Of a DNA stretch of 64,000 nucleotides, positions 1 to 64,000 are shown piece after piece; positions within the stretch are counted from its first letter, which is position 1, and each line of letters starts with the position of its first letter. The stretch is from the NCBI RefSeq assembly GCF_000233715.2, contig NC_021184.1, forward strand, positions 930,001-994,000, written 5' to 3'. The DNA is from Desulfoscipio gibsoniae DSM 7213 (lineage in GTDB: Bacteria > Bacillota > Desulfotomaculia > Desulfotomaculales > Desulfallaceae). A program made the translations under genes and the position numbers. The notes beneath the pieces were generated by a model. It did not search any database, was not told the origin of the DNA, and saw only the letters and a program-made list of their open reading frames with translations.

Positions 1-963
1 GATGCAGCTGAGTTGATGACTATTTTGCAGGTGGATTTTTTACAGCCTATCTATACCTTAACTTTTAGCAATGGACTAATTGCCTGTTTTATATTTATGG
101 GTATCGGCGCGATGACCGAAATAGGCTATGTGCTGGCCAGGCCGTTCAGCAGTATGGTTATTGCCCTTTGCGCCGAATTGGGCACAATAGCTACTTTCCC
201 GATAGCCGTGGCGATGGGACTAAGTTACAGCGAGGCGGCCTCCATAGCCATGGTAGGTTCGGCGGACGGGCCGATGGTGCTGTATACGTCACTGATGCTG
301 GCCAAGGATTTGTTTGTACCCATCACTATAGTGGCCTATCTTTATTTAAGCTTGACCTACGGAGGTTACCCGTACTTGATCAAAATAATGATCCCCAAGC
401 GGTTGCGTGGTATCAAGATGGACTTAAGTAATATACCCACCGTTACACCAGGGGAAAAAATAGCCTTTTCCATTATTACTTGTACCGTGTTGAGTTTGTT
501 GTTTCCGGTGGCGGCCCCGCTGTTCATGTCCTTTTTCCTGGGAGTGACTGTCAGGGAAGCTAACCTCAAGCATTATGTATCCTTTCTCGAAGGGCCGCTT
601 CTTTATGGCTCAACGTTTTTTATGGGTATCTTGCTGGGCGTGCTGTGTGAGGCCAATACCATTATGAATCCTAAAGTATTGATACTACTGGTGCTGGGTA
701 TACTGGCGCTGTTGCTTTCCGGCATTGGGGGCATTATCGGCGGTTATCTGATGTATTTTATCAGCAAAGGCAAATTCAACCCGGTGATTGGCATTGCTGG
801 AGTATCCTGCATTCCTACTACGGGGAAGGTGGCCCAAAAGGCAGCCACTGAAGCCAATCCCCAATCCCTGATACTTCCCTATACTATCGGTGCCAATATC
901 AGCGGGGTGATCACCTCAGCGATTCTCACCGGTGTGTATGTAACTTTAATACCGGTACTCTAG
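1..963 (+). CDS. Na+-translocating carboxylic acid decarboxylase beta subunit (5' truncated by window edge)
   Basis: This is the integral membrane subunit of the OadB/GcdB/MmdB family, which carries out the carboxybiotin decarboxylation step coupled to Na+ export. The frame is open to base 1, and the family (about 370-430 residues) normally has one or two more N-terminal helices, so the 5' end lies outside the window. The family hallmark VGSADGP, holding the essential Asp of the first Na+ site, is at about residue 80, preceded by FMGIGAMTEIG. About nine hydrophobic segments follow. The C-terminus (GKVAQKAATEANPQSLILPYTIG) keeps the family's buried polar helix, but the usual HAMGPNVAGQ motif is replaced by YTIGANISGV. 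Carboxyltransferase and biotin-carrier genes occur at 26.8-28.7 kb, not next to it. The substrate cannot be told from sequence. Confidence 0.88.
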   Translation, partial: DAAELMTILQVDFLQPIYTLTFSNGLIACFIFMGIGAMTEIGYVLARPFSSMVIALCAELGTIATFPIAVAMGLSYSEAASIAMVGSADGPMVLYTSLMLAKDLFVPITIVAYLYLSLTYGGYPYLIKIMIPKRLRGIKMDLSNIPTVTPGEKIAFSIITCTVLSLLFPVAAPLFMSFFLGVTVREANLKHYVSFLEGPLLYGSTFFMGILLGVLCEANTIMNPKVLILLVLGILALLLSGIGGIIGGYLMYFISKGKFNPVIGIAGVSCIPTTGKVAQKAATEANPQSLILPYTIGANISGVITSAILTGVYVTLIPVL

Positions 964-1038
964 AAGATTCGTCGTTGCCGGATGCGCTTTGTTACTACTA
1001 CACAGATTGCGAATTTATTTTACCCAAACGGTGGTGTT

Positions 1039-1224
1039 ATGGTTGTGATTAAAAATAAATTGGTATACTGGATAACCGGAACAGCATTGTCTTTGGCGGG
1101 GGTTGTGGCGGTCAGGACCATGTCCGCGCCGCCTCCAGCTTTGCAGGAGCCGGTCTGGCTGCTATGCGGTTATACGCTGGCGATAACGGGGCTTTTTGTT
1201 ATCACCTTGGGTACGCGGCGTTAG
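1039..1224 (+). CDS. Small two-helix membrane protein, unknown
   Basis: The reading frame gives 61 residues from ATG 1039, with two hydrophobic segments (about residues 8-25 and 38-56) separated by a short Pro-rich loop (SAPPPALQEP) and an RR end. The frame is open upstream to 982, but ATG 1039 gives a more compact protein. The ribosome site is weak. It follows the decarboxylase beta subunit by about 75 bases and precedes the terminator at 1274, so it may be the last gene of that operon. Na+ decarboxylases often have a small accessory membrane subunit, but I see no family signature here. Confidence 0.45.
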   Translation: MVVIKNKLVYWITGTALSLAGVVAVRTMSAPPPALQEPVWLLCGYTLAITGLFVITLGTRR

Positions 1225-1273
1225 CGGGCGAGCTATTATGGGAGCTATTATATAGAAAGAATATGCATAACGA

Positions 1274-1322
1274 GGGTAAATGCAAAAGATTAATCGATCT
1301 TTTGTATTTGCCCTTCTTTTTT
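1274..1322 (+). terminator. Intrinsic terminator after the decarboxylase operon
   Basis: A 17-bp stem (1274-1290 with 1297-1313, two G-T pairs) has a six-base loop and is followed by TTCTTTTTT. It separates the decarboxylase genes from the histidine kinase. Confidence 0.85.
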
Positions 1323-1556
1323 GTAAAGCTAATATGCAAATCATCATCTGCAAATTAATTATAATTTTACAAGGATTTTGTCTGTATTTGTCTAATTTAA
1401 TAACATCCGGTGATAAACTCCTATTTAATCACGGCCAATAATTAGATACAGCATATGTGTGTTGCATTTGTGACGGGCACGGCTCGCCCATACAGTGTGA
1501 GCCGCCTATAGGTGCATTTTGGCCGGATTTGTAAAGGAAAGGCAGGTCGTGTATAA
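1323..1556 (+). other. Intergenic leader before the histidine kinase
   Basis: About 230 non-coding bases, AT-rich at first. A purine-rich ribosome site (AAAGGAAAGGCAGG, about 1533-1546) precedes the GTG start at 1557. I see no confident promoter or operator. Confidence 0.4.
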
Positions 1557-3155
1557 GTGCCCACCGATAATCATGAACGGCTGTTGGACATCATTGACTT
1601 TCTTCCTGACGCTACCTTTGTAGTTGATTGTAGCGGAAAGGTAATCGTCTGGAACAGGGCCATTGAGGAGATGTCTGGGGTGAGCAGGGAAGCCATCATC
1701 GGCAGGGGTGGTTACACCTACTCGGTGCCGTTTTACGGCTATTCAAAGCCGGGACTGTTGGATTTTTTTGGCGTCGATGAAAAAGAGATCGCCCGGCAGT
1801 ATAAAAGTGTCCATAAAAAAAGCCAAACACTGTATGCCGAAGTTTTTGTGCCGCAAATATACCAGGGCCGGGGAGGTTATCTGTGGTTAACGGCCGCGCC
1901 CCTTTATGATAATGAAGGTCACCTGGCCGGTGGTATTGAATGTATCCGGGATATCACCGACAGCAAGAGACTGGAAGAGGAACTGTACCAGCACCGTCAC
2001 CGGCTGGAGAATTTAGTCCAGGAGCGGACCCGTGAGTTAGCCTGCGCCAATGAACTGCTGCAGCGGGAAATTCATGAACGCAGCTGTGTGGAAGAAACGC
2101 TGCGGGGAAGTGAAAAAAAGCTTAAAGAGCAGGTTGATTACCTGAATACATTGATAGAAAGCATGAATGAGCTTTTTTACACTTACGATACCAACGCCAA
2201 TATAGTGTTTATCAACTACAAATGCTGGGATGTTTTGGGTTATCAGCGGGAAGAATTGCTGGGCAGAAATTTGTTGGAGTTTGTGCCTGAAAAAAATAAA
2301 GCTGAAATTTATAGTGCAATTCAAGTTAGGCTGCAGCAGGGTGTGCCTGGCAGCTACGAAACAGAAATTATACATAAAAACGGGAGCAGCCGTTATGTGA
2401 GGCTGAATGTGTCGCCGGTTATCAAGGATGGACGGATCACCGGTGGTATGGTGCTGGCCGAGGATATCTCGGAGCAAAAGCGGGTGGAGAGGGAAATGGC
2501 CCACCTGGAGCGCTTGCGTATTGTGGGGGAAATGGCCGCCACCATCGGCCATGAGGTGCGCAATCCCATGACTTCGGTGCGGGGCTTTTTGCAGCTGTTG
2601 GGTGGCAAAGCGGACTGTCTGAAATACAAAGAAATTTTTGATTTGATGCTTGAGGAGCTCGACCGGGCCAATGGTATTATCACTGATTTTCTGTCCCTGG
2701 CCAGGAATAAGCCTGTTAAAAAAGTAATGCAAAACATTAACATACTGGTACAAAGTTTGTTCCCGCTATTGCAGGCAGATGCTTCAAAGGATCAAAAGAA
2801 TGTTGTTTTAGTACTGGATGAGGTGCCCGACTTGCTGCTGGATGCTAAAGAGATGCACCAGCTTATTTTGAACCTGGTGCGCAACGGGTTGGAGGCCATA
2901 CCCACCGGTGGCCGGGTGGTCATAAGTACAGCGGCAGCCTACAGCGAGGTCATTCTGGCGGTGCAGGATGACGGTTGCGGCATTGACCCCACCATGCTGG
3001 ATAAGTTGGGAACACCGTTTTGTACCACTAAAGATAACGGCACCGGCCTGGGGCTGGCGGTGTGCTATAGCATAGCCGCCAGGCATAATGCCTGTATAAC
3101 GGTGGACAGCAGCCCGTTAGGTACCACCTTTGCAGTGCGCTTTAAGCTGTCCTGA
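1557..3155 (+). CDS. Soluble PAS-PAS sensor histidine kinase
   Basis: A 532-residue cytoplasmic sensor kinase with no membrane segment. Order: PAS/PAC 1 (about 8-135), a charged coiled-coil linker (about 140-195), PAS 2 (about 195-310), a HisKA dimerisation helix with phospho-acceptor His332 in GHEVRNPM, and an HATPase domain with N-box NLVRNGLEAI (about 439), G1 DDGCGI (about 471) and G2 GTGLGLAV. This arrangement is typical of sporulation-type and AtoS-like kinases of Firmicutes. No response regulator is adjacent, so it is an orphan kinase whose partner cannot be named. Its HisKA-HATPase part closely resembles the kinase at 32641-34368, suggesting paralogues. It starts at GTG 1557 and ends in a terminator at 3211. 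Confidence 0.92.
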   Translation: MPTDNHERLLDIIDFLPDATFVVDCSGKVIVWNRAIEEMSGVSREAIIGRGGYTYSVPFYGYSKPGLLDFFGVDEKEIARQYKSVHKKSQTLYAEVFVPQIYQGRGGYLWLTAAPLYDNEGHLAGGIECIRDITDSKRLEEELYQHRHRLENLVQERTRELACANELLQREIHERSCVEETLRGSEKKLKEQVDYLNTLIESMNELFYTYDTNANIVFINYKCWDVLGYQREELLGRNLLEFVPEKNKAEIYSAIQVRLQQGVPGSYETEIIHKNGSSRYVRLNVSPVIKDGRITGGMVLAEDISEQKRVEREMAHLERLRIVGEMAATIGHEVRNPMTSVRGFLQLLGGKADCLKYKEIFDLMLEELDRANGIITDFLSLARNKPVKKVMQNINILVQSLFPLLQADASKDQKNVVLVLDEVPDLLLDAKEMHQLILNLVRNGLEAIPTGGRVVISTAAAYSEVILAVQDDGCGIDPTMLDKLGTPFCTTKDNGTGLGLAVCYSIAARHNACITVDSSPLGTTFAVRFKLS

Positions 3156-3210
3156 TTTACATTGCGGTTGTGTGTAAAATGATAATGAGCGTACGGTTTA
3201 CCACATAGTT

Positions 3211-3237
3211 AAAACCGGGGTTATGTCCCGGTTTTTC
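3211..3237. terminator. Bidirectional terminator
   Basis: A perfect 9-bp stem (3211-3219 with 3227-3235) is flanked by A and T runs, so it can end both the kinase (+) and the lipoprotein gene (-) that converge here. Confidence 0.85.
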
Positions 3238-3245
3238 ATAATTTT

Positions 3246-3737
3246 CTACATGGTTCTTGGTGATAACCGCCGGGCTATTTCACCCAGCTCATTGGCAAAA
3301 CTGGACACCGGCATGCCTTCGGCTATGCCCTTATCTATGTTTTTAAGGCGGGTAACCGTGTCCGGGTCTGAGCTTACAAAAACGGTATCGATGTCGGCTT
3401 CGGCGCCCCTGACTCGTTTAATAACCGCTTCCTCCACAGACCGGGTTTGCTCTCTTTCGATATCGGATTTTATATCCAGCCCGATATAAGCGGTATTACC
3501 GGCTACCACCACGGTGGAACTTTTAACCCCGTCCACCAGGTCGGCTTCCCGGGCGATGTTGCGAGCCTCTGTTCTGGCTTCTTTATTGGCCCGTTCGGTA
3601 TTATTATCGGTCTGGTTCTGATTGGGGACTGGCTGTGTGGGGCCGGGTTTTCTGGCTACTTGAGAACAGCCGCTGAAGATAAACAGTGCAGTGACGCATA
3701 GTGCCAGAAGCAGTGTGGTCAACCTCTTGGTGCTCAT
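3246..3737 (-). CDS. YhcN/YlaJ-type sporulation lipoprotein
   Basis: 163 residues. The signal peptide ends in lipobox FSGC (Cys about 24), predicting an acylated protein on the outer membrane face or in the forespore. A Pro/Gln/Asn-rich spacer follows, then the YhcN/YlaJ domain: repeated ARNIAREADLVDGVKSSTVV, then a GNTAYIGLDIK strand and a C-terminal helix with VFVSSDPDTVTRL. Family members are made during sporulation and coat the spore, with roles in germination; the exact function is unclear. The ribosome site AAAGGAGTG precedes ATG 3737. The gene stands alone. Confidence 0.88.
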   Translation of the reverse strand: MSTKRLTTLLLALCVTALFIFSGCSQVARKPGPTQPVPNQNQTDNNTERANKEARTEARNIAREADLVDGVKSSTVVVAGNTAYIGLDIKSDIEREQTRSVEEAVIKRVRGAEADIDTVFVSSDPDTVTRLKNIDKGIAEGMPVSSFANELGEIARRLSPRTM

Positions 3738-4118
3738 TTTATCGCACTCCTTTTATAAGTAGTTTCATATTAGAGTGCGGGATATAGTGATAAAATATAC
3801 CCAAGAAGTCAAGCAGATTTTAACCTGGTATTAGACGTACCCAAAAAAACAGCCCCACTTTAAATAAAGCTCAGGTGAGGCTTGGTGATTATTTATTTCT
3901 TTGCAGCACATGTTGCCATTCTTCGTTGGTGAACACCACCGCCACGGGAGCATACTTTAACTGAATCGCCCGGGCGGCAGTTTTGAATTGTCGTTCACTA
4001 GCTTAAAATACGGGAAAAATTTGATCTCTAATTACTAGTAAAATTTATCTATAAAGATAAAGGTTAACTCCCCTGATGCGCCGAATTATATTTGGAAAAT
4101 TAGAGAGGGAGTGTCATC
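3738..4118 (+). other. Intergenic region with a DUF169 gene remnant
   Basis: About 380 bases. Apart from the minus-strand remnant at 3889-4002, it holds the AT-rich leader of the lipoprotein gene at 4119 with ribosome site AGAGAGGGAG. Confidence 0.4.
3889..4002 (-). pseudogene. Decayed DUF169-like fragment
   Basis: The minus strand reads 37 codons without a start codon, closed by a stop immediately upstream, and includes AIQLKYAPVAVVFTNEE. That matches the N-terminal LKYPPVAVxFxDE strand of DUF169 proteins, which often occur near FmdE-type and metal-related genes in anaerobes. Nothing resembling the rest of the domain is present, so this is a small relic. The assignment rests on one short motif. 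Confidence 0.35.
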
Positions 4119-4823
4119 TTGTACAAGTTGAAGATCCTTTTGGTAACCGTGCTTGTGGTGATTTACAGTTCCCTTGGTCTTGCCGGTTGCGGCGGAGAGC
4201 AGAAGGAAAGCGGCGGCGATGGCCAGGCTGTTAACGCGGAACACGAAGCCACCCGGGGCACCGGGAAGGAATCAGCGGTGAATTTATTGGCCAAAGGCCA
4301 GCAAATTGAAGGTATGAGCTGCGATTATGTCATTACGGCTGGGGATATGACCATGGAAGGTAAAATGTGGGTGCAGGGCGAAAAAGTAAAACATGAAACC
4401 AAAGCCGAGGGCCAAAATATAATTATGATTTTCGATGGTAGTGCCTTTTATACCTACACCCCGGCTGAAAATATGGCTATCAAATATACTAATGAAGATA
4501 TGCAGGGGGATAGCGGGGAGGTTGAATCGCCCCTTGACTATACCGAGGATGTCAATGAAGAATTAATCACCGAGTTGGAGACTGAAAACTATGAAGGGGT
4601 AAAATGCAGGGTGCTTTTAATTAAAGCAAAGGATTCACAGGATGAAGTCAAAATGTGGGTACGGGAAGACTATGGGCTGCCTGTCCGGGTGGAAGCAACG
4701 GATACCGACGGTAACATTTATGTAAGCGAGTTTAAAAACATAAAGGTAGGCGCGCTGCCGGCGAATACCTTTGAGCTTCCCGCAGATGTACAGGTGCAGG
4801 ATATTAGTGAGATAATGGGCTAG
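4119..4823 (+). CDS. LolA-like lipoprotein
   Basis: 234 residues with a signal peptide and lipobox LAGCG (Cys about 24), then a charged Gly/Glu spacer. The body has LolA/LppX-like beta strands: MSCDYVITAGDMTMEGKMWV, IIMIFDGSAFYTYTP, DEVKMWVREDYGLPVRVEA and YVSEFKNIKVGALP. The repeated mention of a mobile metal-free strand and a single fold-forming half-barrel fits outer-leaflet lipoprotein-carrier relatives of Gram-positives. The substrate is unknown. TTG 4119 is chosen because GAGAGGGAG lies 8 bases upstream. It is monocistronic. Confidence 0.75.
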   Translation: MYKLKILLVTVLVVIYSSLGLAGCGGEQKESGGDGQAVNAEHEATRGTGKESAVNLLAKGQQIEGMSCDYVITAGDMTMEGKMWVQGEKVKHETKAEGQNIIMIFDGSAFYTYTPAENMAIKYTNEDMQGDSGEVESPLDYTEDVNEELITELETENYEGVKCRVLLIKAKDSQDEVKMWVREDYGLPVRVEATDTDGNIYVSEFKNIKVGALPANTFELPADVQVQDISEIMG

Positions 4824-5031
4824 CTGCCGCAAGCCTCAGGCAACTAACAGGTGCCGGAGGTGCCAGGTGTTGAAAGGTTGAAAGATTGACAGTAACTGGT
4901 CCAGTGTTAATAAGGTTGAAAGATAATAGATAGTATTATTGAAGGGATAGTATGAATTTACCTATTTTATATGAGGAAAACTTGAACATCTTTGCTGGAT
5001 TTCAAATGTTTATAAACTGTCAGATAAACGG
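4824..5031 (+). repeat. Intergenic stretch carrying dispersed repeat C, copy 1
   Basis: Bases about 4850-4890 contain GTGCCAGGTGTTGAAAGGTT and then GAAAGATT, the same core as at 13640 and 49357, and a partial second copy (AAGGTTGAAAGATAATAGAT) follows at about 4911. No gene is visible. Confidence 0.55.
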
Positions 5032-5060
5032 TTGACAAATTTATATAAACCCGATAGCAT
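5032..5060 (+). promoter_or_regulatory. Sigma-70-type promoter for the fmdE-trmO unit
   Basis: TTGACA (5032-5037) and TAGCAT (5055-5060) are 17 bases apart. Transcripts from here would include the hairpin at 5139 before the fmdE gene. Confidence 0.6.
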
Positions 5061-5138
5061 AAAAGTGTAAATAACCAGCTAGAAGCTGAGTGGTTTTGTC
5101 GCGGTATATAATATACTCTTTATTAAAGTGGAAATATA

Positions 5139-5188
5139 GCCACGAAGGTTTGTCTCAAGGAGAGGCTTCTTTGTGGCTTTTTATTTTT
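5139..5188 (+). promoter_or_regulatory. T-tailed hairpin in the fmdE leader, copy 1 of 3
   Basis: A stem GCCACGAAG / CTTTGTGGC (5139-5177) with an inner TCTC/GAGA stem is followed by TTTTTATTTTTA. It lies between a good promoter and the fmdE start with no gene before it, so it reads as an attenuator or leader element rather than an operon end. A very similar hairpin is at 6391 and a looser relative at 12724. Confidence 0.5.
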
Positions 5189-5229
5189 ACCTTTGACATG
5201 ATTAAAATTAAAAGATGAGGTGCTAAATT

Positions 5230-5841
5230 ATGTGTATGGAAAAGACCCCCTGGGAAAAAGCCATTGAATTTCACGGGCACGTTTGTCCCGGCCTTGCTAC
5301 CGGATACCGGGTATCAGAAATAGCATTAAAGCACCTGGCAGAACTGCGGTCTCCCGATGAAGAACTGCTGGCTATTGTAGAAAATGACGCCTGTGGCGTG
5401 GACGCTGTTATGGTGATGACCGGGTGTACATTGGGCAAAGGTAACCTGATTTATCGCGACCGGGGCAAGCAAGTATATACCTTTGGCAGCCGCAACGCTA
5501 ACCGGGCACTGCGCATATCGGTGAATGGGGCCACACTACATAAGCCTAATCCCGAAATGGCTGAACTGCGCAGCAAAGTATTCGGCGGCACTGCCACCGA
5601 AGAAGAAAAGGCCAAATTCCAGTTAGCCCAGGGACGCCGGGTGGAACAAATATTGCACATGCCCGAGGAGGAATTCTGCAAAGTGGAGCAAATAGATTTC
5701 CAATTCCCCTCCAAGGCACGTATCTTCCCGTCCGTGCAATGTGCCCGCTGTGGTGAATATGTGATGGAACCCCGGTCCAGGGTGCGTGACGGTGAATTTG
5801 TATGCCTGGATTGTTTTGAGGATTACACCCGGGGCTGGTAG
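5230..5841 (+). CDS. FmdE-family protein with C-terminal zinc ribbon
   Basis: 203 residues. The N-terminal FmdE domain has the hallmark FHGHVCPGLATGYR (about 14-27) and a second Cys cluster (ENDACGVDA, MTGCTLGKGNL). The C-terminus has a treble-clef or zinc-ribbon pair, CARCGEY (about 175) and CLDCFEDY (about 194). FmdE was first seen in molybdenum formylmethanofuran dehydrogenase operons, but in bacteria its role is unproven, probably in Mo/W or other metal handling. It is 59 bases upstream of trmO and is probably co-transcribed. ATG 5230 follows AGATGAGGTG; an alternative ATG lies at codon 3. Confidence 0.85.
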   Translation: MCMEKTPWEKAIEFHGHVCPGLATGYRVSEIALKHLAELRSPDEELLAIVENDACGVDAVMVMTGCTLGKGNLIYRDRGKQVYTFGSRNANRALRISVNGATLHKPNPEMAELRSKVFGGTATEEEKAKFQLAQGRRVEQILHMPEEEFCKVEQIDFQFPSKARIFPSVQCARCGEYVMEPRSRVRDGEFVCLDCFEDYTRGW

Positions 5842-5900
5842 CAGTTGAAACATTATGTAAGCTGCCCCATTACTTTTGGGCCGACCATAGGAGGAAAAAT

Positions 5901-6329
5901 ATGCAGTTAAAGCCCATTGGCGTCATTCAATCTCCATATAAAAAGTCAGGCGAAGCGCCCAAACAGGGACGTTATGCACAGGATAACTGCACCATTGAGC
6001 TGTTTCCTCAGTATGTTCCGGGGTTAAAGGATATTACCGAGGCATCCCACCTCATTGTATTGTACTGGTGCAGCCAGGCCAACCGGGAAAAGCTGCAGAC
6101 CAAGACACCCTATAGCGATGTGGTAAGGGGAGTGTTTGCCTGCCGCTCGCCATCGCGTCCCAATCCAATTGCTTTCTGTGTCGCGGAGTTGCTTTCTGTT
6201 GATGGCAACAGGCTTACTGTACGGGGGCTGGACGCTCTGGACGGCAGCCCGCTGCTGGATATCAAACCGTATTCGCCGGGCATTGATGCATTGCCCGAGG
6301 CTAAAATCAAGTGGCTGGAGGATTCTTAG
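5901..6329 (+). CDS. TsaA/TrmO-family methyltransferase
   Basis: 142 residues, the full length of the small TsaA domain. It starts with the family motif LKPIGVIQSPYK, contains the core FACRSPSRPNPIAF (about 82-95), which binds S-adenosylmethionine, and LLDIKPYSPGID near the end. Characterised members (TrmO) N6-methylate threonylcarbamoyl-adenosine 37 of tRNA, using an unusual beta-barrel fold. Many clostridial TsaA copies sit next to FmdE or metal genes, as here, and may have a different substrate. Ribosome site AGGAGGAAAAAT precedes ATG 5901. Confidence 0.85.
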   Translation: MQLKPIGVIQSPYKKSGEAPKQGRYAQDNCTIELFPQYVPGLKDITEASHLIVLYWCSQANREKLQTKTPYSDVVRGVFACRSPSRPNPIAFCVAELLSVDGNRLTVRGLDALDGSPLLDIKPYSPGIDALPEAKIKWLEDS

Positions 6330-6390
6330 GCGCAGGGCTAGCCGAATCCCCATTCAAAAAACTGCATTAAATAAGGAATTATAGTATCCA

Positions 6391-6440
6391 TACCATGAAG
6401 GTGTGTCCCAGGAAGGGGCCGTTTCATGGTATTTTATTTT
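6391..6440 (+). promoter_or_regulatory. T-tailed hairpin, copy 2 of 3
   Basis: A perfect TACCATGAA/TTCATGGTA stem (6391-6431) encloses GGTGTGTCCCAGGAAGGGGC and is followed by TTTTATTTTATT. The loop sequence matches copy 1 (GGTNTGTCYCARGRARRGGC). It is about 60 bases after trmO and just before the broken FmdE gene, so it could serve as a terminator or an attenuator. Confidence 0.5.
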
Positions 6441-6457
6441 ATTACAGGCCTAACTAG

Positions 6458-7200
6458 CTGTGTAAAATATACCCTTCTAATTTAGAGGCTCTTCCCAATG
6501 ACAAAATATTCACCGTTATAGCTCAGGAAAACATTGAGCTGAATAGTTTACTGAAAAATAACGAAGCATGGAACACCAAAATAAGTAATAAAGTATTTGG
6601 CGGCAATGAGTTCAGTCTCATCGGCATTGCCCAAATATGGTCTAACCCTAATTGTACCTATGATTTTTTGCGGGCCGCTCAGTTTCACAATCATATCTGC
6701 CCAGGTGTAAACAGCGGTTATTTAATTATCAAGTATCTGGACAAACATTTACCGTTACTGGCCGGACAATCCTATAAAATTATCGCCTGCCCGTCCTGGT
6801 GCAAAGATGATGCTTTTCAAGTCATACTTGATGCGACTGTAGGTAAAGGGGCATATATGTCAAAGCATTGACCGGCGATCAACTGGAAATGCTGCCGGTA
6901 AGCGCTAAAAACGTAGCCGGGCTATACATCCGCTGGAACGAGCAAACCGGGACCGGTGACGGGCTGGTGCTGGGGTTTGACTTCAATAAAGCTAACGAAT
7001 TGGCAGATACAAGCAATATGACCGGACCTTTTGTTAAAATTAAAACTGCCCTGTCTATGATGGACTATGTTGACCGCCCTGAAACCATGGTTTCGACCAT
7101 CAAAAAGTTTAAAATCAACAGTGCAAGCGAACTCGAGGCACTGCAGGCGGCAGGTGTTAACCCGCTGGTGCGCCTCGGAGTGGCACCAGCTACGAAATGA
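6458..7200 (+). pseudogene. Broken FmdE-family gene
   Basis: The frame from 6458 has no start codon and lacks the N-terminal part. It reads through an FmdE core with FHNHICPGVNSGYL (about 6680-6725) to YMSKH-stop at 6871. Reading resumes one frame over at 6862 (KALTGDQLEML) and runs to 7200. A single lost base at about 6860-6866, where AAAG should probably be AAAGG, explains the break. Related intact proteins of this type have a secretion signal and about 300 residues. Its position just upstream of the ABC importer suggests it was once part of that operon. A sequencing error could cause the frameshift but not the missing 5' end. Confidence 0.75.
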
Positions 7201-7408
7201 TAATAAGGGGATGATTTGGAGTGCTTTTAAAACCACATAAAAGGGAACAAATATTACCGCTGCCGGTGGTTTTAATATCCACAGTATCAGTGGATGGGGT
7301 GCGTAACATTGCTGTTTTTTTGGAGGTGAGGATAAGTATAAAACATAAAGAAAATGCAGGAAATTAGGTTGTAGTTATATAAACACTCAAATAGCGAGGG
7401 GGATTTTT
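7201..7408 (+). other. Leader region of the ABC importer
   Basis: About 200 bases without a gene. AAAACCAC (about 7229) and GTGGTTTT (about 7267) can pair across a 30-base loop. Ribosome site GCGAGGGGGA precedes GTG 7409. No clear promoter was recognised. Confidence 0.35.
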
Positions 7409-9004
7409 GTGCGAAGATGTTTAATTGCCATCTCCATAGCGTTGTTGCTTCTTGCTTTTGCCGGTTGTGCCCGGGAGCAAGCCGGGGAAAAACCATCCGC
7501 CGAAATAGCCGGCGGCAGCGATCTGCTCTATACCGTGGCGGATGCCACCGGCGACTGGGGTTTTCCCTCACCTTACGGGCACTATGCCAGGGGACCGGGG
7601 TATATTAGAATGAGCTTCATTTTTGATACCCTGGTATGGAAAGACGATCAGGATTACATACCGGCGCTGGCCGACAGTTGGAAATATAATGAAAGTGAGA
7701 ACTCCTATACCTTTGAGCTTAATAAAAATGTTACCTGGCATGACGGTGAGAAATTTACCGCTAAAGACGTGGTTTTTACCGTTAACTATACCAAGGAACA
7801 TCCCTACCAGTGGGTTGACACCGGTATTGTCAAAAGCGTTGAAGCCCGGGGCGACTATACGTTAAAGATGTATTTGGACAAACCGTATGCTCCGTTTCTT
7901 GAGTATGTGGGAGCAACCCTGCCCATACTGCCGGAGCATATCTACAAAGATGTGCAATCTCCGGAACAGTTTCAGCAGAAGGAAGCCTGCATTGGGACGG
8001 GTCCATTCATGTTGGAGGATTATAATAAAACCCAGGGAACTTATTTATATAAACGCTACGACAATTATTACCAGGGGAAACCCGGAGTTGCCGAAATTAA
8101 GTTCGTAAAAATGGGCAATGAGGCAGTGGCGGCTGCTTTGCGGCAAAAGCAGGTTAACGCTGCCAGTGTGCCGCCTGATTTGAACGGTGCGCTGGAAAAT
8201 GAAGGCTTTAAATTACTGCCGGGAGCACACGATTGGGTGGCCAAACTGTTGATGAATCACCAAAAGGAACCTTTGTCCAATAAAGAATTCCGCCAGGCGC
8301 TGGCCTATGCCATAGACCGTCAGGCTTTGGTGGATACCTGTCAAAGAGGTTTTGGTGTGCCCGCCAGCCCGGGGTTGTTGCCGCAGGACAGCCAGTGGTA
8401 TAACAGTAAGCTTGATGGTGCCTATCCCTATGATCCTGTCAGGGCGGAGGAAATATTTACTAAACTGGGTTACGTTAAGCAAGGGAGTTATTTTGAAAAG
8501 AACGGTCAGCCCCTGGAACTGGAGCTGTTATTTGGCGCCGGAGGTAGTGGAAACGTTGGTGAGCGTGAGGGAGAGTTAATCAAGTCGCAATTGGAAAAAG
8601 TGGGTATTAAGGTAAACCTGCAGGGCATTGAAGCTAAAACACTTGATAGTAGGGTTTTAGAATGGAAATTTGATCTTGTATTGAGCGGTCACGGTGGATT
8701 GAGCGGTGATCCGGCCCAGTTAAACAGCGCCATTATCAGTCAGAGCTTTAACAGTGCCAGGTACGAGCAAAATAAAGAACTGCTGGCTGCGCTGAAAAAT
8801 CAAATTTCTGCTATGGAAGCCGGAAAACGCCAGGAGTATCTGAATCAGGCGCAGGAGTTATATGCAGAGGAGATGCCGACCCTGCCGCTTTATTATAATA
8901 CCTACTACTGGGCCCATGACGGACAGGTTAATCTCTATTACACCGTGCGTGGTGTCGGGCTTGGCGTGCCAATTCCGCTGAACAAAATGTCTTTTGTAAA
9001 ATAA
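7409..9004 (+). CDS. Peptide/nickel-type ABC transporter substrate-binding lipoprotein
   Basis: 531 residues of the SBP_bac_5 (DppA/OppA/NikA) family. The signal peptide ends in lipobox FAGC (Cys about 20), so it is anchored to the outer face of the membrane. Typical family stretches are seen: YIPALADSWKYNESENSYTF, TWHDGEKFTAKDVVFT and the NKEFRQALAYAIDR region (about 290-305). It captures the ligand for the permeases encoded downstream. The substrate cannot be read from sequence; a neighbouring FmdE remnant hints at a metal or metal chelate, but peptides are equally possible. GTG 7409 fits the strong upstream ribosome site. Confidence 0.92.
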   Translation: MRRCLIAISIALLLLAFAGCAREQAGEKPSAEIAGGSDLLYTVADATGDWGFPSPYGHYARGPGYIRMSFIFDTLVWKDDQDYIPALADSWKYNESENSYTFELNKNVTWHDGEKFTAKDVVFTVNYTKEHPYQWVDTGIVKSVEARGDYTLKMYLDKPYAPFLEYVGATLPILPEHIYKDVQSPEQFQQKEACIGTGPFMLEDYNKTQGTYLYKRYDNYYQGKPGVAEIKFVKMGNEAVAAALRQKQVNAASVPPDLNGALENEGFKLLPGAHDWVAKLLMNHQKEPLSNKEFRQALAYAIDRQALVDTCQRGFGVPASPGLLPQDSQWYNSKLDGAYPYDPVRAEEIFTKLGYVKQGSYFEKNGQPLELELLFGAGGSGNVGEREGELIKSQLEKVGIKVNLQGIEAKTLDSRVLEWKFDLVLSGHGGLSGDPAQLNSAIISQSFNSARYEQNKELLAALKNQISAMEAGKRQEYLNQAQELYAEEMPTLPLYYNTYYWAHDGQVNLYYTVRGVGLGVPIPLNKMSFVK

Positions 9005-9085
9005 CTTTTTGAGGAAGTTGAACAGGGGCCGGGTATGTTTAAAGCCCGGCCCGACACGATATCTGAGGAAGCGGAGAAATGTAAA

Positions 9086-10057
9086 ATGAAAAACCGGACA
9101 TCGATAATTAACTATCTAATTGCGCTTGTCATGATATTGTGCCTGAATTTCATTTTACCCAGGCTTATGCCCGGAGACCCTCTGCTGGCAATATACGGGG
9201 ATGAAGCTTTTATTGCCATGACGCCGGAACTCAAGGCGGAGCTGATTAGCCGGTTTGCCCTGGACCAGTCAACCGGCCAACAGTTTTGGACCTATATCAG
9301 TTCTCTTGTCAAGGGCGACCTTGGTTATTCTTATTATTATAACGCTCCGGTTATGGCTGTCATCCTTGGTTCACTGCCCTGGACTGTTTTACTGGTGGGC
9401 CTGGCTATTAGCATTTCCACTCTGATAGGAGTTGTTCTGGGTATGGAATCCGGATACAGGCGAGGCCGTCCGCTGGACCGTGCGCTTCTCGGCTCGGTGA
9501 TGTTTGCCAGCGGCTTTCCCGACTTTTTCGTTGGTATTTTACTGTTGCTTTTTTTCGGTGTGGTGCTGGGGTTGGTGCCTCTGGCCGGGGCTGTTACACC
9601 ATATGCCGGGTACAGCGGGCTTACATTTTTGACCGACTTGTTCAAACACCTGGCACTGCCTTTAACTGCGCTGGTTATGGTCAGGATTGCAGATCCCTTC
9701 CTTTTAACCAGAAATGCAATGGTTATCTCCCTTGGCGAACCATTTATATTTACTGCCAGGGCCAAGGGGTGTTCCGACAAGGTTATCAGATACAGGCATG
9801 CGGGTAAGAACTCCTTGCTGCCGGTGGTTACCGCCACAGGCATGCAGCTGCCTCACATGGTGACGCGTGCGTTGTTCATAGAAATTGTTTTTTCTTATCC
9901 CGGGGTGGGATCATTGCTGTACAATGCTCTTTTGACCCGGGACTATCCCCTATTGCAGGGAATATTGCTGGTGTTGACCGTTACTGTTTTATTAGTTAAT
10001 TTACTGGTGGACATTGTATATACCCGTCTTGACCCGAGGATTGCTTATGCATATTAA
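9086..10057 (+). CDS. ABC transporter permease, DppB/NikB type
   Basis: 323 residues with six membrane helices. It has the family N-terminal LPRLMPGDPL and the cytoplasmic EAA-type loop with FTARAKGCSDKVIRYRHAGK, which contacts the ATPase. It forms half of the membrane channel of the importer. The frame is open from ATG 9035, but ATG 9086 is preferred because family members begin shortly before the first helix and GCGGAG lies upstream. The 3' end overlaps dppC by 11 bases, so the two are translationally coupled. Confidence 0.88.
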   Translation: MKNRTSIINYLIALVMILCLNFILPRLMPGDPLLAIYGDEAFIAMTPELKAELISRFALDQSTGQQFWTYISSLVKGDLGYSYYYNAPVMAVILGSLPWTVLLVGLAISISTLIGVVLGMESGYRRGRPLDRALLGSVMFASGFPDFFVGILLLLFFGVVLGLVPLAGAVTPYAGYSGLTFLTDLFKHLALPLTALVMVRIADPFLLTRNAMVISLGEPFIFTARAKGCSDKVIRYRHAGKNSLLPVVTATGMQLPHMVTRALFIEIVFSYPGVGSLLYNALLTRDYPLLQGILLVLTVTVLLVNLLVDIVYTRLDPRIAYAY

Positions 10058-10901
10058 CTTTGTTAAAGAAGTAAAAAGTGATTTTATGGGCCGCACCGGG
10101 CTGGTCATTCTCTTTAGCCTTCTGGCCCTGGCCCTGTTGGCGCCGCTTATGACCCATTACCGCCCGGAAGACTACACCGGGTTGATTTTTCAGCCGCCGT
10201 CCGCCCGGCACTGGCTGGGAACCAATGACGTGGGTCAGGATGTGTGGACACAGCTTCTTTACGGTGCGCGTAACTCTTTGCTGACCGGCAGCGGGGCGGC
10301 CGTTCTGGCGGTATTATTCAGCTTGCTGGTAGGCGGAAGCGCCGCTTTGCTGGGAAGTATATACGACCGGGTGTTGATGAGGCTGGTGGACGCTATGCTG
10401 ATTATCCCGCCGGTTATTGTGGTCATCCTTGTCGCGGCTTATCTTAAGCCCAATCTATTATTACTGATCATTATTATTTCGACTTTTCTCTGGCCGGCAG
10501 GGGCAAGAATAGTCAGGGCGCAAATCCTTGCTTTAAAGGAAAGTATGCATGTGACAGCCGCGCGCAGTTTCGGCGGCGGCTGGATGTATGTGCTGAAACG
10601 GCATCTGGTGCCGGAAATGGGCCCCGTGCTTACCGCAATTATTATCCAGTTTGCCCGGCGGGCGGTTTTTATGGAAGCCGGACTTTCCTTCCTGGGGATT
10701 TCTGATCCATCTTTGATCAGCTGGGGGAAAATGATGCAGAACGCATTGCAATTCACCTATCTTGATGTCTGGAAGTGGTGGCTCTTGCCGCCCGGTTTCG
10801 CCCTTTCATTGACTATCATGGGATTTACCTTCACCGGAACTGCACTGGAAACCGTGATGAATCCACGTTTAAGAAAAGAGGTACACCATGCTGGAGATTA
10901 A
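10047..10901 (+). CDS. ABC transporter permease, DppC/NikC type
   Basis: 284 residues with six helices. A short N-terminal cytoplasmic tail (MHINFVKEVKSDFMGR) is followed by the first helix, the periplasmic motif HWLGTNDVGQDVW (about 60) and an EAA loop with HVTAARSFGGGWMYVLKRHL. It pairs with the DppB-type permease. It overlaps its upstream neighbour by 11 bases and the downstream ATPase gene by 14. A close copy of its first 37 residues survives in the deletion remnant at 13252. Confidence 0.88.
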   Translation: MHINFVKEVKSDFMGRTGLVILFSLLALALLAPLMTHYRPEDYTGLIFQPPSARHWLGTNDVGQDVWTQLLYGARNSLLTGSGAAVLAVLFSLLVGGSAALLGSIYDRVLMRLVDAMLIIPPVIVVILVAAYLKPNLLLLIIIISTFLWPAGARIVRAQILALKESMHVTAARSFGGGWMYVLKRHLVPEMGPVLTAIIIQFARRAVFMEAGLSFLGISDPSLISWGKMMQNALQFTYLDVWKWWLLPPGFALSLTIMGFTFTGTALETVMNPRLRKEVHHAGD

Positions 10902-12552
10902 AGGACTAAACGTATCTTATAATGGAACGCAGGTTTTAAACAATATAAATCTAAAGTTGGAAAAAGGGCAGTTTCTTTCCCTTATTGGAGAATCGGGTGC
11001 TGGTAAAACCACCTTGGGATTAAGTATAATGGGTCTTGTGGAGGGCAGCTGCTCCGGAACTGTGCTTTTCAATGACCGGGACTTGCTTTCCATGAAGGAA
11101 GAAGAACGCAGGGGGCTGCGAGGCTTAAAACTGGCCATGGTGTTTCAAAACGTGGAAAATACGATGCATCCTTTATATACCATCCAGGATCAGATAATGG
11201 AGGCAATGTTGGTGCATGGGGCCGGCGATAAGCACAAAGCTCTGGCCAGGGTTGCGGAAATACTGGCACTTGTAAAAATGGACGGCGACAGGGCGGCCAG
11301 GTATCCCCATCAGCTAAGCGGCGGGGAAAGGCAGCGGGCATTAATAGCCATGGCGCTGGTGAACGACCCGGAGGTGCTGATTCTGGACGAACCCACCGCA
11401 TCATTGGATGCTTTCACCAAAAATGAAATCGTTCAGTTATTAAAGGAAATTGCCAGGGATAAAATCATTTTGCTGATAACCCATGACATAGCGGTAGCCG
11501 CCGAATTGTCAAATCAGATGGCCGTTTTATACGCAGGCAGAATAATTGAAACGGGTGGCACCGATCAATTGCTTACTAACCCGCGCCATCCCTATACCAG
11601 GGGATTATTGCGCTCTTATCCCGGCATGGACACCACCAAGGACTTACAGGGTATTCCGGGCAGAATGGCGCATAACGTTACAGGGTGCCCGTTTCACCCG
11701 CGCTGCACGCAACGGATAGATATTTGCGCTCTTAAAGTGCCGGAGCTGACTGATAACGGCCAGGGAATGATTGCTTGCCACCGGGGTGGTATTATCCCCG
11801 TGCTGGAGGTAAAAAAACTAAGCAAAAATTTCGGTTCCTTTAAAGCCGTTGATGATGTACAATTAACACTTTATGAAGGGGAAACACTGGCCCTGGTTGG
11901 AGAAAGCGGCTCCGGGAAAACCACTCTGGCCAAGACGGTGCTGGGTTTGCTCAAAGCTGATGCGGGAGAAATTTTTTATGACCTGGAAAAAGTTAACGCC
12001 AGGGACGCCAAATTTCACCGTCAGGTGCAAATGATTTTTCAAAATCCGAGAGAATCAATAAGCCACCGGATGAATGTTTTCCAGGCTGTGAAGGAGCCGC
12101 TGGATATCCATCGTCTGGGCAGTGAAGAAGAAAAGCTGGCCCTGGTCCGAGAGGCGCTGGAGGATGTGGAGCTCCCGTCCGATGACAATTTCCTTGCTAA
12201 ATATCCCCACCACTTAAGCGGCGGGGAGAATCAAAGGGTATCCATTGCCCGGGCGCTGGTAATGAACCCCAGGGTTCTGGTTGCCGACGAACCGACTTCA
12301 GCCCTGGATGCCAGCGTGCAGGCCAAAATCATAAAACTGCTGCTTCACCTGCAGGAAAAGAAGGGGCTGGCCATTTTGCTCATTACCCATGACCTGGCCC
12401 TGGCCAGAAAAGCCAGCGACCGCATGGCGGTAATGCTTGCGGGGCGCATTGTGGAAGAAGGACCCACCGGCAGGGTGCTTGCCGTCCCCAGGCACACTTT
12501 CACTCAAAGCCTGCTGCAAAACAGCCGGGGTGGGCAGCTGTGCCTGAGCTGA
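10888..12552 (+). CDS. Fused dual ABC ATPase (DppD-DppF type)
   Basis: 554 residues carrying two complete ATP-binding cassettes that are usually two proteins. Cassette 1: Walker A GESGAGKTT (about 36), signature LSGGERQR, Walker B VLILDEPT, followed by the oligopeptide-family Cys motif GCPFHPRCTQRIDIC (about 268). Cassette 2: Walker A GESGSGKTT (about 340), signature LSGGENQR, Walker B VLVADEPT and D-loop SALDAS. Cassette 2 has no C-terminal Cys motif. It energises uptake through the two permeases. The start overlaps the permease gene, so the four genes form one operon. Confidence 0.92.
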   Translation: MLEIKGLNVSYNGTQVLNNINLKLEKGQFLSLIGESGAGKTTLGLSIMGLVEGSCSGTVLFNDRDLLSMKEEERRGLRGLKLAMVFQNVENTMHPLYTIQDQIMEAMLVHGAGDKHKALARVAEILALVKMDGDRAARYPHQLSGGERQRALIAMALVNDPEVLILDEPTASLDAFTKNEIVQLLKEIARDKIILLITHDIAVAAELSNQMAVLYAGRIIETGGTDQLLTNPRHPYTRGLLRSYPGMDTTKDLQGIPGRMAHNVTGCPFHPRCTQRIDICALKVPELTDNGQGMIACHRGGIIPVLEVKKLSKNFGSFKAVDDVQLTLYEGETLALVGESGSGKTTLAKTVLGLLKADAGEIFYDLEKVNARDAKFHRQVQMIFQNPRESISHRMNVFQAVKEPLDIHRLGSEEEKLALVREALEDVELPSDDNFLAKYPHHLSGGENQRVSIARALVMNPRVLVADEPTSALDASVQAKIIKLLLHLQEKKGLAILLITHDLALARKASDRMAVMLAGRIVEEGPTGRVLAVPRHTFTQSLLQNSRGGQLCLS

Positions 12553-12723
12553 TATTGGCAAAGGCACCTCTGGTCCGGATAGTATTACGGAAGCGCGTAT
12601 CGGGTGGATGAAAAAGGGTTGATGTCCTTTTAATCAGGTAAAGGTATGTCTGTCTGTCTTTTGCAGAAAGCTTTTAGAATCATTCGGGGAAAGTAAGATA
12701 AAAAGATAGTGTTATCAACAAGG
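12553..12723 (+). other. Intergenic region after the ABC importer
   Basis: No gene or strong signal seen. It leads into the hairpin at 12724. Confidence 0.3.
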
Positions 12724-12784
12724 CCACGGAGACCCGTATTCCTCTGTTATGGATGATATGTATCTTCGTGGTTTTTATTTTTAT
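12724..12784 (+). promoter_or_regulatory. T-tailed hairpin, copy 3 of 3 (divergent)
   Basis: CCACGGAGA (12724-12732) pairs with TCTTCGTGG (12763-12771), and TTTTTATTTTTATAAC follows. The outer stem and T-tail match the copies at 5139 and 6391, but the loop is longer and different. It precedes the remnant of a second ABC importer. Confidence 0.4.
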
Positions 12785-13251
12785 AACGAGGACGCCGGGT
12801 ATAAAAAGTACTCTAAGCATGAAAGGGGTGCAAATATTGGATATTCAAAAAAGAATCGAAAACTAATATATATATTTTCAATCAAGCTTAAGATTTTACC
12901 GGTAATGGGCAATACAGTCGGGACGAGCATTAGATGAGACATGGGGACGTTTCCATCGTCTTATTGTCGACAGAGTGAGGGGACATAGAACATTTCCCGT
13001 TGCTTACGATAACAGAGAAGAAAACCCATCATTTCGGGGAATGTCCATGATCTCTTCGCCGCGTCCTTAGAACAGTTGTTACATCTGCGGCCGCTGCGGT
13101 AGAGCCAGCCCTGTGTTGCAGTAATGTGAGAATATTCGGGACAGCTGCAAAAATCCCGGCTCCAGGTTGCCTGTATCGGATTGTCTTGGGTGCCCCTCAC
13201 TTTAGTGGGGGAGTGGGTCACTTAGCTATAATCAACAAAAGGACAGTAACT
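12785..13251. other. Non-coding region with repeat B and a possible element relic
   Basis: About 465 bases. Repeat B (ACATGGGGACGTTTCC..TCTTA) is at 12935-12966. From there to about 13221 the minus strand keeps an 86-codon frame rich in Cys (CSCPEYSHITATQG, RRCNNCSKD), which I do not recognise and which has no ribosome site. It could be the relic of a mobile element. A GTGCCCCTCACT/AGTGGGGG imperfect inverted repeat closes it at about 13190-13215. Confidence 0.35.
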
Positions 13252-13614
13252 ATGCATATTAATTATGTCCAGCGGGTCAAACAAAATAATATTGCCCGGG
13301 TGGGTATCGTACTTTTAGGCCTGATCATTCTTGTCGCGCTGTTAGGTCCTGTGCTGGTACCCCACTCCCCAATGCAGGCCAAGGTATTAAAGCTGCTGCT
13401 TAACCTGCAGGAAAAGCGGGGGCTGGCCATTTTATTTATTACTCATGATATTGCCCTGGCCCGTAAAATGAGTGACCGGATCGCCGTTATGTGGGAGGGC
13501 CGCATTGTGGAGGAAGGTCCCGCAGGAGAAATTACAGCCAACCCGCGCACCGAATACGCCAGGCAATTGCTGCAAAACGCGGCTAATTTAAGAGTTCGTG
13601 ATAAGCAGTTGTAA
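13252..13614 (+). pseudogene. Deletion fusion of DppC N-terminus and DppF C-terminus
   Basis: 120 codons. The first about 38 (MHINYVQRVKQNNIARVGIV...) match the N-terminus and first helix of the DppC permease at 10047. The rest (QAKVLKLLLNLQEKRGLAIL onward) match the C-terminal part of ATPase cassette 2 at 12552, including ITHDIALARK and GRIVEEGP. Walker A, signature and Walker B are all gone. An in-frame deletion inside a second, diverged copy of the importer operon is the simplest origin. The product cannot be a transporter. Confidence 0.85.
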
Positions 13615-13639
13615 GTGATTAATTATTAACGTTTGCTTC

Positions 13640-13701
13640 GGTGCCGGGTGTTGAAAGGTTGAAAGATTAAAAAATCTTTCAACCTTTCAACACCCGGCAC
13701 C
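13640..13701. repeat. Dispersed repeat C, perfect 29-bp inverted repeat
   Basis: Bases 13640-13668 are exactly complementary to 13673-13701, with an AAAA loop. The arm holds GTGTTGAAAGGTTGAAAG, also found once at about 4866 and 49365 without the second arm. It lies between the importer relic (+) and the end of hydG (-) and could act as a bidirectional terminator. Confidence 0.8.
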
Positions 13702-13744
13702 GGTGTAACCGGTAGTCAGTACCAGCACGGTGGTGCCGACTGTC

Positions 13745-15322
13745 CTAAAAGTACAAGTCCCTTTGGCCCTGCTCGATTAATTTTAAGCGCTCTTCGGTGA
13801 GCCGGCGGGTTTTTATGTTGGTGATTTCGGCCAGGTGGGTTTGGATGGTTTTTTCACCCACGGCCCTGGTCTCGGGTGATGCGTAGTCCATCAAGTATTC
13901 TTTAAAGGTTAAGATGGCGTTTGGCTGGCAGACGTTTTGAATTTGTCCGCTTTTGGCCAGGGGCATAAACCGGTCCCCGGTACGACCGCTCCGGTAACAG
14001 GCAGTGCAAAAACTGGGGATATAACCTGAGAGACAGACACTGCGCAGCATTTCATCCGGGCTGCGGTGATCTTCTATCTGGAACTGCGGTGCTTCATTGT
14101 TGGCATTATCTCTACCATTGCCATTATCGCTGATACTGCTGCTGTTACCGTTACTACTGTTGATACTGCTAGTAGCGCTGCCGTCGCTCAAACTCTTACT
14201 GGCACTGCTACCGTAATTACCACTGCCTTTGACGTTACTCCCACTTGCGCCACTGGCACAAGCACATGAGCCGGTGGATTTGCGCTGGTGCTCCTGCTGG
14301 TAGCCGCCTACTCCGGTGCAGGAACCTGCACTGATTTGGGAAATGCCCACGGTGAGCAGTTCGTCCCGGAATTCAGCCGGTTCCCGGGTGGACAGAATCA
14401 TGCCGGTATAGGGCACGGCCAGGCGAAGCACGGCGATAATTTTCTTAAATGCCGCGTCGTCCACCAAATAAGGGAAGTTATCGTAGTTAACGCCCTGGGC
14501 CGGGCGCAGCCGGGGCACCGATAATGTGTGCGGGCCAACTCCAAAGGATTCCTCCAGGTGCAGAGCGTGCAGCAGCATGGCCAGTACCTCATATTTGTAA
14601 TCGTACAGGCCGAAAAGCACCCCCAGGCCCACATCATCTATACCCCCCTGCATGGCCCGGTCCATGGCGGTGGTGTGGTAATCATAGTCATGTTTGGGGC
14701 CGCTGGGGTGCATGGCTGCGTAAGTCTGCCGGTGATAGGTTTCCTGGAACAATATATAAGTGCCGATGCCGGCCTCCTTGAGCAGGCGGTAGTTTTCTAC
14801 CGTGGTGGCGGCGATGTTCACATTGACCCGCCGGATGCTGCCGTTGGCTTCTTTTACAGCATAGATGGTTTTAATGGAATCCAATACATAATCTATGGTA
14901 CAGTTTTGGGGATCTTCCCCGGCTTCCAGGGCCAGCCGTTTGTGCCCAAGTTCCTCCAACAATATAACCTCTTCTTGTAGCTCCTCCGTTGTCAGCCGCC
15001 GCCGGGTGAATCGGTTATCGCGCCGGTAACCGCAGTAAACGCAGTTGTTAATGCAGTGGTTACTAATATATAGAGGCGCAAAAAGCACCAGCCGCCGCCC
15101 GTAAATGTTTTCTTTGATCTGGCGGGCCACCCGGTATATTTCCTCCAGCAATTCCTTATCTTCAATGTGTAAAAGTATGGCGCATTCATAGGGTGTCAGC
15201 CCTTTAGCCTGGCTTGCCCGGTCAATAATGCTCCGGGCCTGCGCTTTGTCTGCTTGCCGTGCCTCGGTTAAAAGGGTGTTGATTTGCTGTTCGTTAATGA
15301 AATCGGCCTGCATGGTGGGCAT
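13745..15322 (-). CDS. hydG: [FeFe] hydrogenase H-cluster maturase HydG
   Basis: 525 residues. A radical SAM tyrosine lyase that makes the CO and CN ligands of the hydrogenase 2Fe subcluster. The SAM-cluster motif is CINNCVYCGYR (about 93-103) and the C-terminal auxiliary-cluster motif is CTACYRSGRTGD followed 22 residues later by NVCQPNA. The usual length is about 460-475; the excess is a 65-residue Ser/Gly/Asn-rich insertion (bases about 14082-14276) between GGYQQEHQRK and FQIEDHRSPDE. ATG 15322 follows AAAGGAGGG. It is the last gene of the minus-strand TM1266-hydF-hydE-hydG group. Confidence 0.95.
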   Translation of the reverse strand: MPTMQADFINEQQINTLLTEARQADKAQARSIIDRASQAKGLTPYECAILLHIEDKELLEEIYRVARQIKENIYGRRLVLFAPLYISNHCINNCVYCGYRRDNRFTRRRLTTEELQEEVILLEELGHKRLALEAGEDPQNCTIDYVLDSIKTIYAVKEANGSIRRVNVNIAATTVENYRLLKEAGIGTYILFQETYHRQTYAAMHPSGPKHDYDYHTTAMDRAMQGGIDDVGLGVLFGLYDYKYEVLAMLLHALHLEESFGVGPHTLSVPRLRPAQGVNYDNFPYLVDDAAFKKIIAVLRLAVPYTGMILSTREPAEFRDELLTVGISQISAGSCTGVGGYQQEHQRKSTGSCACASGASGSNVKGSGNYGSSASKSLSDGSATSSINSSNGNSSSISDNGNGRDNANNEAPQFQIEDHRSPDEMLRSVCLSGYIPSFCTACYRSGRTGDRFMPLAKSGQIQNVCQPNAILTFKEYLMDYASPETRAVGEKTIQTHLAEITNIKTRRLTEERLKLIEQGQRDLYF

Positions 15323-15438
15323 TTAAGAACCCTCCTTTAGATAAATTGGTAATATTTCACATTTTGCATTTTTAATAGGGCTTATAATGAGTGGTTGGGT
15401 TGAAGGTAAAGATTGGTTTGCATGTGTGTGCGCCGGTG

Positions 15439-16599
15439 TCATTTATCACTTTTATCATCAGTGAAAAAAGACTTCCGGTTTGTCTTTGTGGCGTGGCCTG
15501 GTCCGGAGGCCAGAGGCCTTCCCATCTCGGCAAGTAAAGCAGTTATTTCAGCCAGTGCGACGGCGGGCTTTTCACTGATATCTGCCTTTTGGGGGTAAAT
15601 AAGATATTTAGACCGCACCGCCGGGGGGGTTAAATTGGGCATAATTACATTAGCCCCGCCGCTTAAAGCCATCCTCCGCCCGTCCGTGGTCAGTGTGCAC
15701 AGTGCTGTGGTGGCCGGCAGGTGTGCCTGTGGGAGGCAAATTCGGGTTAAAGCCAGTGTTTTTAAAGTAAGCTCCAAACCGCCTGGCGCGGCATCTTTGA
15801 GCGGTGTGGCGGGGTGGGGCAAAAATGGTCCAATGCCTGCCATGTCTACATCAAGCTCCTGCATGAGCATTATATCTTGGGCCAGAGTATGCAGACTTTG
15901 GCCCGGCAGTCCCACCATATTGCCCGAGCCGGTCTGGTAGCCCAGTTCCTTGAGCCAGCACAGGCATTGCACCCGCTTGGACAGACTGGTATCGGGTTTT
16001 AGGTATTTAAAAAGCCGCTCGTCTGCAGTTTCCTGCTTCAGCAAGTAGCGATCGGCCCCGGCCTCCCGCCAGATTTTATAGGTTTGCCGGCTGTGCTCAC
16101 CCAGGGATAAAGTGACGGCCAGATCGCAGCTGCTCTTAATTTTTTCAACTACCCGGGCAATGTCTGCCGGTCTGTAATACGGATCCTCACCCGACTGCAG
16201 CACCACCGTGCGAAAACCCAGGACAGCAGCCTCTCCGGCGGCGTCCAGTATCTGCTGTTCGGTAAGGCGGTAGCGGGGCAGGGAGCGGTTATCCCGGCGT
16301 AACCCGCAATACAGGCAATTTTTGCGGCAAAAGTTGGAGAACTCAATGATAGCCCGCAAGTGTACCGCTTCACCCACTTCACGCCTGCGCATCCGGTCGG
16401 CGGCGGACAGTAATTCCGGCATTTGTTCGGTACCAGCGGACAGAAGAGCCACAATATATTCTTCGTTAGGGGGTAAGCCTGCCGACAAGCTGTGCAGGGC
16501 GTCTTTGAAAGAGTCTATGGCCAACCACTCCAGTCTTTGATTACTGTATGTGCGGATATACTGTGTGAACCGGGACGGTTGTAGAGATGTCCGTTCCAT
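15439..16599 (-). CDS. hydE: [FeFe] hydrogenase H-cluster maturase HydE
   Basis: 386 residues. A radical SAM enzyme needed to build the dithiolate bridge of the H-cluster. The SAM-cluster motif is CRKNCLYCGLRRDN (about 90-103); SGEDPYY, QETADERLF and the NMVGLPGQ segment are typical of HydE. The C-terminal tail after LLAEMGRPL is unusually basic and variable. It lies 116 bases before hydG and 68 after hydF. The start is not certain, since several upstream codons are open. Confidence 0.94.
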   Translation of the reverse strand: MERTSLQPSRFTQYIRTYSNQRLEWLAIDSFKDALHSLSAGLPPNEEYIVALLSAGTEQMPELLSAADRMRRREVGEAVHLRAIIEFSNFCRKNCLYCGLRRDNRSLPRYRLTEQQILDAAGEAAVLGFRTVVLQSGEDPYYRPADIARVVEKIKSSCDLAVTLSLGEHSRQTYKIWREAGADRYLLKQETADERLFKYLKPDTSLSKRVQCLCWLKELGYQTGSGNMVGLPGQSLHTLAQDIMLMQELDVDMAGIGPFLPHPATPLKDAAPGGLELTLKTLALTRICLPQAHLPATTALCTLTTDGRRMALSGGANVIMPNLTPPAVRSKYLIYPQKADISEKPAVALAEITALLAEMGRPLASGPGHATKTNRKSFFTDDKSDK

Positions 16600-16667
16600 G
16601 TTCCGGTCAGTATGCGGATTTGATACCGACCGTCGCCCATGGCCATTGAGCCGGCATTATTTCGCTA

Positions 16668-18038
16668 TTAATAATCTTTAAGTAAATTTTGCAAGTCCGT
16701 GTATCGGGCCAGAGGGGCCAGGGCCCGGGGTAAAATACCCAGCATATAGGCGATTAAAACACCGTAGTTGACCACAGGCACGCCTTCGGATCGGGCTGAG
16801 ATGATGCGGCTGAGCATCTCCCGGCGGTTAATCATGCAGGCACCGCAATGTACAACTAGTTTGTAACGGGCTAGGCCGGGTGGCAGTGCGGCTCCGCTGC
16901 ACCAATCAAATTGCAGCTCGCCGCCTACTTTTTGGCGCAGCCAGCGGGGAATTTTGACGGTGCCGATGTCATCCTCCTGACGGTGATGGGTGCAGGCCTC
17001 GGCAATAAGTACTTTATCACCCGGTTGCAATCTTTCTACAGCCAGGGCACCCTCCACCAACGTGGTCAGCTCACCTTTATACCGGGCGAAAAGGATGGAG
17101 AATGAAGTCAGGGGTACGCTGCCCGGTATGATGGCGTCCACTTCTTTAAAAACCTGGGAATCAGTGATCACCAGCGCAGGCGGTTGGGACAGGCGGCCCA
17201 GCGCGGCCTTTAGCTCTGTTTCCCGCACCACCATGTTCAGGCAGCCGTGATCCAATAAATCTCGGATAGTCTGTACCTGGGGCAGAATCAATCGCCCTTT
17301 GGGTGCTGCTTTGTCGATAGGTGTTACCAGTAGCACTAATTCTCCAGGTGATACCAGGTCAGCGGCGATGGTGGGCTCGGCCCAGTCGGTGGGGGCATGC
17401 TTAATAATGGCCTGCTTAAGCTCGGCAAGGCCTTGCCCGGTTACCGCGCTTACTTTTATCCAGGGTATCCCGGGTTCGGGTTGCGTGTCCGGGCCCGCAG
17501 CCTGGTCAACACTTGCTGCGGGTTGCGCGGCCAAGTCTGCTGTCGGGACATTGCCGCTCACAGGCGATGCGGCTAAGCCATTGGTTTCCATGCCCGGCCT
17601 CGGCGATTTAGCCAGTTCAGTTTTCCGGTCGCCCGCCGGTGGTTGTGGCTTCAGGTCGGTTTTGTTTAACACACCAATAACCGGCAGTTTTCTTTGCCTG
17701 GCGGCTTCTATCAGGGATTGCTCAGTTGTCCCCAAACTCTGCTGCCCGTCTACCACCAGCAGGGCCAGGTCGGTTTTATCCAGCACTGCCAGGCTTTTTT
17801 GCACCCGCTGGTGCCCCAGTACCCCATCGTCGTCCAGGCCGGCGGTATCAATAAGCACCACGGGCCCGATTGGTAGTATCTCCATAGATTTGTAAACCGG
17901 GTCGGTGGTTGTGCCGGCTACGGGCGATACAATGGCCAGGTTCTGCCTGGTAAGGGCGTTAATTAGACTGGATTTGCCTGCATTGCGTCGCCCGAACAAA
18001 GCTATATGTATCCTGCTGCCCCGGGGCGTGTCTTGCAT
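16668..18038 (-). CDS. hydF: [FeFe] hydrogenase maturation GTPase/scaffold HydF
   Basis: 456 residues. GTPase domain: P-loop GRRNAGKSSL (about 16-25), switch DTAGLDD, NKTD guanine motif. The middle dimerisation domain and C-terminal [4Fe-4S] domain follow, with CTHH (about 345) and HCGACMINR (about 398). HydF carries the 2Fe precursor made by HydE and HydG and loads it into the hydrogenase. The loop after NKTDLK is extended by about 45 Pro/Ala-rich residues (bases about 17470-17645) compared with the 400-410-residue norm. ATG 18038 follows AAGGAGATG. Confidence 0.95.
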   Translation of the reverse strand: MQDTPRGSRIHIALFGRRNAGKSSLINALTRQNLAIVSPVAGTTTDPVYKSMEILPIGPVVLIDTAGLDDDGVLGHQRVQKSLAVLDKTDLALLVVDGQQSLGTTEQSLIEAARQRKLPVIGVLNKTDLKPQPPAGDRKTELAKSPRPGMETNGLAASPVSGNVPTADLAAQPAASVDQAAGPDTQPEPGIPWIKVSAVTGQGLAELKQAIIKHAPTDWAEPTIAADLVSPGELVLLVTPIDKAAPKGRLILPQVQTIRDLLDHGCLNMVVRETELKAALGRLSQPPALVITDSQVFKEVDAIIPGSVPLTSFSILFARYKGELTTLVEGALAVERLQPGDKVLIAEACTHHRQEDDIGTVKIPRWLRQKVGGELQFDWCSGAALPPGLARYKLVVHCGACMINRREMLSRIISARSEGVPVVNYGVLIAYMLGILPRALAPLARYTDLQNLLKDY

Positions 18039-18191
18039 GTGCTCATCTCCTTGGTAATAATCTTAAACGTGTACCATGGCATTGCAGTAATTGCATGCTG
18101 TATTATCTCTTTCTAAAAAAATCGGCTACCTTTAGATAACCTCAATATGCAGCTTAGTTGGTGGTTTGATCCTCTTAAATGCGGCATTATT

Positions 18192-18443
18192 TCAGCGGGT
18201 TACCAGCGCGCTTTTTACCCGCACACCGCTTATATTGCCCAGTTTACCGGTTAAAGCGCCTATTTCGTCGGTGCTGCCGTCGACAATAAGTGAGATTACG
18301 GACAGTCCCCTCTCCCGGTAGGGTATACCCATGCGTCCCACGATTACTTCACCATAGCCGCTTAAAATGGAGTTAATCCTGGGTGCCTGCTCCCGGTTTT
18401 CAACTACAATACCGATAACACCAATCCGCCTTTCTAATACCAT
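18192..18443 (-). CDS. TM1266-type iron-only hydrogenase system regulator
   Basis: 83 residues with an ACT-like beta-alpha-beta fold: ERRIGVIGIVVENREQAP at the start, GIPYRERGLSVISLIVDG in the middle and GVRVKSALVTR at the end. This family (putative iron-only hydrogenase system regulator) is almost always encoded with hydE, hydF and hydG; its ligand is unknown. It is the first gene of the minus-strand maturation operon, downstream of the structured leader at 18530-18724. ATG 18443 follows AAAGGAGATGG. Confidence 0.88.
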   Translation of the reverse strand: MVLERRIGVIGIVVENREQAPRINSILSGYGEVIVGRMGIPYRERGLSVISLIVDGSTDEIGALTGKLGNISGVRVKSALVTR

Positions 18444-18529
18444 AAAACCATCTCCTTTTTGGCCTGACAGTAAAGCATGGTCGACAGGTTTTTCTTTTTA
18501 AGAGTTGACCGATTGTGTAAATAACCCGC

Positions 18530-18724
18530 TAAAAAAGTAAACGGCCTGCTTTCACCCACATAAAGGTAAACAGGCCGTAAAAGGCAAGCAAATAAAACCT
18601 TGCTCCCTTGACCTCAGTACCGCTGGTACTTTATGCCTCAGGGTGATGCCAGATAAGGTTATGCTAATCCTTCCGTACAGGTGTTCCAACCCATACCGGT
18701 CAGATATGATTGATCTTTTGATTT
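18530..18724 (-). promoter_or_regulatory. Structured leader RNA with intrinsic terminator, riboswitch-like
   Basis: Read on the minus strand from about 18724. A compact fold around 18705-18595 includes P1-like AACCTT/AAGGTT, a CCCTGA/TCAAGGG stem and the perfect hairpin AGTACC-AGC-GGTACT. A terminator hairpin follows (ACGGCCTG/CAGGCCGT with an inner TTTACC/GGTGAA stem, 18541-18578), then TTACTTTTTT. The hydrogenase maturation operon starts about 90 bases beyond. This is the layout of a transcription-attenuating riboswitch, but I do not recognise the class. Confidence 0.6.
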
Positions 18725-18730
18725 TACGCT

Positions 18731-18759
18731 ATTATATATGCCAATTATTATACTGGCAA
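18731..18759 (-). promoter_or_regulatory. Promoter of the hydrogenase maturation operon
   Basis: On the minus strand TTGCCA (18754-18759) and TATAAT (18731-18736) are spaced 17 bases apart, placing the start of transcription near 18724. Confidence 0.75.
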
Positions 18760-19059
18760 GATAAATAAAAAATATTTACACAAGGAAATAAAAACCAGAC
18801 AAACAGCATGGTTGCTTTATTTGTCCAGTTCTAAATATTAGTTATTAGCTATTTAATTATTGATTTTTCCGGCTAAAAGCAATATTATAATAAAAATAAT
18901 TAATTGAAAATTATAAACGATACTTATTGTAAAAGCAAGCTAATAATAAATTATTTTTATTGAACCTAATTATTAGGTCAACTATAGATGCTTAAAGTTT
19001 TGCTTTTCCAAATTACGATTCATCAGTTCCAAAATAAAATTTTAAGGGGGATGTAAGGG
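18760..19059 (+). other. AT-rich divergent control region
   Basis: About 300 very AT-rich bases between the divergent hydrogenase operons. They contain the palindrome ACCTAAT-T-ATTAGGT (18964-18978), a possible operator, and a GACAAA/TTTGTC inverted repeat at about 18796-18823. The ribosome site AAGGGGG precedes tatA. The plus-strand promoter was not pinned down. Confidence 0.45.
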
Positions 19060-19320
19060 ATGTTTAGCGGATTTTTTCAACCGACTCACCTGATTCTCAT
19101 TCTCGTAGTGGTGCTAATTGTTTTTGGGCCCGGCAAACTGCCCGATGCCGCCAAAGCTATGGGCAAGGCACTGCGGGATATGAGGAACTCTTTCGCGGAA
19201 GATGAGGAAAAGAAAGAGAGCAAACCAAGCAAGGAAGGGATAGTAGTGGCCACTAAAAATGAATCTGGTAATGCATCTGCTACTGTTCAGAATGCCCCGC
19301 AAAGCACCAATTTGCAGTAA
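19060..19320 (+). CDS. tatA: Twin-arginine translocase subunit TatA
   Basis: 86 residues: one N-terminal helix (LILILVVVLIVF), the hinge motif FGPGKLPD, an amphipathic helix (AAKAMGKALRDMRNSF) and an acidic/polar tail. TatA forms the protein-conducting assembly of the Tat system. It opens the plus-strand operon that carries tatC and a Tat-signal hydrogenase, which makes it likely to be dedicated to hydrogenase export. ATG 19060 follows TTAAGGGGGATG. Confidence 0.92.
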   Translation: MFSGFFQPTHLILILVVVLIVFGPGKLPDAAKAMGKALRDMRNSFAEDEEKKESKPSKEGIVVATKNESGNASATVQNAPQSTNLQ

Positions 19321-19387
19321 CGGCCTGACCCAATAATGCAAAGCAATTTGTCAAGTTGAACCAATTATTACAAAGGAGGTGGCGTAA

Positions 19388-20206
19388 ATAAACCAGCAGG
19401 CATCCCAGTATGAAGAAGAATCGATAATGCAGCATCTGGAGGAACTGCGCCGGGTAATCATTATTTCAATAATCTCCACCTTTGTAATGGCGGGGGTGTG
19501 CTGGTTTTTAAGCGATTTAGTACTCAGGATATTGCTGGAACCGGTGACTAACAAAGGTCATGATATTATTTATATCGGAGTTACCGAAGCAATTATGACC
19601 AAGCTTAAGCTTGCCTTTTTCCTGGGTTTTTTGGCTTCTTTGCCGGTGACCCTCTGGCAATTTTGGGGGTTTATTATTCCCGCTCTGCGTAAGATGGAGC
19701 GTATTTATTTCACTCTCTTTGTGTTATTCTCCTTTTTGCTTTTCATCGGCGGCGTAGCCTTTGGATTTCTGGTGGTTTTCCGCATGTGTGTCAATTTTTT
19801 GCTGAGTTACGGGGGCAAGGAACTGGTTCCCATGCTCACCATCGGCAAATACGTGTCTTTTACTTTAAACTTTTTACTGCCCTTCGGGCTGATTTTTGAA
19901 CTGCCCCTGGCCAGTTTTTTCCTGGCCAAGCTTGGTGTAATCAACTATCGGATGATGGTTAAAGCACGGAAAATAGCCATCGTGGCTTCGGTAGTGATTG
20001 CCTCTGCGCTGGTGGCCTCCCCTGAAATATTCTCGGTACTGCTGATGGCAGCCCCCATGTATCTGTTATACGAAATCAGCGCCACCATTGTCCGTGTGGT
20101 TGAGTGGTCGGCGTATCGCAAACAGGCAGGTAAAACATTTAATTTAAAATCGACTTTTAAACGCCTGCTGCGTAAGATCAGGCGGCGTGGCGCAATGGTT
20201 GAATAA
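19388..20206 (+). CDS. tatC: Twin-arginine translocase subunit TatC
   Basis: Six-helix TatC with the N-terminal signature HLEELRR, which recognises the twin-arginine signal together with the first loop. The first ATG (19427) gives 259 residues but has only a weak GAAGAAG upstream. AAAGGAGGTGG (19372-19382) instead lies 5 bases before an in-frame ATA at 19388, which adds NQQASQYEEESI and gives the usual spacer before HLEELR; a stop codon directly precedes it. I therefore place the start at ATA 19388, with ATG 19427 as the fallback. Cognate cargo is encoded next. Confidence 0.9.
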   Translation: MNQQASQYEEESIMQHLEELRRVIIISIISTFVMAGVCWFLSDLVLRILLEPVTNKGHDIIYIGVTEAIMTKLKLAFFLGFLASLPVTLWQFWGFIIPALRKMERIYFTLFVLFSFLLFIGGVAFGFLVVFRMCVNFLLSYGGKELVPMLTIGKYVSFTLNFLLPFGLIFELPLASFFLAKLGVINYRMMVKARKIAIVASVVIASALVASPEIFSVLLMAAPMYLLYEISATIVRVVEWSAYRKQAGKTFNLKSTFKRLLRKIRRRGAMVE

Positions 20207-20302
20207 TTCTAGATCCATTAAATGCAGTAGATGGTTTCAGAAATATTTGATTAAACCTTTAGTTTATTTTAAAGTTTAAGTTTGACCCAAGGAGGATTTA
20301 TT

Positions 20303-21874
20303 ATGGACGACCATGTCAAGGAAGAGGATCAGCAGCTAAAAAGGCAGGTGACCAGACGGTCTTTTTTGAAAATGATGGGTGGTCTGGGGCTGGCCGGTAT
20401 TACGATGAGCCTGGCCGGCTGCGGTGCGACATCGGTGGCGGGGCAGGCCGGCGGGGATGGCTGGCTGCCCCAGCAGTATCAGGGGCGGGGTGCCTGGCCG
20501 GCCCAGGTGCGGGGGCGGGTGCCCATTACCCCTGATAACCCCTCTATTGTCCGGGATGATCAAAAGTGCATTTTATGCGGGCAATGCCTGGAAGTATGTA
20601 AAAACGTCCAGACGGTAGTTGGACACTATGGACTGCCCCTGGCGGATGAAGTGGTTTGCATTAATTGCGGGCAGTGCGCTCTGTGGTGCCCCACCGCGGC
20701 CATTACCGAGCGGGATGATACTCAAAAGGTTCTGCAGGCCATCCAGGACCCGAATAAACATGTAGTGGTGCAAACAGCTCCGGCTACCAGGGTGGCGCTG
20801 GGTGAAGAATTCGGGCTGCCCCCGGGCACCTGGGTGGCGGGCCAGCAGGTGGCGGCATTAAAACGCCTGGGTTTTGACGGGGTATTTGATACCAGTTTTA
20901 CCGCTGACCTGACCATTATGGAAGAAGCCACCGAATTGATTAAACGAATTACAGGTGGCACAAATATGCCGCTGCCCCAGTTTACATCCTGCAGTCCGGG
21001 CTGGGTTAAGTTCTGCGAGTACTTCTATCCGGATCTACTGCCCCATATGTCCAGCTGCAAATCCCCGCAGCAAATGCTGGGTGCCCTTGTCAAAACATAC
21101 TATGCCAAAGCGAAAAACATAGCCCCCGAGAACATTTTCTCAGTGTCCATTATGCCCTGCACAGCCAAGAAATTCGAGATGCAGCGCCCGGAAATGAACA
21201 GCAGTGCCCATTACTGGCACCAAGAGGGGTTGCGGGATATAGATGCGGTGCTAACCACCCGTGAACTAGCCAGGATGATCAAACAGCAAAACATCGATTT
21301 GAACAAACTACCGGAACAAAATTATGACCCCTTGATGGGCGAAAGTACCGGCGGCGCCATTATTTTCGGTGCCACAGGTGGCGTGATGGAGGCGGCGGTG
21401 CGTACTGCTTATTACTTTATAACCGAGCAGCAGCCTCCTGCCAATCTGCTGACTCTGACTCCGGTACGCGGATTGGAAGGGGTTAAGGAGGCGGCGGTGG
21501 ATGTGCCCGGTGTGGGCACTGTGAAGGTGGCGGTTTGCCACGGCATGAGCAATGGCCGGCAGGTGCTGGAGGCGGTGCGCAAGGGTAACGCGCCTTGGCA
21601 TTTTGTGGAGTTTATGTGCTGTCCCGGTGGGTGCATCAGCGGTGGCGGGCAGCCACGGTCTGCGGTGCCGCCCTCGGATGAGGTGCGCATGCAGAGAATC
21701 AACAGCCTGTACCAGGCGGATGCCCGGGCACAGCGGCGTGAGAGCCATGAAAACGCCGAGGTGCTGGCCCTGTATCAAAACTTTTTAAAGCATCCCATGA
21801 GTGAGCTGGCCGAGGAGTTGCTGCATACCAAATATACCGACCGGGGCAAAAAGGTTAAAGAAATGACAGCTTAA
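20303..21874 (+). CDS. Tat-exported [FeFe] hydrogenase catalytic subunit
   Basis: 523 residues. The Tat signal has TRRSFLKMMGG followed by a hydrophobic stretch ending in SLAGCG, so it may be processed or lipid-anchored. A two-cluster ferredoxin domain follows (CILCGQCLEVCK about 91 and CINCGQCALWCP about 118), then the H-cluster domain with TSCSPGW (Cys230), MPCTAKKFE (Cys286) and EFMCCPGGCISGGGQP (Cys440 and Cys444). All H-cluster ligands are present. It is predicted to oxidise or produce H2 outside the membrane. ATG 20303 follows AAGGAGGA. It forms a unit with the next two genes. Confidence 0.95.
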   Translation: MDDHVKEEDQQLKRQVTRRSFLKMMGGLGLAGITMSLAGCGATSVAGQAGGDGWLPQQYQGRGAWPAQVRGRVPITPDNPSIVRDDQKCILCGQCLEVCKNVQTVVGHYGLPLADEVVCINCGQCALWCPTAAITERDDTQKVLQAIQDPNKHVVVQTAPATRVALGEEFGLPPGTWVAGQQVAALKRLGFDGVFDTSFTADLTIMEEATELIKRITGGTNMPLPQFTSCSPGWVKFCEYFYPDLLPHMSSCKSPQQMLGALVKTYYAKAKNIAPENIFSVSIMPCTAKKFEMQRPEMNSSAHYWHQEGLRDIDAVLTTRELARMIKQQNIDLNKLPEQNYDPLMGESTGGAIIFGATGGVMEAAVRTAYYFITEQQPPANLLTLTPVRGLEGVKEAAVDVPGVGTVKVAVCHGMSNGRQVLEAVRKGNAPWHFVEFMCCPGGCISGGGQPRSAVPPSDEVRMQRINSLYQADARAQRRESHENAEVLALYQNFLKHPMSELAEELLHTKYTDRGKKVKEMTA

Positions 21875-21980
21875 TGATTACTTTTCATATGGAATTATTG
21901 TTTTGGTTCTACGTGGTCAGCTTATTTATATGATGCTGGTTTCAGTTGTTTGAATACTATTGAAAAGGTAGGTGAATGGC

Positions 21981-22757
21981 TTGTCCAAGGGAGTTTTAGT
22001 TGATATCACCAGGTGCGTGGGCTGCGGCAGTTGTGAGGTAGCCTGCAAAATGTGGAATAATTTGCAGTATAAACAATCTGTTCAGGATCAGGGCAGTGGC
22101 TTGGATGCTGAAAACTGGACCGTGGTTAATAGAGTGGAAACCGAGAAAGATAATGAACCGGTATGGCGGTTTGTTAAATACCAGTGCCTGCACTGCGAGG
22201 AACCGGCCTGTGTTTCGGCTTGTTTCTCCAAGGCCATTAGAAAAACAAAGGACGGCCCGGTGGTTTACGATGTAAATTTATGTGTGGGCTGTCGGTACTG
22301 TATGTTGGTCTGCCCTTTTAACGTCCCTAAATACGAGTGGGATAAAACCTTTCCCCAGGTGCGCAAATGCCAGATGTGTGCGGACCGCGTGCACGCCGGT
22401 GAAAGTCCGGCCTGTGTGGGTGTGTGCCCGGCGGGAGCGCTTACCTATGGCGAACGCAATAATTTGCTTGCCATGGCCAAGGAAAAAATAAACGGCGACA
22501 GCAGGTACATAAAGCACGTCTATGGTGAAAAAGAAGCCGGGGGTACAAGCTGGCTGTATATATCGGATATACCCTTTGAAACACTGGGCTTTCGCACCAA
22601 CATCACTACTACGCCTCTACCCCATTACACTGAAAGTATACTGGGTTTGACACCGGCCGTGGGACTGGGTTGGGGAGCTTTGCTGACCGGTATGTATGTT
22701 TATAACCGCCGGCGCAATGAAATTAATCGTGAGGAGAAGAAGCCCGGTAAAAAATAA
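21981..22757 (+). CDS. Ferredoxin-like electron-transfer subunit of the hydrogenase
   Basis: 258 residues of the HybA/DmsB type with four Cys clusters (CVGCGSCEVACK, CLHCEEPACVSACF, CVGCRYCMLVCP and CQMCADRV...CVGVCP) for four [4Fe-4S] centres. A C-terminal helix (GLGWGALLTGMYVY) and basic tail anchor it. It has no Tat signal of its own, so it is presumably exported as a passenger bound to the catalytic subunit. It would carry electrons from that subunit to the NrfD-type protein. The start is TTG 21981 (after GGTAGGTG); GTG 21972 is an alternative. Confidence 0.9.
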   Translation: MSKGVLVDITRCVGCGSCEVACKMWNNLQYKQSVQDQGSGLDAENWTVVNRVETEKDNEPVWRFVKYQCLHCEEPACVSACFSKAIRKTKDGPVVYDVNLCVGCRYCMLVCPFNVPKYEWDKTFPQVRKCQMCADRVHAGESPACVGVCPAGALTYGERNNLLAMAKEKINGDSRYIKHVYGEKEAGGTSWLYISDIPFETLGFRTNITTTPLPHYTESILGLTPAVGLGWGALLTGMYVYNRRRNEINREEKKPGKK

Positions 22758-22771
22758 TTTCACGCGCGCGG

Positions 22772-22804
22772 TGGGAAGCAGGGGGACGGTTCTCTTGCTT
22801 CCCC
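22772..22804 (+). repeat. Dispersed repeat A, copy 1
   Basis: GGGAAGCAGGGGGACGGTTC and then TCTTGCTTCCC form an imperfect hairpin. Other copies are at about 24073, 29939 and, inverted, 50644. Confidence 0.7.
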
Positions 22805-22841
22805 GAAGTGCGAATAAACAAATCAACAAGGAGGCTTTGTA

Positions 22842-24032
22842 ATGGCCGTTAGTAATAGATGGCGTTTTACCATGACCCCCACCAGGTACGTGCTGATGGT
22901 GCTGGGTCTGGTGGGTGTGCTGCTGATGGTGTACCGCTTGGTATTCGGGTTGGGCAGTTCCACTAATTTAAACGATGAATGGCCCTGGGGTTTGTGGATT
23001 GGTTTTGATGTGCTTACCGGCGTAGCTCTGGCCGGTGGTGGTTATAGCACGGCGCTTTTGGTACATATCATGGGTATCAAAAAATTTAGTCCCATTGCCC
23101 GCAGTGCTATGTTAACTTCGTTAATCGGTTATTTACTGGTTATGGCCGGACTGTTTATGGATATCGGTCGCTGGTTTAACTTCTGGCGCCCGTTTGTTTC
23201 GTGGGGCTATCATAGTGTTTTGTTTGAAGTGTTTTGGTGCGTGTCCCTTTACACAATGATTCAGTTGCTGGAATTTGGCGAAGTGGCCACTGAAAAGGTG
23301 CAAAAACGCTGGCATGGATTTTTCAAGAAAATCATGCCTGTGTTGTTGATCATTGGTGTGCTGTTGCCCACGCTGCACCAGTCCTCACTGGGTTCACTTT
23401 ATGTGATGGAAGTGGGCAAACTATATCCGCTGTGGTGGTCCATGCTGCTGCCGATATTCTTTTTAATGTCATCCTTCTTTGTTGGTCCGGCGATGGTAAC
23501 GGTGGAAACCATGCTGGGGGCCCGGGCCCACGGGCATAGACCGGATCTTGGTGTTCTGCAGTCTTTAATAAAGGTATCGGGCTATATGATGCTTGTATAC
23601 CTGGCGCTCAAAGTGGGTGACCTGGTATACCGCGGGGCTACCGGCCTAGTTTTTACAGGCAATATGGAAGGTAATATGTTTTTACTGGAAATGTTAATCG
23701 GGGTAATTATTCCTATTATAATTTGTTTCACCCCCAAACTACGCAACAGCGTGGGTGGTTTAGTAACCTTTGGGGTGTTGGTGGTAGCTGGGGTCATTAT
23801 CAACCGGATGAACGTGGTGTTCACCGGCATGGCTGATTTTATGGGCGGAGCTTATTTCCCTTCAGTCATTGAATGGTTGGTTAGTATTGGCTTGTTGGCC
23901 ATTGGCGTGCTTGGTTATTTGTTTATAGTGGAGAATTTCAATGTTCTGCCCAAACACAAGCATGAACATAGCCATGCACCTACCCCCAATGTAGTGGTGA
24001 AAGGGAAAAAGGCGGTTAAATATTCAGCCTAA
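22842..24032 (+). CDS. NrfD/HybB-type membrane subunit of the hydrogenase
   Basis: 396 residues with about ten membrane helices, of the NrfD/PsrC/HybB family that links periplasmic iron-sulfur subunits to the menaquinone pool. Family features: EWPWGLWIGFDVLTGVALAGGGY near the N-terminus, FWRPFVSWGYHSVLFEVFWCVSLY, and a conserved LHQSSLGSLY loop. The C-terminus is His-rich (KHKHEHSHAP). No heme ligand pattern is obvious. With the two upstream genes it forms a three-subunit, membrane-bound, outward-facing hydrogenase. ATG 22842 follows AAGGAGG. Confidence 0.92.
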   Translation: MAVSNRWRFTMTPTRYVLMVLGLVGVLLMVYRLVFGLGSSTNLNDEWPWGLWIGFDVLTGVALAGGGYSTALLVHIMGIKKFSPIARSAMLTSLIGYLLVMAGLFMDIGRWFNFWRPFVSWGYHSVLFEVFWCVSLYTMIQLLEFGEVATEKVQKRWHGFFKKIMPVLLIIGVLLPTLHQSSLGSLYVMEVGKLYPLWWSMLLPIFFLMSSFFVGPAMVTVETMLGARAHGHRPDLGVLQSLIKVSGYMMLVYLALKVGDLVYRGATGLVFTGNMEGNMFLLEMLIGVIIPIIICFTPKLRNSVGGLVTFGVLVVAGVIINRMNVVFTGMADFMGGAYFPSVIEWLVSIGLLAIGVLGYLFIVENFNVLPKHKHEHSHAPTPNVVVKGKKAVKYSA

Positions 24033-24072
24033 AGCAAATCCTGGCTGCGGTGTGCAGGCTAACACATGGTAG

Positions 24073-24114
24073 CAGCGGGGAAGCAGGGGAGACGTTCTCT
24101 TGCTTCCCCGCTGT
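24073..24114 (+). repeat. Dispersed repeat A, copy 2
   Basis: AGCGGGGAAGCAGGGGAGAC and its complement-like arm TGCTTCCCCGCT form a hairpin between the hydrogenase operon and the terminator at 24126. Confidence 0.7.
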
Positions 24115-24125
24115 GTGATTTTTAT

Positions 24126-24161
24126 TAAAAAAGTCCCGGTGCTTAACGCGGGATTTTTTTT
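24126..24161. terminator. Bidirectional terminator
   Basis: AAAAAAGTCCCG pairs with CGGGATTTTTT (one G-T pair) around an 8-10 base loop. It serves the hydrogenase operon (+) and the converging fragment at 24170 (-). Confidence 0.8.
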
Positions 24162-24169
24162 AAAGCTCT

Positions 24170-24478
24170 TTAATACTGGGCTACAAAATCAATAAAATCA
24201 ATTCTGGTTTCCGATATATTGTCAATCTGCACCACCAGGTCACTGGATGTTGCCGTGGGCTTAATGCTCACCGGAACCGGGTTTTTTCCTTTATCAATTG
24301 TCCCTTCCCATACCGTTTTCTTGTCCATTGTTATTCTTATTTGTACCGGTTTGGCACCAGCCGGGTTTGCGTCATCCAGTGCAATGGAACCGCTGATTTC
24401 CTTAATATTCTTACCGCCTATTTTAAAGGTAATATCGCCTTTACTCCAACCCTTCTTACCTGCTAAGTAAAAAACCAT
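24170..24478 (-). CDS. NPCBM-like domain protein, probably an N-terminally truncated fragment
   Basis: 102 residues rich in beta strands (KIGGKNIKEISGSIALDD, PVQIRITMDKKTVWEGTIDK, VQIDNISETRIDFIDF). They resemble the galactose-binding-like NPCBM/NEW2 domains that end copper-amine-oxidase-N (stalk) surface proteins of Firmicutes. No signal peptide or stalk domain is present, and ATG 24478 has no ribosome site. I infer the C-terminal piece of a larger surface protein whose front was lost at the hairpin boundary (24479). Confidence 0.5.
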   Translation of the reverse strand: MVFYLAGKKGWSKGDITFKIGGKNIKEISGSIALDDANPAGAKPVQIRITMDKKTVWEGTIDKGKNPVPVSIKPTATSSDLVVQIDNISETRIDFIDFVAQY

Positions 24479-24513
24479 AATACAATTTGTCGTAAATGCG
24501 ACTAAATTGTATT
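24479..24513. repeat. Hairpin at the truncation boundary
   Basis: AATACAATTTGTCG and CGACTAAATTGTATT form a 14-bp stem with one bulge and a TAAATG loop. It abuts the first codon of the truncated NPCBM gene. It could be an operator for the plus-strand genes or the scar of an element. Confidence 0.5.
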
Positions 24514-24588
24514 ATCTTTTGTGTTATTATAAATTGACTATTATTTATAAATATATTATTTTGAAAATTTAGAAAGGAAGTGGTGCTA

Positions 24589-24711
24589 TTGGCTAAAGGA
24601 AAAAAATGTGAGCAAATGCAAGTAAAAAAGAACCGCAGGGATTCATGCCCTGTGATGGACATGTACACAATGGTGGAACCGAATATTAACATTCGTAATA
24701 TAAAACATTAA
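24589..24711 (+). CDS. Small basic protein of 40 residues
   Basis: TTG 24589 follows a strong AGAAAGGAAGTGG and opens 40 codons: MAKGKKCEQMQVKKNRRDSC, then PVMDMYTMVEPNINIRNIKH. The start is Lys/Arg-rich with two Cys; it has no hydrophobic segment. It lies about 90 bases before the anion transporter gene. I do not recognise a family. Confidence 0.4.
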   Translation: MAKGKKCEQMQVKKNRRDSCPVMDMYTMVEPNINIRNIKH

Positions 24712-24797
24712 AGATTTAATCCGAAAGATACATATGACAAATCCTTCTCCTGTCAATTAGTCAGTAGAATACTAAACATAAAGGAGATGTGGCTTCT

Positions 24798-26510
24798 ATG
24801 AGTAGTCTTAGTAGCAGTATACAGAGCCTTTGGCAGTATATGTGGCAGCTTAGTAAGCAGACCAAAAGACTAATGCGTTTCGATATGGTTGCCATGGTCG
24901 ATAATGGCAATTTGTCTAAAAAAGAGCGTAAACTTGCTGATCAGGTGCTGCCCGGAGGCGCTGGCTCCCCGGGCGGCGGCAATTCCGGTGGATCTAATAA
25001 TAATGGTTCTAACGGCGGGAGCTATAACTTGGCCAAAAAAGTTGGCCTTTTTTTGGGACCCGGCTTGTTTTTATTGGTCTTATTAATGCCTACGCCTGCT
25101 GATATGACGCCGGTAGCCAAGTCAGTACTGGCCAGTACAGCCTGGATTGCCACCTGGTGGATTACCGAGGCCATTCCCATCCCGGCTACCTCCCTTTTGC
25201 CCATAGTGTTGTTTCCTTTATTGGGCGCCCAAGATGTTAAAACCACAACGTCATCCTATGGTGACAATACAGTGTTTCTCTTTATGGGAGGTTTTTTGAT
25301 CGCCGCAGCTATGGAACGCTGGAACCTGCACCGGCGCATTGCTTTAAACATCATCAAATTGGTTGGTACAGGCCCTAAAACAATTATTCTCGGCTTTATG
25401 GTTGCCACAGCTTTTCTTTCCATGTGGATTTCCAACACCGCGACAGCTATGATGATGATGCCCATTGGACTTGCGGTAATTTTGCAAGTCGCCCTTTTGC
25501 TGAAGGAACAGGGATCGGATATCGATACTTCGGTGGGTAAATTTAATTTTGGGACTGCACTTATGCTGGGGATTGCTTATGCGGCCTCCATCGGCGGCGT
25601 GGCAACCATTATAGGCACTCCGCCAAACGGAATTTTTGTGGGCGTGGTCAAGGAGATGTGGGGCCAGGATATATCCTTTGCTTCCTGGCTGGCTTACGGC
25701 ATTCCCCTCGCTGTTGTAACCTTGATTTTTGCCTGGTGGTATTTGACCAGCGTGGCTTACCCCGTCAAGATAAAAGAGCTTCCGGGCGGGATGAGAGTAA
25801 TTAATGATGAAATTCAGAAACTTGGCCCCATAAGCAAGGCCGAGACCCAGGTGGCTGCTGTATTTGTTCTGGTGGCGCTTTTGTGGATCTCAAGTTCCTT
25901 CGTATTGAAAGATTTTATTCCCATGATTAATGATGCCACTATCAGTATTTTAGGGGCTTTACTGCTCTTCTTACTGCCGGTAAACCTGGCCAAGGGGCAA
26001 TTCGTGCTTGATTGGGAGAGCGCTTTGAAAATCCCCTGGGGGATTCTATTGCTTTTTGGCGGGGGCATTTCCCTGGCCGGCGGCTTTAAAAGCAGTGGCC
26101 TGGCCGAGTGGATCGCCACCAGGCTGGTCGGCCTCGAAGGTGCTCCTATGTTGGTAATTGTGCTGGCAGTTACCGCCATGACCATTTTCCTGACCGAAGT
26201 AACTTCCAATACGGCTACCGCTACCATGCTGATGCCGGTGATGGCCTCCATGGGTGTAGCCATGGGTATTCATCCCTACGTTCTAATGATTACTGCGGCC
26301 ATTGCTTGCTCTTACGCCTTTATGCTGCCGGTGGCTACGCCGCCCAATGCAGTTGTATTTGGAACCGGCTATGTGACCATACCGCAGATGGTTAGGGCAG
26401 GTTTTTGGTTAAATATTTTTGGAATTTTGGCCATCACAGCCCTTACCATCTATTACCTACCGTTGGTTTGGGGCATAAGCTTTACCACTTTGCCGACCTG
26501 GATTAACTAA
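24798..26510 (+). CDS. DASS-family (SLC13-like) sodium:anion symporter
   Basis: 570 residues. The transporter body begins at about residue 75 and has the duplicated DASS signatures: SNTATAMMMMPIG plus IGTPPNGIF in the first half and EVTSNTATATMLMPVM plus MLPVATPPNAVVFG in the second, which form the Na+ and anion sites. Substrates of the family are dicarboxylates, sulfate or similar. Unusual is the N-terminal extension of about 75 residues: an amphipathic MSSLSSSIQSLWQYMWQL start and a Gly/Ser/Asn linker. ATG 24798 lies 11 bases after AAGGAG. Confidence 0.88.
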   Translation: MSSLSSSIQSLWQYMWQLSKQTKRLMRFDMVAMVDNGNLSKKERKLADQVLPGGAGSPGGGNSGGSNNNGSNGGSYNLAKKVGLFLGPGLFLLVLLMPTPADMTPVAKSVLASTAWIATWWITEAIPIPATSLLPIVLFPLLGAQDVKTTTSSYGDNTVFLFMGGFLIAAAMERWNLHRRIALNIIKLVGTGPKTIILGFMVATAFLSMWISNTATAMMMMPIGLAVILQVALLLKEQGSDIDTSVGKFNFGTALMLGIAYAASIGGVATIIGTPPNGIFVGVVKEMWGQDISFASWLAYGIPLAVVTLIFAWWYLTSVAYPVKIKELPGGMRVINDEIQKLGPISKAETQVAAVFVLVALLWISSSFVLKDFIPMINDATISILGALLLFLLPVNLAKGQFVLDWESALKIPWGILLLFGGGISLAGGFKSSGLAEWIATRLVGLEGAPMLVIVLAVTAMTIFLTEVTSNTATATMLMPVMASMGVAMGIHPYVLMITAAIACSYAFMLPVATPPNAVVFGTGYVTIPQMVRAGFWLNIFGILAITALTIYYLPLVWGISFTTLPTWIN

Positions 26511-26625
26511 AAATTGATGGTTTTTATCTATGGCATGATTAGTTGATTAAAAGCTAAGCTCAAAACTCTACGGTTATAGTTGCCGGAATTCACAGGTAAT
26601 TTGGTTGTCATAAAAACGAATCAAT

Positions 26626-26666
26626 AAGGCGAAGGCCGGTTTTAATATGCCGGCTTTCGCCTTTTC
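26626..26666. terminator. Bidirectional terminator
   Basis: AAGGCGAAGGCCGG pairs with CCGGCTTTCGCCTT, flanked by AT-rich sequence, between the converging transporter (+) and biotin-carrier (-) genes. Confidence 0.85.
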
Positions 26667-26793
26667 AATTAAAGAAATGTAATTTAGTAGGTACTGTGTT
26701 ATTATCCAAGTCTAATTTATTTATAACGTAACAGGCATTTTTAACGGCCGCTAAATTATCTCTTTGAATAGGGTTAAAATATCATCTACCTTT

Positions 26794-27009
26794 TTATTTA
26801 ATAACAACTAAAACTTGATCCGATTGAACATGTTCCTGCACTGCTACCTTAATTTCTAAAACTGTGCCGGGAACCGGTGCAACAATTGGGTTCTCCATTT
26901 TCATTGCTTCCAAGATCATTAATTCATCTTCGGTATTAACCTTATCTCCAACTTGGACAAAAATTTCAGTAATAATTCCCGGCATCGGGGATAATACACT
27001 ACCAATCAT
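26794..27009 (-). CDS. Biotin carrier protein (small, free-standing)
   Basis: 71 residues, just the biotinyl/lipoyl hammerhead: MIGSVLSPMPG, the biotin site EAMKMENPIVAP with Lys about 37, and the mirrored strands TVLEIKVAVQEHVQSDQVL. It would carry carboxyl groups between the carboxyltransferase encoded upstream and a decarboxylase or carboxylase partner. ATG 27009 follows AAGGAAGGT; the frame is open further upstream to 27069 without a good site. The gene is 137 bases after the carboxyltransferase gene. Confidence 0.88.
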   Translation of the reverse strand: MIGSVLSPMPGIITEIFVQVGDKVNTEDELMILEAMKMENPIVAPVPGTVLEIKVAVQEHVQSDQVLVVIK

Positions 27010-27145
27010 TTTATTACCTTCCTTCTCCATATCTCTCCTAATACCAATAATCATTTTCTCACAAGCCACTCATGAAAATGGTTTTTAATCACTATGCTTC
27101 GTGACTGCCGGCATTGGTAAGCATTTTTTGATCAAAAGCAGCTGT

Positions 27146-28714
27146 TTAACACCTCATACCTCGTGTTTTTATGCCCAATCTTAACTGTTCTGTTGGATAA
27201 ACCATTTCTATCCACTTACACAGGAGGGGCCTGGTTTCTCTGGGATCTATTATGTCCTCTATACCAAATGCCTCAGCTGTTCGGAAGGGAGATGCATATC
27301 CTCTGTACATTTCCATAAGTTCATCAAGGCGTGTCGTAGGGTTTTCCGACTTTTCTATTTCACTACGATGGGCGGCAAAAACACCTCCCTCAACAGGTAT
27401 GTTGCCCCAAACTGCTGAAGGCCAGGCATAACGCCAATTTAATTGGTTAGGATTTGATTGGGCTCCCCCGGCGACTCCAAAACACTTGCGTATATATATG
27501 GTTGCCCATGGAATGGTTGCTTGGAGAACAGAAAAGCTTGCTCTGACCCCTTTACGAATCGTGCCAAATTCTTCGGATTGCCTGCCAATGAAGAAACCGG
27601 GCTGATCTACTAAATTTATAATTGGAATATGGAAAGTATCGCACATGTCAACAAAACGCTGGAATTTTTCAGCTACATCCCAGGCGAAGGCTCCTGCCCT
27701 GAATTTATTATTATTGGCAAGAACGCCAACGGGAAAGCCATTTAAGCGGGCAAGCCCGGTTATTTGCGACTGCCCCTGGTACCTGGCAATTTCAAAAAAT
27801 GAATCTTTGTCGAATATAAGTTCAATTACTTTACGCATGTTATAAGTTTTTTGAGGTTTTCTGGGCACTATGGATAAGAGTTCTTCTTCCTGGCGTTGGC
27901 TGTCATCTTTCTCCTGGTACTTGCGCTGAGGCATTTCCCAGACATTGGTGGGTAAGTAATCCAAAAATTTTTGAGCTTGTTCCATGGCGTCTTCTTCGTT
28001 ATCAGCTACATTGTCTACCACACCGCTTATGCTGGCGTGAATTTTATAACCACCCAGGTCCTCTTTAGAAATATCTTGGCCAAAAGCCCATTTTACAAGA
28101 GGAGGTCCGCCCACAAAAACCTGGCACATTTCTTTAACCATTATTGAAAAGTGGGAAGCTACCATTAATTTAGCACCTATGCCGGAAACCGGTCCCATAC
28201 CGATGGAAACCACCGGTACCATGGACATAAGTTCTGCCATATGTTGGGATGCAGCATCAGTTATAACTGGTAATTCAGTGTAGCCTATTTGAGCTATTTC
28301 CTTAATAGAGCCACCCGCGCCGTCAAGTAAGCGTACGACCGGAATCCTGAGCTCGTGAGCCATTTTTGTGATATATGCCAGTTTTGCTTTGTACATTCTC
28401 CCAACAGAAGCACCTTTTACGGTAAAGTCGTCTCCATGTACTGCAACTTTACGCCCGTTAATATCTGCCAGGCCCATTACTATGGGGCAGGGAATAAACT
28501 TGGTTAAATTATTTTTTTCATAAGCTGCTTCTCCCGCCATAACCCCTGTTTCCGAGAAAGAACCGGTATCAACAAGTGCGTCGATTCGCTGGCGAACTGT
28601 CATTTTGCCTTTACTATGCTGTTTTCTAACTCCCTCTTCGCCGCCCATTTGGTAAGCGATTTTTTTACGCCTTTCTATTTCATCAACTTCAGGTTTCCAA
28701 GTAATTATGGACAC
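27146..28714 (-). CDS. Biotin-dependent acyl-CoA carboxyltransferase (MmdA/PccB type)
   Basis: 522 residues, the full length of the decarboxylase alpha or carboxylase beta family. N-terminal crotonase-like half: KMTVRQRIDALVD, GDDFTVKGASVGRMYKAK and LLDGAGGS. The C-terminal half has LVDQPGFFIGRQSE, which forms an oxyanion hole, and GGVFAAHRSEIE. It moves carboxyl between an acyl-CoA (methylmalonyl, glutaconyl or similar) and biotin on the protein encoded next. With a beta subunit such as that at the left edge it would make a Na+-pumping decarboxylase. The ribosome site AGGAGGTG precedes ATG 28714. Confidence 0.92.
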   Translation of the reverse strand: MSIITWKPEVDEIERRKKIAYQMGGEEGVRKQHSKGKMTVRQRIDALVDTGSFSETGVMAGEAAYEKNNLTKFIPCPIVMGLADINGRKVAVHGDDFTVKGASVGRMYKAKLAYITKMAHELRIPVVRLLDGAGGSIKEIAQIGYTELPVITDAASQHMAELMSMVPVVSIGMGPVSGIGAKLMVASHFSIMVKEMCQVFVGGPPLVKWAFGQDISKEDLGGYKIHASISGVVDNVADNEEDAMEQAQKFLDYLPTNVWEMPQRKYQEKDDSQRQEEELLSIVPRKPQKTYNMRKVIELIFDKDSFFEIARYQGQSQITGLARLNGFPVGVLANNNKFRAGAFAWDVAEKFQRFVDMCDTFHIPIINLVDQPGFFIGRQSEEFGTIRKGVRASFSVLQATIPWATIYIRKCFGVAGGAQSNPNQLNWRYAWPSAVWGNIPVEGGVFAAHRSEIEKSENPTTRLDELMEMYRGYASPFRTAEAFGIEDIIDPRETRPLLCKWIEMVYPTEQLRLGIKTRGMRC

Positions 28715-28883
28715 CTCCTATAATTTTTTTTGCTGCAATGCTACATAATTCTCCTTAGTTTTTATTTCTTTAATTGCTAATAAAATCCTTTTACAAATGT
28801 TCATATTATGTGTAACTGCCGTAGTAATTTAATAAAAATAAATCTATACACATCGAAAGAAATTAAAGGAGTAAGCATATAGA

Positions 28884-28997
28884 GTGGTGAAACAAATAAA
28901 AATAATTGACCAAGTCATTCAAACAATAATTATATACATTGCTGCAATCGATCTCGTACTTTTCATGCCCTTGCTCCCACCATCCGAAGCATTATGA
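28884..28997 (+). CDS. Possible 37-residue membrane peptide
   Basis: GTG 28884 (or 28887) follows AAAGGAG by 12 bases and opens a short frame with one hydrophobic helix (QTIIIYIAAIDLVLFMPLL). It ends 28 bases before the LysR gene and might be a leader of it. Support is limited to the ribosome site and hydrophobicity. Confidence 0.3.
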   Translation: MVKQIKIIDQVIQTIIIYIAAIDLVLFMPLLPPSEAL

Positions 28998-29024
28998 AAA
29001 TCTAAAATATCAGTGGTGATTAGA

Positions 29025-29939
29025 TTGCAAATTAAACAGCTGGAAGCGTTTTTATTAATAGCCCAGTTGAAAAACTTCACCAAAGCGGCGGCGCAGCTGG
29101 ATACGAGCCAGCCGGCGGTGAGTTTTCAGATCAAGTCTTTGGAAGAGGAACTGGGCATATTACTTTTTGAACGTACCGATAAAAAAGTTGTACTCACTGA
29201 AGCTGGCCGTCTGTTATATCCAATTGCTATGCAGATGATCCGTCAGTATAATAAAATCAAGGCTGGTATAGACGATTTGCGTGAGGTTAAGGCCGGGTAC
29301 CTGATGCTGGGGGCCACTTCGGTGGCCGGAGAATGGCTGCTGCCGCTGTTTATCGGTGGTTTTCGTGAGCAATACCCGGCGGTATCGGTCGCCCTGCGGG
29401 TGGGGGACAGTGCCCAGGTCTCCCAGTGGTTAAAGGATAGGGAAGTGGAGATAGGAATAGCGGGATGTCCTGTCAAGGCCGAGGGTGTGGAGTGCGAGCC
29501 ATGGGTAACCGATCATATGGTGATGATCACCCCGCCCTGGCACCCCATCAAGGGGGAGGAGGTGCCGCTGGCAGCGCTGACTAACGAGTCCATTATAGTG
29601 AGGGAAACTGGTTCGGGTAGCAGGCAGGCTCTGGAACAGCAGTTTTTAAAACACAATGTTACCCTGGATCAGTTCACCAGCCTGTTGGAGTTGGGCAGTA
29701 CCCAGGCTTTAATTAATGCGGTGCGCTTGGGGCTGGGTATCAGTGTTGTGTCCCGCTGGGCGGTGGCTGAGCTGCTGGAAAGGGGCGCTTTGGGCGAGGT
29801 GACGGTGCCCGGGGTAAAACTAAGCTATGAGCTGTACCTGGCCTGGAACCGACCCGACCAGGAAAGCTTGGTTTCAAGAGCATTTCGTTCATTTATCAGT
29901 GATGAGGATATCAAACAACGGTTTATTCAAAGATCTTAG
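29025..29939 (+). CDS. LysR-family transcriptional regulator
   Basis: 304 residues. The winged helix-turn-helix (about 1-62) has QIKQLEAFLLIAQLKNFTKA and TSQPAVSFQIKSLEEELG; the effector domain (about 88-295) is of the CysB/CysL-like periplasmic-binding fold. It resembles the LysR group linked to selenium or sulfur metabolism in clostridia, but the effector cannot be told. TTG 29025 is chosen as the usual MQIxxLxxF start; GTG 29013 and 29016 are open alternatives. The likely target, if autoregulated or divergent, would be the carboxyltransferase gene at 28714. Confidence 0.88.
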   Translation: MQIKQLEAFLLIAQLKNFTKAAAQLDTSQPAVSFQIKSLEEELGILLFERTDKKVVLTEAGRLLYPIAMQMIRQYNKIKAGIDDLREVKAGYLMLGATSVAGEWLLPLFIGGFREQYPAVSVALRVGDSAQVSQWLKDREVEIGIAGCPVKAEGVECEPWVTDHMVMITPPWHPIKGEEVPLAALTNESIIVRETGSGSRQALEQQFLKHNVTLDQFTSLLELGSTQALINAVRLGLGISVVSRWAVAELLERGALGEVTVPGVKLSYELYLAWNRPDQESLVSRAFRSFISDEDIKQRFIQRS

Positions 29940-29970
29940 GGGGAAGCAGGGGGACGGTTCTCTTGCTTCC
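29939..29970 (+). repeat. Dispersed repeat A, copy 3
   Basis: GGGAAGCAGGGGGACGGTTC followed by TCTTGCTTCC, identical in core to the copy at 22772, between the converging LysR and hydrogenase-like genes. Confidence 0.7.
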
Positions 29971-31281
29971 TTACTTCACGTGCTTCCCCATTGCCGGTGG
30001 TTGCTTATGGGCTAAATCCACGATTTCGCTGGCTAACAGCTGCAATCTTTCCCTTAGTTTAAACACGCAGTAGGAATTTTCCGCGTAACCCCGGACAATA
30101 TCCTCCGCAAGTGCCCGGCAGTTGGGCGAGCCACAGGAACCGCAGTCCAGACCCGGCAGCTGGGCGGTGATGTGCTCTACCTCCTCCAGCATGGTGATGG
30201 CCTGGTTGATATCGTCACTTAGCTGCAGTGTGGGACGCGGGGGGATGGGACCGGGGAGTCGGTAATAATCCGGGTCGCTGGGGAAGTCAGGTAACGGCTG
30301 CCGGCAGTCGGCCAGTTTTTTCAGCAGCTTTTCCATACGTACCCGGGCCACGAAAAGATTCTGGGGGGTCAGGGGACCGCCGATACACCCTCCTGTACAG
30401 GCTTGGGCCTCCACATAATCAATATCTGCCAGTTCACCCCGCTCAATCTCTTCCAATACATTAATTACATTGTGTATACCATCCACTGCCAGCAGCGCGT
30501 GTTCCTTGATGGCGTGATTTTCGCCGCCGGTTTTACCCCAGCCTACACCCAGGGCCGGTGACAGGCTGTTGCGCGAATCGTCGGCTGCGTCTGAAAGCCG
30601 TTGCAGTATAGCGCCGTAGATGTCGGACATGGAAAAAGCCCCGTCCACATAGGAACGCTTCCCAAATGGCTGCTTAACGGCGGTTACCTTGGCCGGGCAG
30701 GGGGTAATGAAGAATATACCTATGGCTTTATCGGCCAGGCCGTGTTCCTGCCGGGCTTTCTCCCGGGCCAGACGGGCTGAGACCTCCATAGGGGTTTCTA
30801 TGGGGGCGATGTGCTCTAAAAGGCCGGGGAACCTTACCTGCATCAGCCGTACCACCGCCGGGCAGGCCGAGGAAATCACCGGCTGGGGCCGGGGACGGTG
30901 TTCAATATAACGGCGCAGGTGATTGGAAACGGCCACGGCGCCCACGGCAACTTCATATACCTCGTCAAAGCCTATCTTTAAAAGGGCGCTCAGTATGTTG
31001 CCGGGCAGTACATCCGGTCCGAACTGGGCATATAGTGATGGGGCCGGAAGGGCGATGTTGTATTGATAGTCCGCCAGCTTCTCCAGCGGGTCGGTAATGG
31101 CCAGCTTGGCCCGGTTAGGGCAAATGCGGATGCATTCCCCGCAGTCTATACAGCGCTCCTCGATAATGATGGCCTGTCCCTCGCGCACTCGGATGGCTTC
31201 CGTGGGGCAATGTTTAATGCAATTGGTACATCCTTTGCACTTATCCCGGTCCAGCATGACCGAGTGAAAATAGTGTGGCAT
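29971..31281 (-). CDS. Sensory-type [FeFe] hydrogenase-like iron-sulfur protein (HsfB-like)
   Basis: 436 residues. Two [4Fe-4S] motifs (CKGCTNCIKHCP and CIDCGECIRICP) lead into a hydrogenase large-subunit-like domain with altered H-cluster motifs: SACPAVVRL, TPCPAKV and EAQACTGGCIGGP. Cys ligands survive but the usual TSCxPxW and ExMxC contexts do not. A C-terminal Fes-type cluster motif (CGSCGSPNCRALAEDI) follows. No Tat signal. This architecture belongs to the group often encoded with RsbW-like and DRTGG proteins near bifurcating hydrogenases, and a redox- or H2-sensing role is proposed. ATG 31281 follows CGGTGATTA; GTG 31290 is an alternative. Confidence 0.85.
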   Translation of the reverse strand: MPHYFHSVMLDRDKCKGCTNCIKHCPTEAIRVREGQAIIIEERCIDCGECIRICPNRAKLAITDPLEKLADYQYNIALPAPSLYAQFGPDVLPGNILSALLKIGFDEVYEVAVGAVAVSNHLRRYIEHRPRPQPVISSACPAVVRLMQVRFPGLLEHIAPIETPMEVSARLAREKARQEHGLADKAIGIFFITPCPAKVTAVKQPFGKRSYVDGAFSMSDIYGAILQRLSDAADDSRNSLSPALGVGWGKTGGENHAIKEHALLAVDGIHNVINVLEEIERGELADIDYVEAQACTGGCIGGPLTPQNLFVARVRMEKLLKKLADCRQPLPDFPSDPDYYRLPGPIPPRPTLQLSDDINQAITMLEEVEHITAQLPGLDCGSCGSPNCRALAEDIVRGYAENSYCVFKLRERLQLLASEIVDLAHKQPPAMGKHVK

Positions 31282-31282
31282 A

Positions 31283-31708
31283 TTAATCACCGCTTGTTTG
31301 GTTATTAATGATTGCCGTAAGCCGCGTGCCTACGTTAACCTCTGAAGTAAGCTGCATGTGGCTGGCGCTTTTTTTAATGTTGGGCAGTCCCATGCCGGCC
31401 CCGAAACCCATTTTTCTGATGTGGTCGGGGGCGGTGGAATAACCTTCCCGCATAGCTTGGGATATATCGGGTATACCCGGTCCTTCATCCACCGCCTCTA
31501 TTTCCACACGGTCCGGGTGAATGTATGCCGCCAGGCGACCCTGCCGGGCGTGAATGACAATGTTTAATTCGGCCTCATAAGCGACAATAACGGCTCGCCG
31601 CACGGTGTCCACGTGCATGCCCACCAGCTGCAGGGCTTTTTTTATTTGGGCGGCTGCTTCACCGGCCCGGTTGAAGTCCATACCTTGGACACTGAACTCC
31701 ATTTGCAA
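31283..31708 (-). CDS. Anti-sigma-factor-like serine kinase ATPase (RsbW type)
   Basis: 141 residues. GHKL ATPase fold with N-box AYEAELNIVIHA (about 45-56), G1 DEGPGIPD (about 87) and G2 GFGAGMGLPNIKK (about 112). There is no dimerisation or His domain. Relatives phosphorylate anti-anti-sigma factors; in this cluster type they probably signal for the HsfB-like protein. Its stop overlaps the start region of that gene, so translation is probably coupled. Confidence 0.85.
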   Translation of the reverse strand: MQMEFSVQGMDFNRAGEAAAQIKKALQLVGMHVDTVRRAVIVAYEAELNIVIHARQGRLAAYIHPDRVEIEAVDEGPGIPDISQAMREGYSTAPDHIRKMGFGAGMGLPNIKKSASHMQLTSEVNVGTRLTAIINNQTSGD

Positions 31709-31765
31709 TATTTATCACTCTCTCTGTTGTTTCATATTGTTAAGGTATAGTCATCCCGGGATAAT

Positions 31766-32107
31766 TTATGAACTAAGCAAACCTTGCTGGTACAACAGGC
31801 CGCAGCTTTCAAAGAGAAACCGCCTGGTTATCAGCAGCGGTAATTTTTTATTTATGGCCAGCTGGATGATATCTTGTCCCGGCTTTTTGCCGCGCACAAA
31901 TAGTATGGCGTTGGCCTCAATCATATCAGCCACTCTGACGATTTGGATGTTGGTAAGCCCGGTTATCAGAAGGCAATCCGGCCGGGAAAAACACAAAGAA
32001 TCACTGATTAAATCGCAGCCAAAGCCCGAACCAACTTCGGTATCCAGTAAATCTTCACCGCATATTACCTCTGCGTCCAGTATGTGTTTTACTTCATGCA
32101 GTTTAAT
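31766..32107 (-). CDS. DRTGG-domain protein with apparent ATT start
   Basis: 113 residues if read from ATT 32107: (M)KLHEVKHILDAEVICGEDLL, then TEVGSGFGCDLISDSLCF, LLITGLTNIQIVRVADMIEA, ILFVRGKKPGQDII and a final LLITRRFLFESCGLLYQQGL. This is the complete DRTGG fold found beside HsfB-like proteins. No ATG, GTG or TTG exists between the upstream in-frame stop and mid-domain (TTG 31996), and GGTGAGGGG sits just before the ATT. Either ATT is used or an original start codon mutated. It probably binds a nucleotide or regulatory ligand; the role is unknown. Confidence 0.75.
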   Translation of the reverse strand: MKLHEVKHILDAEVICGEDLLDTEVGSGFGCDLISDSLCFSRPDCLLITGLTNIQIVRVADMIEANAILFVRGKKPGQDIIQLAINKKLPLLITRRFLFESCGLLYQQGLLSS

Positions 32108-32348
32108 AGCCCCTCACCCGCCTGTTAAAAAAATGTTTATTAGAGGATTAAGTGGTTAATAATTCAATTCTTAACCACTTATCAAAACCATTGTGCTTAA
32201 ATAGTAACGTATCTGCTTTTTTAAATCAATCACTGATTTATGGGTTTAGGGAAGTTGGTAGTCGTGCTTCCTAGATTCCCCGGCAGGGGGCATGCGATTC
32301 GGATGGAGAGACATAAAAACAGGAAGATGAGAAGCATAGTAATCACCG
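32108..32348. other. Intergenic region, nothing recognised
   Basis: About 240 bases between two minus-strand units. TTAAGTGGTTAA and TTAACCACTTA (about 32148-32180) form an inverted repeat that may end transcription or act as an operator for neither gene in particular. Confidence 0.35.
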
Positions 32349-32660
32349 CTAAGACGATCTGTTTTTTAACATATGTCTGATAGCATCAAGCGGGTGTATG
32401 TAAAGCATGCGAGGGCCTGAAAAACGCATTACTTTCTTGATTTTGCCTCGCATTTCTGGCTTGTAACAGTGCAGAGGGCATTTTTCACAGGTGGGCTTGT
32501 CATTGCCAAACCGGCAGTTATCCAGCCTTTTAGAAGCATAAACCAATAATTCCCGGCAATCATGGCACAGGTCTTGCCTCGCGCCGTGTTTCTTGCGGCA
32601 GTACAGTTTGATCATTTTGCATATAGTGTCTTTTTCGGCCTCAATGACTTGTTTTTTCAT
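32349..32660 (-). CDS. YgbA-family (nitrous oxide-stimulated promoter) protein
   Basis: 103 residues with eight conserved Cys: MIKLYCRKKHG, LCHDCRELLVYASKRLDNC and CEKCPLHCYKPEMRGKIKKVM, then RFSGPRMLYIHP. This small Cys-rich family is induced by nitrosative stress in enterics; the biochemical role is unknown but metal binding is likely. It overlaps the end of the histidine kinase gene by 20 bases, so it is the last gene of the agr-like operon. Confidence 0.85.
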   Translation of the reverse strand: MKKQVIEAEKDTICKMIKLYCRKKHGARQDLCHDCRELLVYASKRLDNCRFGNDKPTCEKCPLHCYKPEMRGKIKKVMRFSGPRMLYIHPLDAIRHMLKNRSS

Positions 32661-34368
32661 AGTCTATAATCCTTGCCCAGTGGGGCCTGCCTTGTTCCTT
32701 TGATGAACTAGCACCCTGTTTAAAAACAACGGAAAAAGTGGTGCCCCCGGTGCCGGTATCTATTTTTATGGCCGCATTATGTCGTGCAGCAATACTGAAA
32801 CAAACTGCCAAACCAAGGCCGGTTCCTTCTTCCTTGGTAGTAAAAAAGGGAGTACCGATTTTATTCAATGCCTCCGGGGCAATGCCGCAGCCCTGGTCCT
32901 TTACGGATAAAACCACTTCTTCATCTTTATCTATAGATGTTTTTATAATCAGCCTGCCTTTGGGTTGCATGGCCTCCAGTCCGTTGCGAACCAAATTCAG
33001 CAGCAGTTGCCTGATTTCCTTTTCATCAAGCAGCAGATCAGGCACCTCCTGCAAGTCCAATATTATAATTTTATCCGAGTTTACGGCATCCGCATTCATC
33101 AGCGGGGCCATGGCCTCCACAATGGCTGTGATGTTCTGCATTTTATAATTAACGGGTCTGTCCTTGGCCAGAGAAAGATATTCCGAGATTATTGAATTGG
33201 CACGGTCCAGTTCCTGAATCATCAAATCATAGTATTCTTTATACCTCAGGCAGTCCTCCTTGGCGCTAAGTATTTGTAAAAAACCTCGCACCGTAGTCAT
33301 GGGATTCCTTATTTCATGACCTATACCGGCAGCCATTTCACCCACCAGGTTAAGCCGGTCCAGGTTGGCCATTTCCTTTTCCATTTGCTTTTCCCCGGTT
33401 ATATCCTCAGCAAATTTTAAAATATGTGTAATCCGGCCCCCGGAATCCCTCAGGGAAGAAAGGCAAACATTTTCCCAGTAATATTCCCCGTTTTCTTTTT
33501 TGCTGATTATTTCCTCTTTCCATTCCCCGCCGGTTTTAATTATCTCCGATAACTGTTCTAAATTGTTGATCCGGTCACCTAAAAATTCCACAATCTCTTT
33601 GCCGTCAACATCTTGGAGTGAGTAGCCTGTGATGTGGGTAAAACTGTTATTAACATACTGTATCCTACCGCCGGTGTCCGCTATTACCACCATCGCCGGG
33701 CTTTGCTCCACGGCGCAGGATAGAACTTTGAGTTGTTCTTCGGCTTTCTCCCTGGAGGCGATTTCTTCCTTCAGGGAGCGCAAGCTTTGATTTAAATGCT
33801 TGTGGTGGTTCGCCTCCAAGTTGGTCAGCCCGCCCACAAGCCAGCCCATTACATACAACATACCAATAAAAAGCAGATGCGCTTCTATGGCCTGGTAAAT
33901 ATTTGTATGGCCTGCTGTAAAGGTGTTATACAAAACCAGTACAAAAGTACACAGGGTGGACATAACTAACCCACCTGTTTTACCGGCCATGGAAGCAGCT
34001 ACCAGAACGGGTAGCAGCAGGATGATTTCGATGTCATCAATGCTGTTGTCTACAGCCAGCAGGGTAACCAATGTTATAACCAGGGGAAAAGATAAGTAAG
34101 TTGCCTTGGTTAATGAAATAGTATTAATATCATCTAATAAAAAGTCCTTTCTTGTTTTTAAAATAAAAACAATGCCTAACGCAATTAATCCCACTCCTAC
34201 AAAAAAGCGAAGATTAATTATGGGATATATCTGGGCCGGTATAAAAAATTTATTACTGAGAACCAGTGAAGATATCATGACCAGAAGGCAAAGCATATGC
34301 GTAGTGATCAAATATTCCTGTAGCTCTTTTTCTCTATAGGGCATATTGTCCGTTATCATGCTCTTCAC
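32641..34368 (-). CDS. Membrane PAS sensor histidine kinase
   Basis: 575 residues. Five or six membrane helices (about 22-185) with very short loops, a coiled coil, one PAS/PAC unit (about 215-330: VVIADTGGRIQYVNNSFTHI), then HisKA with His351 in GHEIRNPM and HATPase with NLVRNGLEAM, DQGCGI and GTGLGLAV. The kinase core is a close paralogue of the one at 1557-3155. It lies 91 bases after the AgrD-type peptide gene, so it is the prime candidate receptor for that peptide, although it is not of the AgrC (HPK10) class. No response regulator is nearby. Confidence 0.9.
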   Translation of the reverse strand: MKSMITDNMPYREKELQEYLITTHMLCLLVMISSLVLSNKFFIPAQIYPIINLRFFVGVGLIALGIVFILKTRKDFLLDDINTISLTKATYLSFPLVITLVTLLAVDNSIDDIEIILLLPVLVAASMAGKTGGLVMSTLCTFVLVLYNTFTAGHTNIYQAIEAHLLFIGMLYVMGWLVGGLTNLEANHHKHLNQSLRSLKEEIASREKAEEQLKVLSCAVEQSPAMVVIADTGGRIQYVNNSFTHITGYSLQDVDGKEIVEFLGDRINNLEQLSEIIKTGGEWKEEIISKKENGEYYWENVCLSSLRDSGGRITHILKFAEDITGEKQMEKEMANLDRLNLVGEMAAGIGHEIRNPMTTVRGFLQILSAKEDCLRYKEYYDLMIQELDRANSIISEYLSLAKDRPVNYKMQNITAIVEAMAPLMNADAVNSDKIIILDLQEVPDLLLDEKEIRQLLLNLVRNGLEAMQPKGRLIIKTSIDKDEEVVLSVKDQGCGIAPEALNKIGTPFFTTKEEGTGLGLAVCFSIAARHNAAIKIDTGTGGTTFSVVFKQGASSSKEQGRPHWARIIDYEKTSH

Positions 34369-34458
34369 CCTCTTTGTAACGTTTTCATAAGTCAGGGGTG
34401 GAAATCACCACCCCCAATGCAATAGCCAAACATAATAAAATTCAAGATGAAAATTTTC

Positions 34459-34590
34459 TTATTTCCTCAGTGCTTCAGGTACCTCGGGTTGATAGTGGGA
34501 CATCGCGCATGCGCCGGCCGCGGTAACACTGGCTAAAAACAATAGTACCGAGACCATAAATACAAACAATCTGGCCATAACCCTTTTCAT
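34459..34590 (-). CDS. agrD: AgrD-type cyclic lactone autoinducer precursor
   Basis: 43 residues: MKRVMARLFVFMVSVLLFLA, then SVTAAGACAMSHYQPEVPEA and LRK. The amphipathic/hydrophobic leader, a Cys (residue 28) beginning the mature peptide region, and the acidic HYQPEVPEALR recognition tail are those of the cyclic-lactone autoinducer family (clostridial AgrD). AgrB would cut after the tail region and form a thiolactone from the Cys. AAAGGGGGTG lies 5 bases before ATG 34590, and agrB ends 13 bases upstream. The gene is too short for most gene callers. Confidence 0.88.
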   Translation of the reverse strand: MKRVMARLFVFMVSVLLFLASVTAAGACAMSHYQPEVPEALRK

Positions 34591-34603
34591 CGTTACACCC
34601 CCT

Positions 34604-35230
34604 TTATTTTTTGAATGAGATAGTATCAATAATTGACATTAGTTTATGTCCCCAAACGGTGAGCGTAAAACTTGTCCACAGCAAAGTTAAACTGATGCAG
34701 GCACGGGCTATTTCGGCATACTGCCACTGGCTGTCCCTGAACCACATTGCCGCAGCAGTTACCAACACCACAAAGGTAATGGAGATATATTTCAGCTTTT
34801 TCCTCCGGAGGGGCGATGTGATGGGGGCGGCGGGAGAATCCACCGGGGCCAGAATTATCATAGCAGTTATTCCCACCACAAAGGCTACGGCTGATAGTAT
34901 GTCAACAAACCCTTGGTTCAAGCGGCTGAAATATGCACCCAGCAGGGCAAGCAGGGGAAATATGACAACGGTGACAGCGGCGCAACGCAAGGGGGAATTT
35001 GAATGTGCTCCTCCGGCGCTGTGCCTGAATAATACTGCTACAACCAGGCAAGTTGCGACTCCGGGCAGTACTCCCAGGAAAGCTCCCAGCAGAAGCGTGC
35101 AGAAAATGTTCAAAAAGTTTAAGGCCAACACCTCAATAACATATGCCAGGATGGTTTCCTGCTCTGCCGGGAGGTCGGTTTGGCGACTCAGGTAACTGGC
35201 CCAGCGCCTGCTGAAGGATAGATAGCTCAT
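34604..35230 (-). CDS. agrB: AgrB-type peptide-processing membrane protease
   Basis: 208 residues with about five or six helices. The catalytic pair is visible in FRHSAGGAHSNSPLRC (His and Cys seven residues apart, about 76-91 from this start). AgrB cleaves the AgrD precursor and joins in thiolactone formation and export. ATG 35230 overlaps the stop of the preceding gene (ATGA), giving coupling; the frame is open to 35326 but without a site. Directly followed by agrD. Confidence 0.9.
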   Translation of the reverse strand: MSYLSFSRRWASYLSRQTDLPAEQETILAYVIEVLALNFLNIFCTLLLGAFLGVLPGVATCLVVAVLFRHSAGGAHSNSPLRCAAVTVVIFPLLALLGAYFSRLNQGFVDILSAVAFVVGITAMIILAPVDSPAAPITSPLRRKKLKYISITFVVLVTAAAMWFRDSQWQYAEIARACISLTLLWTSFTLTVWGHKLMSIIDTISFKK

Positions 35231-35688
35231 ATTTTCCACATACCTTCCAGATGTTTTCTGTACTTTGCAATAACCAGGGCAATGGCAATCATGATAAATG
35301 CCTGGGGCAACCCTATTAGCAACCACGTATACTCATCGGATATCAACTGGCTGACTTCCGCCTGTAAAAGGAAAATAAACAGTTCATGTATGGTAAGCTC
35401 CAGTAGCGACAGAATGGCATAACCAGCGAACACGACAACAAAGCTTGTGGAAGGTGGTACCCTGGTGGCCTTGGCGATAAACAGCACGCACAATAAAATA
35501 AACGCCACGGTGTGCAGCCCGAAGGTGACAGGCATGTTCCGAATAATATAAATTACTATCGTCAAAATACTTGCGAAAGCCAGGATCACTCCCCAGCGCA
35601 GTTTTACTCTGGCCAGAGCCAGGCTGCAGGCAATAATGCCCGCAAGTTCGGGTATTCCCTGTAGATAAAATAATAATGTCTCAATCAT
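35227..35688 (-). CDS. Five-helix membrane protein of the agr-like operon
   Basis: 153 residues, nearly all in five hydrophobic helices with few charged loops (KATRVPPSTS, AEVSQLISDEY, KYRKHLEG). It looks like the isolated membrane part of an AgrC/GHKL-type receptor without its kinase domain, but I cannot assign a family with confidence. Its stop overlaps the agrB start, so it is the first gene of the operon. It might cooperate with the PAS kinase as peptide sensor or act as an immunity or transport protein. Confidence 0.7.
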   Translation of the reverse strand: MIETLLFYLQGIPELAGIIACSLALARVKLRWGVILAFASILTIVIYIIRNMPVTFGLHTVAFILLCVLFIAKATRVPPSTSFVVVFAGYAILSLLELTIHELFIFLLQAEVSQLISDEYTWLLIGLPQAFIMIAIALVIAKYRKHLEGMWKI

Positions 35689-35806
35689 TATTGCACCTCG
35701 TTAAGCTGTCAGCAGGAAAGTCAAAAACTGGCAATTATTGCAAAATGTTGAAATCTCATATTATTATTATTTCATCTTTCTACAGCTTGCCAAAAAATCC
35801 TATTAA

Positions 35807-36162
35807 ATGAATGCATATTTCGATCGTAAAAATGTGACACCAATCGTCATATTTCAGCAGCTTAAACCTGTTTTTAATCCCAACGATTGCTGGTCCTTAA
35901 GGCGCGGGAGGCAGTACCTAATGGAAAACGGTCAATTGTGGCTATACTGCCGTCATTTAAGCGATCCTTTACCCAGGGGCTACCTGTGTGTGCCTATGAT
36001 GGCCCATGGTGAGGCACTGGGAATACTACATTTGCAGTGGCACAGCGACTCTGTGCCGGATCACTCCAAGTAAATCTGGCCAAGCAATTGCAAGATGTTA
36101 GGTCCTTCAGCGTTGAGAATCTGGTATTACATGCTTTTGTCAACTTGCAATGGAACGTATAA
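35807..36162 (+). pseudogene. GAF-domain remnant
   Basis: The open frame 35807-36073 has the middle of a GAF domain typical of bacterial sensor proteins and cyclases (NPNDCWSLRRGRQYLMENG, PLPRGYLCVPMMAHGEALGI, LHLQ). A frameshift near 36067 moves the natural continuation (NLAKQLQDVRSFSVENLVLH) to another frame that ends at 36162. No start with ribosome site and no output domain are present. It is a relic between the agr-like and Ter regions. Confidence 0.65.
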
Positions 36163-36235
36163 AAAATTATAATTTAAGATATAGAGAAAAAATGAACAAA
36201 TATGCTTGTTAAATAGTAAAAAAGGAGGTTTTGTT

Positions 36236-36808
36236 TTGGCGGTTAATTTACAAAAGGGACAAAAGGTGGATTTAACGAAAGGTAGACCCGGACTTTCCAA
36301 GGTTATTGCCGGTCTGGGGTGGGATACCAATAAATTTGACGGTCCCGACTTTGATTTAGATGCATCGGCTTTTCTGTTGGGTGAGAACGGTAAATGCGCC
36401 AGTGCCGATGACTTTGTATTTTATAATAACTTAAAGCACGCCAGCGGTTCTGTCGAGCATTTAGGGGACAACCTTACCGGTGAGGGCGAAGGTGATGATG
36501 AGCAAATTAAAATTGATTTAAGTAAAGTGCCCGCTCATGTTCACAAAATTGCCCTTACTGTGACCATTCACATGGCCAGTGAGCGCAACCAGAATTTTGG
36601 TTTGGTATCCAACGCCTTTGTCCGCATAGTGGACGAAAACTCAGGCGCGGAACTACTGCGTTACGACCTCAGTGAGGATTATAGTATTGAGACTGCTCTG
36701 GTGTTTGCAGAGCTTTACCGGCATGGTGCAGAGTGGAAGTTTGCCGCTGTAGGCCAGGGATTTAATGACGGATTGGCTGGTCTGGTACGCTTGTATGGTT
36801 TGGAATAA
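36236..36808 (+). CDS. terD: TerD-family protein 1
   Basis: 190 residues beginning [15 protein letters not shown], the canonical TerD start. The Ca2+-binding centre is [19 protein letters not shown] (about 75-93), and the C-terminal EVYRHxGEWKF equivalent is [18 protein letters not shown]. TerD proteins bind Ca2+ and form the surface scaffold of the Ter stress system that confers tellurite, colicin or phage tolerance. TTG 36236 lies 7 bases after AAGGAGG. It is the first of three tandem terD genes. Confidence 0.93.
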
Positions 36809-36823
36809 GAAGGGAGCATTTAA

Positions 36824-37441
36824 GTGATTAACCTACAAAAAGGGCAGAAGATTGATCTCACTAAAACCAACCCCGGCTTAACTAAAATTATGGTGGGTTT
36901 GGGCTGGGACCCCGCCGATAATCATGGTGGTGGCGGGAAAGGCTTACTTGGCAGTTTGTTTGGCGGGGGAGCTAAGACCAGTAATATTGACTGCGACGCC
37001 TCTGTGTTCATGCTTGATGCCAAAGGTAAGTTGGCTAAGAATAAAAACCTCGTTTACTTCGGCAATAAGACAAGCCCCTGTGGTAGCGTGCGCCATTCGG
37101 GTGACAATCTCACCGGAGAGGGCGATGGCGATGATGAACAAATTATGGTGGACTTGTCCAGGGTGCCTGCTGATGTGCACCGGCTGGTGTTTGTGGTGAA
37201 TATCTACGACTGTGAAAAGCGCAAGCAACATTTTGGTATGATTCGCAATGCCTTTATTCGTGTTGTAAACACTTCAAATAATCAGGAACTATGCAAATAT
37301 AACTTGTCCGAAGGATATGAGAACAAGACAACGCTGATTACCGGAGAAGTGTACCGCCATCAAGGGGAGTGGAAGTTTGCCGCTTTGGGCGAATCTACCA
37401 CAGACCCGGGATTACAAAGCTTATCAAGGCGGTTTTTATAG
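36824..37441 (+). CDS. terD: TerD-family protein 2 with Gly-rich insertion
   Basis: 205 residues with the same core ([19 protein letters not shown]). After GLGWDPADNH it carries an extra Gly-rich loop (GGGGKGLLGSLFGGGAKTSN, about residues 36-55) absent in copies 1 and 3 but also seen in the C-terminal half of the fusion at 45242 (LLGSLFGGGGGG). GTG 36824 follows AAGGGAGC. Such loops are seen in TerD variants and may mediate assembly. Confidence 0.92.
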   Translation: MINLQKGQKIDLTKTNPGLTKIMVGLGWDPADNHGGGGKGLLGSLFGGGAKTSNIDCDASVFMLDAKGKLAKNKNLVYFGNKTSPCGSVRHSGDNLTGEGDGDDEQIMVDLSRVPADVHRLVFVVNIYDCEKRKQHFGMIRNAFIRVVNTSNNQELCKYNLSEGYENKTTLITGEVYRHQGEWKFAALGESTTDPGLQSLSRRFL

Positions 37442-37505
37442 GTATATAATGTCAGAGATAATAGACAGGGGATATGATAAAGGGTAAAACAGGAGGTTCA
37501 ATATA

Positions 37506-38084
37506 ATGATATCACTGGCCAAAGGTCAAAAAATAGATTTAACCAAAACCAACCCCGGCCTGACTAAAATTATGGTGGGTCTTGGTTGGGACACCAATAA
37601 ATATGATGGTGGCAACGAATTTGATTTAGATGCCGTGGCTTTTTTGGTTAACTCGGAAGGCAAGGCCACCGGTGACGGGGCATTTATATTCTACAACAAC
37701 AAACAGGATCCCAGCGGTTCAATTGTTCTATCGGGGGATAACCGTACCGGTGAAGGGGAAGGCGATGATGAAACGGTTAAAATAAACTTGGCCGGTGTTC
37801 CCGCCGAGGTACAAAAAATTGCCATCTGCATTAATATCCACGAGGCTGATACCCGCAACCAAAATTTTGGTCAAGTGTCCAATGCCTTTGCACGGGTAGT
37901 TAATGAAGACAATGGCGAAGAAATCCTTCGCTATGATTTGGGTGAGGATTACTCAATTGAAACTGGCCTTGTGGTGGCTGAAATATATCGCCATAACGGC
38001 GAGTGGAAATTTAGTGCCGTGGGCAGTGGTTTCCAGGGTGGCCTGGCTGCGCTGGCTGCAACCTATGGTTTGAACGCCGGCTAA
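37506..38084 (+). CDS. terD: TerD-family protein 3
   Basis: 192 residues, standard TerD length and motifs ([54 protein letters not shown]). ATG 37506 follows AGGAGG. It ends the terD triplet, and a terminator follows at 38126. Confidence 0.93.
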   Translation: MISLAKGQKIDLTKTNPGLTKIMVGLGWDTNKYDGGNEFDLDAVAFLVNSEGKATGDGAFIFYNNKQDPSGSIVLSGDNRTGEGEGDDETVKINLAGVPAEVQKIAICINIHEADTRNQNFGQVSNAFARVVNEDNGEEILRYDLGEDYSIETGLVVAEIYRHNGEWKFSAVGSGFQGGLAALAATYGLNAG

Positions 38085-38125
38085 TAAGATTAAACTTTTC
38101 AAGCATAATACCACTAACTGTATGC

Positions 38126-38155
38126 AAGGGGTGCACATTTTGGCACCCCTTTATC
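38126..38155 (+). terminator. Terminator after the terD triplet
   Basis: AAGGGGTGC (38126-38134) pairs with GCACCCCTT (38143-38151), followed by TATCC. The T-tail is short. Confidence 0.65.
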
Positions 38156-38418
38156 CTAGACCTGCTGTTTGGCCGGCTGTAGAATTACTTTTGCTGCCAA
38201 GACCTTGCCTTTAGTTGTATTGGTAATAACAACGGACTGGTTTTTGTTATTACCCGCACCGGCTATCGTTGGCGCTGATTACCTGGCTGATGCCTGTGCA
38301 CACCCTGTTGATATCTGTTGGCTTAAGCCGGTGCGTTGGTAATAGCCATGTGGGTGGAAAGGGCCCTGACGCTTTATCAAACTATACGTGATGTATACTA
38401 AGGAGGAATTTTGAAGAA
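38156..38418 (+). other. Intergenic region, possible DUF192 relic on the minus strand
   Basis: About 260 bases. The minus strand from about 38285 to 38156 reads VVITNTTKGKVLAAKVILQP before a stop, similar to the first strand of DUF192 proteins, with no start and nothing else of the domain. A GTAATAACAA/TTGTTATTAC inverted repeat lies at about 38222-38252. Ribosome site AGGAGG at 38401 serves terC. Confidence 0.3.
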
Positions 38419-39189
38419 TTGGATGCAATAACAGGATTTCTATCGGGGCTGCTGGTCAGCTATGGGCAATTCTTTTCCTGGGATGCCATAGTTGGGGTGG
38501 TCACTGACCCGGTAAGTTGGGGCATCATTTTCTGGCTTGTCATATTGGAAGGCCTGTTATCCTGTGATAACGCGCTGGTTCTGGCCGTGGTGGTAAGGCG
38601 TCTGCCCAAGCACCAGCAGAAAAAAGCGCTTCTTTACGGTATTTGGGGTGCGTACTTTTTCCGCTTTGTAGCCATTGGATTAGGTGCTTATTTAATTAAA
38701 ATACAATGGGTGCAGATACTGGGGGCGGGATATCTTTTATGGATGTCCGCCAAATACTTTATGTCCAGAAAACAAGCGGAACCCGCCGCTGATGATCATG
38801 ATGATGAGCCCAAGGTGAGGAGAGGTGGTTTTTGGGATACCTTTTGGGGTACAGTAATTACCGTTGAATTAATGGATATTTCCTTTAGTGTAGATAGTAT
38901 CCTGGCTGCCTTTGCCATGAGCGATCAAGTCTGGGTATTATTTATGGGTGGTCTGCTGGGTATCTTGATGATGCGGGGCGTAGCCACCATATTTATTAAA
39001 TGGCTGGAAAAATACCCGACCCTGGAATCCGCCGCTTATGTACTAATTGCCTTGATTGGTGGCAAACTAATGGGCCAGGCCTTTGGCTACCATGTTTCCC
39101 ACTACGTACTATTTGGAGTTATGGCGGCGGTGTTGCTGGGTACCATGGTGTTGGACCGCATGCGTGAAGGTGGCAAAAAAGAGGCATGA
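38419..39189 (+). CDS. terC: TerC-family membrane protein
   Basis: 256 residues, seven or eight helices. It has the TerC signature LEGLLSCDNALVLAVVVRRLP (about 48-67) and the paired ELMDISFSVDSILAAFA (about 153), both with intramembrane Asp residues proposed to move metal ions. TerC works with TerD in the Ter system and has been linked to Mn2+ export in other Firmicutes. A His/Asp-rich loop (DDHDDE) separates the halves. The stop overlaps the next start (ATGA). Confidence 0.92.
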   Translation: MDAITGFLSGLLVSYGQFFSWDAIVGVVTDPVSWGIIFWLVILEGLLSCDNALVLAVVVRRLPKHQQKKALLYGIWGAYFFRFVAIGLGAYLIKIQWVQILGAGYLLWMSAKYFMSRKQAEPAADDHDDEPKVRRGGFWDTFWGTVITVELMDISFSVDSILAAFAMSDQVWVLFMGGLLGILMMRGVATIFIKWLEKYPTLESAAYVLIALIGGKLMGQAFGYHVSHYVLFGVMAAVLLGTMVLDRMREGGKKEA

Positions 39190-40373
39190 GTTATTTTAGT
39201 TATCTAACTGATGAACAAAAGCAAAGGATATTTTATATCTCTCCTTACCAGGGTCCTTTGGATAACGATAAGCATACACTGGCCCATGCTTTGGGGGCCA
39301 CCTTATACATGCCCGGCACGCATTACAGGGCAATCAGCAGTATAGTTGATCATCAAATTCCCGGGCTAGTTTCCACAGTGTTATGTCTGGAGGATGCGGT
39401 GGACGACCGGGATGTGGACGATGCTGAAAAAAACCTGGTACTGCAGCTTGGTCAGCTGTCTGTCCTAAAGATAAAGGGGAGTGTACTCCCCTTTATCTTT
39501 ATCAGGGTCAGGGATCCCGAACAGTTTCAAAGGATTACCCGATCTTTTGGCACGGCGCTGGATGTTTTAACCGGGTTTGTTTTTCCTAAATTTGAAGTCG
39601 GTAGAGGTGGGGAATACTTTGCTCACCTGGCGGAAACCAACGCCCGGCTGGGAAAAAGGTTTTACGGTATGCCTATATTGGAGAGCCCCCAGGTGATTCA
39701 CCTGGAATCCAGGGTCACACACCTTTTAAATATAAAAAAATTATTGGATCGATACAAAGATATTGTTTTAAATGTACGCATGGGGGCCACAGATTTATCA
39801 GGCTTATATGGTCTGCGCAGGAGTCCCGAGCTGACCATATATGATATTGCGGTGATTCGTGATTTTATTGCCGACTTGGTGAATATTTTTGGCAGGCCCG
39901 AGGACGGTTATGTGTTATCCGGGCCGGTCTGGGAATATTTTTCCTCGGGCTCCAGGGTGTTAAAGCCGCAGCTTAGACAAACCCCCTTCCAAGAGCAGTT
40001 TGGCAGTGACGGCAGCAAACTGAGGGAGAATCTTCTGTGCAGTTATATCGACGGGCTTATCCGGGAAGTAATGCTGGATAAGGCTAACGGTTTAATAGGC
40101 AAGACCATCATTCACCCCACCCACCTGCTGCCGGTACAGGCCTTGTATGCTGTGACCCACGAAGAATATTGCGATGCCAGGGACATACTGGCCAACAGTG
40201 AAAGTGGTGGAGTTACTAAAAGTATTTATAACAACAAAATGAATGAAGCCAAACCGCATACCAACTGGGCCAAAAGAATCATGACGTTATCTAAAATATA
40301 TGGGGTGCTCAATGAAAAGTATGATTACACAAGTATCATCTACGAAGGAGAAAAGCTTCAAAGTATTGGATAG
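39186..40373 (+). CDS. HpcH/HpaI-like aldolase/lyase of the Ter biosynthetic module
   Basis: 395 residues, a CitE-like TIM-barrel variant: LCLEDAVDDRDVDDAE with acidic metal ligands, FIFIRVRDPEQF, GFVFPKFEVG, PILESPQVIHLE and IIHPTHLLPVQALYAVTHEEY. It is the C-C lyase always found in the Ter-associated biosynthetic set proposed to make a nucleoside-like metabolite. Its stop lies 62 bases inside the next gene, and its start overlaps terC, so terC-lyase-PRTase are tightly coupled. Confidence 0.88.
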   Translation: MSYFSYLTDEQKQRIFYISPYQGPLDNDKHTLAHALGATLYMPGTHYRAISSIVDHQIPGLVSTVLCLEDAVDDRDVDDAEKNLVLQLGQLSVLKIKGSVLPFIFIRVRDPEQFQRITRSFGTALDVLTGFVFPKFEVGRGGEYFAHLAETNARLGKRFYGMPILESPQVIHLESRVTHLLNIKKLLDRYKDIVLNVRMGATDLSGLYGLRRSPELTIYDIAVIRDFIADLVNIFGRPEDGYVLSGPVWEYFSSGSRVLKPQLRQTPFQEQFGSDGSKLRENLLCSYIDGLIREVMLDKANGLIGKTIIHPTHLLPVQALYAVTHEEYCDARDILANSESGGVTKSIYNNKMNEAKPHTNWAKRIMTLSKIYGVLNEKYDYTSIIYEGEKLQSIG

Positions 40374-41739
40374 CTTAACGGTGGGCATTAAGGAGGAGGA
40401 GAATTATTTTAGCCTGCCCACGGAGGTTGTTTTTTCCATGGCTGCCAGAAACAACCCCAAAAGAAGTTATTTATTTGTCAGTAAGCTGATTGGTAAGCAT
40501 ATTCCGGTGCGTCCCGGGACACCTTTTATCGCGGGATTCCTTTTAGCCTCCAGGCTGGCCCAAACCCTGGGGCTGCCGGTTGTAAACCATCAAATAAGTG
40601 CTTTTGTGGATACCCTGGTCCTTGACCGGGCCGGCCAGCTGCCGGCGGTTAATGGACCTTATCAAACTTTTCGCTCCCCTAACAATGTTAAAAAACATCA
40701 ACCCTATAAGCCCTATCAACCCTATCATTTGCCCGGCCGGGCACTGTTTATTGGTTTTGCAGAAACGGCCACCGCCCTCGGTCATGCGGTGTTCAGCTGC
40801 TTTGCGGGCCGACACCGTTACCTGCATACCACGCGGGAAAACCTGGCCGGCTCCTATGATACTTTATTCTTTACCGAGGCGCACTGCCACGCGCCGGAGC
40901 AGCGGTGCCTGATCAGTGACGCCAGCCTGGTGGAAGGCAATGATCTGCTGGTTTTAATTGACGACGAAATCACTTCAGGCAATACCTGCCTAGATATCAT
41001 AAAAACTATCCAGGGTAAGTACCCCCAGAAAAAGTATGTGGTTTTAACCATTCTGGATTGGCGTTCTAACCGGGCAATGCAAAACTACAGCCAACTTGAA
41101 AAGGAGCTGGGTGTACCGATTGAAGTGCTGGCCCTTATAAAAGGAAGCTTTTGGTCCCGGGGTACCTCCCCGGTACTGGACAGTCCCCTTGCTGTCGCAA
41201 GCTGCGCAAGCGGCCCGGCCGGGGCGGTGCGTATGCTGCACCTGCCCATGGGTGTGACAGTGCATGCTGAGGTGGCTGGCTCCGGAGGCACCAGGGCCGG
41301 CTATCTTGGTTCTACCGGACGGTTCGGCCTGGATGAACAGCAAAACAATCTTTTGCACGACCAGGCCAGGGCACTGGGTCAAAAACTGGCGCGTCAAAGG
41401 CAGGGCAAAAGAACGCTTTGCCTGGGCACCGGTGAGTTTATGTATATACCTTTTCTTGTTGCCGGGTTTATGGGAGCCGGCGTTTGGGTGCAGTCCACTA
41501 CTCGCAGCCCGGTGCATCCCCACCTAAGGGACGATTATGCAGTTAAATATGCCATCACTTTTGAGGACCCCTTCCGGCCAGGTGTGCCAAACTATGTTTA
41601 TAATATACCGCCCCGTATCTATGATGAAGTATTTGTGTTTTGGGAACGCCAGGTGCTGCCCCGGCAGGTGGCCCCGCTGGTTCAGGCACTACAACAGGCA
41701 GGTATACCCAATATTACATTTGTTATTTTCTGCAGCTAG
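40312..41739 (+). CDS. Phosphoribosyltransferase-TRSP domain protein of the Ter module
   Basis: 475 residues. N-terminal PRTase-like domain with PRPP loop VLIDDEITSGNT (about 220-231) and FIGFAETATALGHAVF; C-terminal TRSP domain from about 310 with CLGTGEFMYIPFLVAG and STTRSPVHP. In the Ter systems described by Aravind and colleagues, such enzymes are proposed to build a ribosylated metabolite with the lyase and HAD phosphatase. ATG 40312 follows GGGGTGCTCA and lies inside the lyase gene. A stretch KPYQPYHL (40700s) is an insertion of low conservation. Confidence 0.88.
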   Translation: MKSMITQVSSTKEKSFKVLDSLTVGIKEEENYFSLPTEVVFSMAARNNPKRSYLFVSKLIGKHIPVRPGTPFIAGFLLASRLAQTLGLPVVNHQISAFVDTLVLDRAGQLPAVNGPYQTFRSPNNVKKHQPYKPYQPYHLPGRALFIGFAETATALGHAVFSCFAGRHRYLHTTRENLAGSYDTLFFTEAHCHAPEQRCLISDASLVEGNDLLVLIDDEITSGNTCLDIIKTIQGKYPQKKYVVLTILDWRSNRAMQNYSQLEKELGVPIEVLALIKGSFWSRGTSPVLDSPLAVASCASGPAGAVRMLHLPMGVTVHAEVAGSGGTRAGYLGSTGRFGLDEQQNNLLHDQARALGQKLARQRQGKRTLCLGTGEFMYIPFLVAGFMGAGVWVQSTTRSPVHPHLRDDYAVKYAITFEDPFRPGVPNYVYNIPPRIYDEVFVFWERQVLPRQVAPLVQALQQAGIPNITFVIFCS

Positions 41740-41756
41740 CCGGGAGGTGTTTCACC

Positions 41757-43139
41757 ATTTACAGCAAGAACTTAGATAAACAAGCCAGCCCTGGCGTTCG
41801 GTTAAGCAATCATCTGGTGGATAGTCATCCCCCGGAGCGGGCTGGAGAAGACAATCATAGTGCGCAGTTGGGTAATCATACGGTGAATAAACATAACCCG
41901 GATCGGGACAGTATGGGCGACTGCGGTTCAGGGCTGGGTAAGCAATTGTCTAGTAAATATACGCTTGTGCAAACTAAAACAGATAGGCATGGCGATATGC
42001 TTAGTAATTACCCGATCGTGCCCGACCCCGCTCCCCTGGGCAGCTATGCGGCCCGGGATGTGGTGTTTTTATTAAAAGACATTGGCCCATATGTAGTGGA
42101 GCAGGGTAACGAGGCCAGGGAAAAGGCTATGCAAAGCGGCCGGCATTATTCTGAAATGCTGCCTATTGAATATCAGCCCACCCGGGAATATATTGATTTG
42201 TTTCACCAATCATTGCAGGAAACAGGTCGCCGGTTGGCGCTGGCTGCGGCCATTGTAGCAGAACAAATTATGCGTAAACGGGGCCGCCGCGTGGCGCTGG
42301 TATCCCTGGCCAGGGCCGGTACTCCGGCAGGAGTGCTTATTAAAAGGTACCTGCGGTGTTTTTACGGTCTTGATGCCCCCCATTACAGCATTTCAATTAT
42401 CCGTGACCGGGGTATTGACGTAAACGCCATCATTTATATACTGCAAAGGCATCCGGGCTGCAGCATCCAGTTCATTGACGGTTGGACCGGCAAAGGTGCC
42501 ATTACCAGGGAATTAATTAAAGCCGTGGAGGACTTTGAGCACAAGTTCGGCATCAATTCCGGTACATTGATTAAGGATATTGCCGTACTGGCTGACCCGG
42601 GGCACTGCGCTAATATTTTCGGCACCCGGGACGACTTTTTAATTCCCAGCGCCTGCCTTAATGCCACTGTATCCGGTTTAATGTCCAGAACGGTTTTGCG
42701 GGATGATTTAATTGGCCCCCTGGATTTTCACGGTGCTAAATTTTATCGAAATTTGGCCCGTGATGACCTTTCCAATTATTTTGTGGACACGGTGGCCGTC
42801 TATTTTGCCGCTGTGCGGGACGAGGCCCGTCGTATGCTGCAGCATAACCCCGGCCTGGGTTTGGATGCAGCCCCGGCTTGGCTGGGCAGGCAAGAAACGG
42901 TGCGCATCCAGGCTGAGTTTGGTATTGGAAGCATCAATTTGGTCAAGCCAGGGGTTGGGGAAACCACCAGAGTGCTGCTGCGCCGGGTGCCTTGGAAGAT
43001 ACTAGTTAAAGATATTAAACACGCCGATATTAAACATGTGCTGCTGCTGGCCCGGGACAGAGGGGTGCCGGTGGAGGAATACCCTCACATGAGTTATTGC
43101 TGCTGTGGGCTGATTAAATCAATGGGGGACAGGACATGA
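41757..43139 (+). CDS. PRTase-like/PELOTA protein (StiP type) with apparent ATT start
   Basis: 460 residues from ATT 41757. The N-terminal 85 are a polar, poorly conserved segment (RAGEDNHSAQLGNHTVNKHN). The PRTase-like core runs from about 95 to 375 (VALVSLARAGTPAGVLIKRY, FIDGWTGKGAITREL, VLADPGHCANIFGTRDDFLI), then a PELOTA RNA-binding domain (RVPWKILVKDIKHADIKHVL, RGVPVEEYPHMSYCCCGLI). Databases call this family cysteine protease StiP, but context favours metabolite synthesis. GGGAGGTG lies 7 bases before ATT; no ATG/GTG/TTG has a site nearby. The stop overlaps the HAD gene (ATGA). Confidence 0.85.
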   Translation: MYSKNLDKQASPGVRLSNHLVDSHPPERAGEDNHSAQLGNHTVNKHNPDRDSMGDCGSGLGKQLSSKYTLVQTKTDRHGDMLSNYPIVPDPAPLGSYAARDVVFLLKDIGPYVVEQGNEAREKAMQSGRHYSEMLPIEYQPTREYIDLFHQSLQETGRRLALAAAIVAEQIMRKRGRRVALVSLARAGTPAGVLIKRYLRCFYGLDAPHYSISIIRDRGIDVNAIIYILQRHPGCSIQFIDGWTGKGAITRELIKAVEDFEHKFGINSGTLIKDIAVLADPGHCANIFGTRDDFLIPSACLNATVSGLMSRTVLRDDLIGPLDFHGAKFYRNLARDDLSNYFVDTVAVYFAAVRDEARRMLQHNPGLGLDAAPAWLGRQETVRIQAEFGIGSINLVKPGVGETTRVLLRRVPWKILVKDIKHADIKHVLLLARDRGVPVEEYPHMSYCCCGLIKSMGDRT

Positions 43140-43972
43140 TTTTTGCCAGCGACCTTGACCGAACCTTAATTTATTCAGAGAAATTTCTCAGCGACTACCC
43201 GGCCCCGGTAAAAGCGGTGGAAACCGGCACCTATCTCTCCTATATGACGGTAGATGCCGCCGGAATGCTCAAGGTTCTAGCTGATAAATTACTTTTAGTG
43301 CCCTGTACCACGAGGACGGTGGAACAGTACCGGCGCATAGGTTTTTTACAAAACGAGCTACCGTGCCGGTGTGCTGTCACCAGTAACGGGGCACATCTTT
43401 TGGTGGACGGCAGTCTGGATGTTACCTACCGGACGGGTATACTCCAGGCGCTGGCCAATGATTGCGGTGCGGGGCCGGATATATTGAAAGGTTTCAGCCG
43501 GCTTTCCGCTGACCAATGGGCCGGCCCCATGCGGCATGCTGACGAGGCATTTTATTACTGCATCGTGGAGCGGGATCAGGTACCGATGCAAGAACTGGCC
43601 GAGTTCAGCAGCTGGGCCGGTAAACAAAATTGGTACGTGTCCTTACAGGGTCGCAAGCTTTACCTGGTACCCCGGGTGGTTAATAAATGGACGGCACTGC
43701 AGAGGGTGGCGGAGATGGCGGGTGAAGACCAGGTGGTGGCCGCCGGGGATTCTTTACTGGACTTGCCCCTTGTGCTGGGGGCGGATTATGCCATATCCCC
43801 TGCTCACGGTGAACTATATGAACAATATGGCGGTTCCCAATACAGCGCATATGCGAACCAGCACCCATACCCACACCATCGTACCTACCAACAACTACAT
43901 TGGGTGTTTACCAAGTCCTCTGGCATAGCGGCCGGTGAGGAGATTATAAGGACTGTGCTGCAGTTGTTGTAG
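43136..43972 (+). CDS. HAD-family phosphatase of the Ter module
   Basis: 278 residues. HAD motif I is FASDLDRTLIY (about 3-13, nucleophile Asp6 and acid Asp8), motif II TTRTVEQY (about 60), and the C2-type cap lies in the middle. Motif III/IV is NKWTALQRV with AAGDSLLDLPLV (about 200). It resembles sucrose-phosphatase-like HADs (Cof type). In this operon it would dephosphorylate the product of the PRTase-type enzymes. It is the last gene of the run that starts at terC. Confidence 0.88.
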   Translation: MIFASDLDRTLIYSEKFLSDYPAPVKAVETGTYLSYMTVDAAGMLKVLADKLLLVPCTTRTVEQYRRIGFLQNELPCRCAVTSNGAHLLVDGSLDVTYRTGILQALANDCGAGPDILKGFSRLSADQWAGPMRHADEAFYYCIVERDQVPMQELAEFSSWAGKQNWYVSLQGRKLYLVPRVVNKWTALQRVAEMAGEDQVVAAGDSLLDLPLVLGADYAISPAHGELYEQYGGSQYSAYANQHPYPHHRTYQQLHWVFTKSSGIAAGEEIIRTVLQLL

Positions 43973-44338
43973 CCAGTAGCTATTAGATTGTTGGTTGGTT
44001 CATGACACGGGGACGTTTCCATTGTCTTATCCTGCGGACATTTGCGCGTCTCGATGGCGATTGAACCGTTCTCATAGCTCCGCTAATCTTAAATTACGCT
44101 GTAGTACTAATAACATTAATCATAGAATATTTGTATTGCCCCAGTCTACTCAGCTTTGACAGTGTATTGACTTGAGGAAATTAAATAAGCAGGTTGGGAT
44201 GTAATCGGCATCACACAGGGCAACGGTAAACGTAATTAAAGGACGGTACTTTAAAGTACCGGCACAGCATATTTGCCGGGGCACTTTGTCAGGGCATGGG
44301 CAAGCTTTGGAGTGCCGGGCACCAAAGGAGAAGAATAA
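43973..44338 (+). repeat. Intergenic region with repeat B copy 2 and an 18-bp palindrome
   Basis: Repeat B (GACACGGGGACGTTTCCATT and GTCTTATC) is at 44003-44031. A perfect palindrome CGGTACTTTAAAGTACCG is at 44244-44261, a likely operator or small hairpin ahead of the AIM24 gene. AAAGGAGAAG precedes ATG 44339. No gene is visible. Confidence 0.55.
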
Positions 44339-45022
44339 ATGAAATACAGCATACTTTATCAGGGTGCTTTCCCTCTGCTGCAGGTAAATCTTCAGAAGGG
44401 CGAAGTGATCAAGGCCGAATCCGATGCTATGGTGGCCATGTCTACAAACATTGATGTTGAGGGTAAGATGGATGGCGGGTTATTGGGCGGACTCAGTCGC
44501 ATGCTTACGGGGGAAAGTTTCTTCTTTCAAACCCTTAGCGCCCGCCGGGGGGCCGGGGAGGTGTTGCTGGCCCCGTCCATACCGGGGGATATTGTTGATG
44601 TGGAGCTGGACGGGTCCTACAGCTTACTTGTGCAAAAGGACGGCTTTTTGGCCGGTGCCGCTGAATTACAGGTCTCTACCAAAATGCAAAACCTGGCGCA
44701 GGGCATCTTCTCGGGGGAAGGTTTCTTTGTGGTGAAGATTAGCGGCAAAGGCATGGTATTTATCAATACTTATGGGGGTATTCATATCATAAACCTGGAG
44801 CCGGGCCAGGAATATATAGTGGACAACAGTCACCTGGTGGCCTGGCCTGATTATATGCAATACACCATCGAAAAGGCATCCAGCGGTTGGATATCCACCT
44901 TCACTTCGGGTGAAGTGGCGGTCTGCCGTTTCAGGGGACCGGGACCGGTGATTATTCAAACCAGAAACCCCCGGGGCTTTGGCAGCTGGATACGTAAATT
45001 TATACCAACTAAAAGCTCATAG
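44339..45022 (+). CDS. AIM24-family (TIGR00266) protein
   Basis: 227 residues of repeated beta strands: LLQVNLQKGEVIKAESDAMV, MDGGLLGGLSRMLTGESFFF, GSYSLLVQKDGFLA and GIFSGEGFFVVKISGKGMVF, ending FRGPGPVIIQTRNPRG. Full family length. AIM24 proteins are related in fold to trypanosome RNA-binding attenuator proteins, and bacterial members often sit beside TerD genes. The function is unknown. It may be membrane- or scaffold-associated with TerD. Confidence 0.88.
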   Translation: MKYSILYQGAFPLLQVNLQKGEVIKAESDAMVAMSTNIDVEGKMDGGLLGGLSRMLTGESFFFQTLSARRGAGEVLLAPSIPGDIVDVELDGSYSLLVQKDGFLAGAAELQVSTKMQNLAQGIFSGEGFFVVKISGKGMVFINTYGGIHIINLEPGQEYIVDNSHLVAWPDYMQYTIEKASSGWISTFTSGEVAVCRFRGPGPVIIQTRNPRGFGSWIRKFIPTKSS

Positions 45023-45241
45023 TGGTGGCCCATTTTACATTGCGCTATTATTATACTATTGTGTTGTCGGCCAAGCTCTACCCGAAGGTGCCCCAAGGAG
45101 TCGCTTAGAATTCGGCCGGGGGAACGGATTAATAATTAGCTGTAGTCTGATATTATACCTGTTGCCAAGCGGGTGAAACAGGTTAACTAATGTGATAAAT
45201 AACAGACATACTGAACCAAAAATACAAATGAGGTGATGGTA
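45023..45241 (+). other. Intergenic region, no gene seen
   Basis: About 220 bases; contains CCCGAAGGTGCCCC-rich DNA at about 45080-45096. GAGGTGATGG at 45230 is the ribosome site of the TerD fusion gene. Confidence 0.3.
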
Positions 45242-46636
45242 TTGCCTTTAACCGTGAAGGGGGGGCAAAAAACCGATCTTACCAAAAACCATCCCGGTCT
45301 TGCGGAAGTTATGGTGGCCCTGGGCTGGGAAACCGATGCCGTTGCCATTGAAATTGATGCCGCCGCCTTTATGCTCCAAGGAAATGGCCAATGCCGGGGT
45401 GACGAGGATTTTATCTTTTATGGCAACCCCACCGGCCGCGGTGGTGCCGTAACCGTGGAAACCGTCCGGGTACCGGATAAAGCGTGCATTAAAATAAATT
45501 TGCCCGCGGTTCCTGCCGATGTAGCCAAGATTGCCTTTACGCTGACTATTTACGAAGGTCCCCAAAGGGGCCATACCTTTGGACAGGTGCCCGGTGCATA
45601 CATAAGGGTGGCCGATACCGGTAACCATGAGTTGATTAAATTTAACATGGACGGAGGCTTTTCCGCCGAAACCGCCATTGTGGTGGCCGAACTATACCGC
45701 CATCAAGGCCAATGGAAGTTTAACCCGGTGGCCATGGGTTATCATGGTGGATTGGCCGCGCTGTGCGGAAGTTTCGGTATCGAGGTGGCTGACCAGCCGG
45801 ACAGTCAAACAGCCAATCCCAAGCCCAACCAGCCCGCCCAGCCGCATAACCAGCCAGTGGTTCAGCCTGCTGGGCAGCCTGCCGGTGCACCGCTTAATTT
45901 AGCGGCCAGGACGACTCCGAAACAACCGGTCAATCAGCCCGGTTACGGGGGATCGACTAATCCTGCCGCACCCGGGTCCCAGGCAAGCAAACCTTCCGGG
46001 CAGAGGATTAACCTTAGTAAAATTGAGTTGAAGAAAAAAGGCGACAAAATTAACCTGGAGAAAAAAGCCAATAACAAGCTAGGGGAAATATTAGTTAACC
46101 TGAACTGGAACCAGCAAAAACAGCCTAAACAATCCACCGGTTTGTTGGGTTCGCTTTTTGGCGGCGGTGGTGGCGGGGTCGACCTGGACCTGGGCTGCCT
46201 TATCGATATGAAAAACGGGCAAAAGAGCGTTATCCAGGCCCTGGGCAAAGCCTTCGGCTCATATCACAGTTTTCCCTATATTGCTCTGGACGGTGATGAC
46301 CGTACAGGTGCGGTTGCCGGTGGTGAAAACCTGCGGATCAACGGCGATCATATTGCCGATTTTAACCGCATTCTTGTCTTTGCCTATATTTACGAGGGGG
46401 TGCCCAACTGGGCCCAGGCCGACGGTGTGGTGACTATCAAGCAGCCGGGCGGCCCCGATATTGAAGTGCGGCTAGACGAGCATGACAAACGTAAAATTAT
46501 GTGCGCCATAGCTTTAATAGAAAATGTGAACAATGAAACCTTAAGCGTGGAACGCCAGGTGCGCTATTTCTCGGGCCACCGGGAAATGGACAGTGCCTAT
46601 AACTGGGGACTGCGCTGGAAAGCCGACAGCAAGTAA
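45242..46636 (+). CDS. TerD-TerA-like fusion protein
   Basis: 464 residues. N-terminal TerD domain (1-180: PLTVKGGQKTDLTKNHPGL; the Ca2+ loop is weakened to ETVRVPDKACIKINLP, lacking the GDNxTGEGxGDDE acidic run). A Pro/Gln/Asn-rich linker (185-255) and a basic segment (NLSKIELKKKGDKINLEKK) follow, then a TerA-type second domain (275-464) with LLGSLFGGGGGGVDLDLGC, GDDRTGAVAGGENLRI and YNWGLRWKADSK. It probably works as an adaptor within the TerD layer. TTG 45242 is preferred; ATG 45236 is possible. Confidence 0.88.
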   Translation: MPLTVKGGQKTDLTKNHPGLAEVMVALGWETDAVAIEIDAAAFMLQGNGQCRGDEDFIFYGNPTGRGGAVTVETVRVPDKACIKINLPAVPADVAKIAFTLTIYEGPQRGHTFGQVPGAYIRVADTGNHELIKFNMDGGFSAETAIVVAELYRHQGQWKFNPVAMGYHGGLAALCGSFGIEVADQPDSQTANPKPNQPAQPHNQPVVQPAGQPAGAPLNLAARTTPKQPVNQPGYGGSTNPAAPGSQASKPSGQRINLSKIELKKKGDKINLEKKANNKLGEILVNLNWNQQKQPKQSTGLLGSLFGGGGGGVDLDLGCLIDMKNGQKSVIQALGKAFGSYHSFPYIALDGDDRTGAVAGGENLRINGDHIADFNRILVFAYIYEGVPNWAQADGVVTIKQPGGPDIEVRLDEHDKRKIMCAIALIENVNNETLSVERQVRYFSGHREMDSAYNWGLRWKADSK

Positions 46637-46658
46637 TGTGGGAAGGGGAAGCGGTTTC

Positions 46659-46931
46659 TTGCCTGAAGGTGTAGGTTATGCGAAGATTAAGGGAACCAGC
46701 CTTAATACTTATGAGGAACACGCTGAGTACCTGTGGTTCGTGACGGAAAATGGTCAGCCGGTTTCCGGCAGCAATACACCACCGGAAATACCCGCCAAGG
46801 TGCTTTTTAAGATGGAGTTGGACAGGGACGCAGCGGTATCTTACGGTTATGTTATGAAGTATCAGGACTGGGTGGGCAATAAGAAACCATTACGTTTTCA
46901 GATGATGATCGAAATGGATGTGATTTATTGA
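46659..46931 (+). CDS. Small Ter-associated protein, unknown
   Basis: 90 residues from TTG 46659, 22 bases after the TerD-TerA gene, with GGAAGGGGAAGCGG upstream. It reads PEGVGYAKIKGTSLNTYEEH, then AEYLWFVTENGQPVSG, and ends FQMMIEMDVIY; no signal or helix. It might be the C-terminal strand pair of a TerA-like domain split off as its own gene. The frame is open back to 46593, but that would overlap the previous gene. Confidence 0.6.
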   Translation: MPEGVGYAKIKGTSLNTYEEHAEYLWFVTENGQPVSGSNTPPEIPAKVLFKMELDRDAAVSYGYVMKYQDWVGNKKPLRFQMMIEMDVIY

Positions 46932-46971
46932 ATTACACCCGGCTCGGGCACATTGAATAATGCGTGATTAC

Positions 46972-47106
46972 TTATAATATTTTATCTATATACTCTACCT
47001 GATAATCCGCACGATTTTTCAGTATTTTGAAAATCTTAATGCGCTGGGTAATTGCTATGGTAAACACTAGTGCAGTTACCATTGCAATACAAATGATTTT
47101 AGTCAC
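46972..47106 (-). CDS. Small 44-residue membrane protein
   Basis: GTG 47106 follows GGCAGGTGATT and opens a frame with one N-terminal helix (TKIICIAMVTALVFTIAITQ) and a basic, then acidic tail (RIKIFKILKNRADYQVEYID, KIL). The single-span layout is that of small stress-related membrane proteins, but no family is recognised. It is opposite in strand to its neighbours. Confidence 0.5.
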   Translation of the reverse strand: MTKIICIAMVTALVFTIAITQRIKIFKILKNRADYQVEYIDKIL

Positions 47107-47185
47107 AGTCAATCACCTGCCGGTGTGAATTTATCTTACTATATTCAATCCTTTGACAAAGTGAGACAAAAAACTGTGCTTAAAA

Positions 47186-47229
47186 TATACCAAAGGAGCA
47201 TGGTCGTCCAGCCATGCTCCTTTGGTATA
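47186..47229. terminator. Long hairpin, probable terminator
   Basis: An 18-bp perfect stem (47186-47203 with 47212-47229) has an 8-base loop. It lies upstream of the small minus-strand gene and upstream of the htpG control region, so it insulates htpG from Ter read-through. The stem contains AAAGGAG. Confidence 0.6.
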
Positions 47230-47340
47230 AAAATCAAAGAAAAATGGAGATAATGCTCAATATAGGGTTATCGTTGCAAATTTTAGGTGCTAAAGCGATT
47301 TGCCATGATTGCTTTAATTGCAATACTATCATTTTATAGG

Positions 47341-47367
47341 TTAGCACTCGCTGGGGATGAGTGCTAA
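47341..47367 (+). promoter_or_regulatory. CIRCE operator (HrcA site)
   Basis: TTAGCACTC, nine bases, GAGTGCTAA: a full match to the CIRCE inverted repeat that HrcA binds to repress heat-shock genes. It is 55 bases before htpG. Confidence 0.95.
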
Positions 47368-47421
47368 CAATAGCTTAAACAAAAAAGCCAAACATAATTT
47401 AATAAGCAGGGGGGTACATAT

Positions 47422-49305
47422 ATGGCTGCTGAAGCTGATGCCAAACAACAACAGACTTTAGAGTTTCAGGCAGAGGTAAAACAACTACTGAATATTGTGA
47501 TTAATTCCCTCTACACCGATCGGGAAATATTTTTGCGGGAGCTGGTATCCAACGCCGCTGATGCACTGGAAAAGTTGAGATACCGGACAATTACCGATAA
47601 AGAAGTAGCAGACCCGGATTTGCCGCTGGAGATTACCATTGAAGTAAACGAACAGGATAAAACCCTGACCATCAGCGATACGGGTATTGGTATGACCAGA
47701 GACGAGCTGGTGGAAAACCTGGGCACCATCGCTCGATCGGGTTCCCGGGCGTTTTTGCAGCAGCTGGCCGAGGCGGAACAAAAGGACTTGAACTTGATCG
47801 GCCAGTTCGGGGTGGGCTTTTACTCGGCTTTTATGGTGGCCAGGCGCGTGCAGGTACTGACGCGCTCCTTTGTGCCCGGTGAAGAGGGCTGCCAGTGGGT
47901 TTCCGATGGTGTGGGCAGTTACACCATTGACCAGACCCGGGGGCTTTCCCGTGGCACCAAAATTATACTGGAGCTTAAGGATGACGCCGGGGAATTTGCC
48001 TCGCCGGATGCCATTAAGCGGATTATCAAACGCTATTCCAACTTTGTGCCCTTTCCCATTATTATGGGGGGCGAAAAAATCAATACGGTGCAAGCCATAT
48101 GGGTACGCAACAAAAATGAAATTAAAGACGAGGAATACACTGAGTTTTATAAGTTCATCGCCAATGCCTATGATGAACCGTTTTACCGGCTGCACTTTAC
48201 CGCCGATGCACCCCTGGCTATAAATGCGCTTTTGTTTGTGCCGCAGGAAAACTTGGAACGCTTTGGCTTCGGTAAAATCGAGCCCGGGGTTTCCCTATAC
48301 TGCCGCAAGGTAATGCTGCAGCAAAACGCTGAGGGGCTGCTGCCCGAGTGGCTGCGTTTTGTTAAGGGCGTGGTGGACAGTGAGGACATCCCCATTAATA
48401 TTTCCCGGGAAACAATGCAGGATAGTGCCTTGGTAGCCCGGCTGCGCAAAGTGCTAACCGGTCGCTTCCTCAAGTTTTTGGGTGAGCAGGCCAAGGCCGA
48501 CCCGGATAAATACAGCGAGTTCTGGAAAAAGTTTGGTATTTTCCTGAAGGAGGGCGCGGCTTCGGATTATGCGTACAGTAAGGACATAGCGCCTCTGCTG
48601 CGCTTTGAGTCCTCCAAATCAGAGCCCGGCAAATACATTTCCCTGGATGATTACCTGGCTCGGATGCCGGAAAAACAAAAGCACCTTTATTATATCAACG
48701 GGCCGACTCGGGAAATAATCGAAGCCGGTCCGTACCTGGAGGCATTTAAGGTACGTGATTTGGAGGTTATCTATACCCACGAGCCCGTAGATGATTTTGT
48801 GCTTACCAACCTGGCCGAATACAAAGATAAGAAACTGGTTTCCGCCGACCAGGCAGAGCTGGATCTGCCGGAAGTAGAGGAGGATAAGGACGCCGGGGCG
48901 GATGCCGCCCGGGTTGAAGGCCTGGATCTGAAGAATTTACTGGCCTTTATGAAACAAGCCCTGGGGGACCGGGTTAGCGAAGTACGGGAATCCAAACGCC
49001 TGGTGGACAGTCCGGCGGTGCTGATCAATATGGATGACGGCATGACCAGCAGCATGCAGCGGGTGATGCAGGCGCTGCACAAGGATATTGGCGGCATAGG
49101 GATCGGTCAGAAGGCATTGGAAATAAACCCTGGTCACAAGCTGATCAAAGGACTGGAGTCATTGCGTCAAAAGGACGCGGACTTTGCCACACTTGCCGTG
49201 GAGCAAATTTACGACAACGCTCTCATTGCCTCGGGTCTGCTCACCGACCCCCGTGACATGGTGGACCGCATGTACCGCATACTGGAGCGGGCGCTGGCGG
49301 AATAA
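47422..49305 (+). CDS. htpG: Hsp90 chaperone HtpG
   Basis: 627 residues, standard bacterial length. N-terminal GHKL ATPase: NSLYTDREIFLRELVSNAAD, DTGIGMT (about 96), GQFGVGFYSAFMV lid (about 131). The middle domain has ISRETMQDS and the C-terminal dimerisation domain ends EQIYDNALIASGLLTDP. It holds and remodels client proteins in the cytoplasm. The CIRCE upstream indicates HrcA-controlled heat induction. It sits inside the Ter region but is not a Ter gene by family. ATG 47422 follows AGCAGGGGGG. Confidence 0.97.
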   Translation: MAAEADAKQQQTLEFQAEVKQLLNIVINSLYTDREIFLRELVSNAADALEKLRYRTITDKEVADPDLPLEITIEVNEQDKTLTISDTGIGMTRDELVENLGTIARSGSRAFLQQLAEAEQKDLNLIGQFGVGFYSAFMVARRVQVLTRSFVPGEEGCQWVSDGVGSYTIDQTRGLSRGTKIILELKDDAGEFASPDAIKRIIKRYSNFVPFPIIMGGEKINTVQAIWVRNKNEIKDEEYTEFYKFIANAYDEPFYRLHFTADAPLAINALLFVPQENLERFGFGKIEPGVSLYCRKVMLQQNAEGLLPEWLRFVKGVVDSEDIPINISRETMQDSALVARLRKVLTGRFLKFLGEQAKADPDKYSEFWKKFGIFLKEGAASDYAYSKDIAPLLRFESSKSEPGKYISLDDYLARMPEKQKHLYYINGPTREIIEAGPYLEAFKVRDLEVIYTHEPVDDFVLTNLAEYKDKKLVSADQAELDLPEVEEDKDAGADAARVEGLDLKNLLAFMKQALGDRVSEVRESKRLVDSPAVLINMDDGMTSSMQRVMQALHKDIGGIGIGQKALEINPGHKLIKGLESLRQKDADFATLAVEQIYDNALIASGLLTDPRDMVDRMYRILERALAE

Positions 49306-49309
49306 ACAA

Positions 49310-49351
49310 GCGAAAGAAAAACAGCCGATTATTCGGCTGTTTTTCTTTCGC
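49310..49351 (+). terminator. htpG terminator
   Basis: A 19-bp perfect stem (49310-49328 with 49333-49351, TTAT loop) contains ACAGCCGA/TCGGCTGT followed by TTTTTCTTTC within the stem. Confidence 0.9.
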
Positions 49352-49356
49352 CCATT

Positions 49357-49398
49357 GGTGCCGGGTGTTGAAAGGTTGAAAGTTTGGCGGCTTTCAAA
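49357..49398 (+). repeat. Dispersed repeat C, copy 3
   Basis: GTGCCGGGTGTTGAAAGGTT then GAAAGTTT, the same arm as at 13640, with a weak partner (GCTTTCAAAAGC) downstream. Confidence 0.6.
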
Positions 49399-49471
49399 AG
49401 CGTTGGATATAATCTCCGTTAATAGGGAAATCTTTTAAATATCAACATGCCTATAGACATGGAGGATTCCT

Positions 49472-50155
49472 ATGACCAAGACAAAATTCAAACGACTGCC
49501 CAGACATATAGGGGTGATACCTGACGGAAATAGAAGGTGGGCCCAGGGCAAAGGGCTACCCAAGGAGGATGGGTATCAGAATGGTTTGGACCCTGGCATG
49601 ATGCTGTATGAGTTGTGCGTGGAACTTGGTATTCCGGAGCTTACCTTTTACGGATTCACCCAGGACAATACCAAGCGCCCGGCAGTGCAGACCAGGGCTT
49701 TCCAGAGAGCCTGCGTGGATGCTGTGGACATGCTGGCCAACCGGGATGCCTCGCTTTTAGTCATTGGCGATTATGAATCCCCTCTTTTTCCCCCCCAGTT
49801 GATGAAATATAAACAAAGAAAAACCTTTGGCCGGGACTTAATTAAAATTAATTTTCTCGTTAACTACGGGTGGAAGTGGGATCTGCATCATTTCATGAAT
49901 GAAGATTCAACCATTAACAGTGGTAGCGTTAAAATAAAACGCAATGTTTTCCAAACTATTGCTTCTCGTGATATTTCCCGTATTGATTTAATCATTCGTT
50001 GGGGAGGGCGGCGAAGACTCAGCGGTTTTTTACCTGTTCAATCGATATACGCGGATTTTTATGTTGTAGACGACCTGTGGCCGGATTTTCAAAGAGAGCA
50101 TTTTTATGACGCCCTGAATTGGTACGAAAACCAGGACATCACTCTAGGCGGCTAA
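49472..50155 (+). CDS. Divergent cis-prenyltransferase (UppS family)
   Basis: 227 residues. The diphosphate-binding start IGVIPDGNRRWAQ (about 13-25) keeps the catalytic Asp, and LTFYGFTQDN replaces the usual LTLYAFSxEN. The C-terminal box is DLIIRWGGRRRLSGFLPVQS followed by YADFY, where typical enzymes have IRTSGExRLSNFLLWQ, so the Glu and Asn are lost. It would condense isopentenyl diphosphate to a polyprenyl chain, but the altered boxes make substrate and activity uncertain. It is single, between htpG and decayed DNA. ATG 49472 follows GGAGG. Confidence 0.8.
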   Translation: MTKTKFKRLPRHIGVIPDGNRRWAQGKGLPKEDGYQNGLDPGMMLYELCVELGIPELTFYGFTQDNTKRPAVQTRAFQRACVDAVDMLANRDASLLVIGDYESPLFPPQLMKYKQRKTFGRDLIKINFLVNYGWKWDLHHFMNEDSTINSGSVKIKRNVFQTIASRDISRIDLIIRWGGRRRLSGFLPVQSIYADFYVVDDLWPDFQREHFYDALNWYENQDITLGG

Positions 50156-50338
50156 TTGGGGTCAGGCTTAAACTTTCTTAAACTATCTGTGCAATTCGAA
50201 TAACTTCGATTAACTATGGTTTTTGAACAATGCTCAAGCCCGTTATATTATGCAGCGGGCTTTCGCGGTACATATATGAAAGGTTAACTCAGAGAGTATC
50301 GTCCCAGATGTGCGGCGCGTGGTGGATGATTCGGCGGT

Positions 50339-50422
50339 ATGCTGGTGATGGTGGTGCTGGCTATTAATTTTGGAGCCCGCTGGCTGGGATGGTATATTCA
50401 GAAACGGTTGACGGCTGCTTAA
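50339..50422 (+). pseudogene. C-terminal relic of a PstA/PstC-like permease
   Basis: A 27-codon frame (MLVMVVLAINFGARWLGWYI then QKRLTAA) looks like the last helix and basic tail of phosphate ABC permeases, with an in-frame stop just upstream. It is too short to be functional. Confidence 0.35.
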
Positions 50423-50456
50423 GAAGCAAGGGCATATTTCCTTTGCTTCTTTTTTT
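50421..50456 (+). terminator. Terminator following the permease relic
   Basis: AAGAAGCAAGG pairs with CCTTTGCTTCTT around a short loop and is followed by TTTTTTT. Confidence 0.8.
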
Positions 50457-50643
50457 AACAGATTGTGCTGGAGATTAAGCGTACTATGCAAGTTCAGAAC
50501 TCCTTGGATGAAGGAAGGTAAATGGATAGTGATTAGAATATAAGTTTACAGAGATAGCCATAATTGCGGATTATATCAGGTAGAAGGAATTTCAGAGGTT
50601 GAAGGCTTTTTTGAAAATAAATATTGGTAACTTAATTTAAATG

Positions 50644-50684
50644 CGGAAGCAAGAGAACCGTCTCCTTGCTTCCCTTTGCTTCCG
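50644..50684 (-). repeat. Dispersed repeat A, copy 4 (inverted)
   Basis: CGGAAGCAAGAGAACCGTCT then CCTTGCTTCC is the reverse complement of the repeat at 22772 and 29939. Confidence 0.7.
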
Positions 50685-50809
50685 TTCCCGTTTCTCACAA
50701 ACTTTCCATTATTTCTTCACAGTTTCTCCACAATTGCTGGGCAGAATAAAGTTAACGCAATAGAGTTAGCTAAAAACTATTGCGTAATAAATATGGAAGG
50801 AGGTGTAAT

Positions 50810-51277
50810 ATGGAGAAGAGAATAGTGCTTTTAACCGTTTGCCTGTTTTTAGTATTGGGTATTGTCCAGGTGGCCTCGGCTGCCGGCACGGTTCCGGATG
50901 ATGGCCCGCGTATGCTGCACAGCGACAAATGGATCAACCCGGTGGAAGCATTAAATCTCACCGACCAACAAATTACAAAAATGCGGGAGATTAATCAGAA
51001 CACCTATGAGCAAACCCGCGACCTGCGCATTAAAATGATGGACAGCAAGCATGAACTAAAACAGCTGCAGTTGCAGAAAAACCCGGACAAAGCCCAGGTA
51101 GATGCCAAAATCAAGGAAATAAACGACCTGCGTGCAAAAATCCACAGTATTTACCAGGAAAGCAGGCAGCAGTGCCAGTCTTTGCTCACCCCGGAGCAGC
51201 AGGCCAAGATAAGCGAGTTAAAAGGAAAAAAAGGCTATGGCTTCAGGGGCGGTCCGGGAGCAGCTAATACGCAGTAA
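50810..51277 (+). CDS. Spy/CpxP-like extracytoplasmic protein
   Basis: 155 residues. The signal peptide (KRIVLLTVCLFLVLGIVQVA, cleavage near ASA-AG) is followed by an all-helical, charged body with LTDQQITKMREINQ and LTPEQQAKISELKG, the two LTxxQ repeats of the Spy/CpxP family. Spy acts as an ATP-independent chaperone in the envelope; CpxP relatives damp envelope-stress signalling. ATG 50810 follows GGAAGGAGGTG. It stands alone. Confidence 0.82.
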   Translation: MEKRIVLLTVCLFLVLGIVQVASAAGTVPDDGPRMLHSDKWINPVEALNLTDQQITKMREINQNTYEQTRDLRIKMMDSKHELKQLQLQKNPDKAQVDAKIKEINDLRAKIHSIYQESRQQCQSLLTPEQQAKISELKGKKGYGFRGGPGAANTQ

Positions 51278-51411
51278 TTTATGGGGGTTAGTACAGAGAG
51301 GAGGTGAATTTTGCTGCCTCCTCTCCATCATAACTTGCCCGGAGGAATCCGGCCTTTATTGACGGAAGATGCTTTACTAAACTAAGTACCATAACCCGAA
51401 GGTGTGGCCAT

Positions 51412-52695
51412 TTAACGTAAATAAAAAATAAAAAGGTAAAATGTACAGATAATAATTGACAACAGCATGGCCGGAAAAGCTATTTTAATATAACCTGCGA
51501 AGGTTATATGAATGCCTCTTTTTTCCGCCATCCCGGCGACCACTAAATTAGCCGAAGCGCCGATCAATGTTCCATTGCCGCCAAGACAGGCACCCAGGGA
51601 AAGAGCCCACCATAAAGGAGTTACGTCCTGTATGCTCCCCAGACGACTCATGTCTTGAATTAGCGGTATCATAGCAGCAACAAATGGTATATTGTCCACA
51701 AACGCTGAAGCTATAGCGGAGAGCCAAAGTATAAGCAACCCTGTTGGTAGTAATACACCACCAGTTAGAGCCAGCGATTTTTCAGCGATAAATTCGATAA
51801 TGCCGACTTGCTCCAGCGCTCCCACCATAATAAAAAGTCCTGTAAAAAAGAAGATCACCGGCCACTCCACGGCGGCAAGGGCACGTTCAGGCTCAACTTT
51901 ACTTACTAGCAGCAGCAAGGTTGCCCCGGCCAGTGCCACAGTTGCGGAGGCAATATTTATATACTGGTGAAGAATAAAACCGAGAATAGTTAAAAAAATA
52001 ACAAACAAGCATTTTTTTAACAATAATGCGTCTTTAATTTCGCTTTTTTCTTCTAAACTCATGATGTTTCGGCTGAGATCCTCCCGTGCAAACAATTCTT
52101 TTTTATAAATAACCTTTAGACATATGATATTGGCAATATAAACAATTATAATAACAGGGGTCAGGTTGATTACAAAATCCATAAAACCTAAACCATTTGC
52201 GCTGCCAATCATAATATTGGGTGGGTCGCCAATCAGGGTGGCAGTGCCCCCTATGTTAGAGGCCATTATTTCAGCGGTTAGGAAAGGGACAGGACTAGTT
52301 TGTAATTGTTTAACAATCGCAAAGGTTACAGGGACTATTAATAATACCGTGGTAACATTGTCCAAAAGAGCTGAACATATAGCGGTTATTGCAGACAGAA
52401 AAACCATAATTTTAACCGGCTTACCTTTGGCTGCTTTAGCAGCATAAACTGCAAGATATTCAAAAATACCGGTAGCTTTGGTTATGCCGACAATAACCAT
52501 CATGCCTATTAATAGACCAATGGTATTGAAGTCGATACTCTCGATAGCACGCTGTTGGGTGAATACGCCACACAAGATCAATAAGATAGCACCTGCCAAA
52601 GCTACCACTGTTCGGTGGATTTTTTCCGACATAATCAAGGCGTAGGCAAATAAAAAAATAGTACCGGCTATAATAACCTGAATTTGTGCGTTCAT
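51412..52695 (-). CDS. ArsB/NhaD-superfamily anion or Na+/H+ permease
   Basis: 427 residues, about 11-12 helices in two repeats. Family motifs are ALLDNVTTVLLIVPVT, IGGTATLIGDPPNIMI and, in the second half, SAFVDNIPFVAAMIPLI with GACLGGNGTLIGASAN. It belongs to the ion-transporter group containing ArsB, NhaD and P-protein. The substrate (arsenite, Na+ or organic anion) is not evident, and no ars genes adjoin it. ATG 52695 follows GAGAGGGG. Confidence 0.88.
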   Translation of the reverse strand: MNAQIQVIIAGTIFLFAYALIMSEKIHRTVVALAGAILLILCGVFTQQRAIESIDFNTIGLLIGMMVIVGITKATGIFEYLAVYAAKAAKGKPVKIMVFLSAITAICSALLDNVTTVLLIVPVTFAIVKQLQTSPVPFLTAEIMASNIGGTATLIGDPPNIMIGSANGLGFMDFVINLTPVIIIVYIANIICLKVIYKKELFAREDLSRNIMSLEEKSEIKDALLLKKCLFVIFLTILGFILHQYINIASATVALAGATLLLLVSKVEPERALAAVEWPVIFFFTGLFIMVGALEQVGIIEFIAEKSLALTGGVLLPTGLLILWLSAIASAFVDNIPFVAAMIPLIQDMSRLGSIQDVTPLWWALSLGACLGGNGTLIGASANLVVAGMAEKRGIHITFAGYIKIAFPAMLLSIIICTFYLFIFYLR

Positions 52696-52713
52696 AATTA
52701 TATCCCCTCTCAT

Positions 52714-53017
52714 TTTATAGTTGTTTTTTGCAATGCTTTACGCAATTTCAGTGCCACATGCACAATATTGCTTTCGGTATTTGTAAATTGCATTTTGGCA
52801 TATGCACAAGCCAGATAGACAAACAAAAGCTTATATTTGCTGCATTAACGGTGTTGTGCAAAAAAAAAGCCCTTATGTATCAATGCATGTTAAAAAATTT
52901 ATTAATTTATTTTATAATTATGGAACAAAATGTTGATCAATATCGTATAAACTATTAATACTGTTTGTCCGCTGCCTGTGCAGCCGGTAATTTTGGATTA
53001 ACCTTATTCCGAAGGGA
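52714..53017 (+). other. Intergenic region, no gene seen
   Basis: About 300 AT-rich bases between divergent genes. Candidate promoters could not be separated from background. Confidence 0.3.
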
Positions 53018-54457
53018 TTGAAAAGGTTGCGTTTTAAAAAATTGCTGATATTGCTAACATTTGTGGCTTGTTGGATGCTGCTTGTTCCACAAGCCTTTGC
53101 CGGTGTGGATGTTTACGTTGACGGGAAAATCGTACAATTTGATGCCCCGCCCATAGTAGAGGCCTCATCCAATAGGACACTTGTGCCATTCAGGCAGATA
53201 TTTGAGGCACTGGGGGCCAAAGTGTGGTTTGATAACGGCCAAAAATCCGCTTTTGGGCAAAAAGAAGACCTTACTATACAGCTTCCTCTTAATCAAAAGG
53301 TGGCCTATAAAAACAACAATAAAATTCAGCTGGATGTGGCAACCCGGGTGGTTAATGGCCGCACAATGGTTCCGCTGCGGTTTATCGGTGAAACACTTGG
53401 CTGCCGTGTGGATGCGCATAGCACGCCGGCGGGCTTAAGAGTGGATATAGCCTGGATAGAATCTGGTCAAACGGCTAATGTACGATCATTAACAGAAATA
53501 GTAACAACAACAAATGATCAGGACTTTTTAATAGAACTAAAAGTTGGAGACGGAGAAAACAAAATATATAAATTGGGCAACCCCGATCGCCTGGTTATAG
53601 ATTTGCAAAATACCACAAACGGGGCAGGTGAAATACTTAATCTGGATAATCCTGTAGTTTCTGCAATTAGGACAGGCCAGTTAAACAGTGCTACCACCCG
53701 TGTGGTTTTGGATTTAAAAAATGTGGTGGATTACCAGGTGGAAAAAAATGAGGAGTCGCTGCAAATTAGGATTGATTATCCCGGGCAATCATCTTCTGGT
53801 GCAGCTGAACCAACTGAACCAGCTGAACCAACTGAACCAGGTGAAACAACCGGGCCAGATGGATCAGACGAAATAACTGAACCTGCTGATCCTAATGACC
53901 AGACCCAACAGCCTACCCGGGAGGTGGACGATAAGTTAATCATTCTAGACCCCGGGCACGGGGGTAAGGATGTAGGGGCCATTGGTTATTCGGGAAAATA
54001 TGAAAAGAACCTGGTTTTGGATATAACCAACCAACTGAAAACCGCGTTGGAAAACGAAGGATACACAGTAATACTAACCAGGTGGGACGATAGTTATGTA
54101 TCCCTGGATGAGCGGGTAAATATAGCTGATCGTACAAATGCGTTTGCTTTTGTTAGTATTCATGCCAACAGTGTTGGTAATCCTTCGATTGAGGGACTTG
54201 AGGTATACAAATACTATGGCTCTGACCAGAAGCTGGCCCAAAATGTGTTGGATTCGATACTTATGCAAACGGGGCAAGTTAATAGAAAAGTTAAAGAAGC
54301 GGGGTTTTATGTGATTAAGAATACACTAATGTCCGCCATCCTTATCGAAACCGGGTTTATCAGCAACCCCCGGGAAGAAGCTTTCCTATGGGATCCAGAA
54401 AACCAAAAGGATATTGTCCGGGGTATAGTTGAGGGGATAATGAAGTACTCACGCTAG
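53018..54457 (+). CDS. Secreted N-acetylmuramoyl-L-alanine amidase (stalk-AMIN-Amidase_3)
   Basis: 479 residues. Signal peptide (FKKLLILLTFVACWMLLVPQ, AFA), then a copper-amine-oxidase-N stalk domain (about 30-145: VYVDGKIVQFDAPPIVEASS, RTMVPLRFIGETLG), an AMIN wall-binding domain (about 155-255), a Pro/Thr/Glu linker (265-300), and Amidase_3 (about 305-478). The catalytic domain has zinc ligands in ILDPGHGGKDVGA, the Glu in GKYEKNLVLD, the His in VSIHANS and the final Glu in AILIETGFISN. It cuts the amide bond between muramic acid and the peptide. TTG 53018 is the likely start. Confidence 0.93.
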   Translation: MKRLRFKKLLILLTFVACWMLLVPQAFAGVDVYVDGKIVQFDAPPIVEASSNRTLVPFRQIFEALGAKVWFDNGQKSAFGQKEDLTIQLPLNQKVAYKNNNKIQLDVATRVVNGRTMVPLRFIGETLGCRVDAHSTPAGLRVDIAWIESGQTANVRSLTEIVTTTNDQDFLIELKVGDGENKIYKLGNPDRLVIDLQNTTNGAGEILNLDNPVVSAIRTGQLNSATTRVVLDLKNVVDYQVEKNEESLQIRIDYPGQSSSGAAEPTEPAEPTEPGETTGPDGSDEITEPADPNDQTQQPTREVDDKLIILDPGHGGKDVGAIGYSGKYEKNLVLDITNQLKTALENEGYTVILTRWDDSYVSLDERVNIADRTNAFAFVSIHANSVGNPSIEGLEVYKYYGSDQKLAQNVLDSILMQTGQVNRKVKEAGFYVIKNTLMSAILIETGFISNPREEAFLWDPENQKDIVRGIVEGIMKYSR

Positions 54458-54462
54458 TAAAA

Positions 54463-54500
54463 GTGCCCGTGGTTCATGATGAACTGCGGGCACCTTTGTT
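54463..54500 (+). terminator. Amidase terminator
   Basis: GTGCCCG pairs with CGGGCAC around an inner GTTCATGATGAAC hairpin (54463-54493), and TTTGTTACTTTTG follows. Confidence 0.75.
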
Positions 54501-54715
54501 ACTTTTGTTCTTAATTAATGCACAACCTTAAAGCCTAATACTTTTAGCACAAAAAAGTGAAGGCTCTCCAATTTGGCCCAGTTTTTAGTAATATTACTAC
54601 ACGATATATTTGTTTGACAAAAATTACAATATCCCGGCTGTTTATTTTCAAACATCAAATGAACCATTATAATAATGTATATGACCATATTCTTATAATG
54701 AAAGGGCAGTTCTTA

Positions 54716-57187
54716 ATGGTAATTAGTGTTAATCAGCGTATTATATTAAAACAATCAGACGATATATATAATGATATACTGCTGCCATTAAAAGAACGTT
54801 CTCAGCATAAAGACAAAAAATCTGTTTACTTTTACAGAATAATTGGTTTTAATAACCAAACCGAATTTACTAACAAAACAACTCTGTTACATCAAAAACT
54901 GGCCAACTTGGGTAATCTTTATTTGTACTTTATTGAAAATATTCCCATCCCTTTTAATGAATACTTAAACAAAAGAATTAATAAGACTTTTTCTTCATTA
55001 ATTTGGGATACTTCGGTGTGCCACCGTTCCTTAAACGATACTGAGGGTTATGTGCAGGCGGATATTTTATGTGATATTATAGAATCGGCAGAATTATTCC
55101 CGGTACCTAATGCGGAAATAAAAGTCGCATTTAGAATTGTTCTTGGTGAGTATTTAAAAAAGGAAACTTCTATAAATACAGGTATGATAAAAAATTTTAT
55201 CTCCAAGTTGCTCCTTTGGGCGCACGAGTATATCCCGGAATTCTATAAAACCAAGTCTCCGTGGAATCCCAAAGTAATATATTATGGTGATATTAAGAAA
55301 CACTCGGTTTATTTTCTGATTTTATTGTCCCAAATTGGTTGTGATGTGCTATATATTAACCCTTACTCTGATCTGGACTATAAAAAAGTTGATAATAGTA
55401 ACCGGTTTTCCATGCTCCAGGAAGGGAAAATTAAAGTCAAAATTAAAAGATCACCTATAACAAGAATCGGTAAACCAAAACAGCCGGTTAATATAGAACA
55501 ACTGTATCGGATAGTGCCAACCAAAGGCTGTTCTGCTGTGGTTAAGCTAAAAAGTTCCAACGATATATTAAAAGACATAATGGTGCCGTTAAATAAAAGA
55601 AGCGGTTACATTGGAAATCCAGCGCCTGTTTTGCCGGTATACTTTTATAGATATATTGGAATAAACGGAACAACGAAAGTAGCAATTGACGAATATTACA
55701 ATAAACTTTACCAATTGGATAAAAGTTTAAAAAGCAGACAAAATGGATTTATAAGAATAACAGACCAATTAACTATGCCAGAGAATAGTGAAATTGCGAC
55801 TTGCAGAGATAAATTGGAGCATGCCAGAGCATTGCTGCTTTATGGCACTGAAAAGGACTTTTTAATAAATAAAGTGATTAACGCTAAAATTTTGCCCACT
55901 ACCAATAGTCAACCATTAAACAACACTATAAAAACAGCTTTTAGGGATATAATGGGCTTGTTTGATAAAATGGAACCTAACAGCAGTATATCCAAGCTGG
56001 AAAACTTTACACTTAAAATAATTTGCTGGATTAACAAATATTTTAAATTCCTGTATAAGGAATTTGATTTTAAAGATAACCCCAAAGTCTTATATTATGG
56101 AGATATTAAAAACCACGAAGTGTACCTGTTGATTTATTTATCCAAAATTGGTTGCGATGTTTTATATGTTAATTCAGATATTCAAAAAGACGATATCTTT
56201 AAACAAATTGATGATAAGGAAGAATATACAAAACTTGCACAAAATGAACTTAGTAAGAAGCTGGAAAAATTTCCTGAGAGTGAGCGAGTGGTTCGAAAAG
56301 CTACCGTTGCTTACAATGCATCCCAGGAAATACAGCAGTTTATTTATAACGGGGATGTGGGGTTATTTAAACCCTGGCAGTTTGAAAATAGTCTGACTCA
56401 ACCGGTGACTTTAAGAACTACTTATGATGAATTAATCATTCTTTGGCAGGAAGAAGCTAGAGTTAGGCCCGAGTTTAGGGTGGTTGATAATACTGTTTAT
56501 GTGCCGAATCTTTTTGCTAAGATTAAGGGTACCCATGAGGATTTGGGACGGTACTGGCATGATTATAGAAAGCTGGCAACTTATAAAAATACTCATGTAA
56601 TAAACGGTGTTCCCTTTACAGAAATAAGATACAATAAGCGAGATTTGTACGCATCAGCATTTTTAATTAACAATTCGGGCTTAATAGATAAAGAAAGGCT
56701 ATATAAAAGCGACTTTTATAAGTACGGCTATTTGAGAACATCATTGCAGGAATTTATTGTTGATAAAATTGAGGAATTAATTAAGGCGGATATATTTATT
56801 AACAATAATAAAGAACTGCCTTTAAAAATATTAATGACCATCATGACTATGGATGAAGGTATTTTGAACTTGCTGGAAATCTTTGATTACCCCGGTGATG
56901 TACCAAAAGTTGTTATTTATGATGGTACTAAAGATGTTTTTAGTGATGAAGATGCTATTATTATAGCCTTTTTGAACTTGGTCGGAATAGATATAGTTAT
57001 TTTTACCCCAACCAACTATAATAATATTGAACTTAAATTAAAAGAAGAATTGATGGATACCCACCAGTTACCATCAGTACAACTGGATTTAATAGCACCT
57101 GACATTACCATTAAGCAAGCTGATCAAAATAAACTTAGTTCTTTCCTAAACAATGTCTCACTAAAAATAAGGAGGAAATTTCGTTGA
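54716..57187 (+). CDS. YceG-type Ter-system protein with internal duplication
   Basis: 823 residues, versus about 540 for Bacillus YceG. The N-terminal half (about 10-255) and the part from about 285 repeat each other: KVIYYGDIKKHSVYFL with IGCDVLYIN and KVLYYGDIKNHEVYLL with IGCDVLYVN, both preceded by a YFYR-I-G strand. Only the second copy continues into the long C-terminal region (LFAKIKGTHEDLGRYWHDYR, and a third related strand KVVIYDGTKD). YceG belongs to the Ter biosynthetic module; the activity is unknown. The DNA is clearly more AT-rich than its neighbours. ATG 54716 follows AAAGGG. Confidence 0.82.
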   Translation: MVISVNQRIILKQSDDIYNDILLPLKERSQHKDKKSVYFYRIIGFNNQTEFTNKTTLLHQKLANLGNLYLYFIENIPIPFNEYLNKRINKTFSSLIWDTSVCHRSLNDTEGYVQADILCDIIESAELFPVPNAEIKVAFRIVLGEYLKKETSINTGMIKNFISKLLLWAHEYIPEFYKTKSPWNPKVIYYGDIKKHSVYFLILLSQIGCDVLYINPYSDLDYKKVDNSNRFSMLQEGKIKVKIKRSPITRIGKPKQPVNIEQLYRIVPTKGCSAVVKLKSSNDILKDIMVPLNKRSGYIGNPAPVLPVYFYRYIGINGTTKVAIDEYYNKLYQLDKSLKSRQNGFIRITDQLTMPENSEIATCRDKLEHARALLLYGTEKDFLINKVINAKILPTTNSQPLNNTIKTAFRDIMGLFDKMEPNSSISKLENFTLKIICWINKYFKFLYKEFDFKDNPKVLYYGDIKNHEVYLLIYLSKIGCDVLYVNSDIQKDDIFKQIDDKEEYTKLAQNELSKKLEKFPESERVVRKATVAYNASQEIQQFIYNGDVGLFKPWQFENSLTQPVTLRTTYDELIILWQEEARVRPEFRVVDNTVYVPNLFAKIKGTHEDLGRYWHDYRKLATYKNTHVINGVPFTEIRYNKRDLYASAFLINNSGLIDKERLYKSDFYKYGYLRTSLQEFIVDKIEELIKADIFINNNKELPLKILMTIMTMDEGILNLLEIFDYPGDVPKVVIYDGTKDVFSDEDAIIIAFLNLVGIDIVIFTPTNYNNIELKLKEELMDTHQLPSVQLDLIAPDITIKQADQNKLSSFLNNVSLKIRRKFR

Positions 57188-58293
57188 AAATCATAAGGCC
57201 TAAAAGGCAGACCGAACAGGCAGTGGAAATAGCTCCTTTTGATTTAGAGAAGCAAAAGCAGGAGGTAGCGGTAAAAGTCCAAAATTCTCCTGTGGTGGAT
57301 AATATCTTGGAACAAATTGATCTGGAAAATGCTAATACAATTATGACCTTTGGAGCAAACATTACAGAGGAAATAGCCAAGTTTTCCGATCAAATTCTGC
57401 ACAGTATGGAAACCACCAAAGTGGAAGATTCAGGAGATATGTTGATTCAGCTTAATCGGATAATGGACAAGTTTGATATCAAGGACTTTGAAGATAAAAA
57501 ACAAGGGTTTCTAGGGAAACTGTTTAATAAGGCCAAGGATTCTATTGAAGCGTTATTTAAAAAGTATCACACCATGGGTGATGAAGTTGATAAGATTTAC
57601 GTTACCTTGAAGCAGTATGAGACAGAAATCAATAAAACCAATAATGATCTCGAAGAAATGTTTGTGAAAAATCTGGAATACTACGAACAGCTAGAACAAT
57701 ACATCTATGCCGGGGAACTGGCAACCAATGAGGTAAAAAGTAACATAATACCACAAATGCAAATGAAGGCCGACAATAGTGATGATCAACTTGATCAATT
57801 AGCGGTAAACAATGTTAACAGAATGTTGGAAATGATGGAGCAGCGGGTACACGATTTAAAATTAGCTGAAAATATTGCTATACAAACCATGCCCAGTATT
57901 AAGGCTATTCAAAACGGCAACTATAATTTAATCCGTAAAATAAATTCGGCTTTCATTATTACGTTGCCCATATTTAAGCAATGTCTAATCCAATCAATCA
58001 TGTTAAAGAGACAGGCAGTTCAGGCTAAGGCTATGCAGGCATTGGATGATAAAACCAATGAACTGCTTTTAAGAAATGCCCAAAATACAGCCCTACAATC
58101 CAAAATGACCGCACGACTGGCTTCGGGTAGTTTTGTCAGTATTGAAACACTGCAGAAGTCATGGGAAACAATTGTCAAAGGTATTGAAGAAACCAAGCAA
58201 ATCCAAGAGGATATGCGTAAGAAAAGGATTGAGGACAGTGAAAAATTACTGGCATTTAAGGAAGAGTTTGAGAATAAGAAAATGCTTAATTAA
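57184..58293 (+). CDS. TelA-family toxic anion resistance protein
   Basis: 369 residues, all-helical with long coiled coils. TelA-type segments are NTIMTFGANITEEIAKFSDQ, LYEQLEQYIYAGEL-like EYYEQLEQYIYAGELA, and LKLAENIAIQTMPSIKAIQN with ARLASGSFVSIETLQKSW. TelA partners TerD and YceG in tellurite and stress resistance of Firmicutes. TTG 57184 overlaps the yceG stop (TTGA), with AAGGAGGAA upstream, so the two form a unit. Like yceG it is AT-rich, which points to a separate acquisition from the terD part. Confidence 0.92.
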   Translation: MKIIRPKRQTEQAVEIAPFDLEKQKQEVAVKVQNSPVVDNILEQIDLENANTIMTFGANITEEIAKFSDQILHSMETTKVEDSGDMLIQLNRIMDKFDIKDFEDKKQGFLGKLFNKAKDSIEALFKKYHTMGDEVDKIYVTLKQYETEINKTNNDLEEMFVKNLEYYEQLEQYIYAGELATNEVKSNIIPQMQMKADNSDDQLDQLAVNNVNRMLEMMEQRVHDLKLAENIAIQTMPSIKAIQNGNYNLIRKINSAFIITLPIFKQCLIQSIMLKRQAVQAKAMQALDDKTNELLLRNAQNTALQSKMTARLASGSFVSIETLQKSWETIVKGIEETKQIQEDMRKKRIEDSEKLLAFKEEFENKKMLN

Positions 58294-58667
58294 GTAAGAC
58301 AGGCCCTTTTGAAAACTTCCATATCATAGCGTTGGTTTCATCAAGACATGGGAAGACATGGGGGGAAGACATGGGGACGTTTCATTTGTCTTACGCATAC
58401 AAAGTATGCATATGTCTTGCAAACATAGATCTCGAGACTCCGAAAAGTAGTAGGTTCGTTTGCGAAAGAAAAACGGCAAGAGAAGTAGGGCAAACAGGTC
58501 TAACTGAAGGGTCAAGCTGTAGCGAAAAAATGCATAGAATAGAACAATAAATGTAATCTAATTCAGCCGGGTGGAACTTATTAAAGCGAATTGTCGGCAA
58601 AAGAAATTAGATCCCACTTGTAATTAAAGAGGCGGGTCCAACCCTCGTGGTTCAACTAACTAAGCTT
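58294..58667 (+). repeat. Intergenic region with repeat B, copy 3
   Basis: About 370 bases between converging operons. GACATGGGGACGTTTCATTT and GTCTTACGC (58367-58396) match repeat B, and GGGAAGACATG is reiterated in front of it (58347-58375). No gene is visible. Confidence 0.5.
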
Positions 58668-59987
58668 TTATTTGTCGGGTTCTGTATCCCGATATGGAAA
58701 TGCTTTAATAAAACTACCTTCCTTCGTCACGCTAAGCAGCTTCCCAATAAATGCTTCCTGGTAAACATACAGTTTCCTTTCCACCATCCTGGCCGTTAAA
58801 TGCTCATCCCAGGGAACAGCCAGTTTTAGCAGGCTGTTTATTTCCTTTGCTGGTATCCTTTTACCGCTGGCCACACTCAAGTATGTCTCGCTGTCATAAC
58901 ACCAGGCCCGAAAGTTTATATGGTAGCGCTGGGCCAGGCGGGTGGCGATTTCCAGCCCCTTAACATCAAAATCCCCGCTGTAATAGATGGTGCAGCCGGC
59001 CTCGACAAGCTGGTCAAACAAGGTGAGGGCGGCCACGCTGGGCTGGCCGCTGCCGCAGACCAGCGGGGGCAGGGAGGCGGCGGGGCAGGTGTCCAAGAAG
59101 GTGCTGAATACCGCCGGGTTTTCGACCACATAAATATTCCGTCCGGGCTGCCAGAGAGTTTTTGTTTCCAGAAAACGCAGGGGCAGGATCAAAGGGCTGG
59201 CCGCAGCGTTGGCACAGTCGAATACGGCAAATCGGAGATCCTCCGGGCGTACCTGCAAACCGGCCACAGCCACGCTGGATGAAATATCATCGTCCAAAAG
59301 CCCAGCCTCCCGGAACAGGGCGCGTTTGCCTTCGGCGGTGTAATCAGTTTCGGGTATGTCCAGGTAATGCAGCAGCCCGTGAAAAAGTAGCCTGCCGATG
59401 GCATTGTCGCTGTCCAGGGCATGGGGGTCCCCGGTCAGCAAGGTGGCAAATACGGGTATACGTATGCTTTGTCCCCGGTGGCCGGCCAGGTAATCCAGTG
59501 CCTTTACGGTTATGGAGGCATCATTTGCAGCTTTTTTGCAGTTTTGCCGGTACAGGGCTAAAAGGGTGCGGTAGCCGTTCCCGCTTCCTTGAAACAGCCG
59601 GTCCAGCCAATCCCGGCTGACCGGAGTTTGGGCTTTTTCCCGCAGCTGCTCAAAAAATTGTAACCACAGGCGCTTGGCATGTTGCGTTTTCTCTTGGTTT
59701 GTAACAATTTTTTCCTTCCAGTAAACCTCCAGAAAAGCATGCAGACCGGTTTCCAGGGGGCTGTTCTTGAGCAGCTCGTCCAGTTCCGCCAGTGAAATTT
59801 TTACTTTGGTCAAACCCAGGCAATTTTTGCCCAGAAATCCGCCGATCAGGTCCTGCTCCTCCGTAGTGAGATTATCCAGGACCACGGTGCCGCGCAGGCC
59901 GTTTAGTGATTGTATTTTGTTTTTAGTCAGGGCGAATAGCCTCTTAAAACAAGGCTGCCTCAGGTAATTAAGCATTTCTTCCTTCAT
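58668..59987 (-). CDS. jetD: Wadjet subunit JetD (TIGR02679, DUF3323-DUF2399)
   Basis: 439 residues. The N-terminal arm domain (about 1-250) has LRGTVVLDNLTTEEQDLIGG and FLGKNCLGLTKVKISLAELD. The C-terminal toprim-like DUF2399 domain has CGSGQPSVAA, TIYYSGDFDVKGLEIATRLA with acidic metal ligands, and WCYDSETYLSVASG. JetD is the nuclease of the Wadjet complex, which cuts small circular plasmids. ATG 59987 lies 20 bases inside jetC and follows CGGAGG; ATG 59975 with AAGGAAG is another option. It is the last gene of the operon. Confidence 0.88.
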   Translation of the reverse strand: MKEEMLNYLRQPCFKRLFALTKNKIQSLNGLRGTVVLDNLTTEEQDLIGGFLGKNCLGLTKVKISLAELDELLKNSPLETGLHAFLEVYWKEKIVTNQEKTQHAKRLWLQFFEQLREKAQTPVSRDWLDRLFQGSGNGYRTLLALYRQNCKKAANDASITVKALDYLAGHRGQSIRIPVFATLLTGDPHALDSDNAIGRLLFHGLLHYLDIPETDYTAEGKRALFREAGLLDDDISSSVAVAGLQVRPEDLRFAVFDCANAAASPLILPLRFLETKTLWQPGRNIYVVENPAVFSTFLDTCPAASLPPLVCGSGQPSVAALTLFDQLVEAGCTIYYSGDFDVKGLEIATRLAQRYHINFRAWCYDSETYLSVASGKRIPAKEINSLLKLAVPWDEHLTARMVERKLYVYQEAFIGKLLSVTKEGSFIKAFPYRDTEPDK

Positions 59988-62900
59988 TGTTGGGTTGTCC
60001 TCCGACATCTTCCTCCGCAGCATCTCCGCTTACCTCTACATCCTCCGCCAAATCCCCGTCCCCCAGGCTCTCATCCACCAATATCCGCTTATAACCGTTC
60101 CAATAATACTGGAATAAGGTCACAAAATCAGTATCCTTGGGGCGGTAGATTTCGTAAACCGACAGCCGGGGCACCGTGTCGTAACAGCCCCACAACAGCT
60201 GGCTCGTCATCATGTAGTCAAAATCCAGTTGGGTCAAAAGCCCGAACATATCCCGCATATTTTCATCGTCCACCCCGGCAAAAGCCTCGTCCAGGGAAAT
60301 AATTTTAGGCGCTTCGGGGCGGCAGTCGTTGTAGCGGGAGTAAGTGGCGGCAAACAGCGGTATATACATGGACAGCGCTTTTTCACCGCCGCTCATGGCG
60401 TTAAAGCGGCTGTCGGTTAGCTCCCGGCGGGGCTGTTCACCCTTTTCAAAGTACAGGGTAAACCGGAACCACTCCCGGTAATCCAGCAGCCGGTAAATCC
60501 ACTGGCGTAGGGTGTCATGCTGGTCGGCCTCCTGCTTGGCCCAGTTAATCCGGGACCTGAAGTGTTCTATCATTTGCTCGATTTCCTGGTAACGCAGCAT
60601 TTGGGAATCCTTTTTCAATAAGCTGACCAGTTGCAGCGTGTCCATTTCTTTTTCATTGGCCGCCGGTTTGGGCTCCCATTTGAGGTGCAGGCGCAGGCCG
60701 CTGGAAGTATCCCTTTGCTCCATTAAAATGTTCATTTGTTTGACCCACTGCTCGGCCCGTAAAATTCTATGGCGAATGGCCTTGCCCACGCTGTGAATAA
60801 TGATTTGCTCGTAAAGCTCCCGGTCTTTCTGGCTTAAGAGTAGTTTCTGCTCCTCTTCGGTGGCTTTTAGCTCCTGCACCAGGGCATGGGGCGGCAGCGG
60901 GTTATGACGGTCGCGCATGAACAGCACCAGGTTGCGCTGGTGCTCGTCATCGGGTACCAGTTCCGGCCCGTAGGTATGCAGGTTGCCCCGGCATTCCTGG
61001 AATACGATGAGTAAATCATTGGTGATGCTGTCTTTGCTTTTTTGAATATATTTTTCGTCCCGGTACCTGTGCAGCACCTGCTGGGCCACATGGTACAGCC
61101 CGGGCAGTTCTTTCTGGCTGGCTTTGATCTCCGTCCAGTCGTCCAGCAAATACCGGTCCCACTCGGCCAGCCAGGCGGCGCGGGCCTGGCTTAAAGCAGT
61201 TTCCTTTTCTGTTAAAAGCTCTTGAGCAGCGGCCAGTTTAGTTTGTTCAACCCCTTGCTTTACTTTGAGATCGCTTAAGGCGTTGTTTAGCGAAGCAATG
61301 GCTTTTTCCAGCAGCCTGCGCTTTTGCTCCAGCTCGCTCAGCTGCCGGTCGATATCTTCAATGCCCAGATCCTGCAGCGCTTTTTCCAGGGCCTTGATTT
61401 GCACGTTAATCTCCAGCAGCGCTGCCTGCAGGTTTTCCATGTCTCCGGTTTCTTCGGCCATCTTTTCCGCAGCTTCCAGCAAGTCGGCCTCGCACCGCTT
61501 CAGGTTTTGCAAGCTGGAGCGGTGGCTGGACCAGTGGGAGCGCAATTCCCCCAGGTGCTGGCGGTACCAGTTGATTTGCTCCAGGGCACCGTTCAGGCCC
61601 CGTGTATTGGGGGGGATGGTCCAGCCCTGTGTAAAATCATGCAGCTCCGCCAGTGCTTCCTGGAAGGCCCGGGAGGTTTCGCGCAGCAGTTCTACTTTTT
61701 GCTTTTCTTCCTCCAGGGCCAGCCCCATTTCCCTTTTGGCCTGGGCCAGCCGGGTATAGGCGTCCTGCAGGTCTGCACCTCCCGGGAAGAGGGCTTTTTG
61801 CTGGGCCAGCCGGGTTAACGATTCTTCAATACCTGTGATTTGGCTGGTGCACTCGTCAATAATACGCTGCTCTTCATCCATCAGTGCTTCCAGGCGGGCC
61901 ATTTCAGCCAGCCGGGTGCGGTGCCGGGTTTCTTTACCGATATATTCGGCCCGCTCTTTGGGGGCCGCCTTGCCGCACAGGGCTCCCAGCTGGAAGTAGC
62001 CACGGGCGTTAACCGATGCTGCCACGTTATCCCCGCCGGTGTTGCCCAGCCTGATGGTGCGCAGAATCTCATCTATTATTTCCGCTTTAACGGAGCCGTC
62101 CTCCGGGGGCGTGGGGCGCAGGTAATCCGCCAGGGTATTGCCCAGCAGTACGGGTTGGGGGGTGATCCAGATTTCTTCTTCCTCCGCGCCCAGGGCGGCC
62201 AGACCCTGGTTGCTCACCCAGGCATCCAAAAGGCCGCTTTGCTGCAGGGCTGCTTCCAGGTTGGCTTTTTGCTCCTCGCTGACCTGTGCCTTAAACTCAC
62301 AAACCGCATAGAGGGGCGCACCTCCGGCACCTTTACCGCGCAGGCGGCGGGACCGTTCCCGGGCCTCGGAGCGGGGCGGCTCCGGGTCTTTAAGGTTTTT
62401 CCATTCCTGCCACTGGTTCTGCAGACGCTCGTACTCTGCCTGGTGCTGGTTTTTTTGCTGGGTGATTTGCACGATTTGCTCATGCAAATGCAGATGGCAG
62501 CGGTTATAGGCTTCCAGCACGGGCTCTTTTACCGCCTCGTAGGAAGCGTCCGGGAACAAGGCCAGGCGGTGTAAAATTGTTTGCAGCTCTGTATCACTGA
62601 GCTGCAGTTCCTGCAGTTCTTTGCGCCAGGCAAAGATTTGCTCCTGGTAAGATTTTTGTACCAGCTCAAAGTTTTCTTCTTCAAAGCGGTAGCTGTCCTC
62701 GGCGGTATCCCGTCTCTGGCGGGCCTGGCCTACTTCCCTTTCCGCCAGGTCCCGGGCATACTTCTTTTGATCCACTTGTTTGGCCATCTCCAGGGCCTGA
62801 CTGATACGCTTGTGCTGGGAATCCAAATCATTTAGCCAATTGGGCCACTGGCTAAAGTCCTCGGGTATGTCCCGGTCCCAATAGCGGTGGTAGACATCAT

Positions 62901-64000
62901 GCCGGGCAAAATCACATTCCCGGGCTGCAGCTTCCAGTTCATCAAGGGCATCTTTTTGTAATGCTGCATATTCCAGCACATCGCCCGCATATCTTTCCCG
63001 GTCCCGCTCGTACTCATCCTGCTTGGCCCGCCAGTAATCCAGGCTTCTAGTTATCCGCGCAGCCTGCTGGTCGGTTCTTTCTTTTTCCTGGCGCAGCAGG
63101 TTAAGCTTATCCCGTATTTCCAGCGCTTCGGAGGCGGCCAGCACCTCATGGCGGGCTTTGGTTTCCAGCAGCTGCGCAGTATGTTCCTCCAGCTTTTGGT
63201 TGTGCTCCTGCAGTGCCTCTCTGATTTCCTGCAGCTTTTCATCCAGTTCCCGGACGGTGCTTTGCTGGTTGTCCCACTGCTTTTTAGCCTGCAGCAACTG
63301 GCTGGAACGGCTATAGAGCAGGTATTTGTTGTATCGGTTGTAGACTTGCCACAGCTTTTCCGCTTCTCTGCGGTGCAGGCAGACCTCTTCCAGGTGGTCG
63401 TTGATTTGATCCATATCCTCCAATACTTCCGATAGGGGGCGCAGCTCTTCATCCTGCAGCGGGGGCAGGGCATTGCTTAAAATCTCATAAATTGTGGTTG
63501 GTTTGAAATCCTTGGAAAGCTTGGGGCTACGGAGCTGCAGCAGCAAGTCCAGCAATTCCTGGAAGGAATGTAAATCGTTATAGCCAAAGAGCAGCTTATT
63601 GACCATTTCCATATATTTGCCCTGCTCGGTGACCACCTGCCCGCCCTCACCGATGATGTTTTCCAGCTGCGAGCGGGTGAGGGGTATTTTTTGTTCCTGC
63701 CCCTGGCTGTAGTCCTGGTTGTAAAGCAATATTTCCCGGCCAATGCGGCGGTTGTCCGTAATGGCAAAGCCCCAGAAGTTCACGGGTGCATTGCGGCGCG
63801 CCCGCAGTCCGATGCCAATGGTTAAATAGCGGTTCTGGGCCGGGTGAAAAAATTCCAGGTAAAGGTAACCGATGCGGTCATGAATGCCGCTGTTGGGCTC
63901 CAGCAGCAGGTAATAGTCGATTTTGCGGTCCCTGGAGCCAAAAGGGTCCAGGCGGGCGGGGCGTTTATTGCCGTCCAGCACCAGGGGCAAAAAGCTTTGC
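59968..64000 (-). CDS. jetC: Wadjet SMC-like ATPase JetC (TIGR02680), 5' end outside the window
   Basis: At least 1343 residues of an SMC/MukB-like motor. The frame is open to base 64000, where QSFLPLVLDG matches the helix right after the family's Walker A loop, so only about 40-45 residues, including the P-loop, are missing. LDPFGSRDRKIDYYLLLEPN follows. Two long coiled-coil arms surround a hinge (about 560-700). The C-terminal head has signature FNAMSGGEKALS and Walker B IISLDEAFAGVDD. It extrudes DNA loops to sense plasmid topology. jetA and jetB should lie beyond the right edge. Confidence 0.9.
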   Translation of the reverse strand, partial: QSFLPLVLDGNKRPARLDPFGSRDRKIDYYLLLEPNSGIHDRIGYLYLEFFHPAQNRYLTIGIGLRARRNAPVNFWGFAITDNRRIGREILLYNQDYSQGQEQKIPLTRSQLENIIGEGGQVVTEQGKYMEMVNKLLFGYNDLHSFQELLDLLLQLRSPKLSKDFKPTTIYEILSNALPPLQDEELRPLSEVLEDMDQINDHLEEVCLHRREAEKLWQVYNRYNKYLLYSRSSQLLQAKKQWDNQQSTVRELDEKLQEIREALQEHNQKLEEHTAQLLETKARHEVLAASEALEIRDKLNLLRQEKERTDQQAARITRSLDYWRAKQDEYERDRERYAGDVLEYAALQKDALDELEAAARECDFARHDVYHRYWDRDIPEDFSQWPNWLNDLDSQHKRISQALEMAKQVDQKKYARDLAEREVGQARQRRDTAEDSYRFEEENFELVQKSYQEQIFAWRKELQELQLSDTELQTILHRLALFPDASYEAVKEPVLEAYNRCHLHLHEQIVQITQQKNQHQAEYERLQNQWQEWKNLKDPEPPRSEARERSRRLRGKGAGGAPLYAVCEFKAQVSEEQKANLEAALQQSGLLDAWVSNQGLAALGAEEEEIWITPQPVLLGNTLADYLRPTPPEDGSVKAEIIDEILRTIRLGNTGGDNVAASVNARGYFQLGALCGKAAPKERAEYIGKETRHRTRLAEMARLEALMDEEQRIIDECTSQITGIEESLTRLAQQKALFPGGADLQDAYTRLAQAKREMGLALEEEKQKVELLRETSRAFQEALAELHDFTQGWTIPPNTRGLNGALEQINWYRQHLGELRSHWSSHRSSLQNLKRCEADLLEAAEKMAEETGDMENLQAALLEINVQIKALEKALQDLGIEDIDRQLSELEQKRRLLEKAIASLNNALSDLKVKQGVEQTKLAAAQELLTEKETALSQARAAWLAEWDRYLLDDWTEIKASQKELPGLYHVAQQVLHRYRDEKYIQKSKDSITNDLLIVFQECRGNLHTYGPELVPDDEHQRNLVLFMRDRHNPLPPHALVQELKATEEEQKLLLSQKDRELYEQIIIHSVGKAIRHRILRAEQWVKQMNILMEQRDTSSGLRLHLKWEPKPAANEKEMDTLQLVSLLKKDSQMLRYQEIEQMIEHFRSRINWAKQEADQHDTLRQWIYRLLDYREWFRFTLYFEKGEQPRRELTDSRFNAMSGGEKALSMYIPLFAATYSRYNDCRPEAPKIISLDEAFAGVDDENMRDMFGLLTQLDFDYMMTSQLLWGCYDTVPRLSVYEIYRPKDTDFVTLFQYYWNGYKRILVDESLGDGDLAEDVEVSGDAAEEDVGGQPNNEGRNA

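Follow-up and report, generated by a model that had tools for sequence, protein, structure and literature searches.

The analysis of the window (the whole stretch of 64,000 nucleotides of the spore-forming sulfate reducer Desulfoscipio gibsoniae DSM 7213 under investigation) revealed a cassette that is a variant of agr, i.e., a known kind of system with an unfamiliar response arm, in which a separate receptor-like protein is located beside a sporulation-type kinase. In environmental spore formers, one conserved cassette combines the genes for the peptide with a subunit resembling a receptor and a kinase predicted to act on Spo0F, so that the link between peptide and sporulation becomes directly testable. 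The most probable arrangement, as judged from the sequences, is a split-receptor quorum cassette: TM5, a free-standing five-helix protein, would sense the cyclic AgrD peptide at the membrane, in complex with the six-helix domain of its neighbour (as homology and gene linkage suggest), and the six-helix domain would switch whichever output it bears. Here, the output is an orphan PAS-HisKA kinase most likely feeding Spo0F-Spo0B-Spo0A, which would make the entry into sporulation dependent on the density of the population; in relatives, the kinase is replaced by a GGDEF/HD-GYP enzyme that would set c-di-GMP, and this form would connect a peptide quorum signal directly with that messenger. Neither form of the cassette was found described in the open-licence literature searched.

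Structure and Organization of the Locus

The five genes are all located on the minus strand. The stop of the TM5 gene (35227..35688) and the ATG of agrB (34604..35230) overlap in the sequence ATGA; agrD (34459..34590, 43 codons) is separated from agrB by 13 nt and preceded by the ribosome site already noticed in the initial annotation, which is of the AGGGGG type; and the start of ygbA (32349..32660) overlaps the stop of the kinase gene (32641-34359) by 20 nt. The five genes had been described as all overlapping or abutting, which is not entirely accurate, since agrD and the kinase gene are separated by a gap of 99 nt (90 if the kinase starts from the GTG at 34368) that contains a stable hairpin.

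The earlier proposal of an Agr-like peptide operon, including a genuine AgrD, was borne out by the profile searches, in which AgrD scored 37.6 bits against TIGR04223 (curated cut-off 19) and AgrB 135.6 bits against PF04647 (cut-off 23). The His/Cys pair formerly attributed to AgrB corresponds to H76 and C83, invariant in the 33 aligned rows, where G-G-A-H and C do not vary. By homology, this membrane peptidase would cut and cyclise AgrD, yielding a secreted peptide with the predicted thiolactone ring Cys-Ala-Met-Ser-His, which lies ahead of the tail YQPEVPEALRK. It is nearly certain, on sequence grounds, that AgrBD signalling operates at this locus.

The locus resembles the agrBDCA, fsr, and lam systems in its AgrB peptidase, in an AgrD with a ring of Cys (sometimes Ser) plus four residues and an acidic P..P tail, and in the homology of TM5 with the sensor half of AgrC-like kinases. 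Unlike in those systems, AgrC is split, and the locus has neither the kinase half of AgrC nor the LytTR regulator AgrA; in their place is a six-helix protein whose output is either PAS-HisKA or GGDEF/HD-GYP. The canonical fusion of sensor helices and kinase was not found at the locus, TM5 being separate and the kinase having a six-helix-PAS-HisKA architecture; a receiver domain is present at other agr loci of the same genome (L017, L019, and L020). These data agree with the earlier description of a non-AgrC kinase devoid of a response regulator, since Pfam assigns PAS-HisKA-HATPase rather than AgrC-type domains and the nearest receiver-domain match is located 44 kb from the HisKA domain.

Conservation of the Cassette and Exchange of the Output

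The arrangement TM5-AgrB-AgrD-[six-helix domain]-output was retrieved in 93 distinct complete copies, and the possibility that the genes are chance neighbours was rejected because of this recurrence. A Cys or Ser plus four residues ahead of a QP.VP-type tail is shared by 91 of the 93 cassettes, the other two having Cys plus five. The output is a PAS-HisKA kinase in 37 copies and a GGDEF+HD-GYP c-di-GMP enzyme in 56. Among 35 neighbourhoods fetched, 18 harbor a related kinase of the six-helix+HisKA type, and in another 13 the same six-helix domain is joined to GGDEF/HD-GYP; hence, as to whether the five genes stay together in relatives, the kinase does remain with the agr genes but ygbA (0/35) does not. 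In a TM5+AgrB tree, constructed with a quick method and having some long branches, the two output classes alternate, with five changes, at least four of which are forced by starred branches. The outputs are interchangeable and, on this tree, have been swapped about five times. The initial annotation had not mentioned the c-di-GMP enzyme as an alternative output elsewhere.

A profile of the six-helix domain alone, containing no agr gene in the query although derived from agr-linked proteins, matched 80 of 398 genomes sampled from the phylum, in 63 cases with E < 1e-9, at most seven candidates being scored per genome. The search gave 102 rows, 75 of which (five of them already known) were read; the remaining 27 had E > 1e-9 (22) or were contig-edge or weak (five). 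This yielded 71 distinct six-helix proteins, 67 of them with at least 1300 bases upstream. Within 2.5 kb and on the same strand as the six-helix gene, AgrB was present in 56/67 cases, AgrD in 57/67, and TM5 in 59/67, with the caveat that, where one stretch contains two six-helix genes, the AgrB of one may have been credited to the other as well. AgrB or AgrD occurred anywhere in the fetched stretch for 60 of the 67 proteins, and three loci had TM5 only (5.3 kb away in one of them). Four had neither an agr gene nor TM5 in the stretch read, which, like the lack of AgrB at some loci (L110, L204, and L243), counts against the split-receptor arrangement. There is about an even chance, in our judgement, that the cassette stands for a phylum-wide form of peptide quorum sensing dispensing with a dedicated two-component pair. 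In it, the detached AgrC sensor and the six-helix, adenylyl-cyclase-like domain would form a universal receptor socket, whose output would have been repeatedly swapped between an enzyme of c-di-GMP synthesis and breakdown and a kinase of the sporulation phosphorelay, the cyclic peptide directly setting the second messenger or Spo0A.

TM5, the Six-Helix Domain, and the Proposed Receptor

By profile homology, TM5 corresponds to an AgrC-type sensor domain in detached form. Its profile aligned with two fused AgrC-like kinases of the same genome, i.e., with residues 3-140 of L019 (hhalign 98.6%, 1.1e-15) and residues 7-149 of L020 (98.1%, 9e-14). The model of TM5 (pLDDT 95.5) shows one short helix in addition to five long ones. 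It has no Pfam or NCBIfam match, and no solved structure was retrieved by sequence up to E 1; the fold search gave no match with E < 0.5 (best Z 5.2), a result that does not show a new fold. The initial annotation, which had described the five-helix protein, missed this AgrC sensor homology.

The six-helix membrane domain of the kinase (HKn, 33745..34359, minus strand) is a module that also occurs in GGDEF/HD-GYP proteins, as alignment A1 and profile matches indicate. The idea that TM5 and this domain are mutual relatives is unsupported (hhalign probability 0.2%). Compared with 188 chains, the domain gave Z values of 8.0-11.9 with AC5, AC8, and AC9 and of 10.6 with ImcA, the next row being 5.8 and Foldseek E values 0.63 or worse, although a Z under about 13 can mean a common helical arrangement. 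The domain may resemble the anchors present in membrane adenylyl cyclases, in ImcA, and in the kinase CqsS, which are six-helix bundles continuing through a long helix into a cyclase or kinase. Anchors of this kind are the subject of PMC4821796, in which one of the adenylyl-cyclase/ImcA design was reportedly exchanged for a Vibrio quorum sensor. Unlike those anchors, the domain described here is agr-linked, and a sequence search of solved structures returned three unconvincing rows, none with E < 0.09.

Such likeness to the cyclase anchors, together with the Vibrio exchange and the covariation over all 91 cassettes given below, favours an alternative that we regard as possible but unlikely, namely, that the six-helix domain is itself the peptide receptor and TM5 an accessory, e.g., an exporter, a dampener, or a second peptidase that would cleave off the leader of AgrD. 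The near-invariant residues E14, H59, and E97 of TM5 would suit an accessory; yet each of them has its aligned counterpart in the two fused AgrC-like kinases, in which a sensor role of the domain is to be expected, and TM5 adjoins six-helix kinases at L230 and L238, in stretches where neither agrB nor agrD was found. Covariation with the ring gave no clear answer as proof of the receptor, TM5 not being singled out. Over 91 cassettes (L223 and L229 were dropped from the 93 because the pattern wants Cys plus four and theirs is Cys plus five), the six-helix domain covaries more than TM5 (partial 0.147 versus 0.067), as it does in the 73 single-TM5 cassettes (0.165 versus 0.041), at least two TM5 genes being present in 18/93 cassettes; within the GGDEF class TM5 leads (0.142 versus 0.091), and within the HisKA class there is a tie (0.171/0.166). 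The pairing of TM5 and kinase is likely, from homology and linkage, to work as one signalling unit, with TM5 as the proposed AIP receptor subunit.

The Kinase and the Spo0 Phosphorelay

The output part of the kinase (32641..33744, minus strand) comprises PAS (PF13426, 63.1 bits), HisKA, and HATPase domains and carries the specificity residues TTGFQI. These are like those of verified phosphorelay kinases, for which PMC6136694 gives TTGFQM/L/F (Desulfotomaculum acetoxidans) and TSGFQI (KinC). In the same genome, Spo0F-type residues occur in 9 of 38 HisKA matches, 8 of which sit at least 3.1 kb from any receiver domain, whereas 25 of the 29 others (including four with no readable residue set) are within 2.3 kb of one. 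The kinase shares its PAS-HisKA-HATPase architecture, orphan state, and Spo0F-type residues with the orphan PAS sporulation kinases KinA-E and Dtox_1918 of D. acetoxidans; unlike them, it occurs together with an operon for a peptide signal and with a sensor subunit that is detached. That these are sporulation-kinase residues had gone unnoticed in the previous reading.

The genome encodes Spo0A (415.6 bits) and a putative Spo0B recognized by its SPOB_a domain and its place between ribosomal L27 and OBG; the Spo0F candidate is a receiver-only protein encoded two genes away from a class II aldolase, and was assigned by its gene neighbourhood and protein type instead of by a Spo0F model. Spo0F is a plausible target of the kinase. 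The kinase being an orphan with Spo0F-type residues, the likeliest circuit would thus run from the cyclic peptide through a TM5/six-helix receptor and the Spo0 phosphorelay to sporulation.

It seems rather unlikely that the signalling part is correct while the kinase phosphorylates a dedicated regulator encoded elsewhere in the genome. The 43 receiver-domain matches of the genome would leave room for it, and the residue rule of PMC6136694 predicts an interaction spectrum and not a single partner; against it, the residues match those of phosphorelay kinases that have been verified, and the pattern T[TSV]G[FY]Q[LIMY] is conserved in each of the 18 related six-helix kinases.

The cassette with Spo0F as the predicted target recalls Clostridioides difficile, where agr influences c-di-GMP genes or early sporulation, the effect being described, in PMC3754575 and PMC11210211, through transcript levels in an agrA mutant or by a route called unknown; here, unlike in C. 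difficile, the gene for the enzyme or kinase lies next to agrBD. The latter source, a 2024 review, states that the AgrD1 peptide promotes early sporulation through an unknown pathway, whose solution may yield a Spo0A activator.

ygbA and the Intergenic Hairpin

The initial annotation had paired AgrBD with a nitrosative-stress protein, an idea that did not survive the comparison. Besides the neighbourhoods mentioned above, ygbA was found in 0/44 loci of named relatives and, among the phylum loci, solely at L186, which is the window's own place. In the phylum loci, at least 500 bases behind the six-helix gene were covered for 41 of 72 such genes, and in the two other sets at least 1000 bases for 30/31 and 37/42. 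The segment holding ygbA is without an equivalent in the corresponding part of strain L. The gene was accordingly rejected as a component of the cassette. Since ygbA is not kept in the loci of relatives, the nitrosative-stress link falls, and a peptide system built with such a protein is very improbable despite the overlap with the kinase stop and the score of 143 bits against PF11756.

The scans of the locus for promoters and terminators were at chance level. The hairpin that separates agrD from the gene for the output (34392..34417, minus strand), which may serve in attenuation, processing, or stability, matched no Rfam family, a single match under its gathering score being taken as chance. 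Among gaps of 35-200 nt, the hairpin exceeded all eight dinucleotide shuffles in 27/29 HisKA and 47/51 GGDEF gaps, the window's own included. A hairpin after agrD was also observed, without shuffles, at three of the four other agr loci of the genome (L017, L018, and L020, not L019) and is therefore a feature not special to the six-helix cassette.

Organization of the agr Locus

The window locus represents a variant of agr in which the receptor is probably split and the output can be exchanged. The observation made in the initial annotation was confirmed, while its interpretation was partly supported, and extended. The Agr-like operon does harbor a genuine agrD (34459-34590, minus strand; TIGR04223, 37.6 bits, cut-off 19), together with agrB (34604-35230, minus strand; PF04647, 135.6 bits, cut-off 23); elsewhere in the same genome there are five AgrB matches, including one short remnant, and five AgrD matches over the cut-off. 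As had been proposed, the kinase (32641-34359, minus strand) is not an AgrC, being composed of PAS, HisKA and HATPase domains, and the locus has no response regulator, the nearest receiver domain lying 44 kb away. The six-helix N-terminal membrane domain of this kinase has no other match in the genome; thus, only the window locus there pairs a separate sensor with a six-helix kinase.

The free-standing five-helix protein, TM5 (35227-35688, minus strand), has no match in Pfam or NCBIfam in a profile search up to E 1. Its own profile, in turn, matches the N-terminal 140-150 residues of the kinases at L019 and L020, agr loci elsewhere in the genome (hhalign, 98.6%, E 1.1e-15, and 98.1%, E 9e-14, respectively), which are accompanied by LytTR response regulators and match the staphylococcal AgrC model weakly (57.1 and 42.8 bits, under the cut-off of 500). 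On this homology, TM5 is a detached AgrC sensor domain, fused to the kinase in L019 and L020 and separate in the window. In loci L017 and L018 the TM5-like protein is again separate, but it adjoins a short kinase (that of L017 scores 52 bits against the AgrC model); hence, the separation of sensor and kinase recurs.

The gene ygbA (32349-32660, minus strand; PF11756, 143 bits), the only match of its family in the whole genome, had been regarded as a nitrosative-stress-type partner kept with the agr genes. This did not hold: ygbA was not found at the other loci read, many of the phylum loci extending only a little past the output gene, and in a relative, strain L, which has a match to the window beyond ygbA, the compared stretch (L085:6001-7100) contains no counterpart of window 32238-32700. 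The gene is either a local insertion in the window genome or a loss in strain L. Further along (29971-31708, minus strand), an [FeFe]-hydrogenase-like protein with ferredoxin and FeS domains immediately follows a small anti-sigma/HATPase-like protein; similar proteins lie downstream of the cassette in strain L. A row of genes encoding three TerD proteins, a TerC protein and a member of the C-C bond lyase family (36206-40373, plus strand) runs divergently from the cassette.

Distribution of the Cassette and Exchange of Outputs

Among 60 relatives searched, AgrB was matched in 54 and TM5 in 49. A six-helix protein is present in 31 of the 35 neighbourhoods fetched, 18 times with HisKA and 13 times with GGDEF/HD-GYP (L097-L099, L101, L102, L104, L106-L109, L112-L114); the GG[DE]EF and HD-GYP-type motifs are intact in all 13, Pfam confirming five. 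Of the other four, L091 and L094 have AgrB but no six-helix match, L111 is at a contig edge, and L115 is a TM5-rich cassette whose HisKA kinase lacks a match to the domain; in one genome, AgrB (L091) and a TM5-TM5-AgrD-kinase part (L110) are located on different contigs. Within the genus, the kinase form occurs in all six genomes searched, and the GGDEF form additionally in five. A scan of named genomes disclosed 44 loci; the six-helix domain is present in 40 of them (26 HisKA, 12 GGDEF, 2 cut off). The genomes include Desulfoscipio geothermicus DSM 3669, Sporotomaculum syntrophicum, Desulfotruncus arcticus, Desulfocucumis palustris, Pelotomaculum propionicicum and Desulfotomaculum copahuensis.

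The six-helix domain alone, used as a query across 398 genomes of the phylum, was matched in 80 (63 at E <1e-9). The 71 distinct proteins read (L188-L254) comprise 53 with GGDEF/HD-GYP, the commoner form, 17 with HisKA and 1 cut. Upstream sequence of 1300 bases or more was available for 67. Among these, a same-strand gene within 2.5 kb was found for AgrB in 56 cases, for AgrD in 57 and for TM5 in 59. Over the whole of the stretches fetched, 60 have AgrB or AgrD, three have TM5 without either (once at 5.3 kb), and the remaining four have none of the three. The pooled sets contain 93 distinct complete cassettes (37 HisKA and 56 GGDEF), 18 with more than one TM5. On a tree constructed from TM5 and AgrB, excluding the output gene, the output label changes five times (shuffles, mean 29), at least four changes being forced by starred branches; outputs have thus been swapped several times.

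The loci ending in a six-helix GGDEF and HD-GYP gene might represent a direct peptide-to-c-di-GMP circuit. In L230, L238, L243, L242 (second unit), L252 and L254, TM5 accompanies a six-helix kinase with AgrB absent or the gene order different; these pairs might be listening-only receptors.

The AgrD Peptide and Its Putative Receptor

In 91 of the 93 cassettes, AgrD has Cys (Ser in five) plus four residues, the next being mostly aromatic, and a QPEVP-like tail; the other two have Cys plus five. On this pattern the predicted window ring is CAMSH. Five-residue rings and Ser lactones are already known among agr peptides (PMC12312760, PMC5322536). Kinase-class rings have Ser/Thr at position 4 in 26/37 and never end in Trp, Phe or Tyr (0/37); His, Trp or Phe is the last residue in 42/54 rings of the GGDEF class. 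Genomes with both forms have differing rings, e.g., CAISH (L081) and CWALH (L102) in G003. The predicted ring of the L018 AgrD (L018:5687-5809) begins with Ser rather than Cys (TSWFGYHQPEIP), and its product might be a lactone peptide. A second agrBD (C1:3065465-3065833; L006, L010) has the appearance of a duplicate in decay: its AgrB open frame has only 78 codons, and its AgrD has a score identical to that of the AgrD at the adjacent locus (C1:3071765).

Either membrane protein might bind the peptide, and the ring covaries with both: the values for the six-helix domain and TM5 are 0.147 versus 0.067 over 91 cassettes, 0.091 versus 0.142 in the GGDEF class, and 0.166 versus 0.171 in the HisKA class. 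The structure model of the six-helix domain (pLDDT 81), for which Foldseek gave no significant matches, resembles the membrane anchors of adenylyl cyclases AC5, AC8 and AC9 (Z 8.0-11.9, rmsd 3.2-4.2, 179-192 aligned) and ImcA (Z 10.6, rmsd 5.0, 192 aligned; next row 5.8); proposed receptors belong to the fold class of six-helix anchors (PMC4821796). TM5 is the better candidate, given its homology and its company with six-helix kinases at L230 and L238, where agrBD was not found. The simplest reading is that TM5 and the six-helix domain would form a two-protein receptor.

In 74 of 80 gaps (35-200 nt) separating agrD from the output gene, a hairpin beats 8/8 shuffles. Since three of the four other agr loci of the window genome also have one after agrD, it may, as a guess, be a stoichiometry device of agr operons in general.

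Kinase Output

Davidson and others predicted Spo0 phosphorelay kinases as orphans that possess a PAS domain and particular residues at six HisKA positions, examples being TAGFQL (KinA), TSGFQI (KinC) and TTGFQL/M/F (D. acetoxidans) (PMC6136694). The window kinase has TTGFQI, and each of the 18 related kinases found in the 35 neighbourhoods has T[TSV]G[FY]Q[LIMY]. Sporulation-type residues are present in 9 of the 38 HisKA matches of the genome; eight lie at least 3.1 kb from any receiver domain and the ninth shares one open frame with a receiver, while 25 of the other 29 are within 2.3 kb of one. A SPOB_a-domain protein is located between the L27 and OBG genes (rule for Spo0B from PMC6136694). 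Spo0A is present (TIGR02875, 415.6 bits). A receiver-only protein, encoded two genes away from a class II aldolase, is a Spo0F candidate, the gene for Spo0F being a neighbour of the aldolase gene. A further orphan kinase in the window (1557-3155, plus strand) has the sporulation-type residues TSGFQL and lies 75 kb from any receiver-domain match.
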